The position numbers and the translations under genes were made by a program. Below are positions 1 to 57,805 of a stretch of DNA of 57,805 nt, in pieces; the stretch's first letter is position 1, and every line of letters starts with the position of its first letter. Source of the stretch: Bacteroidota bacterium (GTDB taxonomy: Bacteria; Bacteroidota; Bacteroidia; AKYH767-A; JAHEYN01); the NCBI GenBank assembly GCA_947448795.1, contig CANFOZ010000008.1, forward strand, positions 1 to 57,805, in the 5' to 3' direction. The notes below the pieces were generated by a model that searched no databases, was not told where the DNA came from, and saw only the letters and a list, made by a program, of their open reading frames with translations.

Positions 1-218
1 CATCTATCAGCGAACTGAATATGCTATGGAATGCAAACTTCAACGTGAACAAAACCCTAAGTACCACCGCAGGTGCTGCGGAAATGGCAAGATCATATTA
101 TTGGTCGTCGACGGAGGACGATGCTAACTACGCGTGGTACTTCTATTTCTTCTATGGCACCAACTACGACCCCAATAAGAACTACCCAAACTATGTGCGT
201 GCGGTTCGGGCTTTTTAG
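1..218 (+). CDS. C-terminal end of a DUF1566/Lcl-type protein, probable DGR variable protein (5' partial)
   Basis: The reading frame is already open at the window edge (codons from base 3) and stops at 216-218, so only about 72 C-terminal residues are visible. The pattern YYWSSTE, then an aromatic- and Asn-rich stretch, then YVRAVRAF is the usual end of DUF1566/Lcl C-type-lectin-fold domains. Between bases 111 and 204 most codons end in C or T and are AAC, TAC, TTC, TAT, GAC or CCC. That is the pattern left when the adenines of AAY codons in a template repeat are replaced at random. Together with the avd remnant 87 bases downstream this points to the variable region of a diversity-generating retroelement. 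The template repeat and reverse transcriptase are not in this window. Alternatively it is an ordinary DUF1566 surface protein. Confidence 0.72.
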   Translation, partial: SISELNMLWNANFNVNKTLSTTAGAAEMARSYYWSSTEDDANYAWYFYFFYGTNYDPNKNYPNYVRAVRAF

Positions 219-265
219 CAATTTAACAATTTAACCATTTACTCTGAGCGCAGCGATTGTCTTCA

Positions 266-289
266 TCCGCTCCGCTATAGCGGAGCGGA
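266..289. repeat. Perfect GC-rich palindrome after the variable gene
   Basis: Ten-base arms TCCGCTCCGC and GCGGAGCGGA surround a TATA loop, followed by an A-rich run. It lies 47 bases after the stop codon of the variable protein. A hairpin or cruciform just past the variable region is known to help target recognition in the Bordetella phage DGR, so the same role is possible here. It could also be a simple terminator-like hairpin, but no T run follows on the plus strand. Confidence 0.6.
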
Positions 290-304
290 AAAAAATAAAA
301 CAAA

Positions 305-478
305 ATGGCCTTGTATTACGATTTACCGGTGTTCAGGGATGTGTATCAGTTGATCCTGAAGATATTTGAATGCACGAAAGACTTTCCGAGGGAGTATAAA
401 TACTCCGCTGCGCAGGAGTTCATACTCCTGCGCTTTTCTTTGCGGATTTGTAATCCGCCATGCATCAAAATTAATTGA
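305..478 (+). pseudogene. avd: avd-like DGR accessory gene, truncated by a repeat
   Basis: The first 33 codons, from MALYYDLPVFRDVYQ to FPREYKY, match what I know as the start of the four-helix-bundle accessory variability determinant (Avd) proteins, which partner the DGR reverse transcriptase. Intact Avd proteins are about 110-130 residues and continue with TLGQ/TVGE after EYKY. Here codon 34 runs into a palindromic repeat (from about base 405), and the frame ends after 24 unrelated residues at 476-478. No remaining avd sequence is seen downstream. The gene is therefore broken, leaving only the first helix. The identification rests on recall of the family; a profile search would settle it. 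Confidence 0.7.
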
Positions 479-528
479 TCATTTTGGGCTTTTCGAGCCA
501 CAAAGCATTGCGGCTCTGCATGCCCACT
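405..528. repeat. Dispersed palindromic repeat, copy A (REP/MITE-like)
   Basis: This 124-base unit aligns along its length with copy B at 2245-2367. It holds three hairpins: GCGCAGGAGT/ACTCCTGCGC (410-433), GCGGATT-TGT-AATCCGC (442-458), and an imperfect GAGCC...GGCTC stem (495-516). A further GCGGATT-like hairpin lies at 549-565, and the 15-base start of the unit, ATTGTCCGCTGCGCA, recurs at 619-633. Structure and size fit a non-autonomous palindromic element. No transposase gene is present in the window. It interrupts the avd-like frame. Confidence 0.75.
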
Positions 529-1078
529 GTCGGATGGGCTTTGTCCTTGCGGATTTGTAATTCGCGTCTTTAATGTTTACTGCCTGCGATTTGTAACCCT
601 GTGCTTTGGTTTTGAACCATTGTCCGCTGCGCAAGAGGACCGCTCAATCCGCGCGCTCAATTACAGTAAAATACTTGACCAAGAAGCGGGGGGTGAGCCT
701 GTCGAACCCCCGTTTGCGCCAGGGATGGGAGGGGCCGAAGGGCGCAGCGGAACCCCCGGAACAGCGCGGTGCCGAAGGCAGGCGCCAAAAAATCAGTTTG
801 AGTGTTTAGTGGGCTTCGACAAGCTCAGCCACCGGGCTTCGATACGCTTCGCTAAAGTTCGACAGGCTCAATTCATCGCTCAACTACCGGTCGAAGCGAT
901 GTGCTGATCGGAGTCGAAGGGCGGTCCCTGAGCTCCTGGGCTGAGCTTGTCGAAGCCTGTCGAAGGGCGGTCCCTGAGCCTGTCGAAGGGCAGCCACCGC
1001 GGCTTCGGCAAGTTTCGACTTCGCTCACCTCAAGCGCTAAGCCACCGGTGTTGCATTTTAAACGGCGGCATTCCGTGA
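529..1078. repeat. GC-rich repeat block built on TGAGCYTGTCGAA
   Basis: I see no gene in this stretch. It carries five copies of a TGAGC(C/T)TGTCGAA core: forward at 694, 942 and 976, inverted at 814 and 857. Two copies form an exact 19-base inverted repeat (812-830 and 939-957). A 21-base direct repeat containing GGGCGGTCCCTGAGC occurs at 913-933 and 959-979. Such units are scattered through many Bacteroidota genomes as intergenic repeats. Base composition is clearly richer in G+C than the surrounding genes. The short open frames here have no family features and are treated as chance. Confidence 0.7.
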
Positions 1079-1105
1079 GCCGAGGCACTCCCTCGGCCGT
1101 TTTTT
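1079..1105 (+). terminator. Intrinsic terminator
   Basis: GCCGAGG (1079-1085) pairs with CCTCGGC (1091-1097) around a five-base loop and is followed by CG and a run of six T. No intact gene ends just before it; it may have served a gene now lost from this island. Confidence 0.55.
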
Positions 1106-1229
1106 ATCGCATTCAAAGTTTTAAAAAAAAATCGCCGAATTCTTGCTCGGTAAAAAAAGGCACCTGCGGATGTATTATCTTTAGGGCAAGGATAGGAAAA
1201 ACAGTGTGAGTATCCATGCGCGTGAAATA

Positions 1230-2207
1230 ATGGAAAACCAGATTGAGATATATACATCAAATGACAATCAGGCAGTTGTTCAGGTTCGGTTTGAGCAGGA
1301 TACTGTGTGGCTTAATCAAAAACAACTCGGAGAGCTTTTTGGTAAGGATTCGGATACGATAGGTCAGCATTTGAAAAATATTTTTTCAGAGGAAGAACTC
1401 GACGAAAATTCAACTACCGAGCTTTTCTCGGTAGTTCAAAAAGAAGGGAAAAGAGAGGTAAAAAGAAACATCAAATACTATAATCTGGACGCCATAATAT
1501 CCGTCGGCTACCGTGTGAACTCTAAACAGGGTACCCAATTCCGCCAATGGGCAACCAAACGGTTGAAAGAATATTTGATGGAGGGAATAGCCATCAATGG
1601 AAAACGCCTGGAGCAAAAGAATAAAGAAATTCAGGTCCTCCACGATGGGATACGGATACTGAGTAGAGTCGTTGAAGAACGGGTTGTCAACAGTGAAAGC
1701 TATGGCTGGTTGAATCAGTTTAACCTGGGTTTAAAACTATTGGATGATTATGACCATGAGGCTTTAGATACGATAGGAAAAAACACTACGTCTGCTAAGT
1801 TCCCAACCATGGCTGAATACATGGGGCTAGTTAACAAAATGCGTGTCGAATTCAATTCAAAGTTCTTTGGCAAAGAAAAAGACGGCGGTTTTAATAGTTC
1901 TGTTCATCAAATAATGCAGAGTTTTGGTGAACACGATGTCTACCCGTCCATTGAGGAAAAGGCAGCAATGCTGCTCTATTTGGTGGTAAAAAACCATGCC
2001 TTTGTAGATGGAAACAAGCGAATTGCTGCGGCGTGTTTTTTATTATTCCTTGAGCGAAATGGACTGCTCTACACGCTTACTGGAGACACTATAATCAGCA
2101 ATGAATCCTTGGCAAGTCTAACCTTGTTTGTGGCTGTGAGTAAAGCCGAAGAAATGGAAACCGTGAGAAGGGTGTTGATCAGTGTATTAAATAGGAACTT
2201 TAAATAA
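1230..2207 (+). CDS. RhuM/Fic fusion protein
   Basis: This 325-residue protein has an N-terminal RhuM-type domain (about residues 1-125, with YYNLDAIISVGYRVNS, a hallmark of that family) and a C-terminal Fic/Doc domain. The Fic motif HAFVDGNKRIAA is at about 256-267: the catalytic His and the DGN phosphate loop are present, with Lys in place of the second Gly, as in Doc-like members. Fic domains usually transfer AMP or another phosphate group onto proteins; the target is unknown. An upstream in-frame GTG (1206) would add eight residues, but ATG at 1230 starts the conserved part. The gene stands alone between two repeat blocks, which fits an accessory gene. RhuM was named in a Salmonella pathogenicity island; no virulence role is implied here. 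Confidence 0.85.
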   Translation: MENQIEIYTSNDNQAVVQVRFEQDTVWLNQKQLGELFGKDSDTIGQHLKNIFSEEELDENSTTELFSVVQKEGKREVKRNIKYYNLDAIISVGYRVNSKQGTQFRQWATKRLKEYLMEGIAINGKRLEQKNKEIQVLHDGIRILSRVVEERVVNSESYGWLNQFNLGLKLLDDYDHEALDTIGKNTTSAKFPTMAEYMGLVNKMRVEFNSKFFGKEKDGGFNSSVHQIMQSFGEHDVYPSIEEKAAMLLYLVVKNHAFVDGNKRIAAACFLLFLERNGLLYTLTGDTIISNESLASLTLFVAVSKAEEMETVRRVLISVLNRNFK

Positions 2208-2244
2208 TACGGAGAAATATCCATTGCAGTTTTTCTGTTATTGT

Positions 2245-2367
2245 CCGCTGCGCAGGTTTCATACCCCTGCGCTTTTTCTTTGCGGATACACAATCCGCCA
2301 TACATTCAATTAAATGGCTGTTTTATGGTTTTGGAGCCGCAAGGCATTGCGGCTCTACCCGCCCACT
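2245..2367. repeat. Dispersed palindromic repeat, copy B
   Basis: Second copy of the unit at 405-528, with the same order of hairpins: GCGCAGG/CCTGCGC, GCGGAT/ATCCGC (2282-2298) and a perfect nine-base stem GAGCCGCAA/TTGCGGCTC (2334-2355). Paired positions differ between copies while the stems are kept. It fills the gap between two convergent genes and reaches the stop codon of the P-loop kinase gene, so it may also act as a transcription end. Confidence 0.75.
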
Positions 2368-2770
2368 AATAAAGCTTCACTTTGTATTTCGCCGCCATCT
2401 TCTCAATCTGCTCTTGCGGAATCTCGTGCGTGTTCGAGCGGTCGTGGTATTTTTCTACAGTCACTACAAAAACGGCGTAGCCAAACGCGGACGCCATTTT
2501 GAAATACGGCTCCATCTCCCAATCGATGGTGAACGTGTTCGCTAAAAAAATCTTGGCGGTGGATTGCTCCATACATGCTTTGCATCGCTGTTCGCAATCT
2601 TTATACGCCAAGTGGTTGCGGGCAAAGTCGAAGGCATAGGTGCCGCTCAGGTCGGTGAAATAATCATCCACCGACAAGAGAGGATATCTTGCTGCCTCGC
2701 TAAGTAGGTTGCCGAGGGTGGTTTTGCCGCTTCCGGGTAGTCCGCGAAGTAGTATGAGCGCTTTTTCCAT
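2366..2770 (-). CDS. Small P-loop ATP-binding protein (zeta-toxin/N4BP2-like kinase fold)
   Basis: A 134-residue protein that opens with a Walker A loop GLPGSGKTT at about residues 10-18, followed by an S-V-D-D segment typical of AAA_33/zeta-toxin-like nucleotide kinases. The first strand-loop-helix is close to the N terminus, as in small polynucleotide or adenylate-type kinases. The substrate is not evident. It is shorter than zeta toxins (over 200 residues) and has no antitoxin-like partner beside it; the neighbouring RhuM-Fic gene runs the other way. The gene ends inside copy B of the palindromic repeat with a TAG stop. Start ATG at 2768-2770 directly precedes the P-loop region. Confidence 0.7.
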   Translation of the reverse strand: MEKALILLRGLPGSGKTTLGNLLSEAARYPLLSVDDYFTDLSGTYAFDFARNHLAYKDCEQRCKACMEQSTAKIFLANTFTIDWEMEPYFKMASAFGYAVFVVTVEKYHDRSNTHEIPQEQIEKMAAKYKVKLY

Positions 2771-2775
2771 GGTAT

Positions 2776-2810
2776 AAAAAAGCCCCGTAAAATGAATCTA
2801 CGGGGCTTTA
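2776..2810 (-). terminator. Terminator of pckA
   Basis: Stem AGCCCCGTA (2781-2789) with TACGGGGCT (2799-2807). Read on the minus strand it ends in a run of T (bases 2776-2780), 20 bases past the pckA stop codon. On the plus strand no gene would use it. Confidence 0.8.
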
Positions 2811-2827
2811 GATAAGGCGTGTTATAA

Positions 2828-4444
2828 TTATGCTGTAACCGCTGATTTAGGAGCAGCTGCCATGATTTCTTCGTTTGCGTATTCGGCATATTGCGCGAAG
2901 TTTTTAACGAAAGAGGCGGCCAAATTAGCTGCTTTAGCGTCGTATGCTGCTTTGTCCTTCCAAGTGTTGCGTGGGTTGAGGATCTCAGCAGGTACGCCAG
3001 GACAAGCGGTTGGGTAATGCAAGCCGAATACCGGCATGGCTTCGAACTTCGCTTTTTCCAATTCGCCTTCGATGGCAGCAGTGATCAATGCGCGGGTATG
3101 TGGCAGCGACATACGCTTGCCTTCGCCGTAAGCTCCACCCGACCAGCCGGTGTTAACGAGCCAAACATTCACCTTGCTATCTTTCAATTTATGTCCGAGC
3201 AATTCAGCATATTTAGTAGGATGCAAAGGCAAGAAGGCCTTGCCGAAGCATGCAGAGAAGGTCAATTGCGGTTCGGTAACACCAACCTCTGTTCCTGCTA
3301 CTTTCGCGGTGTAGCCAGAGATAAAGTGGTACATGGCTTGGCCTGCATCCAATTTAGAGATTGGAGGCAATACGCCAGTAGCATCGCAGGTGAGGAAGAA
3401 GATGTTCTTTGGCACACCACCAACAGCAGGACTCACCGCATTATCGATGTAGTGCAGCGGGTAAGCTACGCGTGTGTTTTCTGTTTTGTTGATGTTGTTG
3501 TAATCTACCGTTGTGCTACCGTCATGAAACTCGGTGTTCTCTAAAAGAGCACCAAAACGGATTGCGCTGTAAATCTGTGGTTCTTTCTCTTGGGAGAGGT
3601 TCACGCATTTCGCGTAGCATCCGCCTTCGAAGTTGAAGATTGATTTTTCAGCCCAGCCGTGCTCGTCATCACCGATCAAGCCGCGGTTTGGATCGGCAGA
3701 TAGCGTTGTTTTTCCAGTGCCTGAAAGGCCGAAGAAAATTGCTGTGTCGCCTTGTGCGCCGATGTTTGCAGAGCAGTGCATAGAAAGCACTTGCTGCTCG
3801 TGCGGAAGCACATAGTTCAATACAGTGAAGATGCCTTTTTTAATCTCGCCGGTGTATGCCGTGCCGCCAATCAGGATCATCTTGCGCGTGAAGTTGATGA
3901 TGGAGAAGTTATGCTGACGGGTACCATCAATCAGCGGGTCAGCCATGAAGCCCGGTGCTGCAATGATCGTCCAATCCGTTGTGTCTAGCGTGCTGATCTC
4001 GTCGCGGGTAGGACGTGCGAAAAGGTTGTTCACGAAAAGGCTCTGCCATGGCAATTCAGTCACCACACGAACGCTAATCTTATATTTAGGGTCGGCGCAT
4101 GCAAAAGCATCGCGCACATACACTTCCTTGTTTGTTAGGTAGGCACACATACGCTCGTGCAAGCGGTCGAATTTCTCCGGTGTGAACTTAATGTTGATAT
4201 CACCCCACCAAACCGACTTCTCGGTCTTCTCGTCGCACACAAGAAATTTATCTTTTGGCGAGCGTCCTGTGAACTCACCTGTGTCAACGGCCAATGCTCC
4301 TGTGTCTGTAAGCACGCCTTCACCCATCAAAATCGTTTCTTCTACCAACTCTGCTGGAGTAAGATTCCAATAAGCCGCAGAAACATGTTTCAAGCCGATT
4401 TTTGCAACCGATGCGTTGTTCGCCCGAATTCCAAATTCATTCAT
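2828..4444 (-). CDS. pckA: Phosphoenolpyruvate carboxykinase (ATP)
   Basis: At 538 residues the length is right for ATP-dependent PEP carboxykinase, which turns oxaloacetate and ATP into PEP, CO2 and ADP, the first committed step of gluconeogenesis, in the cytosol. The kinase loop GLSGTGKTTLS is at 239-249, followed by the metal-binding LIGDDEHGW segment at about 256-264. The substrate-binding RSPKDKF segment is at 61-67. These mark the ATP rather than the GTP enzyme. The gene stands alone with its own terminator downstream and a likely promoter upstream. Nothing in the sequence looks damaged. Confidence 0.97.
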   Translation of the reverse strand: MNEFGIRANNASVAKIGLKHVSAAYWNLTPAELVEETILMGEGVLTDTGALAVDTGEFTGRSPKDKFLVCDEKTEKSVWWGDINIKFTPEKFDRLHERMCAYLTNKEVYVRDAFACADPKYKISVRVVTELPWQSLFVNNLFARPTRDEISTLDTTDWTIIAAPGFMADPLIDGTRQHNFSIINFTRKMILIGGTAYTGEIKKGIFTVLNYVLPHEQQVLSMHCSANIGAQGDTAIFFGLSGTGKTTLSADPNRGLIGDDEHGWAEKSIFNFEGGCYAKCVNLSQEKEPQIYSAIRFGALLENTEFHDGSTTVDYNNINKTENTRVAYPLHYIDNAVSPAVGGVPKNIFFLTCDATGVLPPISKLDAGQAMYHFISGYTAKVAGTEVGVTEPQLTFSACFGKAFLPLHPTKYAELLGHKLKDSKVNVWLVNTGWSGGAYGEGKRMSLPHTRALITAAIEGELEKAKFEAMPVFGLHYPTACPGVPAEILNPRNTWKDKAAYDAKAANLAASFVKNFAQYAEYANEEIMAAAPKSAVTA

Positions 4445-4487
4445 GATAATGGTTTTTTATGATTAATTATTGATTGTAAACTTTTTG

Positions 4488-4517
4488 CAAAGTAAACGAA
4501 AATTCAGGAATGGACAA
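4488..4517 (-). promoter_or_regulatory. Probable pckA promoter
   Basis: On the minus strand TTG (4515-4517), 19 bases, then TTACTTTG (4488-4495), one mismatch from the Bacteroidota -7 box TAnnTTTG. The expected transcript start leaves a leader of about 35-40 bases before the pckA ATG. Confidence 0.5.
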
Positions 4518-4521
4518 GTTT

Positions 4522-4893
4522 TTAATGTCTGTGGAGGCATGGGGAATTCTCCAGAACATTGACCCTGCCTGACTTTGTGGCTATTCCTTTGATTTTTTTA
4601 ACAAACTTTTTTTGATCTTTGGTGGTAACTTTTTCCAAACGGATGCAATAATCGATTTCGCCTTCGCGACCCCAGCGTGTTTCTTCTTTATCAACAGTGA
4701 TGCCTTTTGCTTGTTCAAACTGGTAGATATAAGCATCTACCTGCTTCCGTGCCTGGGCGTCGATGCCCGAAGCGCGGCTGAAAAAGGAGACGACCATGCG
4801 GTAGTTTGTGCTGTCCGCATTCGAAATGGTGCTTGCTTGGCTATTTAGGCCCCAAAACAAGATAAAAAATGGTAAAATGAGTAGTTTTTTCAT
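4522..4893 (-). CDS. Small exported protein of unknown function
   Basis: A 123-residue protein with a clear signal peptide (MKKLLILPFFILFWG, cleavage probably after the SQA near residue 21). The mature part is highly charged and contains a TRWGREGEIDYC segment that resembles a small family of Bacteroidota secreted proteins I cannot name. Two cysteines remain in the mature chain. It sits ten bases downstream of the M32 carboxypeptidase gene on the same strand and may be transcribed with it. No function is proposed. Confidence 0.7.
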   Translation of the reverse strand: MKKLLILPFFILFWGLNSQASTISNADSTNYRMVVSFFSRASGIDAQARKQVDAYIYQFEQAKGITVDKEETRWGREGEIDYCIRLEKVTTKDQKKFVKKIKGIATKSGRVNVLENSPCLHRH

Positions 4894-4902
4894 GATATTG
4901 AG

Positions 4903-6405
4903 TTATTTGTTGTCGATTCCATATAAAGGCAAGAATTTATTTTTGGCGTAGGCCAAAAAGTGGCTGAAACGCAATTCTTCGCCAGTTACGCGCTTGCAGA
5001 GTTCATTTGGGTTGTAACGTTTCCCATGTTGATGGATATTGGTGCGAAGCCATTGTAACAGGTTTGATAGCTCGCCTTTTTCGATCTGCGCTTCTAGTCC
5101 AGGTATGTCTTTTTGCGCTTGCGCAAAAAATTGCGCAGCATAAAAACTGCCCAAAGAGTAGGTAGCGAAGTAGCCAAAACCACCGTGCGACCAATGGATG
5201 TCTTGCAGCACGCCCATCGCATCCGAAGGTACGTCGATACCGAGGTATTCTTTGTATTTTTTGTTCCAAGCGGCAGGCAGGTCTTTCATCTCCAAGCTGC
5301 CTTCAATCAGTGCTTTTTCCAGTTCGTAGCGAATAATGATGTGGAAATGGTAGGTCAGCTCGTCGGCAGAAGTGCGAATAAAGGAAGGCTGCACCACATT
5401 GATGGCTTTGTAGAAGTCCTCAACAGAAATCGTTTTTAATTGTTCGGGGAAATAGCCCTGAAGCGTGGGGTAGTTCTTTTTCCAATACGCCAAGCTTCGT
5501 CCCACTTGGTTTTCCCACATACGCGACTGCGATTCGTGTATGCCCAAGGAGACAGCCTCGCCCGAAGGAAGTCCGTAGTTATCAGCTTTCAGTCCTTGCT
5601 CGTATAGAGCATGGCCACCTTCGTGAATGCAGCTCCAGATCATCTCGCTTAGGTCGGTTTCGTTGATGCGTGTGGTAACGCGAACATCTTCGGCGCTAAA
5701 GGAAGTGGTGAAAGGGTGGGAGGAAACATCTTGTCGACCGCTTTCAAAGTCGTACTGCATCTGCTTTAAAAGGTCGATGCCAAAGTCCCACTGTTTTTGT
5801 TTGTCGAAATGCAGGTGCAAAAAAGCATGCTCGTTTTGCTTGCAGGCCGCGATCTGTTTAACCAAAGGCACCAGCTCGCGTTTCACTTCGTCGAAGAGTG
5901 TATCGAGCTGCTTGCAGGTCATGCCGCGCTCAAACTGATCGAGCAATGCGTCGTAAGGATGCTCGGTGTACCCCAATAGTTTACACTCGTGTTTTTTGAG
6001 GTCAATAAGTTTTTGAAGAAAAGGGGCAAAGACAGAGAAGTCGTTGCTCTTGCGGGCCTTGTCCCAGGCTTGAAAGGCCTCGGAGGTGGTGCGACTCATG
6101 AGCATCACAAACTCGGTAGGGTATTTCTTGCTGTCTTTATACGAGCGCGCGGTTTCTTTTACATTCGCTTGTTCTTCCTCGTTCAAGGAGGCATCTTTTG
6201 CCAAGGCCTCGAGCAGCGTGCCAGTTGTTTCAGCGGTAAAGAGTTCGTGTGAGATGCCTGATAGGGTCGAGAGCTGCTGTGCACGGCGGTCGGCACCTTT
6301 GGTTGGCATGTACACTTCTTGATCCCAACCGAGCACAGCAGCGCTGTAGTTGATGTCGGAGAGTTTGTTTAAGAGCGCCTTATATGCTTTGTAGGATGTT
6401 TCCAT
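4903..6405 (-). CDS. M32 family carboxypeptidase (Taq type)
   Basis: A 500-residue metallo-carboxypeptidase that removes C-terminal residues from peptides. The zinc motif HEGGH lies at about 261-265, followed by the family segments GIHESQSRMWEN and IRTSADELTYHFH and the C-terminal HWSHGGFGYFATY. All agree in order and length (about 500) with Thermus carboxypeptidase Taq. No signal peptide, so it is cytosolic and probably recycles peptides. The frame is open 16 codons further up, but that would overlap the DUF423 gene by 44 bases; ATG at 6403-6405 leaves a four-base gap and begins at the conserved METSYKAY. Likely in one operon with the DUF423 gene and the small exported protein. Confidence 0.94.
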   Translation of the reverse strand: METSYKAYKALLNKLSDINYSAAVLGWDQEVYMPTKGADRRAQQLSTLSGISHELFTAETTGTLLEALAKDASLNEEEQANVKETARSYKDSKKYPTEFVMLMSRTTSEAFQAWDKARKSNDFSVFAPFLQKLIDLKKHECKLLGYTEHPYDALLDQFERGMTCKQLDTLFDEVKRELVPLVKQIAACKQNEHAFLHLHFDKQKQWDFGIDLLKQMQYDFESGRQDVSSHPFTTSFSAEDVRVTTRINETDLSEMIWSCIHEGGHALYEQGLKADNYGLPSGEAVSLGIHESQSRMWENQVGRSLAYWKKNYPTLQGYFPEQLKTISVEDFYKAINVVQPSFIRTSADELTYHFHIIIRYELEKALIEGSLEMKDLPAAWNKKYKEYLGIDVPSDAMGVLQDIHWSHGGFGYFATYSLGSFYAAQFFAQAQKDIPGLEAQIEKGELSNLLQWLRTNIHQHGKRYNPNELCKRVTGEELRFSHFLAYAKNKFLPLYGIDNK

Positions 6406-6409
6406 GTGT

Positions 6410-6781
6410 TTATTTTTGTTTGATAACAGCCAGCACCAAAGTGCTCCAGCCAAGAATGAAAGAGAGTCCGCCGAGCGGGGTAACCGGACCTAAGATGGTC
6501 CAGCCCATGGTGGTGAGTAGGTATAGCGAGCCGCTGAAGAGCACTGTTCCGATGGCAAAGAATCGAAAAGACCAGTTTAGGTAGCGGCTTGGATAGCTTG
6601 GATACAGCAGGGCCACGGCAATCATCGCGAAGACATGCAAAAATTGGTAGCGTACCCCTGTCTCAAAGGCCATAAGTGACTCGGGCGAGAGTGTTTTTTT
6701 TAGTGCATGCGCACCGAAGGCGCCGAGCATAACGGCTAAGGCGCCGCTGATACCGGCTGTGGTCAGGATTTTTTTAGGCAT
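6410..6781 (-). CDS. DUF423 family membrane protein
   Basis: A 123-residue protein with four hydrophobic segments and the family pattern GAFGAHAL near residue 22, ending in a conserved PLGGLSFILGW segment. DUF423 proteins (YwdK/YgdD type) are small inner-membrane proteins of unknown role. The longer open frame starts 17 codons upstream, but ATG at 6779-6781 gives the usual family start, with Lys-Lys before the first membrane segment. It is followed after four bases by the M32 carboxypeptidase. Confidence 0.88.
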   Translation of the reverse strand: MPKKILTTAGISGALAVMLGAFGAHALKKTLSPESLMAFETGVRYQFLHVFAMIAVALLYPSYPSRYLNWSFRFFAIGTVLFSGSLYLLTTMGWTILGPVTPLGGLSFILGWSTLVLAVIKQK

Positions 6782-6841
6782 GATGCTGCAAAGATATAAA
6801 AGCGCGCGGGATGAGAACCTGACAAGAATCATTGAAAGTGC

Positions 6842-6872
6842 TTGAACGCTTTCGACTGATTTTGTATTTTTG
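6842..6872 (+). promoter_or_regulatory. Promoter of the saccharopine dehydrogenase-like gene
   Basis: TTG (6842-6844), 20 bases, TATTTTTG (6865-6872): a full match to the Bacteroidota consensus. The transcript would start near 6878, about ten bases before the ATG at 6889. This rules out the upstream in-frame start at 6832. Confidence 0.75.
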
Positions 6873-6888
6873 CGGCAAGATAGCCAAG

Positions 6889-8208
6889 ATGAAAAACATA
6901 CTTATTATCGGCGCCGGTCGCTCTGCCGCTTCATTGATAGACTATTTATTGGAACATTCTACTGCCGAAGAATGGCAATTAGTTGTTGCCGATGTTTCTT
7001 TGGCCTTAGCGCAAGAAAAGACGGCAGGTCATCCACAGGCCAAGGCAATCGCCTTTGATGTTCATAATGCTGCTGAGCGGGAGCGTGAAATAGGCAATGC
7101 CGACTTGGTGGTGTCTATGCTGCCAGCCGCTATGCACATGGAAGTGGCAAACGATTGTTTGCGTCTAGGGAAGCATCTTGCAACGGCTAGTTATGTATCA
7201 GCAGAGATGCGCGCGCTGGATGCGCAGGTTCGCGAGCGTGGGTTGATATTTTTGAATGAATGCGGTGTTGATCCAGGCATCGATCACATGAGTGCCATGA
7301 AGATTATTGACGAGGTGCGCAGCCGAGGCGAAGAGGTAATTGCTTTTCATTCGTATTGTGGTGGACTTATCGCTCCGGAAAGCAATACCAATCCCTGGGG
7401 CTATAAATTTACATGGAGCCCGCGCAATGTGGTTTTGGCTGGGCAAGGTGGGGATGCAAAATGGATTGAGGATGGTAAAATGAAATCGCTTACCTATGCC
7501 AATTTATTTTACGAAACGCAAATGATCGACTTTGAAGGATACGGCTCTTTTGATGCGTATGCTAACCGCGACTCGCTGTCGTATCGCACCGTGTATGGTT
7601 TGGATAACATTCCAACGATGATGCGCGGAACGCTGCGCATGCCAGGTTTTTGCATGGCTTGGGACAAGTTGATCTCGCTTGGTTTGACGGATGCCTCAAA
7701 AAATATTCAAGGTAAATACAAGACATGGTCGGCGCTGATGCAAGGCCTGCACCCGGATTTAAAGGACATGACCGAGCTGCTGGATGAACTTGGCGTGGAT
7801 GACGAGGCATGTGCTGAGAAATTACTTTATCTCGAACTCTATTCCGATCGCGTGATAGCCGATGCCGTAAACACGCCTGCAGAAGCTTTGCAAGCTTTGC
7901 TCGAAGACAAATGGAAGCTCGGTGAACACGACCTTGATTTGATAGTGATGAAGCACGAGTTTTTGATTCGACGAAAAGATGGCAGCGAGCGCAAGATTCA
8001 CGCTTCTTTAGTGGTGAAGGGACAAGATCGAATTCACACGGCTATGGCTATGACAGTAGGCTTGCCTTTGGCTATAGCAGTGCGACTTATCATGAATCAC
8101 AAGATACCATCGCGTGGCGTGGTTGTGCCTGTTAAGCCTGAATTTTACGAACCCGTTTTGGCTGAGTTGGCTCAAAAAGGAATCGTTTTTCACGAAAGTG
8201 AAAACTGA
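6889..8208 (+). CDS. Saccharopine dehydrogenase-like oxidoreductase
   Basis: A 439-residue protein with an N-terminal NAD(P)-binding fold (MKNILIIGAGRSAAS) and the saccharopine dehydrogenase layout: a short Rossmann domain, a central catalytic domain starting NECGVDPGIDHMSAM at about residues 118-132, and a C-terminal return to the Rossmann part. In the lysine pathway this family links or splits lysine and 2-oxoglutarate through saccharopine. Bacteroidota often carry this single-domain form without the fused partner, so whether it acts on lysine or another substrate is open. It is a single gene with its own promoter and stops two bases before the convergent trmN6-like gene. Confidence 0.87.
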   Translation: MKNILIIGAGRSAASLIDYLLEHSTAEEWQLVVADVSLALAQEKTAGHPQAKAIAFDVHNAAEREREIGNADLVVSMLPAAMHMEVANDCLRLGKHLATASYVSAEMRALDAQVRERGLIFLNECGVDPGIDHMSAMKIIDEVRSRGEEVIAFHSYCGGLIAPESNTNPWGYKFTWSPRNVVLAGQGGDAKWIEDGKMKSLTYANLFYETQMIDFEGYGSFDAYANRDSLSYRTVYGLDNIPTMMRGTLRMPGFCMAWDKLISLGLTDASKNIQGKYKTWSALMQGLHPDLKDMTELLDELGVDDEACAEKLLYLELYSDRVIADAVNTPAEALQALLEDKWKLGEHDLDLIVMKHEFLIRRKDGSERKIHASLVVKGQDRIHTAMAMTVGLPLAIAVRLIMNHKIPSRGVVVPVKPEFYEPVLAELAQKGIVFHESEN

Positions 8209-8209
8209 T

Positions 8210-8923
8210 TTACTTCAACCCTAGGTAGAAATCTTCCGTCAGCTTTATGTATTCGGGCGTGAAGTGGCTTTGATCAAGTTGTATTACTAGACTTGCTCGC
8301 ATCAAAGGTGTTTCTTTTTTACGTAGAGAAAGGACGATGCGCTTCGCCGGTTTTCCTTCGCGCGTCACGATATTAATACAGCTAATGCAATAGAGTCCTT
8401 TCTTTTGGGCTAAATCATTAAAAACGAATTCTTCCTGTGCTGGAAGAATTAGCCAACATGTACCATCCTGGTGCATCAGTTTAGCAATGCCGTCGAGCAA
8501 ATCGCTGTGGCTCAGTTCACACGTATGACGAGCAATTGTGCGGGCATCGGTGTTTGCACCCGCCTGCTCTTCGAAATAGGGTGGGTTGCTTACAATAGTG
8601 TCGTATAGGGTGTTTGACTCCAAGGCAAATTCTTGCAGCGCTTTATGAATAACCTGAATACGATTGGGCCAAGGCGAGTTTCTTGCATTGTCTCGTGCTT
8701 GTTCGCAAGACGGAGAATCGATATCGATTGCATCAATAAAGGCTTCCGATTTTTGCGCCAGCATGATAGCAATAACCCCAGTGCCAGTGCCGATATCCAA
8801 GATTCGCTTCGACTCGCTAACATCCACGAGTGCGCCAAGCAAAACGGCATCGGTGCCTACTTTCAGGCAGGACCTATCTTGGGCAATGCTGAACTGTTTA
8901 AAGCGAAAGGGTTTATCCTTCAT
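8210..8923 (-). CDS. trmN6: tRNA1(Val) adenine-37 N6-methyltransferase-like protein
   Basis: A 237-residue SAM-dependent methyltransferase with motif I DIGTGTG at 43-49 and the amino-methylase motif NPPY at 113-116, in the order of the YfiC/TrmN6 family, which methylates A37 of tRNA1(Val). The N-terminal FRFKQFSIAQDR segment is typical of this family. The open frame continues 80 codons upstream, but ATG at 8921-8923 opens the conserved sequence, and the longer version would overlap the divergent promoter. The other possible reading is a related tRNA or protein methylase with the same motifs. Confidence 0.85.
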   Translation of the reverse strand: MKDKPFRFKQFSIAQDRSCLKVGTDAVLLGALVDVSESKRILDIGTGTGVIAIMLAQKSEAFIDAIDIDSPSCEQARDNARNSPWPNRIQVIHKALQEFALESNTLYDTIVSNPPYFEEQAGANTDARTIARHTCELSHSDLLDGIAKLMHQDGTCWLILPAQEEFVFNDLAQKKGLYCISCINIVTREGKPAKRIVLSLRKKETPLMRASLVIQLDQSHFTPEYIKLTEDFYLGLK

Positions 8924-8993
8924 AGTAAGCAAGGGATGTGAAACGAATATACTAAATTTATTTGAATTTCCAAAAGAAGCCCATTGAATCCAT

Positions 8994-9025
8994 TTGCTGT
9001 GTTTGTAATGCTTTTCGTATTTTTG
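8994..9025 (+). promoter_or_regulatory. Promoter of the LamG/T9SS gene
   Basis: TTG (8994-8996), 21 bases, TATTTTTG (9018-9025). The expected leader before ATG 9044 is about a dozen bases. Confidence 0.65.
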
Positions 9026-9043
9026 AAAAAACAAGCCAAAACC

Positions 9044-10951
9044 ATGAAACAACTCATTACCCGAATTGCGATTCTTTCTTTGCTTTTTATAGCTAGTTAT
9101 AAAGCGAATGCACAATGCAACGCAACCACTACACCCGCTGCCGATTCCATCTGTAGCAACCAAACCTTGCCCTTTAGTTGTTCGATGGCTGCGTCCAACA
9201 ACGGCATGACATTTAATGGTTCATCGGGCTATCTTACTGCGCCACAGTCTGCCTCGCTTAGTTTGTTTACCAACATGACGATTTCGTGTTGGGTAAAGTT
9301 GAATGCTGTTTCGAATCAAAAGATACTTGGTAAAACGACGCCAAGTTTCAATGGCGGTTATTTAATGGGAATCGATGCTGGTGGCTTGGTTTATTTTCAG
9401 CTATGGAACACTTCAGCTACGCAATACTTGTTGCACGGTCAAGGCAATATCACCACTGGTGTTTGGACCCATTTGACAATGACCTATTCCATGGGTGGCA
9501 AATTCATGGCTTATGTGAATGGAGTTCCAAAGGATTCGATTGCAGTAGCGGCTTTGCCTGTAGGAACCAATTCTAATCCTTTCATCATCGGCTTAGCTCC
9601 TTGGGATCTTAACTCTTTTAAAATGAACGGTAGTTTGGATGAGGTTCGTATATACAACACCGCTCTAACGCAAGCCGAGATTGCTGCAACCATGAACACG
9701 CAGATACCAACCAATACTCCTAATTTAGTTGCTTATTGGAACTTCGACGAAGGCGCTGGAGCAACCGTTCCTGACCATACAACCAATGCCAATACACTAA
9801 CCTTAACCAATTCACCAACCTGGTTGGTGCCTTCAACCTGCCCAGCAGGACCAACTGTGAATTACCTCTGGTCGCCAACAACTAATCTTAGTTCTTCAAC
9901 ACTTGGTAATCCGATTTTCACCCCATCAGGAGCAGGTGTATATACGTATTATGTGACAGCCTCTAATCCGCAGACGCTTTGCTCCGATGTGGATACGGTA
10001 AGTATAACCGTTTTTACCCAGCCGGTCTTGTCTTGCCCTACGTTGCAGCCAGTGTGTATTAACGCCACGCCATTTGATGTAGCATGCACGCCCGGTGGAG
10101 GTGTATGTTCGGGCTCTGGAGTTACAGGTACACTATTTAATCCTGCGGTTGCAGGTGCGGGCCCACACAACATCACCTATAACATCGCGCATCCCGTTTG
10201 CCCAGCCATACAGATTCGAAGCATTACTGTTTATCCGCTGCCTGTTGTAACAACAGGAACAGATACCTCGGTGTGTGCAGGTTCTGCGCCTGTTTTGTTA
10301 AGTGGTTCTCCTGTGGGTGGTGCCTTTACAGGAAACGGTATGTCGGGTAATTTCTTTGATCCGTCTGCGGTTGGTGCGGCCAACGATACCATCGTGTATA
10401 GCTACACCGATAATCACGGCTGCGTAAATCGTGATTCGCTGATTGTTTTTGTGCAGCCCTTGCCGCTTGTAAATGCAGGCAATGATACCACCATGTGCAA
10501 AGGCGACACCATTCAATTGCATGCGCAAGGCAGCGGCAGTTTTGCTTGGAATCAACTAGCTGTGATTTCAGACACCACTGTAGCCGATCCCTTGATATGG
10601 CCAAATTACAGCGATAATTTCATTGTTCATCTTTACGACGGCTTTGGTTGTATGGCAACGGATACGGTTCATGTAACGGTACAAGTGTGTGCTCCTGCGG
10701 GCATACATACAGAAAATGATGCACACACATTATCTATCTATCCCAATCCGGGAAATGGACACCTGCTCGTATCTGCGAAGGAGCAAATCCGCGCACTACA
10801 GATCTACGACAGCGCTGGCCGTTTGGTGATAAATGAAACATACGTAAGCGGCACATTTTCTGAAACCGTAGTGCTTGAAACTAGTGGTCTTTATCTTCTC
10901 CGTTTAACATTATCAGATGGCGTGCATTACCGCAAACTGATGGTCTATTAG
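9044..10951 (+). CDS. Secreted LamG-domain protein with T9SS sorting domain
   Basis: A 635-residue exported protein. A signal peptide (MKQLITRIAILSLLF...NAQ) is followed by a LamG/concanavalin-like domain at about 45-215 (TISCWVKLNA, then GSLDEVRIYNTALTQAEI). Next come two or three short Pro/Gly/Cys-rich repeats of the type TDTSVCAGSAPVLLSG and NDTTMCKGDTIQLHA seen in Bacteroidota surface proteins. The end is a type A type-IX-secretion sorting domain (IYPNPGNG ... AGRLV ... GLYLLRL ... RKLMVY). It should be exported across the outer membrane and anchored or released; LamG suggests glycan binding. porT in the same window fits. The frame runs 20 codons further upstream, but ATG 9044 gives the proper signal peptide. 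Confidence 0.92.
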   Translation: MKQLITRIAILSLLFIASYKANAQCNATTTPAADSICSNQTLPFSCSMAASNNGMTFNGSSGYLTAPQSASLSLFTNMTISCWVKLNAVSNQKILGKTTPSFNGGYLMGIDAGGLVYFQLWNTSATQYLLHGQGNITTGVWTHLTMTYSMGGKFMAYVNGVPKDSIAVAALPVGTNSNPFIIGLAPWDLNSFKMNGSLDEVRIYNTALTQAEIAATMNTQIPTNTPNLVAYWNFDEGAGATVPDHTTNANTLTLTNSPTWLVPSTCPAGPTVNYLWSPTTNLSSSTLGNPIFTPSGAGVYTYYVTASNPQTLCSDVDTVSITVFTQPVLSCPTLQPVCINATPFDVACTPGGGVCSGSGVTGTLFNPAVAGAGPHNITYNIAHPVCPAIQIRSITVYPLPVVTTGTDTSVCAGSAPVLLSGSPVGGAFTGNGMSGNFFDPSAVGAANDTIVYSYTDNHGCVNRDSLIVFVQPLPLVNAGNDTTMCKGDTIQLHAQGSGSFAWNQLAVISDTTVADPLIWPNYSDNFIVHLYDGFGCMATDTVHVTVQVCAPAGIHTENDAHTLSIYPNPGNGHLLVSAKEQIRALQIYDSAGRLVINETYVSGTFSETVVLETSGLYLLRLTLSDGVHYRKLMVY

Positions 10952-10980
10952 TCCTGTTAAATTTTTTTAGCATCAGTCTA

Positions 10981-11478
10981 TTGAAAGCGTTTCTGCTTTT
11001 TGTCTTTGCTATTCTAGTCCTTGGACTGCTTATCCCACAGCAGTTGCGGATGCCTGTTGAGGGTGCAGGGAGTGCTAGCTATAATAAGGCTTCGTATTGG
11101 TATTATCCTTGGGGGCCATCAGTGACGCACAAAGGCGTAGACATTTTTGCGCCTAAAGGCACTGCGGTTCATTCCTCGGTGCGTGGACTTGTTTTGATGA
11201 AAGGAAATTTTGGAAGAGGTGGGAAGGTTGTTTTGATTCTTGGACCGAAATGGCGCTTGCATTATTACGCGCATTTAAGCGAGATAAAAACCTCCGTTTT
11301 GGCTTTCGTCACACCTACTTCTGTTATTGGTAATGTGGGCAACAGCGGAAATGCCCAAGGCAAGCCACCGCATCTGCACTATTCAATATTTACCATGCTT
11401 CCTTATCCGTGGAATATCGATGGTGATCATCAAGGTTGGATGAAGATGTTTTATTTAAATCCGATCAGTTATTTCTGA
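10981..11478 (+). CDS. M23 family metallopeptidase (LytM fold), exported
   Basis: A 165-residue protein with one N-terminal membrane or signal segment (residues 1-20) and a compact M23 domain. The zinc ligands are visible as HKGVD near residue 51 and HLHY near 147, with the HYYAHLSE segment between. Such enzymes cut peptidoglycan cross-bridges in the periplasm. It starts with TTG at 10981; there is no ATG that keeps the signal segment. It lies 29 bases after the LamG gene on the same strand and may share its transcript. Confidence 0.85.
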   Translation: MKAFLLFVFAILVLGLLIPQQLRMPVEGAGSASYNKASYWYYPWGPSVTHKGVDIFAPKGTAVHSSVRGLVLMKGNFGRGGKVVLILGPKWRLHYYAHLSEIKTSVLAFVTPTSVIGNVGNSGNAQGKPPHLHYSIFTMLPYPWNIDGDHQGWMKMFYLNPISYF

Positions 11479-11544
11479 TTTCGTTTTTGCCAAATAAATA
11501 AAATCGAAAAAATATTTTTAATTTTTCTTGCGCATTTAATTTAT

Positions 11545-11566
11545 TATTTAGACATTTGTCTAAATA
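11545..11566. promoter_or_regulatory. Operator palindrome in front of the SdpR-like gene
   Basis: Ten-base arms TATTTAGACA and TGTCTAAATA separated by TT, with no mismatch. It ends 11 bases before the start codon of the ArsR-type regulator, where a promoter would be expected. This is the usual placement for autorepression. Confidence 0.75.
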
Positions 11567-11577
11567 TATAAACGAAT

Positions 11578-11853
11578 ATGAACCAAGTATTCAAAGCATT
11601 GAATGACCCAACACGAAGGAAAATCCTAGAGCTGCTCAGACGGGGTGATATGACAGCAGGCGAGATAGCCGATGCGTTTCAAATATCAAAGCCGAGCATA
11701 TCCCATCATCTTGACTTGCTTAAACAGGCCGACTTGGTTAGCAGTACCCGCGCTGGGCAATTTTTAACGTATTCGCTGAACACCACAGTATTAGACGACT
11801 TAATGAACTGGCTGTTTCAATTTAATGATGAAAAAAAATCGAAAAAAAAATAA
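11578..11853 (+). CDS. ArsR-family autorepressor, SdpR-like
   Basis: A 91-residue winged-helix regulator of the ArsR fold. FKALNDPTRRKILELL at the start and the recognition helix ISKPSISHHLDLL at about 39-51 follow the SdpR/YcjW-like pattern. No metal-binding cysteines are present, so it is not a metal sensor. It is followed directly by an SdpI-like membrane protein gene, the same arrangement as Bacillus sdpRI, where SdpR represses the operon and SdpI draws it to the membrane when the toxin is present. The perfect palindrome upstream supports self-control. The toxin gene sdpC is not seen. Confidence 0.87.
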   Translation: MNQVFKALNDPTRRKILELLRRGDMTAGEIADAFQISKPSISHHLDLLKQADLVSSTRAGQFLTYSLNTTVLDDLMNWLFQFNDEKKSKKK

Positions 11854-11863
11854 ACCCAAACCC

Positions 11864-12508
11864 ATGAAAAATTTCAAAAAAGAGTTCCCGATTGTATTGC
11901 TAGTATTAATTCCATTTATCCTTGTGGCATTGCTTTGGAATAAACTGCCGGATGAGCTGCCTAGCCACTGGAACATGGATGGGAAAGTGGATGGCACCAT
12001 GAGTAAAGGGTTCTATCCGGTTTTTAGCTTAGGTCTTTATTTGTTGCTTTTGTTTATCCCACGCATCGACCCGAAGAAGCGGAACTACGATGCCTTTAGC
12101 GGACCGTATTATAAATTGCGTATCGTGCTTGCGCTCTTTTTTACCTTCATACCATGCGTTGTTTTTATAAACGCCGCAGGCACCGAGTTACCATTGAATA
12201 AATTAATCTTGGGTGCTATTTATGTGTTATTCATTTTGATGGGCAATTACATGAACAACCTTAAAATGAATTGGTTCGTTGGGATTCGTTTACCGTGGAC
12301 TTTATCCAATGAAGAAGTGTGGCGCAAGACACATCGATTCGGCTCGAGACTGTTTATGTTGACTGGTTTGATTGGCTTGATTCAATTGTCTTTAATGGAG
12401 GCCGACATCAGTTTTATAGGAGCTCTTATTTTGATTGGCTTAGCCGTGATTGGCCCTGTGATTTTTTCCTATGCACTTTACATGAAGCTGGATAAAAAGG
12501 CTGATTAA
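11864..12508 (+). CDS. SdpI-like membrane protein (DUF1648/SdpI)
   Basis: A 214-residue membrane protein with six hydrophobic segments. LPSHWNMDGKVDG near residue 30 is the DUF1648 signature; NWFVGIRLPWTLSNEEVW and TH in the middle are typical of SdpI. In Bacillus this protein gives immunity to the SdpC killing factor and signals to SdpR. Many Bacteroidota carry the pair without the toxin, where its purpose is unknown. ATG at 11825 would overlap the repressor gene by 29 bases with a Lys-rich tail; I prefer ATG 11864, ten bases after its stop. The end overlaps the convergent S41 peptidase gene by four bases. Confidence 0.88.
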   Translation: MKNFKKEFPIVLLVLIPFILVALLWNKLPDELPSHWNMDGKVDGTMSKGFYPVFSLGLYLLLLFIPRIDPKKRNYDAFSGPYYKLRIVLALFFTFIPCVVFINAAGTELPLNKLILGAIYVLFILMGNYMNNLKMNWFVGIRLPWTLSNEEVWRKTHRFGSRLFMLTGLIGLIQLSLMEADISFIGALILIGLAVIGPVIFSYALYMKLDKKAD

Positions 12509-14145
12509 GGTCGGAGGTGTCGGCTGTATTCGGCAGGATTCTTAAGTAGTTCAAGTGCCACTTTCATATCTGCATCTGCATACAAGGTGTTTTCTATGCG
12601 ACCTTCGTTGAAGTAATAGCGTGCGCAGATTTCTTTTGCTAATTCGCTGCAAATCATGGCGCGATGCACATCGATTTCAGCAATACGGTCTTCCAGTAAT
12701 TTGCGCTTAAGCTTTTTTTGCTCTGCGTTTATAAGGCTTCCAAGTTGGGCTTTGGTTGCTTGGGTGATGAGTGCATCAAGAGCATCTTCTGTTTCTGTTT
12801 TAAAAGGATAACCGCTCTTTTTGAGGGCTAATTTAAAGTCCGCAAAATCTTCGCTTGTCAGTTGAAAATGTGTGGCGCCGGAAATACTTTCATGCGCGTT
12901 TCGATAGGTGTTTGCGAAGTCGCCCAGTACATCTGCTTTACGCAGTTTATCGACAAAAGCAGTGTTTGGTTTGTCTAGCTCTACTTGAATATCAGGCGCG
13001 ATGCCCCCGATATTATAAACAATTCGCCCTGCTGCGGTATGAAACATTTGGCGTAAAGAATCAGGTGCTTTTGTGGCTTTGCCGGTGGCATCTTTGTGGA
13101 TGTAATCCAATTCTTGTATGCAGCGGCCGGATGGTGTGTAATACCGAGCACTGGTTATATACACGGAGTTTCCATAGGGTAGATTGTGTGTGCCTTGCAC
13201 GAGTCCTTTACCAAAGGTTTTGCGCCCAACGATAAGTCCGCGGTCGTAATCTTGTATGGCACCCGCAAACAATTCAGCAGCGGATATGCTGTTGTTGTCA
13301 GTCAGAAGAACGAGTGGCAGGATGGTGTCAAGCGCTTCATTAAAGGTTAGGTTGTCATAATTCCAAACTGCTTGCCTCCCTTGAAACGTAACGATGTTTA
13401 CGTTTTTGGGCAAGAATATATTGGCTGCTTTAACAGCCTCAACAACCAAACCACCGCTGTTTCCGCGCAGGTCTATAACGAGCGAAGTGATACCCTCTTT
13501 TTCTTTCAACTGGTACACGCTTTTGCGAAGTTCGTCGGCTGATCCATCCAAAAAATGGGTAAAGCAGATATAGCCAGTTTTGTTATCCAAAACGCTTGTG
13601 CATTGAACGGCTTTGTTGCGAATCTCGGCTCGAGTCACTGTTTTCTCAAGGATTCTATTTTGTCTCTTTATCGTTAATGTAACCGCGGAGCCAGGTTCGC
13701 CTCTCAGCTTTTTGAGCGCGCTATCAAAGGGTAAGCCACGCAATTGGAAGTTGTTTATAGCTAGTATTTTGTCGCCGTGGCGGATGTCGCTTAATGCCGC
13801 TGGATAGCCAGCGCTGACATCCGTGACGGTGATTTCGGAATCGCGTTGAACAATGTTGACGCCGAATCCGCCATAGAGTATGCCTTTCCACGCTTTTTGT
13901 TTATCGGCTTGTTCTTTAGCCGATATATAATAGGAATACGGATCGATGGCTCTTAACGCTGCGTCAATGGATGCGCGCATGATGACTTCTGCATCGGGCT
14001 TGTCTACATATCCGTCGTTGACTTCGCGGAAGAAGGCATTGAAATTTTCTAAACCTCGCTCCACCTCCGGATTATCTCCAGCCAAAAGGGCACAAGAGAA
14101 AAGTACTATAAAAAAGAGTACAGAGAAGGGAAATAACTTCTTCAT
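12505..14145 (-). CDS. S41 family C-terminal processing peptidase
   Basis: A 546-residue exported protease. After a signal peptide (MKKLFPFSVLFFIVLFSC, with a possible lipoprotein Cys at 18) comes a PDZ domain at about 90-175 (GGFGVNI ... GDKILAINNF) and the S41 core: DLRGNSGG at 226-233, the probable nucleophile Ser288 in NNSISAAE, and the Lys313 base in TFGKG. CtpA-type proteases trim periplasmic proteins at their C termini. Length and order are normal. ATG at 14143-14145 is chosen over an in-frame start six codons upstream, because it begins the signal peptide. It follows the pyrR-like gene by 27 bases and could be in the same transcript. Confidence 0.93.
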   Translation of the reverse strand: MKKLFPFSVLFFIVLFSCALLAGDNPEVERGLENFNAFFREVNDGYVDKPDAEVIMRASIDAALRAIDPYSYYISAKEQADKQKAWKGILYGGFGVNIVQRDSEITVTDVSAGYPAALSDIRHGDKILAINNFQLRGLPFDSALKKLRGEPGSAVTLTIKRQNRILEKTVTRAEIRNKAVQCTSVLDNKTGYICFTHFLDGSADELRKSVYQLKEKEGITSLVIDLRGNSGGLVVEAVKAANIFLPKNVNIVTFQGRQAVWNYDNLTFNEALDTILPLVLLTDNNSISAAELFAGAIQDYDRGLIVGRKTFGKGLVQGTHNLPYGNSVYITSARYYTPSGRCIQELDYIHKDATGKATKAPDSLRQMFHTAAGRIVYNIGGIAPDIQVELDKPNTAFVDKLRKADVLGDFANTYRNAHESISGATHFQLTSEDFADFKLALKKSGYPFKTETEDALDALITQATKAQLGSLINAEQKKLKRKLLEDRIAEIDVHRAMICSELAKEICARYYFNEGRIENTLYADADMKVALELLKNPAEYSRHLRP

Positions 14146-14172
14146 AGTGTAAAAAAATAACAAGCCAAGGTG

Positions 14173-14679
14173 TTACTCGAGGTAAGCGCACTCAGCGCCT
14201 TTTTCTAAAACCACCGTGATGCGTTCTTGTAAGGTGGTAGCCATGGAGATGCCTGTAAAATCAGCTGATACAGGGAAGCGCTTGTGATTTCGGTCGGCTA
14301 GCACTACCGTGCGCATTTTCTTTAAAGGAAGGTCAAGAAAGACGCGCATGCCATAAATTAATGTTTTGCCAGAATTCAACACGTCATCCAAAACGATTAC
14401 CACCTTGTTCTTATATTGAAGATTATCCGGACTAAGCGTTGTGGAGCCATTCAGCGGGTTTTTCTTGTCCATGCTGATGCTAACAAGCTGAATCTGCATG
14501 GGTGATATTTTCTTCAATACAGTGCCAATTTTTTGAGCTAATAGAAAGCCGTTTCCAATTATACCAGCGAGTATAATTTCGTTCTCCTCAACATTGTCTT
14601 CGTAGATTTGATAAGCAAGGCGTTCGATTTTTTGCTGTATCTGCTCGCGGTTGAGGATTTCTGTTTTGTTGCTAACCAT
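14173..14679 (-). CDS. pyrR: PyrR-like phosphoribosyltransferase
   Basis: A 168-residue type I phosphoribosyltransferase with the PRPP loop VIVLDDVLNSGKT at about 94-106 and a late ITVVL segment, as in PyrR. PyrR proteins control pyrimidine genes and have weak uracil phosphoribosyltransferase activity. In Bacteroidota similar proteins without nearby pyr genes are common, so the regulatory role is uncertain; no pyrimidine gene lies next to it. It sits between NlpC/P60 (nine bases upstream) and the S41 peptidase, in one gene row on the minus strand that begins with rlmD. Confidence 0.75.
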   Translation of the reverse strand: MVSNKTEILNREQIQQKIERLAYQIYEDNVEENEIILAGIIGNGFLLAQKIGTVLKKISPMQIQLVSISMDKKNPLNGSTTLSPDNLQYKNKVVIVLDDVLNSGKTLIYGMRVFLDLPLKKMRTVVLADRNHKRFPVSADFTGISMATTLQERITVVLEKGAECAYLE

Positions 14680-14688
14680 GTCGTTTTG

Positions 14689-15198
14689 TTATTTAATTAT
14701 ACGGCCTGCGCTATAATAGTATTTTCTATAATACGGTTCGTTTAAATCGCTTACTATAACACCTGCTTGTGTTGTAGCATGGGCAAATTTATTGTTTGTA
14801 AGATAAACACCCACATGCGACACTCTGTTTTTTTGAATTTTAAAAAAAACTAAATCGCCTTCTTTTAAATCCTCTTTTTTAACACGCTCAGCTTTGTTGC
14901 ATAGATCGGCTGAACTGCCTGAGATCTTTACCCCGTATGCTTTGTCGTAGAGCAGCGCACTGAAATCAGAGCAGTCTATTCCTTTATTATTCTTTCCTCC
15001 ATATTGATAGCGTGTTTTCAGCCATTCGATAGCCGTTTTATAGAGCAACGGGTTATGCATTGTATCGATGTTGAATTTGAGATAGGTCGAATACACTTCC
15101 TTTTCCAGTTCGTAAGTGCCGTTGTTCACCGTCGTTGGTTGTCCTGTGGTAAAACGAACCACAAGCATCAAGAAGAGTATACCAAGGGTTTTTCTCAT
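14689..15198 (-). CDS. NlpC/P60 family cysteine peptidase, exported
   Basis: A 169-residue protein with a signal peptide (residues 1-19) and an NlpC/P60 domain at about 52-169. The catalytic Cys76 is in GIDCSDFS, His128 in SHVGVY, and a third polar residue, His140, follows in KFAHA. These enzymes cut peptidoglycan stem peptides, typically the D-Glu-diaminopimelate bond. Start ATG 15196-15198 directly follows the rlmD stop, two bases apart, so the two genes are read together. Confidence 0.92.
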   Translation of the reverse strand: MRKTLGILFLMLVVRFTTGQPTTVNNGTYELEKEVYSTYLKFNIDTMHNPLLYKTAIEWLKTRYQYGGKNNKGIDCSDFSALLYDKAYGVKISGSSADLCNKAERVKKEDLKEGDLVFFKIQKNRVSHVGVYLTNNKFAHATTQAGVIVSDLNEPYYRKYYYSAGRIIK

Positions 15199-15200
15199 GC

Positions 15201-16604
15201 CTAACTTTTAACTCTTAAAAGTACGATGTTCTCAACATGATGGGTGTGTGGAAACATATCAACGGGTTGCACTTTCTCGATGGTGTAATGTTCGGCAAGG
15301 AGGGCAAGGTCACGGGCTTGAGTGGCAGGGTTGCAGCTTACGTAAACAATTTTTTCGGGACGCATTTCGATGAGACGCGCAACTACATCGGGATTCATAC
15401 CGGAGCGCGGTGGATCGGTTATGACGACATCGGCTCGGCCATGTTCTTGAATGAATTCGCTCGTAAGGGTTTTACCCATATCGCCTGCAAAGAAGCTGCA
15501 GTTTTCAATTTTGTTAGCAATGGCGTTCTCTTTTGCGTTTTCGATTGATTCGGGGATGTAGTCGATGCCAATTACATGCTTGGCTTTACTAGCCACAAAG
15601 CAAGCGATAGTGCCTGTTCCTGTATATAAGTCGTAAACCAATTCATGACCTTTAAGTTCAGCGAAATTGCGGGTCAGGCGATACAGTTCAAGCGCCTGAG
15701 TTGAGTTGGTTTGAAAAAATGTCTTGGCGCCTACTTTGAAATTTAGGCCTTCCATCTCTTCAATGATGTGGTCCGAACCTTTGTACAAGATGCAGTTTTG
15801 ATCAAAGAGCGTGTCGTTCTTTTTTTCATTGATCACATATTGCAGGGACGTGATCTGTGGGAACTTGTTATCCAAAACTTCTAAAAGTGCTTCGCGTTGT
15901 TCTTTGTTTTCTCGAAAAAAAACGACCACCACCATTAGTTGCCCTGAAGAAGAAGTGCGAATCATGAGGTTGCGCAGAAAACCTTGTTGACTGATAAGAT
16001 CGAAGTACTCGAGCTTGTGGGCTTCGGCATGCTCTTTTACCGCAAGACGGATAGCATCCGAGGGGTCGGGTTGAAGAAAGCACTGTTTGATGTCGAGAAT
16101 CTTGTCGAATCGCTGCGGAATATGAAAGCCAAGCGCATTCTCATGCTCTGTTACACTGCCGATTTCGGCTTGCGTGAGCCAGCGTTTGTTAGAAAAGGTG
16201 TATTCCAGTTTGTTCCTGTAATACGTTGTTTTTTCTGATGCTTTGATAGGACTTATTTCGGGTAGTTCAAGGCCGCCAATGCGTTGTAGAGCATCTTCTA
16301 CTTGTTTTTGCTTAAAGTGCAATTGCCAGGTGTAATCCATGCTCTGCCATTTGCATCCACCGCATACTCCAAAGTGGCTACAGAATGCATCTGCGCGTTT
16401 GTCGGAAGGGATAACAATGTTTATTGCTTTGCCTTCTGCAAAGGATTTTTTGTTTTTGAATAACAACACATCTGCCACATCTCCTGGCACTGCTTTTTCT
16501 ACGAATATTACTTTGCCGTCTAAGCGCGCCACAGACCGTCCGTCAGACGTGGTGTCGGTGATTGTTAGCGACTCAAGTATAATCTGTTTTTTTTCTTTCC
16601 TCAT
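15201..16604 (-). CDS. rlmD: 23S rRNA (uracil-1939-C5)-methyltransferase RlmD
   Basis: A 467-residue SAM-dependent RNA methyltransferase. A TRAM domain (about 5-65) is followed by the iron-sulfur cysteines C75, C81, C84 and C175 (in GVCGGCKWQ and KQCF). Then comes the methylase core with YDLYTGTGTIACF, ITDPPRSGMN and the catalytic Cys in VSCNPATQARDL. This order is that of RumA/RlmD, which methylates U1939 (E. coli number) of 23S rRNA. The related RlmCD and TrmA share motifs, so the exact site is an inference. The frame offers TTG one codon before ATG 16604; ATG is preferred. It heads the row rlmD-NlpC/P60-pyrR-S41. Confidence 0.9.
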   Translation of the reverse strand: MRKEKKQIILESLTITDTTSDGRSVARLDGKVIFVEKAVPGDVADVLLFKNKKSFAEGKAINIVIPSDKRADAFCSHFGVCGGCKWQSMDYTWQLHFKQKQVEDALQRIGGLELPEISPIKASEKTTYYRNKLEYTFSNKRWLTQAEIGSVTEHENALGFHIPQRFDKILDIKQCFLQPDPSDAIRLAVKEHAEAHKLEYFDLISQQGFLRNLMIRTSSSGQLMVVVVFFRENKEQREALLEVLDNKFPQITSLQYVINEKKNDTLFDQNCILYKGSDHIIEEMEGLNFKVGAKTFFQTNSTQALELYRLTRNFAELKGHELVYDLYTGTGTIACFVASKAKHVIGIDYIPESIENAKENAIANKIENCSFFAGDMGKTLTSEFIQEHGRADVVITDPPRSGMNPDVVARLIEMRPEKIVYVSCNPATQARDLALLAEHYTIEKVQPVDMFPHTHHVENIVLLRVKS

Positions 16605-16662
16605 CAAAGCAAAATTACCTTTATTTATTGAGTTTTTGAAAGAAAACCTCGCTGTTTTTCAA

Positions 16663-16670
16663 TATCTTTG
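16663..16670 (+). promoter_or_regulatory. -7 box of the ornithine aminotransferase gene
   Basis: TATCTTTG matches TAnnTTTG exactly; the nearest upstream TTG is 24 bases away, wider than usual. The start codon follows 14 bases later. Confidence 0.55.
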
Positions 16671-16684
16671 TGCCTTATTAATCG

Positions 16685-17923
16685 ATGCTTATGTCAACGA
16701 CAACCTCTCCAGCAATGACTTCCGCTCGCGCGATGGAATTAGAAGACCAGTTCGGAGCGCACAATTACCATCCTCTTCCTGTCGTGCTCTCTCGCGGTCA
16801 GGGGGTGCATCTTTGGGATCTGGAAGGCAAACGTTATTATGATTTCTTGTCCGCCTATTCGGCAATGAACTTAGGTCATAGTCATCCACGCATGATCAAT
16901 GCATTAATTGAGCAGGCGCAAAAATTAACGCTCACCTCGCGTGCTTTTTACAACGACCAACTAGGTCCATACGAGGAGTTGGTTACGAAGCTTTTTGGCT
17001 TTGATAAAGTGCTGCCCATGAACAGTGGAGCTGAGGCCGTTGAAACGGCATTAAAACTTTGTCGCAAATGGGGATATGAAAAAAAAGGTATTCCTTCTGA
17101 CCAAGCCAAGATTGTTGTTTGTGCGAATAATTTTCATGGACGCACAATTTCGATTATTTCGATGTCAACAGATCCTGATTCACGAACTAACTTTGGTCCT
17201 TTCACACCAGGTTTTATAGTCATTCCATACAACGATACAGAAGCTTTATCAGATGCTTTAAAAGACCCAACAGTGGCTGGTTTTTTAGTTGAGCCGATGC
17301 AAGGTGAAGCGGGTGTAATAGTGCCGGATGCGGGTTACTTATCCGTCTGCCATTCTATCTGTAAGCAGAATAATGTTCTGTTTATCGCTGACGAAATTCA
17401 GACCGGTTTAGCTCGTACAGGCAAGATGTTAGCCTGTGATCATGACGGCGTCCATCCCGATATTTTAATTTTAGGCAAAGCCTTGTCGGGAGGTATGATT
17501 CCTGTTTCGGCGGTGCTTGCTAATGATGCAATAATGCTTTGTATCAAGCCAGGCGAACATGGGTCAACCTATGGCGGAAATCCCTTAGCTGCGCGTCTCG
17601 CTATTGAGGCATTAACCTTGTTGCAGGAAGAGAACTTGGCTGATCATTCAGCGAAATTAGGTGCTATTCTGTTAAATGGTTTGCGTCAAATTCCATCCGA
17701 TAGAATAACGGCCATTCGTGGAAAAGGCCTGTTGTGCGCCATCACTATTGCACCGAAAGATGGTAAGACGGCTTGGGATGTTTGTCTTGCGCTTAAAGAC
17801 AATGGTTTATTAGCCAAGCCTACCCACGGCGATATCATTCGTTTTGCGCCACCCTTGGTGATCACTGAGGAAGAAATGATGGACTGTCTGTCTATCATCC
17901 AAAAAACAATTCTAAGTTTTTGA
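16685..17923 (+). CDS. rocD: Ornithine aminotransferase
   Basis: A 412-residue class III PLP aminotransferase. It has the ornithine-type N terminus ([13 protein letters not shown]), the [15 protein letters not shown] segment that sets ornithine aminotransferase apart from acetylornithine and GABA enzymes, [11 protein letters not shown] in the cofactor site and the PLP lysine K265 in [11 protein letters not shown]. It moves the delta-amino group of ornithine to 2-oxoglutarate, giving glutamate semialdehyde, in the cytosol, linking arginine and proline metabolism. ATG 16691 is an equally good start. It has its own promoter and a shared terminator after it. Confidence 0.95.
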
Positions 17924-17956
17924 TTAGGTACTTTAACATCCACTTGTTTAAATAAA

Positions 17957-17984
17957 AAAACCACCGTGAGCTAACGGTGGTTTT
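17957..17984. terminator. Bidirectional terminator between rocD and the DUF4332 gene
   Basis: Stem CCACCGT (17961-17967) with ACGGTGG (17974-17980), flanked by A run on the left and T run on the right, so it works for both convergent genes. Confidence 0.85.
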
Positions 17985-18002
17985 AAACAAAATTTGATGT
18001 TT

Positions 18003-18413
18003 CTAGTTCATTACAAGAGGATGAATCTCTTGTGCTGTGCGTATGTAGTTTTGAATGTCAACCAAGGATGGAACATGCAGAACGAAACGTTTTGAAGAGT
18101 TAACTTTAATCATGCGTTCATGCAACTTCTCAGCATCTGTGCTGCGCAGTTCTACAATAGCTTCAACGCCGGCAGCTTCAAGTAACTCAGAGTATTCGAT
18201 GCCAATTCCGTCTATACGAAAGAGGTCGATCATATTTACCCACTTAAGCAATTTTGCTTCGGAAATACCCGTCTTTAAAGAAACCTCACGGCGCCCCTGA
18301 GCGTTTGAGCAACTTTTTAAAAGATCTTCCACTGTTTTAATGGAAACTTTTTCAAGCTTTATGCAGAGTTTTGGGCCGATCCCCTCAATGTCTGCTACGT
18401 TATAGGTTAGCAT
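18003..18413 (-). CDS. DUF4332 helix-hairpin-helix protein
   Basis: A 136-residue protein with two helix-hairpin-helix motifs, IEGIGPK at about 9-15 and IDGIGIEY near 67-74, in the DUF4332 arrangement (LKTGISEAKLLKWVNMIDL between them, then LLEAAGVEAIVELR). The fold suggests non-specific DNA or protein binding; the function of the family is unknown. No signal peptide. It is a single gene facing a 250-base intergenic region (18414-18664), in which I see no other gene or strong promoter. Confidence 0.9.
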   Translation of the reverse strand: MLTYNVADIEGIGPKLCIKLEKVSIKTVEDLLKSCSNAQGRREVSLKTGISEAKLLKWVNMIDLFRIDGIGIEYSELLEAAGVEAIVELRSTDAEKLHERMIKVNSSKRFVLHVPSLVDIQNYIRTAQEIHPLVMN

Positions 18414-18664
18414 AGAGTATGGGTTTTAAATGCGGTTTATATTTTGCTATTTCCTTGTTTTTCAAAATTAATATCAACAAGGCCTTTTTGTTGGGATTTT
18501 CGATGAATGAAAACAAAATAGCGATGAATGTAACGGAGTGCTTTATGTGGCACCTCTACCGCGAACGTATTGTATTGCTTGATGTAAATCATACACGGTG
18601 TTGACAATGGTCAGATACGCTGTATTTAGCAGTTGGTACTTTTATCGGAAATAAAACATAACAC

Positions 18665-19156
18665 ATGATGCAACAACATACACCCATTCACATCATACTT
18701 GCTGAAGACGATCCAGACGATCGTTTTTTCTTTACAGAGGCGCTATCTAATTTGAACGATTCAATTAAACTAAGCATTTTCGAAAATGGAGAAGAATTAC
18801 TCGACCATCTATTTAATCCATTAAGTGAGAAACCAGATTTGCTGTTTTTGGATTTGAATATGCCTCGCCGAAACGGTTCTGAATGCCTTGCTAAAATTAG
18901 ACATCATGATGGACTGCAGGAGCTACCTGTTATTATTTATTCTACTTCGCTTTACGAAGAAATCATAGAGCATTTGTTTTTATTAGGGGCTACGCATTAT
19001 ATTCGTAAAACAACCATTCAAGAGCTTCAGCTTATGTTGGCCTTCGTGTTAGCAAAAGTTAGAACGCAAAACATAAGAAAGAAGACAGCTCGAGCAGATT
19101 TTTTTCTATCGGCTCAGCCCAAGCTTGCGCTTGAAGAAGTTTCGATGTTTGTGTAA
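18665..19156 (+). CDS. Single-domain response regulator
   Basis: A 163-residue receiver-domain protein of the Rcp1-like type. The acidic pair is in AEDDPDD (13-19), the phospho-acceptor is D63 in LFLDLNMP, the switch Ser/Thr is in YSTS and the Lys is in YIRKT. No DNA-binding output domain follows, only about 25 residues of tail. Such stand-alone regulators act through protein contacts. A histidine kinase starts 56 bases downstream and is the probable partner. Confidence 0.92.
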   Translation: MMQQHTPIHIILAEDDPDDRFFFTEALSNLNDSIKLSIFENGEELLDHLFNPLSEKPDLLFLDLNMPRRNGSECLAKIRHHDGLQELPVIIYSTSLYEEIIEHLFLLGATHYIRKTTIQELQLMLAFVLAKVRTQNIRKKTARADFFLSAQPKLALEEVSMFV

Positions 19157-19212
19157 ATAAATGCGAGTGCCAGTTTATGTGGCGCAAGTTGTTTTTTTAA
19201 GAATAGAACCCC

Positions 19213-20454
19213 ATGCTTAGCAATTCTGCATTAGAAAAAAATGCCCTTCAGTTGCTTCTAGGGCAGATTGATGAACCCGTTCTAATTATTGATGCCTCAG
19301 GTTTTATACGTTACTACAGCAAAGGTTTTTCAAAACAGACAAGCTTAAAAGAAGAATCGTTAATTGGTTATTCTCTTTTGACAATTGATGGAGGTAGTTG
19401 GCTCAATCCATGCATGCAAAGCAGCATGAATGAGCTTTTAGGTAATCAAGCACCTTTTCGAAATACAGAAGTTTGTCTTGATCTACCGAATGCCCGGCAG
19501 AGAAAATTTTTAGCAAGTGGTTTTTCTGTTTTTTTAGAGAACATTGCTTCGCCATTTTATCTGATTCATTATGAAGACAGAGGTCCTGTTCGCGCAAGTC
19601 ATAATAAGCGCCTTTCTCTAGCGATGACATTGCGTTCGCAACGATCCGAACTCGAGTTTCTTGAGGAAGCGTTTCGTATTCGAACAAATGAATTGGAAGC
19701 GGCCAATACGAAACTAAGGGAAGCAAATCAAGATTTGACATCTTTCAATTACATTTCCAACCATGATTTGCAAGAACCCTTGCGAAAGATTCAAAACTTC
19801 GTGGCCTGTATTCAAGGCGATCATGCTATACAACTAACGGATGCAAGCAGCATGTATTTTAAAAAAATAAGCGATGCCGCTTTGCGCATGCAGGGCTTGC
19901 TTGACGACGTGCTTCGCTATTCGATGATCAGAGATAAGGATAGGATTTTTAAAAAATGCGATTTGACACAACTGGTGCGCGAGGTTGTCAAGGATTTTAA
20001 GCAGGACATTGAAAAGAAACAGGCTAGATTAGATATTCAATCACTAGGTGTTTTGGATGTGGTGCCAGATCAGTTCAAGGAGTTGGTTAAACAGATTGTT
20101 GGGAATGCGCTGAAGTTTCATAAGCCAGAGCAGCGTCCATCATTGTCCATCAAGAGTCGATATTTACTTTCCGACAGTGAGCACATAGTCGGAATATCAG
20201 GCGATGAGCAATACCTTAATCTTATTTTTGAAGATGAAGGTATTGGTTTTAATGAGCAATTCAGCGAGAAGATTTTTGAGGTTTTTCAGCGATTGCATCC
20301 AATTGGTGTTTATGATGGTACTGGTATCGGACTGCCTATTTGCAAGCGTATCGTTGAGCATCATAGAGGCCGCATCAAGGCTAGCGGCGAAATTAATAAA
20401 GGTATGCGGATAGATATTTATCTGCCGATTCGTCAAGGGATGCTGTCAAATTAA
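19213..20454 (+). CDS. PAS-domain sensor histidine kinase, cytosolic
   Basis: A 413-residue kinase with no membrane segment. A PAS-like domain (about 10-120, LLGQIDEPVLIIDASGFIRYYS) leads through a coiled-coil linker rich in Glu/Ala (140-175) to the phospho-acceptor region NYISNHDLQEPLRKIQ with H184. The ATPase domain shows the N box (VGNALKFHKPE), DEGIGF, IFEVFQRLH and GTGIGLPICKRIVEHH. It belongs to the type often paired with Rcp-like regulators, as here. The ligand of the PAS domain is unknown. The P-type ATPase gene starts only eight bases after its stop, so the three genes should be co-transcribed. Confidence 0.93.
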   Translation: MLSNSALEKNALQLLLGQIDEPVLIIDASGFIRYYSKGFSKQTSLKEESLIGYSLLTIDGGSWLNPCMQSSMNELLGNQAPFRNTEVCLDLPNARQRKFLASGFSVFLENIASPFYLIHYEDRGPVRASHNKRLSLAMTLRSQRSELEFLEEAFRIRTNELEAANTKLREANQDLTSFNYISNHDLQEPLRKIQNFVACIQGDHAIQLTDASSMYFKKISDAALRMQGLLDDVLRYSMIRDKDRIFKKCDLTQLVREVVKDFKQDIEKKQARLDIQSLGVLDVVPDQFKELVKQIVGNALKFHKPEQRPSLSIKSRYLLSDSEHIVGISGDEQYLNLIFEDEGIGFNEQFSEKIFEVFQRLHPIGVYDGTGIGLPICKRIVEHHRGRIKASGEINKGMRIDIYLPIRQGMLSN

Positions 20455-20462
20455 CAGAACGC

Positions 20463-22964
20463 ATGTCACCAAACAGACAAGGTCTTTCAGCATTCGATGT
20501 TTTGGAAAGGCGTCGTATTAGTGGCTTCAACGATCTTCCTTCGTCGAAGGCAAAATCATTTTGGGGTATTGCCAAGGAGGTACTGCAAGAGCCAATGTTC
20601 TTATTGTTATTGGGCTGTGGCGCATTGTACATGTTCATCGGTGATTATCGCGAAGGGATGGTTCAATTGCTTGCTATCCTCATTATCATTGTTATCACCT
20701 TTATACAATATCGTAAAACCGAGCGCGCCTTAGATGCTTTGCGTTCAATGGCAGCACCTAAAGCGTTTGTTATTCGTGATGGCGTTGAGCTTGAGATCGA
20801 AGGTCGCGAAGTCGTTCCAGGTGATCTTCTTGTGGTGCGGGAAGGTTGTCGTATAGTAGCCGATGCAGTTTTGCTTGATGCGGTTAATCTTATGGTCGAC
20901 GAAGCTATGCTGACAGGCGAGTCGGTGCCTGTAAATAAAGCGCTAGAAGACGATTTAAAAACGAATGAAGCATTGCTCTATAGCGGCACGATGGTTGTTC
21001 GAGGACAAGGTTTGGCCAACGTGTTATCTGTCGGAACAGCTACTCGTTTTGGTCAAATTGGTTTGTCCTTAAGTTTGTTAGAATCGGGTGATACGCGATT
21101 ACAGCAAGAGATGAAAACGTTGATCAGAACCCTTTTTCTAATTGGAGTGATAATCAGTATTGGAGTGGTTCTTGCCTTTTATTTTACGCGGGGAGGCTTT
21201 ATTCAGGCATTACTCAATGGGCTCGCTGCAAGCATGTCTATTCTTCCCGAAGAATTTCCTGTTGTCGCCACGGTATTTTTAGCCTTAGGTGCATGGCGAC
21301 TTTCTCAGAAAAAAGTGCTTACCCGTAAGCCATCGGCTATCGAGTCTCTTGGTTCAGCAACTGTTTTGTGTGTAGATAAAACAGGCACCATCACTCAAAA
21401 CAAGATGGAAGTTGCGGCGCTATATGATGGCATGACATTGATATTCAAAAAGAATTTTGCCGCAACACATCAAAACATGATTTCGTTGTTGCACAATGCA
21501 AAAATGGCATCCTCAGATTCATCTTCAGACCCAATGGAGCAAGCAATTGCTCAAGCCAGAGATGCCCTTGCTGATTCAACTATTTCGCCCCGCTTGGTGA
21601 AAGAATATCCATTGAGTCGTGCACTGTTGTCTATGACTAGAGTTGTGCAGTTTAGTGAAACGGACCCTCTTGTCGTTGCAGCTAAAGGATCACCCGAGGC
21701 CATTTTTAAGCTTTGTAAAATGGATGCGGTTGAAATGGATACGCATTTGCTTGTCGTGCATCAGCTTGCTGAACTTGGTTATCGTGTTCTTGGTGTTGCT
21801 AATGCGCCCTCTCAATCTTTGCCCTTGCCAGAATCGCAGCACGGTTTTTCCTTTGTTTTCGATGGTTTGATAGCATTGGCCGATCCTATAAGGCCTGAAG
21901 TACCAAAGGCGGTAGAGGAATGCATCGCAGCCGGAATACGCGTGATAATGATTACGGGAGATTTTCCTACAACGGCCAAAAGCATAGCGCGCCAGATTGG
22001 ATTGCCCGAGGATGGTGATTTGGTCAGTGGTGATGTATTATCATCCTTGACTGATGCAGCGCTCGCTGATCGAATTAATCGTGTTTCTGTTTTTGCTCGG
22101 GTTGCGCCTGAACAAAAATTACGAATTGTAGAATCCTTAAAAGCGAAAGGTGAAATTGTAGCCATGACGGGTGATGGCGTCAATGATGCTCCTGCCTTGA
22201 AGGCAGCTCACATAGGAATTGCAATGGGGTTAAAGGGCACCGATGTGGCCCGCGAATCTTCTACATTAGTGCTGCTTGACGACCAATTTACATCCATTGT
22301 AGAGGCCATTCGTCAAGGTCGAAGAATATACGATAACATGCAGAAAGCCATGTCCTATATTATGGCTATTCATATTCCGATCATCGGACTTGTCCTCTTG
22401 CCCGCATTTATTTCATCGATTCCTATTTTGCTTATGCCGCTTCATATCGTTTTTATGGAGCTCATTATCGATCCTGTTTGTTCTGTGGCATTTGAATCGG
22501 AACAGGAAGAACGCGATATAATGAAAAGGCCGCCACGTAGCTCGAAGGCCAAGTTTTTTGGGTGGTCTAAAATAGGATGGAGTATACTTGAAGGTGTTTT
22601 TGTTCTTCTTGCTGTGTGTGTCGTTTATTTGATGAGCAAGTATGAAGGACACAGCGATGGGCAGGTTAGAGCGCTCGCTTTTTCTACATTAATCGTTGGA
22701 AATATCACGCTGATTTTAACGAATCTGTCCAAGTCAAGAAGCTTCCTTGCTGTCTTTAAAGAAAAGAATCATACAGCAAGTATTTTTGTGCTAGCTGGCT
22801 TTACCATGCTTCTCGCTATATTATTCATACCTTATTTGAGATCATTATTTAGTTTTGAAATGCCAACAGGTATTCATTTTTTACCGGTTTTATTAACCTG
22901 TTTACTCCTGCTATTTTTGTTGGAAAGTATAAAACTATTTAACCGGTATGTACGATTACCTTGA
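20463..22964 (+). CDS. P-type cation-transporting ATPase (P2-like)
   Basis: An 833-residue ion pump with the complete catalytic set: LTGES in the actuator, the phosphorylated D305 in DKTGTIT, KGSPE in the nucleotide domain, TGD and the hinge MTGDGVNDAPALKAA. About ten membrane segments are visible, four before and six after the cytosolic part, the layout of P2 pumps (Ca2+, Na+/K+, Mg2+). The fourth membrane segment carries PEEFP (262-266) in place of the PEGLP of Ca2+ pumps, so the ion cannot be stated. No N-terminal heavy-metal domain. It overlaps no gene and is placed directly after the histidine kinase, suggesting two-component control. Confidence 0.92.
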   Translation: MSPNRQGLSAFDVLERRRISGFNDLPSSKAKSFWGIAKEVLQEPMFLLLLGCGALYMFIGDYREGMVQLLAILIIIVITFIQYRKTERALDALRSMAAPKAFVIRDGVELEIEGREVVPGDLLVVREGCRIVADAVLLDAVNLMVDEAMLTGESVPVNKALEDDLKTNEALLYSGTMVVRGQGLANVLSVGTATRFGQIGLSLSLLESGDTRLQQEMKTLIRTLFLIGVIISIGVVLAFYFTRGGFIQALLNGLAASMSILPEEFPVVATVFLALGAWRLSQKKVLTRKPSAIESLGSATVLCVDKTGTITQNKMEVAALYDGMTLIFKKNFAATHQNMISLLHNAKMASSDSSSDPMEQAIAQARDALADSTISPRLVKEYPLSRALLSMTRVVQFSETDPLVVAAKGSPEAIFKLCKMDAVEMDTHLLVVHQLAELGYRVLGVANAPSQSLPLPESQHGFSFVFDGLIALADPIRPEVPKAVEECIAAGIRVIMITGDFPTTAKSIARQIGLPEDGDLVSGDVLSSLTDAALADRINRVSVFARVAPEQKLRIVESLKAKGEIVAMTGDGVNDAPALKAAHIGIAMGLKGTDVARESSTLVLLDDQFTSIVEAIRQGRRIYDNMQKAMSYIMAIHIPIIGLVLLPAFISSIPILLMPLHIVFMELIIDPVCSVAFESEQEERDIMKRPPRSSKAKFFGWSKIGWSILEGVFVLLAVCVVYLMSKYEGHSDGQVRALAFSTLIVGNITLILTNLSKSRSFLAVFKEKNHTASIFVLAGFTMLLAILFIPYLRSLFSFEMPTGIHFLPVLLTCLLLLFLLESIKLFNRYVRLP

Positions 22965-22980
22965 TTCGCCTATTCTGTCG

Positions 22981-22988
22981 TAACTTTG
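22981..22988 (+). promoter_or_regulatory. -7 box of the epimerase gene
   Basis: TAACTTTG, exact TAnnTTTG, with TTG at 22961-22963 17 bases upstream. Only four bases separate it from ATG 22993, so the transcript may begin at or next to the start codon. Confidence 0.5.
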
Positions 22989-22992
22989 TTAA

Positions 22993-23919
22993 ATGAGTGT
23001 AGGCAAAAAAGTACTACTTACAGGTGGTTATGGCATGATTGGCAAGGCCTTAACCCAATTGTTAATGAATAAAGGCTATACAGTTTCGGTGCTTACAAGA
23101 ACACCCCGGGATGCCAATGGTGTGAAGGCGTATCGCTGGGATGTCGCATCGGGTTTTGTTGATCCAAAAGCGCTTGAAGTGGATTGTATTATCCATTTAG
23201 CCGGCGAAAATATTGCTTCAAGTAGATGGACCGATTTGCGAAAGAAAGAGATTCTTGAAAGTCGAGTTAACTCAACGAATCTGCTTTATGAGGCAATTAA
23301 ACTTCAGAAGAACAGGCCTTCGATGTTTATTGCTGCCTCTGCTTCTGGTTATTATGGCGCTGTAACAAACGACCACATATACTCCGAGTTGGATCCAGCC
23401 GCAACTGATTTTCTAGGTAACACCTGTTCTAAATGGGAACAATCAGTAGATCAGATGCAGGTGCTTGGTATGCGTGTGGTGAAATTACGCACGGGTGTTG
23501 TGCTATCAGCGAACGACGGTGCGCTTGCCAAGATGAAAGTGCCTGTAATGCTAGGGATCGGATCAGCATTAGGTTCTGGGGCTCAATATTTTCCTTGGAT
23601 TCACCTCGATGACCTGTGTGCGATGTATGTATATGCAATTGAAAACAGTACAGTGCACGGCCCCTATAATGCCGTTGCGCCTGCGTCGATTGATAATCGC
23701 AATTTCACCAAAACACTTGCTACCGTTTTGCATCGCCCCTTCTTCTTTCCTGCTGTTCCAGCTTTCGCTTTGCGTTTGCTTTTTGGCGAAATGGCTGCAG
23801 TATTACTCGAAGGCAGTCGTGTTAGTGCTGACAAGATTCAGGCGGCTGGCTTTGCTTTTAAGTATCCATTGTTGACCAAGGCCTTAGAAGACCTATTAAT
23901 AAAGAAGAACATGCGATGA
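22993..23919 (+). CDS. TIGR01777 family epimerase (YfcH/SulA-like SDR)
   Basis: A 308-residue extended short-chain dehydrogenase. The nucleotide loop TGGYGMIG at about 10-17, IIHLAGENI at 66-74, the SASGYYG catalytic Tyr segment near 116-122 and a C-terminal DUF1731 region (LLFGEMAAVLLEGSRVSADKIQAAGF) define the TIGR01777 group. The substrate of this family is not known; plant and cyanobacterial members are linked to cell division. It follows the ATPase gene by 28 bases but has its own -7 box. Confidence 0.92.
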   Translation: MSVGKKVLLTGGYGMIGKALTQLLMNKGYTVSVLTRTPRDANGVKAYRWDVASGFVDPKALEVDCIIHLAGENIASSRWTDLRKKEILESRVNSTNLLYEAIKLQKNRPSMFIAASASGYYGAVTNDHIYSELDPAATDFLGNTCSKWEQSVDQMQVLGMRVVKLRTGVVLSANDGALAKMKVPVMLGIGSALGSGAQYFPWIHLDDLCAMYVYAIENSTVHGPYNAVAPASIDNRNFTKTLATVLHRPFFFPAVPAFALRLLFGEMAAVLLEGSRVSADKIQAAGFAFKYPLLTKALEDLLIKKNMR

Positions 23920-24198
23920 CACTTTATCTAGCGTGCTCTCTCTTGATGTTCATTTTTTTATGTTATTTAGAAGCATGTGGAGCTCCAAATTGCTAGTCGT
24001 AAATAATGCTGATGCGTCTCGAGATGCAGTGAGCTATTATGTGGGTGCATTCTTTGCAGTTTTATTTACAAAGGGTTATGCCTGCACCCAAGGTATTGAT
24101 ACCATTACTGACGCGGTTTTTAGCAGAATGGTAAACAGAGATAGGTCAAGCAAAGGATTTAATCACATGCGTCTTCTAAAAACTAAACAAGCTAAAAG
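23920..24198. other. Intergenic stretch, no convincing gene
   Basis: A 92-codon frame (23933-24211) and a 26-codon frame whose ATGA overlaps the end of the epimerase gene (23916-23996, ending CGAPNC) are open. Neither resembles a family I know, and the larger one overlaps the MbnP gene in another frame. Either might be real; I do not call them. Confidence 0.4.
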
Positions 24199-24891
24199 AT
24201 GCGCTATCTAATCCTGACTCTTTGTTTTATGGTGGTATGTGCATCAACACTGTTGGCACAAAGTCAGGATGTTGCTGTGCGCTTTATGCCGCAATGGAAA
24301 AAGAAGACCTTGACTATCGGAAATTGGAATGTCTGTGAAAGTGGCGATAGCGTTCAGCTAGATTTGTTGCGTTGCTATGTTGGTACTATCAACCTAATGT
24401 ATAAGGGCAAGATAGTATGGGTGGATTCACTACCGTATCATTTACTAGATGCTTCTTCCAACGAGGGTTTGCTTATTAAGCTGCGCATTCCGGCGCACTT
24501 AGCATACAACGCTATCCGGTTTTCTATCGGGGTTGATAGTATTACTAACACAGCCGGTGTGCAGGGTGGCGATCTTGATCCTATGAAGGGCATGTATTGG
24601 GCTTGGCAAAGTGGATACATCAATGTGAAGATGGAAGGACATTGCAGTGCAAGCTCCGATGTTAAAAAAGAATTTCAGTTTCATTTGGGCGGATTTTTGC
24701 CGCCAGATGCCTCGATACAATTTCTTGAAATCCCAATAAAAGCAAGCGCTTCGCTTGATGTTATGATGCAAATGGATTCCTTTTTTAAGGTTATCGATTG
24801 GGGTAGGCAATCGCGCGTAATGTCACCAGGAATCGATGCCGTTCAATTGTCGAAACGATTTGCGGAAACCGTTCATTCGATAAGCCAATGA
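24199..24891 (+). CDS. mbnP: MbnP family (MopE/CorA-like) copper-binding protein
   Basis: A 230-residue exported protein with signal peptide (cleavage after LLA near residue 20). The segment GDLDPMKGMYWAWQSGYIN (124-142) is the family signature of MbnP. In studied members (MopE of Methylococcus, CorA), a tryptophan is oxidised to kynurenine and helps bind copper in the periplasm or on the surface; W134 and W136 lie in the signature segment, though which Trp would be modified cannot be told here. The next gene is the diheme enzyme MbnH, overlapping by the bases ATGA, which is the partner known to make this change. No methanobactin genes are present. Confidence 0.85.
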   Translation: MRYLILTLCFMVVCASTLLAQSQDVAVRFMPQWKKKTLTIGNWNVCESGDSVQLDLLRCYVGTINLMYKGKIVWVDSLPYHLLDASSNEGLLIKLRIPAHLAYNAIRFSIGVDSITNTAGVQGGDLDPMKGMYWAWQSGYINVKMEGHCSASSDVKKEFQFHLGGFLPPDASIQFLEIPIKASASLDVMMQMDSFFKVIDWGRQSRVMSPGIDAVQLSKRFAETVHSISQ

Positions 24892-25907
24892 AACATGTTC
24901 TTGTTGTTTTGCCATTTGTGCTGTTTGTTATTTTAGCTTTTCAGCTGCCCGAACCCGTTTTGTTTAAAGTCCCTGTTGGATGGCCTTCTCCTGTATATGA
25001 TCTTAAAACTAATCCGCTGCAACCCGCTGTGGTCCATCTTGGACGCGTGTTGTTTTACGATCCGCAGCTATCCCGAAATAATAAAATATCCTGTGCCAGT
25101 TGTCATTCGCCATACAATGCCTTTGCTCATGTGGACCATGCATTGAGTCACGGCGTTGATGATCGCATCGGTAGGCGCAACGCACCGGCATTAATGAACT
25201 TAGCATGGAGCAAAAGCTTTATGCATGACGGTGCCATTCTACACCTCGATATGCAACCGCTTTTCCCGATTACACATCCTGATGAAATGGGTGAACAGTT
25301 TGATCATGTGCTTTCAAAAATGAAGCAGGATAGTTTGTATCCACTCCTTTTTAAAGATGCCTTCGGAGATACCTCGATAACCGGTGAACATGTGCTAAAA
25401 GCCATTTCGCAATTCATGCTAACATTGGTATCGTGCAATGCACGCTATGATAGCGTCATGCGCGGCGAATCGGTATTTACAGCGCAAGAGCAAAGGGGCT
25501 ATAGCCTTTTTAAAATGCATTGCGCATCGTGCCACACAGAACCACTTTTTACTAACGACGAGTTTGCTAATACGGGCTTGCTTATTGATACGCTTATTAA
25601 AGATTATGGGCGTATGTCAGTGACAAAAAAATCGGACGATTCCTTGAAATTTAAAGTGCCAACATTAAGGAACATCGAGTATACTTTTCCTTACATGCAT
25701 GATGGTCGTTTTAAGTCTCTCTTTGAGGTGCTGACGCATTACGATACAGGCATTCAGCAGAGCGCAACACTAGCAGCCGCTTTGCAAACCCCGATGCACC
25801 TTTCATCAAACAACCGTGTGGATATAATGGCTTTTCTTTTGACGCTTTCGGATCGCCCTTTTCTGTTTGACAAACGCAATGGATATGTAGCAAAACAACG
25901 CTATTAA
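24888..25907 (+). CDS. mbnH: MbnH-like diheme cytochrome c peroxidase/MauG family enzyme
   Basis: A 339-residue exported protein with an N-terminal membrane or signal segment and two c-type heme sites, C69-x-x-C72-H73 and C212-x-x-C215-H216. W107 lies between them, where family members have a Trp relaying electrons, and the PYMHDGRF segment near 268-275 is close to the second heme. The family includes bacterial cytochrome c peroxidase, MauG and MbnH; MbnH uses a bis-Fe(IV) state to oxidise a Trp in MbnP. The four-base overlap with mbnP strongly favours MbnH. A general peroxidase remains possible. Confidence 0.88.
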   Translation: MKHVLVVLPFVLFVILAFQLPEPVLFKVPVGWPSPVYDLKTNPLQPAVVHLGRVLFYDPQLSRNNKISCASCHSPYNAFAHVDHALSHGVDDRIGRRNAPALMNLAWSKSFMHDGAILHLDMQPLFPITHPDEMGEQFDHVLSKMKQDSLYPLLFKDAFGDTSITGEHVLKAISQFMLTLVSCNARYDSVMRGESVFTAQEQRGYSLFKMHCASCHTEPLFTNDEFANTGLLIDTLIKDYGRMSVTKKSDDSLKFKVPTLRNIEYTFPYMHDGRFKSLFEVLTHYDTGIQQSATLAAALQTPMHLSSNNRVDIMAFLLTLSDRPFLFDKRNGYVAKQRY

Positions 25908-25937
25908 AAAGGGGTATCACAATTTGTGATACCCCTT
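25906..25937 (-). terminator. Palindrome 1 of the ORF6N locus, also terminator
   Basis: Arms GGGGTATCACA (25911-25921) and TGTGATACCCC (25925-25935) around ATT. On the minus strand it is followed by a T run (A run at 25906-25910) and lies 25 bases past the ORF6N stop codon, so it can end that transcript. It contains the same core as the palindromes at 26268-26290 and 26587-26615. Confidence 0.8.
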
Positions 25938-25961
25938 GTGATAAAAGGTTTCTATGCGCTT

Positions 25962-26492
25962 TTATTTTTCATCCGATCTTTTGTACCCGATTTTTCGCAT
26001 AGGTCTTTTGGGTTTGTTTATTAATTGTTGCAAGGTTTGAAATAGGTAAGCCAACTCTTGATTTGTTTTATTTGATTTCTTTTCCAATTCTGTAAGTTTC
26101 GCTGCTAGTTCTCGGTGAGAATATAATACAGACCGCATACGTACAAAAGCACGCATTATTTTAATGTTTATTTCTCGTGCTTTGTCGCTCTTTAATACCG
26201 ATGAAAGCATCGCAACGCCTTGCTCAGTAAAGGCATAGGGCTTAGCTCCACCGAAATGGCTTTTAGATGGTATCACATTTTGTGATACCAGGTATTCGAT
26301 CTCTCTGTTGTTGAGTATAAACAGAAAGTCTGGAGGGAAGCTTTTGCGATTTCTTTTCACCGCTTGTTTGAGGGTTCGTGTTTCCACTTGATAGAGCTGG
26401 GCAATGGTAATGTCCAGAATGACCTTCTCACCGCGAATCAATAAGATGGTCTCGCTAATTTTTTCTGCTTGTACACTATTGTTTTGTCTCAT
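25962..26492 (-). CDS. ORF6N domain DNA-binding protein
   Basis: A 176-residue protein with an N-terminal ORF6N domain (about 10-95): ILLIRGEKVILDITIAQLY, then ETRTLKQAVKRN and FPPDFLF, then YAFTEQGVAMLSSVLKS. ORF6N is a DNA-binding domain best known from phages and mobile elements and common in Bacteroidota genomes. The rest is a helical, Lys/Glu-rich tail (110-176), probably coiled-coil. The usual LRSQFVTSS stretch is here LVSQNVIPS, and its codons form a palindrome (26268-26290) that is repeated before and after the gene. This suggests the protein binds its own locus. It is a single gene. Confidence 0.9.
   Translation of the reverse strand: MRQNNSVQAEKISETILLIRGEKVILDITIAQLYQVETRTLKQAVKRNRKSFPPDFLFILNNREIEYLVSQNVIPSKSHFGGAKPYAFTEQGVAMLSSVLKSDKAREINIKIMRAFVRMRSVLYSHRELAAKLTELEKKSNKTNQELAYLFQTLQQLINKPKRPMRKIGYKRSDEK
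26268..26290. promoter_or_regulatory. Palindrome 2 of the ORF6N locus (inside the coding sequence)
   Basis: Arms TGGTATCACA and TGTGATACCA around TTT, no mismatch, encoding VSQNVI of the ORF6N domain on the minus strand. Same core as the flanking palindromes. Confidence 0.75.
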
Positions 26493-26586
26493 GTATGAAT
26501 TAATTAGTTTAGAATAGCTCGAAAATAGTGTGGATTGTCCATCAGAATTAGCAGATGCAAAGATTCGGTTGATTTGACTAAAAATT

Positions 26587-26615
26587 CGGTGGTATCACAA
26601 TTTGTGATACCACCG
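26587..26615. promoter_or_regulatory. Palindrome 3 of the ORF6N locus (upstream, operator candidate)
   Basis: Thirteen-base arms CGGTGGTATCACA and TGTGATACCACCG around ATT, 95 bases upstream of the ORF6N start codon. The longest of the three copies and best placed as an operator. Confidence 0.7.
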
Positions 26616-26710
26616 CTCTAAGGTAAGCCCCACAACCCTTGCTGCTATTGAGTTTGCAGATGTTTTTGAAAATTCGAACAAATTCATTTTTATTTTTCAA
26701 TTATTGATTC

Positions 26711-26718
26711 TATCTTTG
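26711..26718 (+). promoter_or_regulatory. -7 box of the tRNA-Lys gene
   Basis: TATCTTTG, exact TAnnTTTG, 36 bases before the first base of the tRNA. A -33 TTG at the usual distance is not seen. Confidence 0.5.
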
Positions 26719-26754
26719 CACTCCCAATTAGAAAGGATTTCCTTTTTAAGGTTT

Positions 26755-26827
26755 GATTCCGTAGCTCAGCTGGTAGAGCATTACACTTTTAATGTAGGGG
26801 CCCTGGGTTCGAATCCCAGCGGAATCA
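26755..26827 (+). tRNA. tRNA-Lys (anticodon TTT)
   Basis: A 73-base cloverleaf: acceptor GATTCCG with CGGAATC and discriminator A, D stem GCTC/GAGC, anticodon stem TTACA/TGTAG with loop CTTTTAA (anticodon TTT), five-base variable loop, T stem CTGGG/CCCAG with TTCGAAT. CCA is not encoded. Terminator follows within six bases. Confidence 0.96.
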
Positions 26828-26832
26828 CTGAT

Positions 26833-26866
26833 AAAAAAGCCATCTCAAATTTGAGATGGCTTTTTT
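26833..26866 (+). terminator. Terminator of tRNA-Lys
   Basis: Arms GCCATCTCAAA and TTTGAGATGGC (no true loop beyond the centre), flanked by six A on the left and a run of six T on the right. Confidence 0.88.
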
Positions 26867-26929
26867 GTTTGTGCTATAATACATAAGTGAAAACAAGGCC
26901 GTCAGTCAATAAAAAATTAAACGCTGTCT

Positions 26930-26975
26930 TTGTTTATTAAAAAAACCTATGTTTATTAAATAAACATTATTTTTG
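26930..26975 (+). promoter_or_regulatory. Operator and -7 box of the XRE/S24 regulator
   Basis: A palindrome ATGTTTATT-A-AATAAACAT (26949-26967) sits directly before the -7 box TATTTTTG (26968-26975), taking the place of a -33 element. Its half GTTTATTAAA is also found 19 bases upstream (26932-26941). The placement suits repression by the protein encoded at 26989. Confidence 0.65.
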
Positions 26976-26988
26976 TAAAAACACATTT

Positions 26989-27780
26989 ATGAAAAGCAAC
27001 TTTGCTAGGTATATCCGCTCTTTACGCAACGATTCAGGGCTCACTCAAACTGAATTGGCTGATGCTCTCGGAATCAAGCGCAGCACCGTCAATAACTACG
27101 AAAACGAAGTAGCGCAGCCATCGATCGAGAACGTGCTTCTGTTTGCAAGGTATTTCAACGTCACAACGGATGCACTTTTGCTAGGAACTGTTGAGCTTAG
27201 TTCGGAAACAGCTTCGCCGAATAAAGAATGTGCGGAGCATGATTTTATTTCTGGCTCCAAGTTACGAGTGTTGGTTTCAACAGTAAGCCCTGATAACAAA
27301 GACAACATCGAGCTCGTGAGTGTGCGTGCCAGAGCGGGTTACACAGCGGGTTACAAGGATCCTGAATTCATTCAGAGCTTACCAACTTTTCAGCTACCCT
27401 TTTTGGAGAAGGAGCGCAAGTATAGGATGTTTCAAATTGATGGCGAATCCATGTTGCCTATCCCTGACCGCTCCTATGTTATTGGCGAGTTTGTGCAAGA
27501 TTGGCACACCATTAAAGATGGCCATGCCTATGTATTTGTAACGCAGGATGAAGGTTTGGTATTCAAGGTTGCTTTTAATCAGCTTCGCAAGAAAAAGAAT
27601 TTTCTTTTGCGCTCTTTAAACAAAGACTATGCACCGTTTGAACTGCCTTTAGCGCAGGTTGCTGAGATTTGGCGTTTTGTGAACTATACAAGCAGCGAGC
27701 TGCCAAGCCAAGAGAACGGCATCTCCATGCTGCTCGAAAAGCTCGAAGACATAAGTAACAAAGTCGATAAATTTGCCTGA
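26989..27780 (+). CDS. XRE-type repressor with LexA/S24-like domain
   Basis: A 263-residue regulator. An XRE helix-turn-helix (about 5-62; LTQTELADALGIKRSTVNNYE) is joined to an S24/LexA-like domain (110-225). In this, AGYTAGYKDPEFI marks the Bacteroidota subgroup, with A116-G117 as a possible self-cleavage site, S154 (DGESMLPIP) and K193 (LVFKVAF) at the catalytic places. The C terminus is a short coiled coil (240-263). Such proteins repress stress or prophage genes and may be inactivated by self-cleavage; whether this one cuts itself is not known. A palindrome covers its promoter. lpxD begins 33 bases after its stop with its own -7 box. Confidence 0.9.
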   Translation: MKSNFARYIRSLRNDSGLTQTELADALGIKRSTVNNYENEVAQPSIENVLLFARYFNVTTDALLLGTVELSSETASPNKECAEHDFISGSKLRVLVSTVSPDNKDNIELVSVRARAGYTAGYKDPEFIQSLPTFQLPFLEKERKYRMFQIDGESMLPIPDRSYVIGEFVQDWHTIKDGHAYVFVTQDEGLVFKVAFNQLRKKKNFLLRSLNKDYAPFELPLAQVAEIWRFVNYTSSELPSQENGISMLLEKLEDISNKVDKFA

Positions 27781-27799
27781 ATTGAGCGGGAATAATCTT

Positions 27800-27807
27800 T
27801 ACCTTTG
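27800..27807 (+). promoter_or_regulatory. -7 box of lpxD
   Basis: TACCTTTG, exact TAnnTTTG, only six bases before ATG 27814; the transcript probably starts at the start codon. This also argues against the TTG at 27805 as start. Confidence 0.5.
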
Positions 27808-27813
27808 TCGACG

Positions 27814-28755
27814 ATGAAATTCAAGACAGCACTCAAACTAAGTGCGATAGCACAAAGTACAGGAGCCCGTCTCCTCGGCGACCCTGATTTTATGGTCACT
27901 GGCCTCAATGAGATTCACATGGTTGAACCTGGTGATATCACCTTTGTTGATCACCCGAAGTACTATGCAAAAGTTTTGGCCTCTGCCGCTTCTGTGATTA
28001 TCATTGACAAAGAGCCAAGCAACACAATGGGTAAAAATCTGCTCATTCTTGACCATCCATTTGAGGCCTACAACAACTTAGCTAAAACACACAGCCCTTT
28101 TGTTTCCATGAACCGAAACATTAGCGAGAGCGCCGTTATTGGACTCAATACCGTGATTCAGCCGGGTGTGGTGATTGGACATAACGTTCGCATTGGCAAA
28201 GACTGTATCCTGCATCCGAACGTTGTTATTTATGATAATTGTGTCATTGGCGACCGTGTGCAAATTCATGCTGGTGCTATTTTAGGTTCTGATGCTTTCT
28301 ATTTTAAAAAGCAATTCGACGCCTATACCACCATGCACTCTTGCGGGCGTGTTGTGATAGGTGATGATGTAACGATAGGTGCTGCATGTACTATTGATCG
28401 AGGTGTGTCAGGCGATACGACAATAGGCGATGGTTCAAAGTTAGATAACCAAGTGCATGTTGGGCACGATACCGTCATAGGCAAGCATTGTCTCTTTGCT
28501 GCTCAGGTGGGTATTGCAGGTGTTGTAAAGATTGAAGACCATGTAATTCTCTGGGGACAAGTTGGAGTACAAAAGGATCTTACTATTGGTAAAGGTGCGG
28601 TAGTGCTTGGTCAATCAGGCATTGGCAAATCCCTTGATGCAGGCAAAACCTATTTTGGTAGTCCAACGCGTGACGCCATTGATAAAATGCGTGAATTAGC
28701 CCTGCTAAAGCGTCTACCAGAGGTGTTTGAGCGACTAGATAAATCGGAGTACTAG
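27814..28755 (+). CDS. lpxD: LpxD-like UDP-3-O-acyl-glucosamine N-acyltransferase
   Basis: A 313-residue left-handed beta-helix acyltransferase. The N-terminal uridine-binding domain (about 5-95: LSAIAQSTGARLLGDPD ... ITFVDHPKY) is followed by hexapeptide repeats from about residue 105 to 260, with NQVHVGHD holding the catalytic His. It adds the second acyl chain to the glucosamine of lipid A precursors, in the cytosol. Bacteroidota often have a second LpxD-like gene beside the classic lpx cluster, and no other lpx gene is here, so this may be such a paralogue. ATG 27814 is chosen, since an upstream TTG lies in the promoter. Three bases before the phosphatase gene, so the two are co-transcribed. 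Confidence 0.87.
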   Translation: MKFKTALKLSAIAQSTGARLLGDPDFMVTGLNEIHMVEPGDITFVDHPKYYAKVLASAASVIIIDKEPSNTMGKNLLILDHPFEAYNNLAKTHSPFVSMNRNISESAVIGLNTVIQPGVVIGHNVRIGKDCILHPNVVIYDNCVIGDRVQIHAGAILGSDAFYFKKQFDAYTTMHSCGRVVIGDDVTIGAACTIDRGVSGDTTIGDGSKLDNQVHVGHDTVIGKHCLFAAQVGIAGVVKIEDHVILWGQVGVQKDLTIGKGAVVLGQSGIGKSLDAGKTYFGSPTRDAIDKMRELALLKRLPEVFERLDKSEY

Positions 28756-28758
28756 CAC

Positions 28759-29994
28759 ATGTCAGACTCAATAAAAGACGCTACTTCAAAGCTGAACGGC
28801 GAGTTGGAGTTAAAGCAGTTACAGCTCTCCTCCCTGTTGGAAATTACCCAAGCAATCAATCAAAATTTCTCGGCGCATCAGCTGTTCAGTATTTATAAAT
28901 TTGTGCTGCGCACACAGCTGAAGATTCGCAAGATGGCGCTGTTTGTGGCCGATAGTATTTGGTCTACTCCAATGTCTTATGGAGTGCCTGCAGAGACAGA
29001 AGATTTGGATGTGCACAAGTACATGATCCATTTGAAGGACATCACCTTTGTCGATGGTGCTTTTCCTGAAATTTTCCAGCAGTTCAATACCATTATTCCG
29101 GTTGTCCATAAAAACAAACCCTTGGCTTTTGCGCTTATCGGTGATGTGAGTGTTACCGATAATCAATTAAAGAACGATCTTATACCTTTTGTTCAAACGC
29201 TAACGAACATTATTGTAGTTGCCATCGAGAACAAAAAATTTGCGCGTGAGCAGATTCGTCAAGAAGGAATAAAAATTGAGCTAGAGCTTGCTGCGCAAAT
29301 GCAAAACATGCTCATCCCAGAGACGTTGCCTTCAGACAAAGACCTCGAGATGCATGCCACCTATATTCCGCATCAGGAGATTGGCGGTGACTACTACGAT
29401 TGTATTCGCATTAATAACGACGAGCTGATTTTTTGCATGTCCGATGTTTCTGGAAAAGGAATACCGGCAGCGCTTTTGATGTCCAATTTCCAAGCCAATC
29501 TACATGCGCTTGTTCGCACCACGCATTCGTTGGTGGAATTGGTGCACGAGCTAAATAGCAAAGTCATCGCGAGCGCCAAAAATGAAAAATTCATCACGCT
29601 TTTTATAGGTAAATACAACCGTATAACAAGGGAGCTTAGCTTCATCAATGCGGGGCACAATCCACCTGTTTTGGTGGATGCCGAGGAGACTATGTATTTA
29701 AAAGACGGCACCACCGGATTAGGCATGCTCGATGAACTAGTCTTTGTTCATGAAGGTCGTGTTGTCCTGAAGCCCAATACGGTATTCTTAAGCTATACTG
29801 ATGGCGTAGTGGAAACCGAGAACGAAGAAGGAGATCCCTATGGAATGGATCGCTTAGCAACGTTTTGTCGCAAGCATTACAAAGCCAAGTCGATGGCAGA
29901 ATACAACAATGCGTTGATTAATCAACTCACTGCATTCAAAGGCAAAAATAAATTTGCTGACGATGTCACCTTAATGGTGTGTCGTTTTAATTAA
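28759..29994 (+). CDS. GAF-like/SpoIIE (RsbU-type) serine phosphatase
   Basis: A 411-residue protein. A GAF-like sensor region (about 25-170) leads to a short helical linker and a PP2C/SpoIIE domain (200-411) with metal-binding motifs GGDYYDCI, MSDVSGKGIPAALLM, NAGHNPPVLV, YTDGVVETEN and FADDVTLMV. Such phosphatases remove phosphate from STAS-domain proteins in partner-switching systems. A STAS protein is encoded at 50810 in this window, but far away, so a link is only possible. The gene follows lpxD by three bases and overlaps the convergent lgt end by eight. Confidence 0.92.
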   Translation: MSDSIKDATSKLNGELELKQLQLSSLLEITQAINQNFSAHQLFSIYKFVLRTQLKIRKMALFVADSIWSTPMSYGVPAETEDLDVHKYMIHLKDITFVDGAFPEIFQQFNTIIPVVHKNKPLAFALIGDVSVTDNQLKNDLIPFVQTLTNIIVVAIENKKFAREQIRQEGIKIELELAAQMQNMLIPETLPSDKDLEMHATYIPHQEIGGDYYDCIRINNDELIFCMSDVSGKGIPAALLMSNFQANLHALVRTTHSLVELVHELNSKVIASAKNEKFITLFIGKYNRITRELSFINAGHNPPVLVDAEETMYLKDGTTGLGMLDELVFVHEGRVVLKPNTVFLSYTDGVVETENEEGDPYGMDRLATFCRKHYKAKSMAEYNNALINQLTAFKGKNKFADDVTLMVCRFN

Positions 29995-31150
29995 CCTCAG
30001 CTTCTTTGAGATCCTGTTTTCTAAAGTATAGGATTCCGACAAGGCCAAGTAAGAACAAAGCACTCGAGATAAGTTCGGCCTGTGTGATGTGGTGTCCGAG
30101 AATCGCATAAGTTGAGTTCACTCTAATCTTCTCAATAAAGAATCGTTCAATGCCATTCATCATTAGATAGATGCAGAAGAGCATGCCTGGTTTGAAGCGC
30201 TTGCGTATCATCCATAACACACCAAACAAAAGAAAGCAGCTAATGGCTTCGTATAAAGGAGTTGGAAACACAGGGTTTTCAAGCATGTAGCAATGCTTAC
30301 CGATGCAGCCAGGTATTGCGATGCCCGCATTGTTGACATTATGGGCGTATTGAAAAGACCACACCCAATCTGGTAGAAAGCCCATCCAACTCGGCTTGCT
30401 TGCTAGGTTGTCAATACCCCAATCGCCATCGCCTGCAATATGGCAGCCAACACGGCCGATAGCATAGCCAAGCATTAGGCCGGGTGCGGCAGCATCGAAA
30501 GCGAATACCAAGGGGATTTTTTTGCGGTGCACATACCAAGCACCGGCTAAGGCGCCGAAGATGAGTCCGCCATACATGGTCAATCCGCTGAAAAGAACGG
30601 ACGCGGGATCTTGTAAGATGTTATCAAAGTCGTGCGGACTTTCGAGATAGTCGAAAACCTTGGCACCCAGCAGGCCAAAGAGCGCCACTACCATGGTCAT
30701 GTTCCATACTTCTTGGTGAGGATACACCAATACCGTTTTTAGCTCAGGTTGCTTGTCGCCTACCTTTTGCTTCTCGCGGAATTTCAAAAAAGCGGCCAAG
30801 GCAGCCAAAAGCAATCCGCCAAGGGCATTGCCCTTTAATGAAAACAAAGCTTGCTGCGGGTTTTCGGTGCAGGAAGAATAGTTAAGCGCGATGAAAAGCA
30901 ATTTGAAGCCGATCACAAATCCCCATACAGCCTGGATTGCAATCTCCATATATCCGATAGGTTGATACTCAAGCACACGCTCGCTGAGTGGATGGAGTAG
31001 ACCTTCTTTTTCTTTGCGTTTGAGCTCCCATTGCAGGGTAATCGCTCCGCCTGCAAAAGCCATAGCCATCATTAGTCCGAAGCTTTGAATTCCCATTGGG
31101 ATATGGAGTCCGGTAAGGTCAAAAAGAAGATCGGAGAGGGTAGGATACAC
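29987..31150 (-). CDS. lgt: Prolipoprotein diacylglyceryl transferase
   Basis: A 387-residue integral membrane enzyme that transfers diacylglycerol to the lipobox cysteine of prelipoproteins, the first step of lipoprotein making, in the inner membrane. The Lgt signature is seen as IGRVGCHIAGDGDWG at about 238-252, the form usual in Bacteroidota, and SFGLMMAMAF near the N terminus. It is longer than the classic 260-290 residues because of a loop near 125-150. The start is GTG at 31150 (MYPTLSDLL, the normal family start). mtaB lies ten bases upstream on the same strand. Confidence 0.93.
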   Translation of the reverse strand: MYPTLSDLLFDLTGLHIPMGIQSFGLMMAMAFAGGAITLQWELKRKEKEGLLHPLSERVLEYQPIGYMEIAIQAVWGFVIGFKLLFIALNYSSCTENPQQALFSLKGNALGGLLLAALAAFLKFREKQKVGDKQPELKTVLVYPHQEVWNMTMVVALFGLLGAKVFDYLESPHDFDNILQDPASVLFSGLTMYGGLIFGALAGAWYVHRKKIPLVFAFDAAAPGLMLGYAIGRVGCHIAGDGDWGIDNLASKPSWMGFLPDWVWSFQYAHNVNNAGIAIPGCIGKHCYMLENPVFPTPLYEAISCFLLFGVLWMIRKRFKPGMLFCIYLMMNGIERFFIEKIRVNSTYAILGHHITQAELISSALFLLGLVGILYFRKQDLKEAEVN

Positions 31151-31160
31151 GGTTGAAGAA

Positions 31161-32483
31161 TTAGATAAGAACAGGTGTCAATAAAGCGCCAAGGAATTCG
31201 CCATCTTGATCGATCGTCTCCAAGCGAACATCCATGATGGTGTTTACTAAGGCAGCATTGAATGGAACTTTTACGCGCACATAGTTATCCGAGAACCCGC
31301 GAATCATGCCTTCTTTTTCTTCTTGTTCGAAGAGCACCGAAACGGTTTTCCCAGCTTGCTGTTCGTAAAAATGCCGACGCTTCTTCTCTGAAAGAATAGT
31401 AAGCATGCGATTTCGTCGCTGACGCTCTTGTTGTGGAACTATTTCATCCATGCGCACAGCGGTGGTATTGTCGCGCTCCGAATAGGTGAAGACATGCAAA
31501 TAGGACAGTTCAAGCTCGTTGATAAAGCGATAGGTATCTAAAAAATCGTCTTCTGTTTCACCCGGAAAGCCAACAATTACATCAGCGCCAATACAGGCAT
31601 TAGGCATCAGCTCGCGGATGCTTCGGATGCGATCGGCATACAGGTCGCGCACATAGCGTCGGCGCATCAGCTTTAAGATTTTATCGCTTCCCGACTGCAT
31701 CGGGATATGAAAATGCGGAAGGAATTTTTTTGAGGCTCCAACGGCTTTGATGATCTCGTTGCTAAGCAGGTTGGGCTCAATAGAAGAAATGCGAATGCGT
31801 TCCAGTCCATCCAAAGCATCCATGGCTTTAACAAGATCGAAGAACGTTTCCGGTGCTTCAGCCGGACTTTGTTTTCCGAAGTCTCCGATGTTTACACCGG
31901 TTAAGACAATTTCTTTCACACCCGTTTCCAATGCTTTTTGCGCCGAAATAAGGGTGCTAGCCACGGTGTCGCTGCGACTGAATCCGCGTGCTAAGGGAAT
32001 GGTGCAGAAGGAGCAGAAATAATCACAGCCGTCTTGCACTTTTAAAAAGGAGCGCGTTCGGTCGCCGGCTGAGAACGAAGCGTGGAAGGAGTTGCAATGC
32101 CTGATTTCGTCGGCATAGGTTTTTGCTTTAAAATTCTTTTCCGACTCGATATACTTTACCAAGTTGAATTTTTCGGCGGCGCCAAGCACCAAGTCAACGC
32201 CCGGAATCGCTGCAATTTCCTCTGGCTTCAGTTGAGCATAGCAACCAATGACGGCGATAAATGCATTGGGCGAGGTACGCAGCGCTTTACGAACAATGGA
32301 GCGACATTCTCGGTTGGCATTTTCTGTTACCGAACAGGTATTTATGACATACACATCAGCCGCCTCTGCGAAATCTACCTTGCTAAATTGATGTTCGCCG
32401 AACAATCTGGCAATAGTGGATGTTTCTGAAAAGTTCAGTTTGCATCCCAAGGTGTGAAAAGCCACTTTACGCGCTGTGTTCAT
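31161..32483 (-). CDS. mtaB: tRNA t6A37 methylthiotransferase MtaB
   Basis: A 440-residue radical-SAM methylthiotransferase. The N-terminal UPF0004 domain has the cluster cysteines C14, C50 and C81; the radical-SAM motif C153-x3-C157-x2-C160 is in CDYFCSFC; HIPMQSGSDKILKLMRR and the C-terminal TRAM region complete the set. MtaB adds a methylthio group to t6A at position 37 of tRNAs reading ANN codons. The MiaB and RimO relatives differ at the N terminus; VAFHTLGCKLNFSE is MtaB-type. Likely cotranscribed with lgt. Confidence 0.93.
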   Translation of the reverse strand: MNTARKVAFHTLGCKLNFSETSTIARLFGEHQFSKVDFAEAADVYVINTCSVTENANRECRSIVRKALRTSPNAFIAVIGCYAQLKPEEIAAIPGVDLVLGAAEKFNLVKYIESEKNFKAKTYADEIRHCNSFHASFSAGDRTRSFLKVQDGCDYFCSFCTIPLARGFSRSDTVASTLISAQKALETGVKEIVLTGVNIGDFGKQSPAEAPETFFDLVKAMDALDGLERIRISSIEPNLLSNEIIKAVGASKKFLPHFHIPMQSGSDKILKLMRRRYVRDLYADRIRSIRELMPNACIGADVIVGFPGETEDDFLDTYRFINELELSYLHVFTYSERDNTTAVRMDEIVPQQERQRRNRMLTILSEKKRRHFYEQQAGKTVSVLFEQEEKEGMIRGFSDNYVRVKVPFNAALVNTIMDVRLETIDQDGEFLGALLTPVLI

Positions 32484-32562
32484 GCTGCGAAATTAAGGAT
32501 TTTATCGCACATGAGGGCATTTTTGATATTGTGTTGAAGGTCGGGTATCCAATTCAATTCTT

Positions 32563-32570
32563 TACTTTTG
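32563..32570 (+). promoter_or_regulatory. -7 box of the peptide-binding lipoprotein gene
   Basis: TACTTTTG, exact TAnnTTTG, four bases before ATG 32575. A TTG lies 26 bases upstream, further than usual. Confidence 0.5.
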
Positions 32571-32574
32571 TTGA

Positions 32575-34194
32575 ATGCGCTCGCTTTCTATCGTTGTCCT
32601 TATCACTGCATGTTTTTTTTCGTGTCATGCGCCTAATCCGGACGATGGAAAAGCTATTTTTTATTACAACGAAGCTTCTGGTATAAGCTCCCTAGATCCT
32701 GCTTTTGCACGTTCACAGAGCACTATTTGGGCTGTCAATCAGCTCTTCAATGGCTTGGTGCAACTCAACGATAGTTTACAGATTGAACCTTGTATCGCCA
32801 GTAGCTGGGAAATTCGCAACCAAGGTCTTGAATACATTTTTCACTTGCGTCGCGATGTGCTTTTTCAGGACGACCCGCTGTTCGCCGGAGGTCATGGCCG
32901 GAGCGTTAAAGCACCGGATTTTGTGTACAGCTTCAACCGTATCCTTGATCCAGCCGTTGTTTCGCCTGGTTTGTGGGTTTTTTCGCATGTTGCTAAGGAT
33001 GGCAAGGCCTTTAAAGCAATTGACGACAGCACCCTGCAGATTAATCTGAATGAGGCTTTTCCGCCTTTTTTAAGCTTGCTGACGATGCAATACTGTTCCG
33101 TTGTGCCCAATGAAGTTGTTAAGCACTATGGCAAGGAGTTTCGGACCCATCCGATTGGCACTGGTCCTTTTGTTTTCAAGTTTTGGGAAGAAGGTGTGCG
33201 CTTAAATATGATTCGTAACGAACATTATTTTGAATCGGAAAATGGCCATCGTCTCCCTTATCTGGATGCCGTTTCGATCGGATTCATTCCAAATCGTGAA
33301 TCTGCTTTTATGGATTTTCTGCAAGGTCGTTTAGACTTTATCTCGGGTATCGACGGCGCCTACAAAGACATGCTACTCACGCGAGAAGGGAAGCTGCAAG
33401 CCAAGTTCAAAGCGCAGTCTATGACCATGCAGGTTAGTCCGTTTTTGAATACCGAATACCTTGGTTTTCGCATGGATAATAATCCTTCGAATCCATTATC
33501 GATAAAAGAAATACGCCAAGCGATCAACTGTGGCTTCGATCGGGCACGCATGATTTCCTACCTCCGCAACAATATCGGAAGGCCCGCTAATAGCGGCTTT
33601 GTTCCTGACGGAATACCTTCCTTTGATGCGTCTAAGGTAAAAGGATATGATTATGATCCGGCAAGAGCACGCCGCTTGCTTGAAAAAGCTGGCTTTCCGG
33701 GGGGCAAAGGTTTGCCTGAGATTCGTTTAGGCACGGTGGCCTCGTATCTCGATTATTGTCAATTTATTCAAAGTCAGTTAGCGGAGATCGGTTTCAAGAT
33801 AAAAGTGGAAGTGAACGCCGACGCCATGAACCGCGAGCTCATTGCCAAAGGACAACAGGCCTTCTTTCGTGGCTCGTGGATAGCCGACTACCCGGATGCT
33901 GAGAATTACCTGTCTCTTTTTTATAGCCCAAACTTTTCACCCCAAGGGCCTAACACCACGCATTTTACCAATCCTACATTCGATCGTTGGTACGAACAAG
34001 CATTGCTCGAAACCGAGTCGACGCAACGCATTATATTGTATCAGAAAATGGATAGTTTATTGCTTGCAGAAGCCCCCATTGTTCCCTTGTATTACGATCA
34101 ATCGGTGCGTTTGCATCACAGCAACATCACCGATTTAGGAAGTCATCCGATGAATCTGCTGACTTTGAAGAGGGTAAAAAAAACACCAAGCTAA
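32575..34194 (+). CDS. ABC transporter substrate-binding lipoprotein, family 5 (peptide type)
   Basis: A 539-residue lipoprotein: the signal ends in the lipobox TACFFSC with the lipid cysteine C17. The rest is an SBP_bac_5 domain (SGISSLDPAFARSQST at the start, IGTGPFVFKFWEEG in the middle, ARRLLEKAGFPGGKG and a late MDSLLLAEAPIVPLYYD). Members bind peptides, nickel or other small molecules for ABC importers. No permease or ATPase gene is adjacent, so the partner lies elsewhere, as is common for this protein in Bacteroidota. Single gene with its own promoter. Confidence 0.9.
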   Translation: MRSLSIVVLITACFFSCHAPNPDDGKAIFYYNEASGISSLDPAFARSQSTIWAVNQLFNGLVQLNDSLQIEPCIASSWEIRNQGLEYIFHLRRDVLFQDDPLFAGGHGRSVKAPDFVYSFNRILDPAVVSPGLWVFSHVAKDGKAFKAIDDSTLQINLNEAFPPFLSLLTMQYCSVVPNEVVKHYGKEFRTHPIGTGPFVFKFWEEGVRLNMIRNEHYFESENGHRLPYLDAVSIGFIPNRESAFMDFLQGRLDFISGIDGAYKDMLLTREGKLQAKFKAQSMTMQVSPFLNTEYLGFRMDNNPSNPLSIKEIRQAINCGFDRARMISYLRNNIGRPANSGFVPDGIPSFDASKVKGYDYDPARARRLLEKAGFPGGKGLPEIRLGTVASYLDYCQFIQSQLAEIGFKIKVEVNADAMNRELIAKGQQAFFRGSWIADYPDAENYLSLFYSPNFSPQGPNTTHFTNPTFDRWYEQALLETESTQRIILYQKMDSLLLAEAPIVPLYYDQSVRLHHSNITDLGSHPMNLLTLKRVKKTPS

Positions 34195-34206
34195 AAGCAA
34201 GCTGAT

Positions 34207-35346
34207 TTATTTCTTTTTTGAAAATTCCAGCTCGCAGCTAATCGGATAGTGATCCGAGAGCTTCTCACGTATGGTATGATAGCATGAGCTTGTAAAAGCA
34301 TCGCCGTGCATCATGTAATCGATGCGAAAAGAAGGGAAGGCGCCAATGTATGTTTTTGAAAAACCCCAAGCAGATTCTTGAAAGGCATCCTGCAACCCTT
34401 CAGCGATGCGATGATAGGTGTAGGAGGAAGGAGAATCGTTGAAATCCCCGCAAAGGATAACCGGATAGGGTGATTTCGCAATTTGCTCAGCAACATAGTC
34501 TGCTTGTATGCCTCGTTTTATAAAGGCGCGTTTTAATCTGCGTAAAATCTTCATCGATCCTTTAATTTCTTCCTGCTCTTTATCTTGGGTGAGGTTTTCG
34601 ATAAATTTATAGTCCTCACCACCAAAACGAATCGATTGCAGGTGGATGTTAAAAACACGCACTGTATCTGAACCAATGAGTAGGTCTGTCCACATGCAGA
34701 TGTTTTTGCTCTGTGGGTCAAAAATCATTTTGCCACGACTCAACATTGGATAGGTGCTGAAGGTAGCTGCTCCGATAAGATCATCTTGGTTTTTGGACTC
34801 TGTTTTCTCCAGGTGATAACGGTACACATGCATGGAGTCGGAGAGGAAGCTAGCAAGGCTGTCGAGGTTGTTAAATTTGTGTGCATCCGAGGAGTAAAAC
34901 TCCTGAAAACAAAGTATTGCTGGTGCTTCTGCTTTTAGTAATTGGTAAATGCGTTTGCGCGTGTCTTTGTTTTCGGTCCACTCGTAAATGTCGAACAAGC
35001 GCACATTGAAGGACATGAGTTTAATACTCTCGGGTTTTACCGTTGTGTTTCTAAAGAAATGAAACTGCACTGTGCCTAAAACCTGCTTGTAACTTAACAG
35101 CATCAAGCCCAAGGATAAGAGCATCAAGAGCCGCCGTTGCGCAAGCCAATACAGGAAGAAAAAAAGATTGACAAAAAGTATGAAAGGGAAGGCGAGCCCA
35201 AGAAAGGCGAGCGGCCATGCTTGTCCTGGACGGATATGCGAGGCCAAGTTGGCACATAGTAAGGCCAAGCCTGCCAGGATGTTTATACCTAGCATGACAT
35301 AGCCGAAAATCGATAACGGTTGGTCTTTGCCTTTGAATGGGTTCAT
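34207..35346 (-). CDS. Membrane-anchored endonuclease/exonuclease/phosphatase family protein
   Basis: A 379-residue protein with three membrane segments in the first 95 residues and an EEP domain (about 105-375) facing the periplasm or cytosol. The motifs are in order: LMSFNVRLFD, ILCFQEF, FNIHLQS, ILCGDFNDSP, RIDYMMH and SDHYPI. The fold covers nucleases and phosphodiesterases acting on phosphate esters; the substrate is not known. It is the last gene of a row with mutL and two rhomboids, four bases after the second rhomboid. Confidence 0.9.
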   Translation of the reverse strand: MNPFKGKDQPLSIFGYVMLGINILAGLALLCANLASHIRPGQAWPLAFLGLAFPFILFVNLFFFLYWLAQRRLLMLLSLGLMLLSYKQVLGTVQFHFFRNTTVKPESIKLMSFNVRLFDIYEWTENKDTRKRIYQLLKAEAPAILCFQEFYSSDAHKFNNLDSLASFLSDSMHVYRYHLEKTESKNQDDLIGAATFSTYPMLSRGKMIFDPQSKNICMWTDLLIGSDTVRVFNIHLQSIRFGGEDYKFIENLTQDKEQEEIKGSMKILRRLKRAFIKRGIQADYVAEQIAKSPYPVILCGDFNDSPSSYTYHRIAEGLQDAFQESAWGFSKTYIGAFPSFRIDYMMHGDAFTSSCYHTIREKLSDHYPISCELEFSKKK

Positions 35347-35350
35347 TGCA

Positions 35351-36232
35351 CTAAATGTCTTTGCTTGCTTTGAAAAGCGTGTCCTTTTCTTCGCGTGTCA
35401 AACTATCGTAGCCCGACTTGCTAATCTTGTCTAAGATACGATTTATCTGTTGTTCTCTATTCTTTTTTTGATCCTGAAATTGCTCGTCAGTCAATGGTCT
35501 TTTAAAAGCCACTTTAAGCTTCGATTTCTTTCTAAATAAGCTAGCTATTTTGTCAATAAGCGTATTGAGTCCTTTGCTAATGTCACGCCCTTTCTTGTAT
35601 TGGGTGATAAAAAGAAAGCCATACAATGCGCCTCCAAGATGAGCAAGATGACCTCCGGAGTTGGTACCGTTTATGCTTAATAAATCAATGACAACTGAGG
35701 CTACCGCAATCCATTTAAGTGCCACCGGCACGAAAAGGAAGAGGTTGATACGGTACTCTGGCAGCAAGGTTGCCGTGGCAACAACGATAGCTAACACCCC
35801 GGCAGATGCGCCGATGGCATAGCTGCTGTGGATCATGCTTGCGAAGGCAGGGAAGAGATTAAAAGCCAGAATGTAAACCAGGGCGCCGGCGAAACCACCC
35901 AAAAGGTAGGTGCTAAGTAGTTTTCGGCCATTCATGTATTCAGTAAAGATGCGGCCAAAGGAAACAAGCCACAGCATATTGAAGAGGATATGAAAAAAAT
36001 CTTCATGCACAAACATGTAGCTTAGCAAGGTCCATGGTTTGTGTAACACGACGCCGATATTAGCAGATACAGCCATGTTGCCCAGTAGGGTGAAGTAGTT
36101 GCTGTTGTCAAGTTTGAACAGAAACAAAGCTGTTTCAAACAGTTTTATCAGCACAAACACAAGGATATTCACGATGAGCAGTTGCTCAACGGTCTGTGCA
36201 TTTCGGAAAAACTTCTTTATTGAAAAATCCAT
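35351..36232 (-). CDS. Rhomboid family intramembrane protease (second of a pair)
   Basis: A 293-residue membrane protein with six or seven membrane segments. The catalytic Ser143 is in GASAGVLA and the His198 partner in GGHLAHLGG; both residues of the dyad are present. It continues into a basic, helical cytosolic tail (about 215-293, RKKSKLKVAFKR...DKISKSGYDSL). Rhomboids cut membrane proteins within the bilayer. A TTG one codon ahead of ATG 36232 lies directly against the stop of the first rhomboid; ATG is preferred. Confidence 0.93.
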   Translation of the reverse strand: MDFSIKKFFRNAQTVEQLLIVNILVFVLIKLFETALFLFKLDNSNYFTLLGNMAVSANIGVVLHKPWTLLSYMFVHEDFFHILFNMLWLVSFGRIFTEYMNGRKLLSTYLLGGFAGALVYILAFNLFPAFASMIHSSYAIGASAGVLAIVVATATLLPEYRINLFLFVPVALKWIAVASVVIDLLSINGTNSGGHLAHLGGALYGFLFITQYKKGRDISKGLNTLIDKIASLFRKKSKLKVAFKRPLTDEQFQDQKKNREQQINRILDKISKSGYDSLTREEKDTLFKASKDI

Positions 36233-36235
36233 CAA

Positions 36236-37105
36236 TCAATAGAAATTTTGGCGGTCGTTGCGATTCCAATATTTAATCAAAACAAAACCAAAGAGCATGC
36301 CGCCAAGGTGTGCGAAGTGAGCTACATTGTCGGCGGCATCGTTTGATAAGCCGTTCCATAATTCGAAAAGCCCATACATCAACACGAAATACTTGGCTTT
36401 AATTGGAATTAAGAAATACAGATAAATGAGCTGATTTGGGAATAACATACCATAGGCTAAAAGTACACCAAATACTGCACCCGATGCTCCCACCATGTTA
36501 GACATACCAAGGAAGTAGTTTTTATAGTAGGCCATAAAATCTACTGTTTTCTGAAGCGCAACGGAATCAGCAGGGTTGGTGCTAAGCTGCCCGGCATAAT
36601 ACTGAAACTCGTGGAAATAGCTTTTCACAGCCTCTGGTGCATAGAAGCTGATGTTGAACTTGTGCGTCATTACGAAGCTCTCCAAGGCCGAAGCGCTAGG
36701 CGCTGCTATATAGTCATTGATGGCTGACAGCACCGGCTGAACATCGTAAAAATAGGAAACCATGTAATGCATGAAAGCCGCACCAAATCCGGTAACCAGA
36801 TAATAAATCAAAAAACGTTTTCCTCCCCAATAATTCTCAAGCACATTACCAAACATCCAAAGCATGAACATGTTTGAGAAAACATGGCCAAAACTACCAT
36901 GCATGAACAGGTGTGTCACAATTTGATAGGGCCTGAATTTATCGGATCCGATATAGTGCAAGCCTAGCATCTCAACCAGGTCGATACCAAATTTATTTTC
37001 TAAGACATAGGTTGCGAGGTAGAAAAGTCCGTTGATGATCAACAGGTTTTTTACCACATCGGGTAACATCTTAAATTGGGAGGGCCGGTATTCTTGTAAG
37101 CTCAT
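36236..37105 (-). CDS. Rhomboid family intramembrane protease (first of a pair)
   Basis: A 289-residue membrane protein with Ser208 in MVGASGAVFG and His266 in FAHLGGM, the rhomboid dyad, and the HGSFGHVFSNMF segment of helix 2. Between the helix carrying FMHYMV and the catalytic Ser helix is a soluble insert of some 75 residues (120-195), which is longer than usual. Starts ten bases after mutL; the second rhomboid follows directly. The pair shares the fold but little sequence outside the motifs, so it is an old duplication or separate families. Confidence 0.93.
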   Translation of the reverse strand: MSLQEYRPSQFKMLPDVVKNLLIINGLFYLATYVLENKFGIDLVEMLGLHYIGSDKFRPYQIVTHLFMHGSFGHVFSNMFMLWMFGNVLENYWGGKRFLIYYLVTGFGAAFMHYMVSYFYDVQPVLSAINDYIAAPSASALESFVMTHKFNISFYAPEAVKSYFHEFQYYAGQLSTNPADSVALQKTVDFMAYYKNYFLGMSNMVGASGAVFGVLLAYGMLFPNQLIYLYFLIPIKAKYFVLMYGLFELWNGLSNDAADNVAHFAHLGGMLFGFVLIKYWNRNDRQNFY

Positions 37106-37115
37106 GGCGTGGTGA

Positions 37116-38918
37116 TTATTTTTTAAAAAGACGGTCTAGCTGGTCCGGTGTGAAATGAACAGAGCACATTTTGCCGGATGGTGCATGCATAGGACTGCCC
37201 AATTGCATCCAATCGTTGATTAAATCGCGTAGCATACCGCTCGACAACGCTGCGCCGGCTTTGATGCCAAATTGACGTGCCATCGACCGGGCAAGGTTTT
37301 CGCGTTTATCCACTTTGAGTACTGAATTGTTTTGTTTGAATTGCTCGAGCAAAGACTCGATCATATCACCTGCATCGCCACTGTACATATCGGCCGGTAC
37401 CCCGTGTATGACAAAGGTGTTTTTTCCAAACTCTCTCACATCAAAACCAAGAGCTCGAATATCTTGTTGGAGTTCCATCAGGAGGAGTGCATTTTCAGGG
37501 GATACTTCCAATGTTTTAGGGAACAGCTCTTGTTGCGACGGACCTTGCTGTTTGGTAAGCGCAGCTAAATAACGCTCATACAGTATCTTTTCGTGCACCG
37601 CTTGTTGATCGAGGAGTATAAATCCGGCGTGTTGCTGCGCAAAGATGTAGCGCTGATCGATCTGTAATAGTGGTAAGTCGTTGTCAGTTTGTTTATGCTC
37701 AAGTGACTCATCCGGCAAATCTGTTTGTCCAAACAGACGCTCGTCTTCGCCAATCACGCTTTGTGTGGGCCAGCTACCCAAGGTGCTTGAACGCTGGCTT
37801 CCTGCGCTATGGAAAGGATTGTAGTTAGGGTTGATGGAGATGGTTGGCGCCTTTGGAAGCGGAGCGTTGCCGGGAATATAAGGAATGCTAAAATCGGTGC
37901 TCTGTTCGAAATCCAAGGCAGGAGCAACACTGTATTGCCCTAGGGAGTGCTTCACTGCCGAGCGAATGATGGCATAGATCGATTTTTCATCCTCAAACTT
38001 CACCTCTGTTTTGGTGGGGTGAATGTTGATGTCGATGCGCGCCGGATCGAGGTCGATGTATAAAAAGTAAGCAGGGTAGGAGCCTGGCGGCAAAAGCTGA
38101 TCGTAGGCGTTGGTCACCGCGTGGTTGAGGTATGGGTCGCGGATGTAGCGCTGATTGATAAAAAAGTACTGGTCGCCTCGGGTTTTTTTTGCAAAATCGG
38201 GCTTGGTCACAAAGCCGTTGATATTCAAGATAGAGGTCAACTCATTCAAAGGCACAAGGTTCTCGTTTATGCCGTTTCCAAAAACAGCAACAATGCGCTG
38301 ACGCAGGCTAGAAACGGGTAGGTGATGCACCTCTAAGCCGTTTTGATGCATCTCAAACGCAATCTCGGGATGGGCGAGCGCCACGCGCTGAAATTCCTCG
38401 ATGATGTGTTTTGTTTCGACAGCGTTGCTCTTTAAAAAGTTGCGTCGTGCGGGGATGTTAAAGTATAGGTTCTTGATGGAAATCGAAGTGCCTTCGGGAC
38501 AGGAGGTCGGTTCTTGACTAGTCACCTGTGTGCCCTCGATCTCGATGCGTGTGCCTGTCTCCTCACCTTTGCGTCGGGTCCGCATCTCCACCTGTGCCAC
38601 AGCAGCCACCGAGGCCATGGCTTCGCCGCGGAAGCCTTTGGTGCGAATGGAAAAAAGATCTTCTGCCTTGCTGAGTTTAGAGGTGGCATGGCGCTCAAAG
38701 GCCATGCGGGCATCGGTTTCGGTCATGCCGCTGCCGTTGTCAATAACCTGTATCAAGGTCTTGCCGGCCTCTTTAACAATCAGCTTGATTTGCGTGGCAC
38801 CTGCGTCCACAGCGTTTTCTAATAGTTCCTTGACGGCCGAGGCAGGGCGTTGAATAACCTCACCGGCAGCGATTTGGTTCGCTACGGAGTCGGGAAGAAG
38901 GCGAATGATATCGGACAT
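37116..38918 (-). CDS. mutL: DNA mismatch repair protein MutL
   Basis: A 600-residue MutL. The N-terminal GHKL ATPase (1-330) shows ELLENAVDAGATQ, VIDNGSGM, TKGFRGEAMASVAAV and the PTKTEVKFED segment; a linker of low conservation (330-410) leads to the C-terminal dimer domain (QLDRLFKK end). In the C-terminal part I do not see the DQHAxxERxxYE endonuclease motif in exact form; the related QQAVHEKILYERYL segment is there, where the metal-binding Asp/His of nicking MutL proteins is replaced. Links mismatch recognition by MutS to repair. First gene of the mutL-rhomboid-rhomboid-EEP row. Confidence 0.96.
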   Translation of the reverse strand: MSDIIRLLPDSVANQIAAGEVIQRPASAVKELLENAVDAGATQIKLIVKEAGKTLIQVIDNGSGMTETDARMAFERHATSKLSKAEDLFSIRTKGFRGEAMASVAAVAQVEMRTRRKGEETGTRIEIEGTQVTSQEPTSCPEGTSISIKNLYFNIPARRNFLKSNAVETKHIIEEFQRVALAHPEIAFEMHQNGLEVHHLPVSSLRQRIVAVFGNGINENLVPLNELTSILNINGFVTKPDFAKKTRGDQYFFINQRYIRDPYLNHAVTNAYDQLLPPGSYPAYFLYIDLDPARIDINIHPTKTEVKFEDEKSIYAIIRSAVKHSLGQYSVAPALDFEQSTDFSIPYIPGNAPLPKAPTISINPNYNPFHSAGSQRSSTLGSWPTQSVIGEDERLFGQTDLPDESLEHKQTDNDLPLLQIDQRYIFAQQHAGFILLDQQAVHEKILYERYLAALTKQQGPSQQELFPKTLEVSPENALLLMELQQDIRALGFDVREFGKNTFVIHGVPADMYSGDAGDMIESLLEQFKQNNSVLKVDKRENLARSMARQFGIKAGAALSSGMLRDLINDWMQLGSPMHAPSGKMCSVHFTPDQLDRLFKK

Positions 38919-38929
38919 AATGCGTGTCG

Positions 38930-38937
38930 CAAAGATA
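38930..38937 (-). promoter_or_regulatory. -7 box of mutL
   Basis: On the minus strand TATCTTTG, exact TAnnTTTG, 11 bases before the mutL ATG. No TTG at the standard distance. Confidence 0.5.
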
Positions 38938-38989
38938 AAGCATATTCGCCTCTGAAGCGACCCTTTAGCAAGTATTCGGTAAGAAAAAA

Positions 38990-39532
38990 TCAGTCTTGCG
39001 ATCCGCCGTTAAGGTAGATGTCGAGCAGTCCTTCTGGCATATTCACGAGTATGCTTTTCGCAACATGATCAGTCTTCACTAAAATAGGGCGTTTGAAGGG
39101 GATTAGCACTTCTTTGCCTTTGTGATCGACGGATAGAATGCGTTGCCCTGGCATCTCCAATACCTCTTTAACAGGGCCAAGTTCGCCGCTGTGTTTGTCG
39201 GTCACGACATAGCCGATAACGCCATTGTCGTCCGACTGCATATCTTCTTCTGAGCGGATGTCTATGATGCTACAAGAGATACCGTTAAGTTTTTTCGCGG
39301 CTTGCTCGCTATCGATATCCTCAAGCTTAATGATGGCGTTGCCTGGAGCCGAGGTCATGCGCTCCACCAAAAAAGGAACAGGTCCGCCGGGAAGGTCTAA
39401 AAAAAGCCACTTCGTTTTACGCACCGGTAGTTTGGCGGTGGTGTCAAGCAAGTGCAGCTGCATCTCGCCACGGAAGCCGTGTGGGCGTGCGATGTGGCCG
39501 ATGGCAAGAAGTTTCTCTGGGAGCCTGTTCAT
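38990..39532 (-). CDS. rimM: 16S rRNA processing protein RimM
   Basis: A 180-residue protein with the RimM N-terminal domain (LLAIGHIARPHGFRGEMQL) and the PRC-barrel half (DDNGVIGYVVTD ... VLIPFKRPILVK). It assists 30S ribosome subunit maturation with S19. ATG 39530-39532 is chosen: a start ten codons further up (39562) would lie inside a terminator hairpin. It follows rpsP, the usual partner, but with a terminator between them. Confidence 0.94.
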   Translation of the reverse strand: MNRLPEKLLAIGHIARPHGFRGEMQLHLLDTTAKLPVRKTKWLFLDLPGGPVPFLVERMTSAPGNAIIKLEDIDSEQAAKKLNGISCSIIDIRSEEDMQSDDNGVIGYVVTDKHSGELGPVKEVLEMPGQRILSVDHKGKEVLIPFKRPILVKTDHVAKSILVNMPEGLLDIYLNGGSQD

Positions 39533-39541
39533 GGTTTGGGT

Positions 39542-39592
39542 AAAAAACCGAAGTCCCTTCATCGCCTGCTAGCAGACCATGTCGGGACTTCG
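39542..39592 (-). terminator. Terminator or attenuator between rpsP and rimM
   Basis: On the minus strand nine-base arms CGAAGTCCC and GGGACTTCG (39584-39592 and 39549-39557) enclose 26 bases with a small inner stem, then GG and six T (39542-39547). It starts 18 bases after the rpsP stop and ends ten bases before the rimM ATG. Confidence 0.75.
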
Positions 39593-39609
39593 TGATATAT
39601 GCGTTTGTA

Positions 39610-40152
39610 TTAAGCTTCTGTACTTGGCGCTTCTTCAGAAGTACCTTCAGCAGCAGCCTCAGGAGCTTCAGGAGCAACTTCTTCAACTACAGGAGGTGTG
39701 TTCTTAATGCGGATAGCTTCAGCTCTTGTTTCCTTCGCTTTCAATTCAAGTGCGAGGTTGTTTTTTAGCATCTCTTTTGATTTGCTAGAAAGATCGTTTT
39801 TCTTAGCATCGATTTTGCCTGCTTTAGCTTCAGTCCAAGCGTGGTACTTAGCATCGGCAGCTTCTTGGGTAAGGATACCCATGGTTACGCCACGCTGTAA
39901 GTGTTTTTTGAACATCACGCCTTTGTAAGAAAGGATAGCGCGGGTGGTGTCGGTTGGTTGAGCACCTTTGTTGATCCAGCTCAGCGCCTTATCAACATCA
40001 AGGTTGATAGTTGCAGGGTTGGTGTTTGGATTGTAGGTACCGATCTTCTCGATAAAAGCACCATCACGAGGTGAACGAGAATCGGCTACTACGATGTGGT
40101 AAAAAGCGCCGTGCTTCTTACCGTGTCTTGCTAATCTGATTTTTGCAGGCAT
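39610..40152 (-). CDS. rpsP: 30S ribosomal protein S16
   Basis: A 180-residue S16 with the standard core in the first 85 residues (MPAKIRLARHGKKHGAFYH, IEKIGTYNPNT, KGAQPTDTTRAILS). It is followed by a long C-terminal extension ending in an Ala/Glu/Pro-rich acidic tail, typical for Bacteroidota, where S16 is about twice the length of the E. coli protein (82 residues). It has a strong promoter and is followed by rimM beyond a terminator. Confidence 0.97.
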   Translation of the reverse strand: MPAKIRLARHGKKHGAFYHIVVADSRSPRDGAFIEKIGTYNPNTNPATINLDVDKALSWINKGAQPTDTTRAILSYKGVMFKKHLQRGVTMGILTQEAADAKYHAWTEAKAGKIDAKKNDLSSKSKEMLKNNLALELKAKETRAEAIRIKNTPPVVEEVAPEAPEAAAEGTSEEAPSTEA

Positions 40153-40214
40153 TTTGATTAAGTTTAATTAGGAATAATTGGTCTTAATACCTCTTACGCT
40201 TTGTAAAGGGGATG

Positions 40215-40244
40215 CAAAAGTACTGCTTTTTTATAAAAAAACAA
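40215..40244 (-). promoter_or_regulatory. rpsP promoter
   Basis: On the minus strand TTG (40242-40244), 19 bases, TACTTTTG (40215-40222): full consensus. Leader of about 55 bases before the rpsP start codon. Confidence 0.75.
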
Positions 40245-40465
40245 ATTTTGGGCTGTTTTTGCTTTTACTGCTTTGGGCAGGTGGCTTTCTAGTGCTTGGC
40301 GCATGCTCTTTATATAAGCTAAATTCGATGGTTTTGGTTTTTTTGAGCCTCTAGGCATTGCCACTTTTCGATTTTGGTGCCCTAAGGTGTTTTAATCCTT
40401 TTTTTAATAATTATTTAAGATACCCCTTCTTTTTTAGGGGGTGTCTCTAAAATAAATGGACTATT
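40245..40465. other. Intergenic stretch between rpsP and glutamine synthetase
   Basis: No gene is seen. At about 40331-40365 the text GGTTTTTTTGAGCCTCTAGGCATTGCC looks like a decayed copy of the third hairpin of the repeat at 405-528 and 2245-2367. A possible stem ACCCC/GGGGT lies at 40424-40440 with a T-rich loop. Neither is strongly supported. Confidence 0.35.
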
Positions 40466-40496
40466 TTGTCTCTTGATGTCAAAATATATACCTTTG
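40466..40496 (+). promoter_or_regulatory. Promoter of the type III glutamine synthetase gene
   Basis: TTG (40466-40468), 20 bases, TACCTTTG (40489-40496): full consensus. Leader of about 38 bases. Confidence 0.8.
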
Positions 40497-40539
40497 CGGT
40501 CGAAAATGTTCATTTTGTAAACCTATACCAGCAAAAACC

Positions 40540-42738
40540 ATGTCAACTATTCGTTTCAGAGCCCTCGAACTTGCTCAGCAGCGCGAACCTCGTGTTTCTT
40601 CTGCCGCAGCCAATACCGGGAAAATCTCCGATATTTTCGGAATGTATGTGTTCACTATGTCGACCATGCAGAAGTATCTTTCCAAGGATCCTTATAATAG
40701 TGTGATGGCGGCCATTGAAACGGGTCAGCAGATTGATCGCAAAGTGGCTGATGCCGTGGCGTCTTCGATGAAGGCATGGGCGCAGGAGTTTGGGGCAACA
40801 CACTACACCCATTGGTTTCAACCGCTCACTGGCAGTACTGCCGAGAAGCACGATTCCTTTTTCGAGATTTCCAGCGACGGCAGGGCTATGGAGAATTTCT
40901 CTGGCAGCGCTCTTGTGCAGCAGGAGCCCGATGCTTCGAGCTTCCCGAACGGTGGCATTCGCAACACATTTGAGGCGCGTGGTTACACCGCTTGGGATCC
41001 GAGTTCTCCTGCTTTTATCATGGAAAGTGGTAGCTCGCGTACCTTGTGCATACCAACTATCTTCGTTTCTTATACCGGCGAGACCCTCGATTATAAAGCA
41101 CCGCTATTAAAGGCGCTTCATGTGTTGGATAAAGCGGCTGTTGATGTGTGTCAATATTTCGATAAAAATGTGACTCGCGTGAGTCCTACCTTGGGTATCG
41201 AACAAGAGTATTTTTTGGTTGATAGCGCACTCTTCGAAGCGCGTCCGGATCTGGCACTCACTGGCCGCACGCTATTTGGACATGCTTCTGCCAAAGGTCA
41301 GCAGCTCGAAGATCATTACTTCGGTTCAATTCCGGATCGTGTGTTGGCTTATATGAGCGACTTCGAAACGGAGGCTTTCAAGCTTGGTATCCCTTTAAAA
41401 ACGCGTCATAACGAGGTGGCGCCTAGCCAGTTCGAGTGCGCGCCGATCTTCGAAGAAATCAACCTCGCGGTGGATCACAACCAGCTCCTAATGGATCTGA
41501 TGGGTAAGGTAGCTATGCGTCACAATTTTCGTGTGCTGCTGCACGAGAAGCCGTATGCTGGTGTTAATGGCTCGGGCAAACACAACAACTGGTCCTTGAG
41601 CACCAACACAGGTAAAAACCTGCTCTCTCCAGGAAAAACGCCGAAAACCAATCTGCAGTTTTTGACGTTCTTCGTGAACACCATCAAAGGTGTTTTTGAT
41701 CATGCTGATCTGCTTCGCGCAAGCATCGCCTCGGCTGGTAACGATCACCGCTTGGGTGCCAACGAGGCTCCGCCAGCGATCATGTCTTGCTTCTTGGGCT
41801 CTCAGCTTTCAGCGATGCTCGACGAAATTGAAGAGAAGGTGGCTAACAAAAAAATGACGCCTGAGGAGAAAACAAATCTGAAGCTCGATATCGGCAAGAT
41901 TCCTGAAATTCTGCTCGACAACACCGATCGTAACCGAACCTCTCCTTTTGCTTTCACAGGTAACAAGTTTGAGTTTCGTGCTGTCGGGTCTTCGGCCAAC
42001 TGTGCCTCGGCGATGCTTGTTTTGAATACAATCATGGCGAATCAGTTGAAGATCTTTAAAGGCGAAGTGGATGCACTCATTGCGAGTGGTGTGGAGAAAT
42101 CCGAAGCCATCTTGCGTGTATTGCGTTCGTATATAGTGAGTTCAAAAGCGATCCGTTTCGAAGGCAATGGCTATGGCGACGAATGGGTTGTGGAAGCAGA
42201 GAAGCGTGGCTTGTCTAACATCAAAACAACGCCGCCTGCATTGGATGTGTTTGTTTCCAAATCATCTCGCAAACTTTTTGTGGATAACAACATTATGTCG
42301 GAGCGTGAGTTGGAAGCGCGTCACGAGATACTGCTCGAGACCTATGTGAAGAAAATTCAGATCGAGTCGCGTGTGGCTGGCGATCTAGCGATAAACCATG
42401 TTTTGCCTGCAGCGGTAGCGCATCAGAACGGACTGCTTGAAAATGTGCTTGGTATGAAAGAGCTTGGCATGAAGCCTGCCATGTATGCTACACAGATGGA
42501 GATGTTGGAAAAAATATCAATCCATATTCAAGCTCTGAATAAACATACCTACGAAATGATTGAAGAGCGCAAGAAAGCCAACAACATGACAGATATGCAT
42601 AAAAAAGCTGCTGCTTATTGCGACAAGGTTAAGCCGCACTTAGATACGCTTCGCGATCATGCCGACAACCTCGAGCAATTGGTGGATGATGAACTTTGGC
42701 CTTTGCCGAAATACCGTGAACTATTGTTTATCAAATAA
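40540..42738 (+). CDS. glnN: Glutamine synthetase type III
   Basis: A 732-residue GSIII, far longer than the type I enzyme (about 470). Early HWFQPLTGSTAEKHDSF, GIEQEYFLVD in the metal site, HNEVAPSQFECAPIFEE, NGSGKHNNWS at the active site and NRTSPFAFTGNKFEFRAVGSS near the ammonium/ATP site show the full set. It makes glutamine from glutamate, ammonia and ATP in the cytosol. Type III enzymes are the main form in Bacteroidota. It is a single gene with a strong promoter before and a strong terminator after it. No PII gene is near. Confidence 0.97.
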   Translation: MSTIRFRALELAQQREPRVSSAAANTGKISDIFGMYVFTMSTMQKYLSKDPYNSVMAAIETGQQIDRKVADAVASSMKAWAQEFGATHYTHWFQPLTGSTAEKHDSFFEISSDGRAMENFSGSALVQQEPDASSFPNGGIRNTFEARGYTAWDPSSPAFIMESGSSRTLCIPTIFVSYTGETLDYKAPLLKALHVLDKAAVDVCQYFDKNVTRVSPTLGIEQEYFLVDSALFEARPDLALTGRTLFGHASAKGQQLEDHYFGSIPDRVLAYMSDFETEAFKLGIPLKTRHNEVAPSQFECAPIFEEINLAVDHNQLLMDLMGKVAMRHNFRVLLHEKPYAGVNGSGKHNNWSLSTNTGKNLLSPGKTPKTNLQFLTFFVNTIKGVFDHADLLRASIASAGNDHRLGANEAPPAIMSCFLGSQLSAMLDEIEEKVANKKMTPEEKTNLKLDIGKIPEILLDNTDRNRTSPFAFTGNKFEFRAVGSSANCASAMLVLNTIMANQLKIFKGEVDALIASGVEKSEAILRVLRSYIVSSKAIRFEGNGYGDEWVVEAEKRGLSNIKTTPPALDVFVSKSSRKLFVDNNIMSERELEARHEILLETYVKKIQIESRVAGDLAINHVLPAAVAHQNGLLENVLGMKELGMKPAMYATQMEMLEKISIHIQALNKHTYEMIEERKKANNMTDMHKKAAAYCDKVKPHLDTLRDHADNLEQLVDDELWPLPKYRELLFIK

Positions 42739-42757
42739 TATACAATCCTTAAATAAG

Positions 42758-42788
42758 AAAGCCCCGTGCATTATTGGACGGGGCTTTT
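42758..42788 (+). terminator. Terminator of the glutamine synthetase gene
   Basis: AAAGCCCCGT pairs with ACGGGGCTTT, followed by a T-rich run; starts 19 bases after the stop codon. Confidence 0.88.
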
Positions 42789-42804
42789 CTTTTATATTAG
42801 GCAA

Positions 42805-42828
42805 AAAACCATCCAAAAGGATGGTTTT
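42805..42828 (-). terminator. Terminator of the E1 dehydrogenase gene
   Basis: Arms AAAACCATCC and GGATGGTTTT around a four-A loop; on the minus strand a run of six T results. Lies 17 bases beyond the stop of the convergent gene. Confidence 0.82.
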
Positions 42829-42845
42829 AATGGTGTGTTATTTCT

Positions 42846-45263
42846 TTACATCAAGGGATACTTAGAAGGATTCGCTTCGTGCATCATTTCATATATTGTT
42901 TCAAACATATCATCTGCACTTGGCTTGGAGAAGTAGTCGCCGTCGGAGCCATAGGCTGGACGATGCGCTTGTGCGGTAAGTGTTCTTGGCGCGGCGTCTA
43001 GGTATTTGAAAGCACCTTGTTTTTCGAGCACTTCTTGCATCATATATGAGGTAGCTCCACCTGGAACATCTTCGTCGATGAAGATAACCTTATTCGTTTT
43101 TTGTATCGACTCGGCAATCAAATGATGTATATCGAAAGGCAATAAGGTGCGCACATCAATAAGTTCGCAAGATATCTCCACTTCGGCCAACTGTTTCACC
43201 GCATCTTGTGCGATACGACAGGTGGAGCCATAGGATACGATGGTAATGTCCGTTCCTTCGCTGAGGTATTCTGGCACACCCAATGGGATACGAAACTCAC
43301 CGGGGTTTGCGGGCATTGTTTCTTTAGAACGATAGGCGTTAAGCGGTTCAATGATAAGGCCCGGTTCGTCGGAAGCGTGTAAGGTATTGTAAAATCCCGC
43401 GGCCTGGGTCATGTTACGAGGCACGCATACATAGATGCCGCGCGCAGCGTGAATAATCATGCCCATTGGTGAGCCCGAGTGCCAAATGCCTTCAAGGCGA
43501 TGTCCACGGGTGCGGATAATAACGGGCGCTTTTTGTCCGCCCATAGTGCGGTATTGCAGCGTCGCGAGGTCATCGCTGATGATCTGTAGGGCATACAAAA
43601 GATAGTCTAAATATTGGATCTCTGCTATCGGACGGAGTCCACGCAGTGCAAGGCCTATACCTTGGCCGATGATTGTTGCCTCACGAATGCCGGTGTCGCT
43701 TACACGCAACTCACCGTATTTCTCTTGCAATCCCACGAAGGCTTGATTCACACCACCTATTTTACCTACATCTTCGCCAAAGGCCAAGATGCGTGGGTCT
43801 TTGCGCAGCATAGCGTCGAAGTTGGCATTCAGCACCTCTCGGCCGTCTACTGTAGCTGCGTTGTTGTCGTACTGAATAGCCACGGCACTCAACTTCATCG
43901 CCGACTCGTTTGACTCGCTGTGCAAATGTGAGCTGTATGCTCTGCGATTTGTTTGTTTGTATCCTTCAACCCACTGCGTTAGTTTGGTTTTTGCTAAGTT
44001 GCTTTCTGTTCGCACAATGCGCAGTGCTCTGCGTGCAGTTGAAAGAATGTCGCGGCGGGTAGGGTCGATGCCAGCTTGAAAGTCGCTTTTTAGTTTGTTA
44101 ATAAAAACGGCTTGTTTACTGTTTGTTGCTAGCTCATCGAGCAGAGCGTTCAACTCCGTAACCTGAATTTTTATCGGGCGGATAAAGTCGTCCCAGGCTT
44201 TTTTCTTGCTCTCGTTAACGAATTTTTTAGCATCCTCCTCAATCTTCTCAAGCTCTGCCTTATTCGCAAATTCCGATTCGAGAATCCATTCGCGCATCTT
44301 GCGGATGCAGTCGAATTCTTCTTCCCAGTCGAGGCGTTTCTTTGTCTTGTAGCGTTCGTGCGATCCCGAGGTGCTGTGCCCTTGCGGTTGTGTCATCTCG
44401 CGCACATGAAACATCACGGGGATATGCTCTTCGCGACAGATTGCAATGCCTTTTTCATACATCTCACAAAGCCCTGGGTAGTCCCATCCTTTTGCAGTGA
44501 GGATTACATAGCCATCGCCATTTTTATTGCGTTCGAATCCTTTTAAGATCTCCGAAATATTCTGCTTGGTTGTTTGATACTTTGCGGGTACAGAAATGCC
44601 ATAACCATCATCCCAAATAGAGATAGCCATCGGCACCTGCATCACACCTGCCGCATTGATGGCTTCAAAAAAGACACCTTCTGATGTACTGGCGTCGCCG
44701 ATCGTACCAAAAGCAACCTCGTTGCCATTAATTGAAAAGCCCTTTGGCTTAAGATGCGGGTTGTTGCGGTACTGCTTGGAAGCCATTGCTAGACCAAGTA
44801 AGCGTGGCATTTGTCCGCCTGTTGGTGAAATATCCGACGATGAGTTTTTAATTTTCGTGAGGTCTTTCCAAGTGCCGTCGGCATTGAGAGATCGGGTAGC
44901 AAAATGCCCGTTCATGCTGCGTCCTGCAGTGGCTGGTTCGTTCTCTACATTCGGGTCGGCGTAAAGTTGCGCAAAGAACTGTTGCACCGTTGACCCACCA
45001 ATTGAGAACATAAAGGTTTGGTCGCGGTAATAGCCAGAGCGGAAGTCGCCCTCTTTGAAAACCCTTGCCATCGCTAATTGAGCCACTTCCTTTCCATCAC
45101 CAAAGATGCCGAACTTGGCTTTCCCTGTCAGCACTTCCTTTCTGCCTAGCAGGCTGGCCTGCCTGCTCTCGTTGGCCAAGCGATAGTCGCGCAACACTTC
45201 GTTGCGAAAATCTTCAAAAGATAGATTCTTGGCGGATTTTTTCTCAGCTTGTTTGGTCTGCAT
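42846..45263 (-). CDS. Fused alpha/beta E1 component of a 2-oxoacid dehydrogenase
   Basis: An 805-residue TPP enzyme. The alpha half (about 30-400) shows FRSGYYRDQTFMF, the TPP-binding FGTIGDASTSEG ... WDDGYGIS, and the phosphorylation-loop region QGHSTSGSHERYK. The beta half (about 475-805) shows FGEDVGKIGGVNQAF, ATIIGQGIGLALRGLRPI, and VSYGSTCRIAQDA. In most bacteria these are two genes. The fusion is common in Bacteroidota, where it is named pyruvate or branched-chain 2-oxoacid (2-oxoisovalerate) dehydrogenase E1. No E2 or E3 gene lies near, so the substrate is not settled; branched-chain acids are the more likely. Promoter and terminator flank it as a single gene. Confidence 0.92.
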   Translation of the reverse strand: MQTKQAEKKSAKNLSFEDFRNEVLRDYRLANESRQASLLGRKEVLTGKAKFGIFGDGKEVAQLAMARVFKEGDFRSGYYRDQTFMFSIGGSTVQQFFAQLYADPNVENEPATAGRSMNGHFATRSLNADGTWKDLTKIKNSSSDISPTGGQMPRLLGLAMASKQYRNNPHLKPKGFSINGNEVAFGTIGDASTSEGVFFEAINAAGVMQVPMAISIWDDGYGISVPAKYQTTKQNISEILKGFERNKNGDGYVILTAKGWDYPGLCEMYEKGIAICREEHIPVMFHVREMTQPQGHSTSGSHERYKTKKRLDWEEEFDCIRKMREWILESEFANKAELEKIEEDAKKFVNESKKKAWDDFIRPIKIQVTELNALLDELATNSKQAVFINKLKSDFQAGIDPTRRDILSTARRALRIVRTESNLAKTKLTQWVEGYKQTNRRAYSSHLHSESNESAMKLSAVAIQYDNNAATVDGREVLNANFDAMLRKDPRILAFGEDVGKIGGVNQAFVGLQEKYGELRVSDTGIREATIIGQGIGLALRGLRPIAEIQYLDYLLYALQIISDDLATLQYRTMGGQKAPVIIRTRGHRLEGIWHSGSPMGMIIHAARGIYVCVPRNMTQAAGFYNTLHASDEPGLIIEPLNAYRSKETMPANPGEFRIPLGVPEYLSEGTDITIVSYGSTCRIAQDAVKQLAEVEISCELIDVRTLLPFDIHHLIAESIQKTNKVIFIDEDVPGGATSYMMQEVLEKQGAFKYLDAAPRTLTAQAHRPAYGSDGDYFSKPSADDMFETIYEMMHEANPSKYPLM

Positions 45264-45280
45264 GGTACGGTTTTGTATCG

Positions 45281-45288
45281 CAAAAATA
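45281..45288 (-). promoter_or_regulatory. -7 box of the E1 dehydrogenase gene
   Basis: On the minus strand TATTTTTG, exact TAnnTTTG, 17 bases before the ATG. No clear -33 TTG. Confidence 0.5.
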
Positions 45289-45349
45289 AGGAATTCCGAA
45301 GGAATGGGGAAGCAGCACTTTGAAAAAAGATGGCAAAGAAGTTAAGACC

Positions 45350-46099
45350 CTATTGGAGTGTAGGGATGCGTTCCAAAAAAAGCAGCATGGCTTTTCTTTT
45401 TTCATCCGTGAGTGGATAGCTGATGTGCTTCATTAAATAGGTTTTAATAAAAGCGGGATCAGGGAAGGCGAGGCACAAGTCTTCCCGGGCATTCAAGCCT
45501 TGTTCTAAAGCAGCGTTGAATTGCTGGATGAACTCTTCTGATACCTGTTCACGCGACGCCCAGCAAGCAAAAACGAAAGGTAGACCGGTGTGCTTCTTCC
45601 ATTCATTAGCAAGGTCGAAGGTAAATGGGTGTTTTCCTAAGTGCTTGAAGCTTCGATCGCCAATGACGAGCGCAGCGGTGTTGTCTCCGATCTGCTCTTC
45701 ATATCCTGGCTCAGCCATTTTGAAAAGTGGATTTATATGCCAAAAATCGGCGGCTAAAAGTTTCAACAGCATCACCGAAGTGCGCGACTGATAATCCAAC
45801 AAAATGGTTTTTATTTCTTCCAAAGGCACCTTGCTAAAAAGCATCACTGAGTTTACGGGGCCATCAGCGCCGATGCAGTATCCAGGCAAAATGAAATAGC
45901 GGTCAAGGCGAGGTAGCACAGCGATTGGAACGAGTCCGATATCAACCTGTCCGGCAAGCAGTTTGTCGGCACAAACCGATGGTATATCTTCGGCTAGATG
46001 AATCAAGCCAGTTTTGCTTAACGCCCTCAAGCCATGAACAAAAGGAATAGAGTTAATGTAATTAACGACCGAGACCTTGTATGTTGTATGCTGTAGCAT
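45350..46099 (-). CDS. mqnA: Chorismate dehydratase MqnA (menaquinone, futalosine pathway)
   Basis: A 249-residue periplasmic-binding-protein-like enzyme without signal peptide. VSVVNYINSIPFVHGL at the start and VDIGLVPIAVLPRL near 52-65 are MqnA features. It dehydrates chorismate to 3-(1-carboxyvinyloxy)benzoate, the entry step of the futalosine route to menaquinone. A UbiE/MenG methylase for the last step is at the far end of this window; other mqn genes are not seen. MqnD has a related fold but a different N terminus. Follows the AcpH-like gene by 18 bases but has its own -7 box. Confidence 0.9.
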   Translation of the reverse strand: MLQHTTYKVSVVNYINSIPFVHGLRALSKTGLIHLAEDIPSVCADKLLAGQVDIGLVPIAVLPRLDRYFILPGYCIGADGPVNSVMLFSKVPLEEIKTILLDYQSRTSVMLLKLLAADFWHINPLFKMAEPGYEEQIGDNTAALVIGDRSFKHLGKHPFTFDLANEWKKHTGLPFVFACWASREQVSEEFIQQFNAALEQGLNAREDLCLAFPDPAFIKTYLMKHISYPLTDEKRKAMLLFLERIPTLQ

Positions 46100-46108
46100 T
46101 TCGATAGC

Positions 46109-46116
46109 AAAGGTAG
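46109..46116 (-). promoter_or_regulatory. -7 box of mqnA
   Basis: On the minus strand TACCTTTG, exact TAnnTTTG, nine bases before the mqnA ATG. Confidence 0.5.
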
Positions 46117-46117
46117 T

Positions 46118-46786
46118 TTAAGAGAGCTGAACCGCTTTCATATCCTCTAAAAAAGAATGCAATGCAGGTTTGCTTATTGATTCTGTACTTAGTAAGCAGT
46201 CTTCAAAAGCAGAAAAGTCCTCTTTTGCAAAACCGGGCGTGCCAATTCGCTCACAGACCTTGTTTAGTGCAAAGAAAACACGTTCGGTTTCCACATAAGA
46301 CAGAAGCCATTGATTGGTTCTGAAACGTACAAAGTGCTCATCGAATTTCGTGGCTTGAAAAGCTGGCTGAGGGTCCAGTAGTTGATGAACATGCTCGTGC
46401 TCGATGCTGTGTAAGTTAGCGTAAAAGGCTGGTCCAATAGCAGGTTGATCAAGAAGAAGGATACGGTCGAAGAGTATTTCGGTGGCGATGTGTGCGATAA
46501 AGGAGACCCGAATGCCTTTTTCACGGAATCGTTGTTTCACGAGGAGCTCTTGAAGATGCTTGCTTTTCTCTATGAAGAAGGTGGATTGATGAAAATGCTT
46601 ATCCGTGGCCAAGTGCTTGCGGATGCCCTTATGCAGTGCTTTACTATGAACTCCGCCTGCTGAATCTATTTTGTGCGCCTTGATGCTTGGGTGTGAAAAG
46701 CGCAGCAGATCAGGGAAAAAGGTGCCAAGTTGGAAGTAGGGCGAAGGGTGATCGCGATCCAGGTAATAGTGAGCGATGAAGTTCAT
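46118..46786 (-). CDS. AcpH-like (DUF479) protein
   Basis: A 222-residue, His-rich protein of all-helical type. MNFIAHYYLDR at the start, GTFFPDLLRF, KGIRKHLATDKHFH and FIAHIATEILFDRILL follow the pattern of acyl-carrier-protein phosphodiesterases (AcpH, DUF479), with the His/Asp ligands of an HD-like metal site. AcpH removes the phosphopantetheine arm from ACP. The match is partial: Bacteroidota members are far from E. coli AcpH, so the activity is not assured. Divergent from the dioxygenase gene, with an inverted repeat between. Confidence 0.7.
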   Translation of the reverse strand: MNFIAHYYLDRDHPSPYFQLGTFFPDLLRFSHPSIKAHKIDSAGGVHSKALHKGIRKHLATDKHFHQSTFFIEKSKHLQELLVKQRFREKGIRVSFIAHIATEILFDRILLLDQPAIGPAFYANLHSIEHEHVHQLLDPQPAFQATKFDEHFVRFRTNQWLLSYVETERVFFALNKVCERIGTPGFAKEDFSAFEDCLLSTESISKPALHSFLEDMKAVQLS

Positions 46787-46824
46787 GGATGCGAATAGAG
46801 GGAGGGTTTGCGATTCTTTTTGTT

Positions 46825-46848
46825 TTGTAAAAATACTTAATTTTACAA
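46825..46848. promoter_or_regulatory. Inverted repeat between divergent genes
   Basis: Eight-base arms TTGTAAAA and TTTTACAA, eight bases apart, in the 75-base gap between the AcpH-like and the dioxygenase genes. May be an operator for either; its low complexity makes chance possible. Confidence 0.35.
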
Positions 46849-46861
46849 GGTAAATAAAGGC

Positions 46862-47740
46862 ATGGAACGCTCCACCTTTCTCAAACAGATTGCTATGACT
46901 GCAGCTTTCACCGGGTCCCTCTCTTTGTCTGGATTGGCAAAAGAGTTAAATGATTTGACACCATCGGAAGCACGGATGCCGGCGCTATTTATAGGTCATG
47001 GCAATCCGATGAACGCCATTCTCGACAATCCGTTTACCCGTGCGTTGCATCAGTTGGCTTTGGATCTACCAAAGCCGAAAGCCATTCTTTGTGTCTCTGC
47101 GCATTGGCTGACGCGGGGCACCGCTGTGAACGCCTCCGTTCGTCCGCGTATGATCTATGATATGTATGGCTTTCCTGAGGCGCTTTATAAAGTGGACTAT
47201 CCGTCACCTGGCGCTCCCGACATGGCTGCTCAGGTGAAGGCGATGATAACACAAGCTGAGGTGCAGCTTGACGAAGCGTGGGGTTACGATCACGGCTGCT
47301 GGATGGTGCTCAAGCTGATGTACCCAGAAGCGAGTATTCCTGTCTTTCAGTTAAGTATTGATATCGAAAAGCCTGCGTCTTATCATTATGCATTAGCCCA
47401 GGAGCTCCGTGCGCTGCGCGACAAAGGCGTGCTGATTATAGGCAGCGGCAACATCGTACATAACCTTCGGATGGTTGATATGGCTGGAGTTGATACGCAG
47501 TTTGACTGGGCATTGGAGTACGATACGAAGGTGAAGAATTGGCTTGCTGCTGGTGACTTTCAATCTGTTTTGGCGTATGAGAAAGCGGGCAGAAGCGCCG
47601 AGCTTGCAATTCCAACACCCGACCATTTTTATCCATTGGCCTATACACTAGGAGTAGCACATTCGCAGGAGCTCATTAGCTTCCCCTACGAAGGGCTTCA
47701 GCATGGCTCGATATCCATGCGCTGTATCCGTATTGGTTAG
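46862..47740 (+). CDS. ygiD: Extradiol ring-cleavage dioxygenase, YgiD (4,5-DOPA) type
   Basis: A 292-residue class III extradiol dioxygenase fold. The metal-binding or catalytic His residues are in FIGHGNPMNAI, VSAHWLTRG, WGYDHGCW and GNIVHNLR, as in YgiD/LigB-like DODA. It opens the ring of catechols, in plants of DOPA; the bacterial substrate is unknown. About 35 residues precede the core (RSTFLKQIAMTAAFTGSLSL), which resemble a short export signal; whether it is exported cannot be told. Confidence 0.9.
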   Translation: MERSTFLKQIAMTAAFTGSLSLSGLAKELNDLTPSEARMPALFIGHGNPMNAILDNPFTRALHQLALDLPKPKAILCVSAHWLTRGTAVNASVRPRMIYDMYGFPEALYKVDYPSPGAPDMAAQVKAMITQAEVQLDEAWGYDHGCWMVLKLMYPEASIPVFQLSIDIEKPASYHYALAQELRALRDKGVLIIGSGNIVHNLRMVDMAGVDTQFDWALEYDTKVKNWLAAGDFQSVLAYEKAGRSAELAIPTPDHFYPLAYTLGVAHSQELISFPYEGLQHGSISMRCIRIG

Positions 47741-47754
47741 TTTTATTGCTCGAC

Positions 47755-47787
47755 TTGGCTATATAGCCGTTGCAAAGACTACCTTTG
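47755..47787 (+). promoter_or_regulatory. Promoter of the ABC-F gene
   Basis: TTG (47755-47757), 22 bases, TACCTTTG (47780-47787). Start codon seven bases later. Confidence 0.6.
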
Positions 47788-47794
47788 CACCCGC

Positions 47795-49681
47795 ATGAAT
47801 TTACTATCTGTAGAAAACCTCTCCAAGTCTTACGGCGATAAAGACCTCTTTGCTGGCATCAGCTTTGGCATTGAACACGGACAACGCGTGGCTTTGGTAG
47901 CTCGCAATGGCGCCGGAAAAACCACCCTTTTAAATATTTTGATGAAGAAGGAGATACCGGATGTAGGTCAGGTAACCTTCCGAAACGATGTTCGTGTATC
48001 GTTTTTAGAGCAGGAGCCGGTTTTTGTAAAGACGGACACCGTGTATCACGCCTTGTTTAAGTCGGGAAATGAAATGCAGAAAGCCATTAGCGAATATGAA
48101 ATCGCGTTGGAGAAGCAGGAAGAAGAGCCGACAGCTCAAAACGAGCAGCGTTTGCATGATGCGATGATGCGTGTTGATGCTTTGGATGCATGGAACTACG
48201 AGGTAAAGGTTAAGCAGATTCTGTTTTCACTTAAAATCAGGCATCTCGATCAATTGGTGAGTTCCTTGTCGGGTGGTGAATTAAAACGCTTGGCACTTGC
48301 GCGTGTAATGATTGAAGAGCCTCAACTGTTGATTATGGATGAGCCTACCAACCACCTCGATCTGGATATGATCGAATGGATGGAGGAGTATTTCACCCGG
48401 AACGATATCTCGCTGTTGGTTGTAACGCACGATCGATATTTCCTCGATAATGTCTGTACCGACATTCTTGAATTGGATCAAGGTAGTCTTTTTCGATACC
48501 AAGGAAATTACGAATACTTCATACGCAAGAAAGCGGAGCGCGAGATGAACGAGGCGAGTGAGCTCGACAAGAATCGCAATATTTTTCGACGCGAGCTCGA
48601 ATGGATGCGTAAGATGCCGAAGGCGAGAACGACCAAGTCAAAATCACGGATCGATTCGTTTTACGATTTGGAAGATGCTGTTTCGGGTAAAAAGAAACAA
48701 GACGATTTAAAGCTGAGTGTGAAGATGAACCGCATCGGCGGCAAGATTTTGGAGCTTAAGAAAGTATACAAGGGTTTTGGTGAGAAGCAGCTGCTTAAAG
48801 GTTTCGATTATACCTTTAAAAAGGGTGAGCGCATCGGCGTGGTAGGTAAGAACGGGGTTGGAAAAACCACTTTCCTAAACATCCTTGCCGGTTTAGAGCA
48901 GCCCGATTCAGGCAAGGTGAATGTGGGTGAAACGATTGTCTTTGGCTATTATTCGCAGAAAGGTATGGTGATGAAGGAAGACAAGCGTGTTATCGAGGTG
49001 GTGAAAGATATTGCCGAGATGATTCCTTTAGGTGATGGAACAAAAATGCCGGCATCAGCCTTCCTTACTCTTTTTCAGTTTCCGCCCGAGATGCAATACA
49101 CTTTTGTGTCGCGCCTTAGCGGTGGAGAAAAGAAGCGTCTATATCTGCTTACCGTATTGATGAAGAACCCCAATTTCCTCATCTTGGATGAACCGACGAA
49201 CGATCTTGACTTGATCACCTTGAATACGCTGGAGCAGTTTCTAGCCGAATTTCAAGGCTGTTTGATTCTTGTGTCGCACGATCGTTACTTCATGGATAAG
49301 CTTGCCGATCAGTTGTTTGTTTTTGAAGGGCAAGGACAGGTTAAAGGATTTATTGGTAAGTACAGCGAATACCGCGACATCCAAAAAGCCCAGTTAAAGC
49401 TCGATAAACAGAACTCGGTACAAGCTGTAGTTGCAGCGCCAGCAAAGGTTTCTGAAAAGAAGGCTGTGAAGATGAGCTTTAAGGAAAAATTCGAGTTCGA
49501 AACCTTAGAGAAGGAGCTGCCTGAATTAGAAAAGAAGAAAGAGGCGTTAACGGCCGAGCTAATCAGTGGTATTAACGATCACGCTGTATTGCAGAAGATA
49601 GCTGAAAATCTAGCGCTTGTAAATAGCGAGATTGACTCAAAAACACTTCGTTGGCTCGAATTGAGCGAATTAACGGCTTAG
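47795..49681 (+). CDS. ABC-F family ATPase (Uup-like)
   Basis: A 628-residue protein with two ABC ATPase domains and no membrane segment. Domain 1: Walker A ARNGAGKTT at 36-44, LSGGELKRLALARVM, and Walker B LLIMDEPTNHLDLD. Domain 2: GKNGVGKTT, LSGGEKKRLYLL, FLILDEPTNDLDL. Between them lies the interdomain linker (FRRELEWMRKMPKARTTKSK), the Uup-type P-site tRNA-interaction motif; the C terminus is a coiled coil (about 560-628). ABC-F proteins act on the ribosome; Uup-like members help with stalled ribosomes and transposon precise excision. Ends by overlapping the convergent gene by four bases. Confidence 0.94.
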   Translation: MNLLSVENLSKSYGDKDLFAGISFGIEHGQRVALVARNGAGKTTLLNILMKKEIPDVGQVTFRNDVRVSFLEQEPVFVKTDTVYHALFKSGNEMQKAISEYEIALEKQEEEPTAQNEQRLHDAMMRVDALDAWNYEVKVKQILFSLKIRHLDQLVSSLSGGELKRLALARVMIEEPQLLIMDEPTNHLDLDMIEWMEEYFTRNDISLLVVTHDRYFLDNVCTDILELDQGSLFRYQGNYEYFIRKKAEREMNEASELDKNRNIFRRELEWMRKMPKARTTKSKSRIDSFYDLEDAVSGKKKQDDLKLSVKMNRIGGKILELKKVYKGFGEKQLLKGFDYTFKKGERIGVVGKNGVGKTTFLNILAGLEQPDSGKVNVGETIVFGYYSQKGMVMKEDKRVIEVVKDIAEMIPLGDGTKMPASAFLTLFQFPPEMQYTFVSRLSGGEKKRLYLLTVLMKNPNFLILDEPTNDLDLITLNTLEQFLAEFQGCLILVSHDRYFMDKLADQLFVFEGQGQVKGFIGKYSEYRDIQKAQLKLDKQNSVQAVVAAPAKVSEKKAVKMSFKEKFEFETLEKELPELEKKKEALTAELISGINDHAVLQKIAENLALVNSEIDSKTLRWLELSELTA

Positions 49682-50169
49682 TTTTTTGCGAATGTAATTG
49701 GCGAATAGTGCGCAAATTTGGATGGCGCAGAAATGTTCATGCGATAGTCAGCAATGAAGGACGACAAGAGTCGTTTAAATTCATCTTGCTTTTCGATGGA
49801 CGGTTTAGTTGCAGGGTCGCTGGCTAAGAAATTGAAGTAGAAGTAATCGATTGAGCCATTTGCTGAAAAATAAACCCTATTAATACACTTTGTCGGAGCG
49901 TCGAACGAAAAGGAATTGGCTTTCAAGTATTTTTTCAAGTCTTCCATCATTTTGTTGTATGCTATATACAAGGAGTTGACATCGTGCTCGTTTTTGAAAA
50001 CAGAACTAAAAAGGTCTGCTGCGCATGCTTTTGGATATTCGTTTTCGAGGGTCCAAATGGAGTTACCGTTCTTTTGTGCGTTTTGAAAAGAATCTGCAAT
50101 ATGCAAGGGCTGTCCAAAGATAGAACCGGAAAAAAGAACTAGCGCGATGAGTGTAAGTCTAATGTTCAC
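49678..50169 (-). CDS. Exported protein of unknown function
   Basis: A 163-residue protein with a signal peptide (MNIRLTLIALVLFSGSIFG, cut near residue 19). The mature part contains CINRVYFSANGSIDYFYFN and FKRLLSSFIADYRM, in a style similar to other small exported Bacteroidota proteins, with a possible TonB-C-like fold; I do not name a family. Two cysteines are present in the mature part. Starts with GTG at 50169; no ATG preserves the signal. No partner gene on this strand. Confidence 0.65.
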   Translation of the reverse strand: MNIRLTLIALVLFSGSIFGQPLHIADSFQNAQKNGNSIWTLENEYPKACAADLFSSVFKNEHDVNSLYIAYNKMMEDLKKYLKANSFSFDAPTKCINRVYFSANGSIDYFYFNFLASDPATKPSIEKQDEFKRLLSSFIADYRMNISAPSKFAHYSPITFAKN

Positions 50170-50269
50170 GGGGCTTTATTTTTATTTTGTGAAATTAAAT
50201 ATACGCAAAATTATCCAATTAAATAGAATGATTAATAGAAACGGGAGAAATTTGGAATAAATTTAAGTG

Positions 50270-50297
50270 TTGGTAGTGCAATTAATTGCTAATTTTG
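50270..50297 (+). promoter_or_regulatory. Promoter of the Fur-STAS-purA-OstA row
   Basis: TTG (50270-50272), 17 bases, TAATTTTG (50290-50297). ATG of the Fur-family gene is 14 bases further on. Confidence 0.55.
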
Positions 50298-50311
50298 TCC
50301 TTTAATGTACC

Positions 50312-50800
50312 ATGAAGGACAGCATTCTAGAACGCGTAAAGCAGCTATTCACCGACTATCTTAAAGAGCATGGTCAGCGGCGTACACCCGAGCGGTACGC
50401 GATATTAGCAGAGATATATTCCTTGGATCAGCATTTTGATGTAGAATCGCTTTTTACGCGTATGCTCGGATTAGGTCATAACGTTTCTCGTGCTACGGTT
50501 TACAACACCCTTGAGCTCCTGCTTGAATGCCGCTTGATTACCAAGCATCAGTTTGGTAAAAACCTTTCCCAATACGAGAAATCATTCGAATATAAACAAC
50601 ACGATCATTTGCTCTGTGAGGATTGTGAGCGGGTGGTTGAATTTTGTGATCCGCGCATCCAGCAGATACAATCCATGATGGGCGATATTCTGCAGTTTAA
50701 TATAACGCATCACGCCCTAACGCTTTATGGTCGCTGTAGTTTGTTGGCCAAAGGCGAGCACTGCACGCATTATCAAGAGAAAAGAAGTTTACTAAAATAA
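50312..50800 (+). CDS. Fur-family transcription regulator
   Basis: A 162-residue Fur-type repressor. A winged helix (about 15-85: RRTPERYAIL ... VSRATVYNTLELL) and a dimer domain with QHDHLLCEDC. The structural-zinc cysteines are C102/C105 and C142/C151; the second pair is spaced wider than in classic Fur. Which ion or peroxide it senses is not told by the sequence. Leads the row STAS-purA-OstA with gaps of 9, 38 and 11 bases. Confidence 0.92.
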   Translation: MKDSILERVKQLFTDYLKEHGQRRTPERYAILAEIYSLDQHFDVESLFTRMLGLGHNVSRATVYNTLELLLECRLITKHQFGKNLSQYEKSFEYKQHDHLLCEDCERVVEFCDPRIQQIQSMMGDILQFNITHHALTLYGRCSLLAKGEHCTHYQEKRSLLK

Positions 50801-50809
50801 GTTAAACAA

Positions 50810-52467
<1,658 letters not shown>

Positions 52468-52478
52468 TCCCCTCTCAC

Positions 52479-54071
52479 TTGTTTAGAAGCGCTCTCATTA
52501 TTCTAATGCTGTTTCTGCTTTCGTCATTGAAAGCGCAGAATGCAGACCGCGTGCAGTTGTTGCATGCTGATTTTTTAGAATACAACGAAGCGGAGCTTGG
52601 GCCTTTCAAACGGCTCATTGGCAATGTTGCCTTTCAACATGACAACGTTTTGCTTGATTGCGACAGCGCCCATTTTTTCTCGGACAATAATTATGTCGAA
52701 GCCTATAGCCATGTTTTTATACGACAGGGTGATTCGTTGCGCTTGTTCGGTGACGTGCTGAAATATTATGGAGACACCCACAAAGCAGAGCTCTATACCA
52801 ATGTACGCATGGAAAAAGGCAATACAACATTGACCACCGACCGGCTCGATTACGACATGACCACAGACATTGCTGTGTATCAGTCTGGTGCGCGCATCGT
52901 CGATCGTTCGGACTCCTTTCGTAAGTCGGGTGGTGCTAAAAACAAGGGTAAGTCAACGGTAAATACATCGAACGAGAATGTATTAACAAGTCGTGTTGGC
53001 TATTTTTATTCGCGTGAAAACATGCTTTTTTTTCAAAAGGATGTGGTGCTAACCAATGCTGATTATGTGATGCGCTCAGATACTTTGAAATACAACACGA
53101 ATAGTAAAACGGCTTTCTTTTTTGGCCCAACAACGGTCACTGGCAAGGATAACTTTATCTATGCTGAGTCGGGTTGGTACGATACAGAAGCGGATATTGC
53201 GGATCTGAACAAGAACAGTTTTATTCGGAATGGAGCTCAGAAGATATGGGGCGAAAAGATTCATTACGACCGCAACACAACGCAAGCCAAGGCGTATGGT
53301 GATATAGTCATGCAAGATACCGTTCAAAACATCTTCATTACTGGTATGTATGGCTATAGCGACCAAACCAATGATTCGGCGATGGTAACGGGGAAAGCAT
53401 TGATGGTTCAGGTGATGGATGGCGATACCTTGTTTTTGCACGGCGACACCCTTTGCGTTATGCGCGACTCGCTCAGCAAGGCATTAAAGCTAACGGGGGA
53501 TTCTGCAAAGAAGGTGTTGATGGCCTATCATCATGTAAAGCTGTTTAAGTCGGATCTTCAAGGCAAATGCGATTCCTTGGTTTACGTGCTGCGCGACTCG
53601 ATGATTCACCTGTTTCGCGAACCGATTCTTTGGTCTGATGCTAACCAGCTTACTGCCGACCATATTCGGATGCAACTAGCCAACAACAGGATGGATAGAC
53701 TGTATTTAGACAACGGCGCCTTCATAGTATCGCAGGAAGACAGCGCTCGATTTAGTCAAATAAAAGGCCGGGATATGATTGGCTATTTTGACAAAAACGA
53801 GTTGCACAGCATTCATGTTGAAGGCAACGGGCAGACGATTTATTTTGCACGCGACAAGGTGAATAAATTCATCGGTGTAAACCGCGCGGAAGGTTCTGAA
53901 ATCAGGATTGGCTTAGCCGATGGCAAAGTACAGAACATCAACATCATCAAAGCGCCGGAGGCTACTTTTTATCCGGTCAACGAGCTAAGTGCGAAGGAGC
54001 TGCGCCTGAAAGATTTTGTTTGGCGTGCATCCGAGAGGCCGCTTGAGAAAGCAGCGGTTTTTAATCCTTGA
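52479..54071 (+). CDS. OstA/LptA-like outer-membrane biogenesis protein
   Basis: A 530-residue protein with a signal peptide (MFRSALIILMLFLLSSLKA) and long OstA-type beta repeats: VQLLHADFLEYNE ... LIGNVAFQHDNVLLDCDSAHFF at the start and similar repeats further on (MRSDTLKYNTNSKTAFFFGPT, KIWGEKIHYDRNTTQAKAYGD). The fold is that of LptA/LptD-N, which carries LPS across the periplasm. It starts with TTG at 52479, 11 bases after purA; ATG 52506 would cut the signal peptide. Bacteroidota proteins of this type are common; whether it moves LPS is inferred from the fold. Confidence 0.88.
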   Translation: MFRSALIILMLFLLSSLKAQNADRVQLLHADFLEYNEAELGPFKRLIGNVAFQHDNVLLDCDSAHFFSDNNYVEAYSHVFIRQGDSLRLFGDVLKYYGDTHKAELYTNVRMEKGNTTLTTDRLDYDMTTDIAVYQSGARIVDRSDSFRKSGGAKNKGKSTVNTSNENVLTSRVGYFYSRENMLFFQKDVVLTNADYVMRSDTLKYNTNSKTAFFFGPTTVTGKDNFIYAESGWYDTEADIADLNKNSFIRNGAQKIWGEKIHYDRNTTQAKAYGDIVMQDTVQNIFITGMYGYSDQTNDSAMVTGKALMVQVMDGDTLFLHGDTLCVMRDSLSKALKLTGDSAKKVLMAYHHVKLFKSDLQGKCDSLVYVLRDSMIHLFREPILWSDANQLTADHIRMQLANNRMDRLYLDNGAFIVSQEDSARFSQIKGRDMIGYFDKNELHSIHVEGNGQTIYFARDKVNKFIGVNRAEGSEIRIGLADGKVQNINIIKAPEATFYPVNELSAKELRLKDFVWRASERPLEKAAVFNP

Positions 54072-55655
54072 TCAATTAAGCGATCGGATATATTCGAAGC
54101 ATTTTTCTGCACAGCGTTCACCATCCATCGCGGCTGAAACGATGCCACCTGCATAGCCGGCTCCTTCACCACAAGGAAACAAACCTTGCCAGTCGGGATG
54201 CATGAGTTGTTCTTTGTCGCGAGGAATACGCACGGGGGAGGAGGTGCGTGATTCAACGCCAACAAGCAGGGCATCTTCAGTGAGATAGCCTTTCATTTTT
54301 TTTCCAAAGACCTTGAAGCCTTCTTTGAGTCGTGTGGCGATGAAGGCCGGGAGCACTTCGTCGAGGGCGGCTGGCTGAAGACCAGGCTGATAGCTTGTTT
54401 GAGGAAGGGAAGAGGATATTCGTCCAGCAACAAAATCGGTCATGCGCTGAGCAGGCGCAACTTGTGTTCCGCCACCGGCAGCGCAGGCGCGTTGTTCCAC
54501 CATTTGTTGAAAGGCAAGAAATGCCAAAGGTCCTTCTTTTTGAAAAGCCACCACATCTTCGTGTTCAACCGAAACAACCATGCCCGAGTTGGCAAAGCGT
54601 GAGTTACGGCGCGACGGTGACATGCCGTTCACGACGAGCTCGCCAGGAGCTGTAGCAGCAGGTACGATGAATCCACCTGGGCACATACAGAAGGAATACA
54701 CGCCCCGTCCATCGACCTGATGGGTAAGGGCATAAGAAGCGGGTGGGAGCAAGCTAGGGCGTGTTTCGCAGCGATACCTAATCGTATCGATTAGTTCTTG
54801 CGGATGCTCGATACGAAGGCCAAGCGCAAAGGGTTTTGAATCGATACGAATACCTTCTTGATGCAGCAGTTGAAATACATCGCGTGCACTATGTCCTGTT
54901 GCTAGAATAACGGCTTTTGCATCAATATCTCCGAGCAGTTCAGGATTATCAACGGCAACAGCTTTGCAGCCGTGTATGCGTGTTCCTTTTTTTAAAAAAC
55001 CAACCAATTTGGTGTCAAAGCAAATCTCACCGCCAGCATTCAAGATTGTATGGCGCATGGCTTCGATGATCTTGGGTAATTTATTTGTGCCAATGTGCGG
55101 GTGTGCTTCGACGGTTATATCGGCGTTTGCACCATGCGCAACGAAGATGTTCAAGATACGTTCGACATCACCTCTTTTTGTTGCGCGGGTGTATAATTTT
55201 CCGTCGGAGTAAGTACCAGCCCCACCTTCGCCAAAACAGTAATTGGATTCGGGGTTGACCGTTTGTTTTTTATTGATAGCAGCTAAGTCGTGGCGGCGTG
55301 CACGCACATCTTTTCCACGTTCAATAACGATGGGTTTTAATCCCAGCTCAATCAGTTTTAAGGCAGCGAACAGACCTGCAGGTCCAGCGCCTACAACCAA
55401 TACGCGCATTGCTTTTGAAACATCTTTTAGTACCGGCATAAAATGCTCGAGCGGTGGCATCTCCTCTTGGATAAACACATCGCAATGCAGGTGGGCTTTT
55501 ATGCTGCTGCTTCGCGCATCAATTGAGCGTTTGCGCACGCGAACACCATTAATCTGTTCTTCGTCGATAGCCAGAAATGCGGCTGCTGCTTTTTGTATCG
55601 TCGCATCTACGGTCGCTTCTTCGAGCGACAGGTAGAGTTCGATGTTTCTGATCAT
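54072..55655 (-). CDS. FAD-dependent oxidoreductase (COG2509-like)
   Basis: A 527-residue flavoprotein. After an N-terminal domain of about 80 residues comes the FAD loop VVGAGPAGLFAALKL, CFGEGGAGTYSDGKLYTR near 145-160 and the C-terminal FPCGEGAGYAGGIVSAAMDG. This is the COG2509 uncharacterised dehydrogenase group. The role is unknown. It is the last gene of trkH-ubiE-porT-FAD, five bases after porT. Its stop touches the convergent OstA gene end directly. Confidence 0.9.
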   Translation of the reverse strand: MIRNIELYLSLEEATVDATIQKAAAAFLAIDEEQINGVRVRKRSIDARSSSIKAHLHCDVFIQEEMPPLEHFMPVLKDVSKAMRVLVVGAGPAGLFAALKLIELGLKPIVIERGKDVRARRHDLAAINKKQTVNPESNYCFGEGGAGTYSDGKLYTRATKRGDVERILNIFVAHGANADITVEAHPHIGTNKLPKIIEAMRHTILNAGGEICFDTKLVGFLKKGTRIHGCKAVAVDNPELLGDIDAKAVILATGHSARDVFQLLHQEGIRIDSKPFALGLRIEHPQELIDTIRYRCETRPSLLPPASYALTHQVDGRGVYSFCMCPGGFIVPAATAPGELVVNGMSPSRRNSRFANSGMVVSVEHEDVVAFQKEGPLAFLAFQQMVEQRACAAGGGTQVAPAQRMTDFVAGRISSSLPQTSYQPGLQPAALDEVLPAFIATRLKEGFKVFGKKMKGYLTEDALLVGVESRTSSPVRIPRDKEQLMHPDWQGLFPCGEGAGYAGGIVSAAMDGERCAEKCFEYIRSLN

Positions 55656-55660
55656 GAGGT

Positions 55661-56431
55661 TTATTCAAAAATAAAGGAAAGGAGGAAGACTTTGGATCGC
55701 AGACTCTCAATAGATTCGGAGAAAATCTTGCCGTCGTGAACAGCGAGGTTGTTTATACCTTGATACATCTTGATTTCAGGGGAAAAACGAAAATACTGCA
55801 TGTAGCAATCAATGCCGAAGCCAAGCGTGTAGCCATAATCGTTCTTTTGTATTTTAACGATTTGCTTGTATGGATTTGGGTCGTTGGTGTTGACCTTCTT
55901 TTGCGAAGCCATATCGATGCTGTATTTCACGCCACCTACCAAATACATCCTATAGTTGTTGATGCGGGAGGATTTGTATTTGAATTCCAAAGGAAATTCA
56001 AGAAAGGTAGACTCCACTGACTTGGTGCTTGTAAATTTTGTTTTGTCAGTTTTTACCCTGCTTGTGTCGAATGTATAGGTTAAGTCGCGTTGGGTAAAAG
56101 AGAGATCTGGAACGAAACGCACGTTAGCGTGTTCTCCGAGTTTTAGTTCCGACATGATACCCAAGTTGAAGCCGCTGCCACCAACGGTTTCAACGCTAAA
56201 TAAAGAGTCGTAGCTTAAAAAGTGAGCGGATTGATGCAGCACGAAATCGGTCTTGTTTACACCCAGTAGAAAGCCGAAATTGAGTGTATTAAAGTCGTGC
56301 TTTGGAATGTTTAAAGGAACTCTGTTTCGTTGCGCGTGGGCATGCATTGAAAACGAGAGAAATAGTAATGTAAGCGCCAGAAAGGGTATGCAAAGACGAA
56401 AAGACAGGCAATTTTTTTTTGTGTTATACAT
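55661..56431 (-). CDS. porT: Type IX secretion protein PorT
   Basis: A 256-residue outer-membrane beta-barrel protein with a signal peptide (about 1-34, ending AHAQ). NIPKHDFNTLNFGFLLGVNKTDF opens the barrel; the YMQYFRFSPEIKMYQGINNL segment and a terminal strand ending in Phe-Glu follow the PorT/SprT pattern. It is needed for the type IX system that exports proteins such as the LamG protein at 9044. Start one base after ubiE; the ubiE-porT order is common in Bacteroidota and supports the call. Confidence 0.88.
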   Translation of the reverse strand: MYNTKKNCLSFRLCIPFLALTLLFLSFSMHAHAQRNRVPLNIPKHDFNTLNFGFLLGVNKTDFVLHQSAHFLSYDSLFSVETVGGSGFNLGIMSELKLGEHANVRFVPDLSFTQRDLTYTFDTSRVKTDKTKFTSTKSVESTFLEFPLEFKYKSSRINNYRMYLVGGVKYSIDMASQKKVNTNDPNPYKQIVKIQKNDYGYTLGFGIDCYMQYFRFSPEIKMYQGINNLAVHDGKIFSESIESLRSKVFLLSFIFE

Positions 56432-56432
56432 T

Positions 56433-57143
56433 CTACTTGTTTCCTAAATAGAGTGATGCAATGCCGAAGGTTAAAGGTATTTGTCGCACCTCAACAAAGC
56501 CGTTTTTCTTCATCATTTCCAAGAACGTTTGTCCTTCCGGAAATTTTTCGACGGAGTCGGGAAGATAGGTGTATGCTGTGCTATGCTTTGAAATTAGTCG
56601 TCCAACAAGAGGGAGTATGAAAGAAAAGTAAAACTGATAAACTTGCTTAATCGGGAAGGTCTTTGGTTTTGAGAATTCAAGCACCACGAGCATGCCTTTC
56701 GGTTTTAGAACACGATGCATTTCGTGTAGGCCTTTGTTGATATCAGCGAAATTACGCACACCAAAACCAACGGTTATAGCATCAAAGTTATTGTCTGCGA
56801 AGGGCATATCCTCCGAATCACCGACAAGGAGCTGTATGCAATCATCGACCTTTCGGTTTTTTACTTTAATACGTCCGAGGTCAAGCATTCCTTCTGATAT
56901 ATCGATGCCGATGATCTGCTTTGGCTTAAGGGAGAGTGCTTCAAGTGCAAAGTCTCCTGTACCTGTAGCCACATCAAGCATTATTTGTGGTTTCAGATGG
57001 GCAATCTGTCGGATCGCTTTTTTACGCCAAAGGATATCGATTCCAACCGATAGAACATGATTTAGAAAATCGTAGCGCGGCGCGATTCCGTTGAACATGT
57101 CGCGCACCATTTCTTTCTTTCCCGTTTGTGTTGCAGTGGTCAT
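56433..57143 (-). CDS. ubiE: Demethylmenaquinone methyltransferase (UbiE/MenG)
   Basis: A 236-residue SAM methyltransferase with motif I LDVATGTGDFA near 57-67, the family segment RYDFLNHVLSVGIDILWRKKA at the start and VRNFADINKGLHEMHRVLKPKG in the middle. It carries out the last step of menaquinone making. No ubiquinone genes exist here, and mqnA at 45350 supports a menaquinone role. Nine bases after the trkH stop and one base before porT. Confidence 0.95.
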   Translation of the reverse strand: MTTATQTGKKEMVRDMFNGIAPRYDFLNHVLSVGIDILWRKKAIRQIAHLKPQIMLDVATGTGDFALEALSLKPKQIIGIDISEGMLDLGRIKVKNRKVDDCIQLLVGDSEDMPFADNNFDAITVGFGVRNFADINKGLHEMHRVLKPKGMLVVLEFSKPKTFPIKQVYQFYFSFILPLVGRLISKHSTAYTYLPDSVEKFPEGQTFLEMMKKNGFVEVRQIPLTFGIASLYLGNK

Positions 57144-57152
57144 AGTATTTTC

Positions 57153-57805
57153 TTAGCCAACGATAACGTGTGCGGTGGAGTATTTGTAATTTGTTTTTGT
57201 AGGGCGCTTTGCGATAGCGAAGGCCAGCGTTAATGGGCCGATGCGCCCGACGAACATGGAGGCGATGACAATGAATTTACCGTATGGTGACAGTGCCGAT
57301 GTCAATCCCGTGCTGAGTCCTACTGTAGAGAAGGCACTAACTTCTTCGAAGGCCAAATGCAGCACTTGTTGTCCTGGTTCGGTGATGCAAAGGGCAACAG
57401 TGGAAAAGAAGATGTAGGTGAGTGCAAAGACGAGGATAGTGAACGCTTTGTTAAGCAATTCAGGATAAACCGAATGTTTGAAGATCTGCATGCGCTGACG
57501 ACCACGGAGGGTGTTGTATGCCGATATAAAAATGAGTGTGAAGCTCGATGTTTTTATACCTCCGCCAGTAGAGCCGGAGCTGGCGCCGATAAACATTAAA
57601 AACATCATGATTAACAGCATGCTCGGCATCAATTGACTTACGGGCACGACGCTCAAGCCGGCTGTTCGACAGGTTACCGACATGAAGATTGAGGTTATTG
57701 CCTGTTCAACCGGTTTGTGTCCTGCAAGTGTATTGTTGTGTTCTATAAAGTAAAACGAGATAGCGCCCAACAAGCCTAGAGCAATGGTGCTATACAAAGC
57801 AATTC
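57153..57805 (-). CDS. trkH: TrkH-type potassium uptake protein (5' partial)
   Basis: About 217 C-terminal residues of a membrane protein; the frame runs off the window end. CRTAGLSVVP, FIGASSGSTGGGIKTSSF and AFSTVGLSTGLTSALSPYGK are the third and fourth pore-loop regions of TrkH/KtrB-type K+ transporters, and the last segments lead to SMFVGRIGPLTLAFAIAKR. It moves K+ (with or without Na+ or H+) into the cell with a TrkA/KtrA regulator, not seen here. Starts the visible part of the trkH-ubiE-porT-FAD row. Confidence 0.92.
   Translation of the reverse strand, partial: IALYSTIALGLLGAISFYFIEHNNTLAGHKPVEQAITSIFMSVTCRTAGLSVVPVSQLMPSMLLIMMFLMFIGASSGSTGGGIKTSSFTLIFISAYNTLRGRQRMQIFKHSVYPELLNKAFTILVFALTYIFFSTVALCITEPGQQVLHLAFEEVSAFSTVGLSTGLTSALSPYGKFIVIASMFVGRIGPLTLAFAIAKRPTKTNYKYSTAHVIVG

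Follow-up and report, generated by a model that had tools for sequence, protein, structure and literature searches.

A probable detached target of a diversity-generating retroelement, followed by a truncated avd gene, in a Bacteroidota bacterium

Known detached targets and a complete cassette in a relative

Multiple or distal variable regions (VRs) with decayed genes of a diversity-generating retroelement (DGR) alongside were described in 2012 (PMC3521204). The relevant passages of that paper (DiGReF) place the distal target ORFs of Pseudogulbenkiania NH8B far from the working reverse transcriptase (RT), next to a decayed DGR gene, and interpret the arrangement as duplication and loss. Remote lectin targets and RT-less remnants are described for cyanobacteria (relevant passages of PMC7517822), and diversification in trans has been explored in Thiohalocapsa for incomplete DGRs and remote targets (relevant passages of PMC10907252).

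The locus described here belongs to this known type, the detached DGR target, and is not a new system. It shares with the NH8B ORFs a target remote from a working RT and a decayed DGR gene alongside; the NH8B case differs in that the remnant is an RT and the working RT is known (PMC3521204, same passages). The targets of cyanobacteria and Thiohalocapsa likewise stand apart from an RT, some with remnant homology between template repeat (TR) and VR and no RT nearby. Unlike the present locus, they belong to other phyla, and the keyword-matched passages of these two sources contain no Avd remnant (PMC7517822, PMC10907252). A one-sided avd stub is not described in the keyword-matched passages of PMC3521204, PMC7517822 or PMC10907252.

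A complete cassette (target, hairpin, avd, TR, RT) is present in a relative from the same taxonomic order, Bacteroidia bacterium SJ183 (G010, JADLBQ010000010.1; loci L030/L060). Its TR and VR differ at 23 positions, 21 of which are A in the TR. Its RT has an RVT_1 match and contains GNLTSQ, the motif expected of DGR RTs, the SQ motif being given as a mark of these enzymes in the part of PMC3521204 that treats it. The present locus resembles this cassette in its Lcl_C target, in the hairpin past the stop codon, in the start of Avd, and in gene order, and the two VR ends compare as SVRAVRAF against YVRAVRAF. Unlike the present locus, the G010 cassette is complete, with full Avd, TR, and RT. Its gene order places the expected RT downstream of avd, where the sequence analysed here contains only repeat sequence and host genes.

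Target gene, hairpin, and avd stub

The window, meaning the whole stretch of DNA that was analysed, is one entire contig (C8, 57,805 bases) of a Bacteroidia-type assembly of 2.72 Mb in 119 contigs that is 93.7% complete. Because the window is the whole contig, base 1 is an assembly break within the target gene. The features are listed in Table 1. No further DGR parts were found in the rest of the contig.

Table 1. Coordinates of the DGR-related features and the adjoining repeat in the window
Feature	Position	Strand	Evidence
3' end of target gene, Lcl_C / C-type-lectin-like, 71 codons and stop, cut by contig edge	3..218	+	Pfam Lcl_C 2.7e-8; full-length homologues in G034 and G010
VR; A-type divergence from ~93 to 191; conserved VRAVRAF end is the likely IMH	87..218	+	Mismatches to the C110 copy at TR-A columns; codon-position switch
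Perfect palindrome forming a hairpin (10-bp stem, TATA loop) where a DGR has its downstream hairpin	266..289	+	Fold; relatives have hairpins of different sequence in this position
avd stub, codons 1-33 only	305..403	+	79% identity to G010 Avd; frame runs on through unrelated sequence to 478
Dispersed intergenic repeat in place of the remaining avd; starts with a GCTGCGCAGGAG...CTCCTGCGC hairpin	404..640		24 genomic places, including window 2244-2367

The frame of the target gene is open from the contig edge. Its match to Lcl_C (DUF1566-like) scores 34.6 bits, just below the cut-off of 34.9 because the gene is cut short. A search of solved structures gave only a weak match, to HbP1 (E=0.003). 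The VR occupies the 3' end of the gene and extends up to its stop codon. A preliminary description, made from the sequence alone, had noted a DUF1566-like gene end with AAC-type codons; the Lcl_C match bears this out, and AAC-like derivatives are found in the codons from about 93 to 191.

Seven other loci (L189-L195; contigs C32, C47, C50, C71, C78, C83, and C85) encode a large secreted-protein family that has a common N-terminal domain and long GATG/GVTG collagen-like repeats, and several of the contigs break off inside its members. Sister collagen-like genes run off the ends of C32, C47, C71, and C78, and no sequence joining C8 to the 5' gene halves on these four contigs was found. A collagen-like Lcl_C gene at 5998-7416 of locus L025 has an end (YWSSTEFDQNNAWYFNFGFG...YVRAARAF) that resembles an old VR; its third-position divergence from C8 is of the ordinary kind.

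The palindrome, TCCGCTCCGCTATAGCGGAGCGGA, is perfect over 24 bp and begins 47 bases past the stop codon, where the preliminary description had located it. It occurs once in the window and in 0 of 100 shuffles, and the stretch folds with a z value of -2.76. The hairpin is intact here and is damaged or missing in some relatives (G349, G306, and G309). It may be a retained cis element.

The ATG at 305 opens a frame whose first 33 residues are 94% similar to the Avd of the complete G010 cassette. The Pfam bAvd match to this frame is weak by itself (E=0.0017, 19.3 bits, cut-off 40). Of approximately 114 avd codons, 33 remain. Past codon 33, from about base 404, the frame consists of a dispersed intergenic repeat, relatives of which occur at over 20 genomic sites, so that the term "broken avd" is correct. 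The repeat family is made up of palindromic pieces (GCGCAGGAG...CTCCTGCGC and TTTGCGGAT...ATCCGC) and is seen at 404-640 and 2244-2367 of the window and on contigs C6, C42, and C52. Between the two window copies, at 1206-2207, lies a gene for a 333-residue protein that combines a RhuM-type domain (Pfam Virulence_RhuM 3.5e-27) with a Fic domain at its C terminus (Pfam Fic 2.2e-11).

Divergence between the two gene copies and search for RT and template

The genome contains one other close copy of the target gene, at the start of contig C110 and likewise cut by the contig edge. Its flanks are unlike those of C8, so it is a separate locus and not an allele. This copy has neither hairpin nor avd. 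Further Lcl_C genes on C41, C59, and C15 are more distant and were not counted as VR copies of the C8/C110 template; those on C41 and C59 diverge from C8 in the ordinary way, at third positions.

The differences between C8 and C110 were sorted using 16 TRs from related loci in other genomes, recognised as templates because they mismatch a VR at A positions. Against the TR consensus, differences between the two copies affect 24 of the 50 A columns and 5 of the 84 other columns (p=2e-8). Against each single TR the bias has p values from 7e-4 to 5e-9. The confinement to A is thus seen indirectly, on two gene copies judged by the TRs of other genomes and not by their own.

A second test, based on codon position, is independent of any template. 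In codons 37-66, within the VR, there are 16 nonsynonymous and 0 synonymous codons, and third positions mismatch at 1 of 30. Upstream, in codons 1-30, the counts are 3 nonsynonymous and 7 synonymous, with third-position mismatches at 8 of 30. The switch between the two regions has p=7e-5. Taken alone, the scarcity of third-position changes in the VR core has p=0.026, on few sites. Ordinary or distant paralogue pairs show the usual third-position excess.

Spared third positions are what overwriting from a single template, with errors at A, would produce; selection for surface variation on its own would not produce them. The TR-A columns are also surface codons, and selection alone could raise divergence there, but not with third positions unchanged. 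Gene conversion could contribute to the similarity of the two VR cores.

Neither an RT nor a template was located. Queries with RVT_1 and with the G010 DGR RT found no RT in the whole 93.7%-complete assembly, and queries with the VR itself and with an A-rich template probe found no TR there. The probe is a hypothetical sequence, used only as a query, with A at every column where C8 and C110 differ. The RVT_1 search is sensitive enough, since it picks up the G010 DGR RT and avd-linked RTs in other relatives. The locus is not a complete DGR cassette: the assembly yielded no DGR RT and no TR, and the locus has neither an intact avd nor another accessory gene. The preliminary description had held that the RT and template are outside the window or gone, and this agrees with their absence from C8 and from the other contigs. 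It had also looked to a genome search to settle the matter; the search found neither part, and with an assembly of this completeness, broken inside both gene copies, the options of a frozen target and of one served in trans both remain. Since about 6% of the genome is unassembled and both VR copies lie on contig breaks, absence from the assembly does not prove absence from the genome.

A phage-borne DGR was considered and found no support: phage records gave no DNA match to window 1-600 and no protein match to the stub, and no viral contig encodes a relative of the VR.

avd stubs in relatives and the present state of the locus

G010 Avd was searched against 395 genomes of the class and 396 of the phylum, and the results were joined with loci found through their VRs. 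The survey gave 37 near-full-length genes, 25 that end after residue 27-75, and 1 C-terminal piece at a contig edge. Among the 25 stub entries one place appears twice and one is of a distant type, leaving about 23 distinct stubs; 20 of the 25 lie directly 3' of a VR-type gene end. The arrangement of VR, hairpin, and an avd truncated after codon 27-75 is found repeatedly, in Bacteroidia as well as in Chlorobiaceae. Frameshifts or premature stops mark many of the stubs as pseudogenes. The loci found through their VRs are biased towards the start of avd, whereas those from the Avd searches of class and phylum genomes are not. Better conservation of the N-terminal end of Avd could explain part of the N-terminal preference; the stubs that have 68-93% identity and break off abruptly are real truncations.

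Two Chlorobiaceae loci (L111 and L121) contain a stub-tailed VR on the same contig as an intact cassette and 3-4 kb from it. Like the present locus, each has VR, hairpin, and then avd, here cut after 42-67 codons. Unlike it, each has the intact cassette close by, with a TR that fits the stub-tailed VR. The stub-tailed VRs differ from the cassette TR at 23 and 22 positions, and the TR has A at 21 and 20 of these; the cassettes' own VRs give much the same picture (19 of 20 and 24 of 27 mismatches at A). Because these VRs match the nearby TR except almost only at A, a target with a stub need not be dead. A third stub-tailed VR (L116, 12023-12429) fits its local TR less well, with 29 of 43 mismatches at A, and may reflect a second template or an older event. 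It has the stretch AAGAGTTTCGGG in common with the TR of L121.

Five Bacteroidia genomes that are 96-99% complete (G303, G349, G142, G171, and G309) contain a VR together with avd or its stub and gave no match to RVT_1. Loss of the RT with the target kept therefore also seems to happen. In G303, a genome of 7 contigs, locus L179 (4040-4657) has VR, hairpin, and full-length avd minus its ATG, and a transposase-like frame replaces TR and RT.

Homology, the bias towards A columns, and the stub are established directly, as is the lack of RT and TR in the assembled sequence. We consider it very probable that the locus represents a detached DGR target, remote or orphan, with a pseudogene stub for avd. 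The earlier reading as the end of a DGR cassette gains from the A-restricted divergence of the two copies and from the relative in which VR, hairpin, avd, TR, and RT are complete. The proposed mechanism is that a DGR RT would copy an A-rich TR with errors at A, and that retrohoming of the cDNA, directed by the VR end and the downstream hairpin, would replace approximately the last 130 bases of the gene. With avd reduced to a stub, the locus itself would be unable to supply Avd, template, or RT. In C8 and C110 the non-A skeleton of the VR core is common to both, while drift is seen upstream of it. This pattern points to one template having acted on the two loci, and the two VRs may last have been written from it when the loci were already apart. 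In that case one locus or both would have been served in trans.

An ordinary gene family, in which a surface lectin undergoes normal diversifying selection and no retroelement takes part, would fit the many collagen-like and Lcl_C paralogues in the genome. We regard it as very improbable, because third positions are near-constant in the VR core and variable upstream, the changes track the TR-A columns of other genomes, and a hairpin and avd stub come next in DGR order. The detached DGR target itself may be in either of two present states, which divide its probability between them, and the choice between a live and a frozen locus is about even. It may be frozen: the site would formerly have had an entire cassette, would have lost TR and RT through a deletion with one end in avd, and would retain its most recent variant as a fixed gene of the host. 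The failure to find RT and TR in the assembly favours this, as do the five RT-negative relatives and the replacement in G303; the intact hairpin and the near absence of non-A divergence in the C8/C110 VR core speak against it. With the same likelihood, the locus may be a live remote target whose VR is still rewritten in trans by an intact DGR in the unassembled part of the genome. This accords with the position of both VR copies at contig breaks, with the stub-tailed VRs of L111 and L121, which are recent targets of the nearby cassette, and with trans service of remote targets as reported or proposed in the relevant passages of PMC10907252 and PMC3521204; no trace of RT or TR within the assembled 93.7% counts against it. 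The preliminary description, which held that avd was lost and that the target may be frozen or served in trans, is thus supported, with the refinement that the layout is recurrent and a stub alone does not make a target dead.

It is also conceivable, though unlikely, that VR, hairpin, and 5' avd form a unit by which DGR targets spread in Bacteroidota through duplication, the start of avd being kept because the DNA just past the hairpin aids recognition of the target site and not for its protein.

Targets of this type are overlooked by surveys that begin with the RT. In genomes that are fragmented or have no RT, detached DGR targets can be flagged simply by an avd stub behind a lectin-type gene, and the frequency of such stubs is the part possibly of interest to specialists. 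As stub-tailed targets in Chlorobiaceae can be rewritten in trans, reads are needed before such genes are declared dead. That avd is lost from one side only offers a testable view on how DGRs acquire extra targets.
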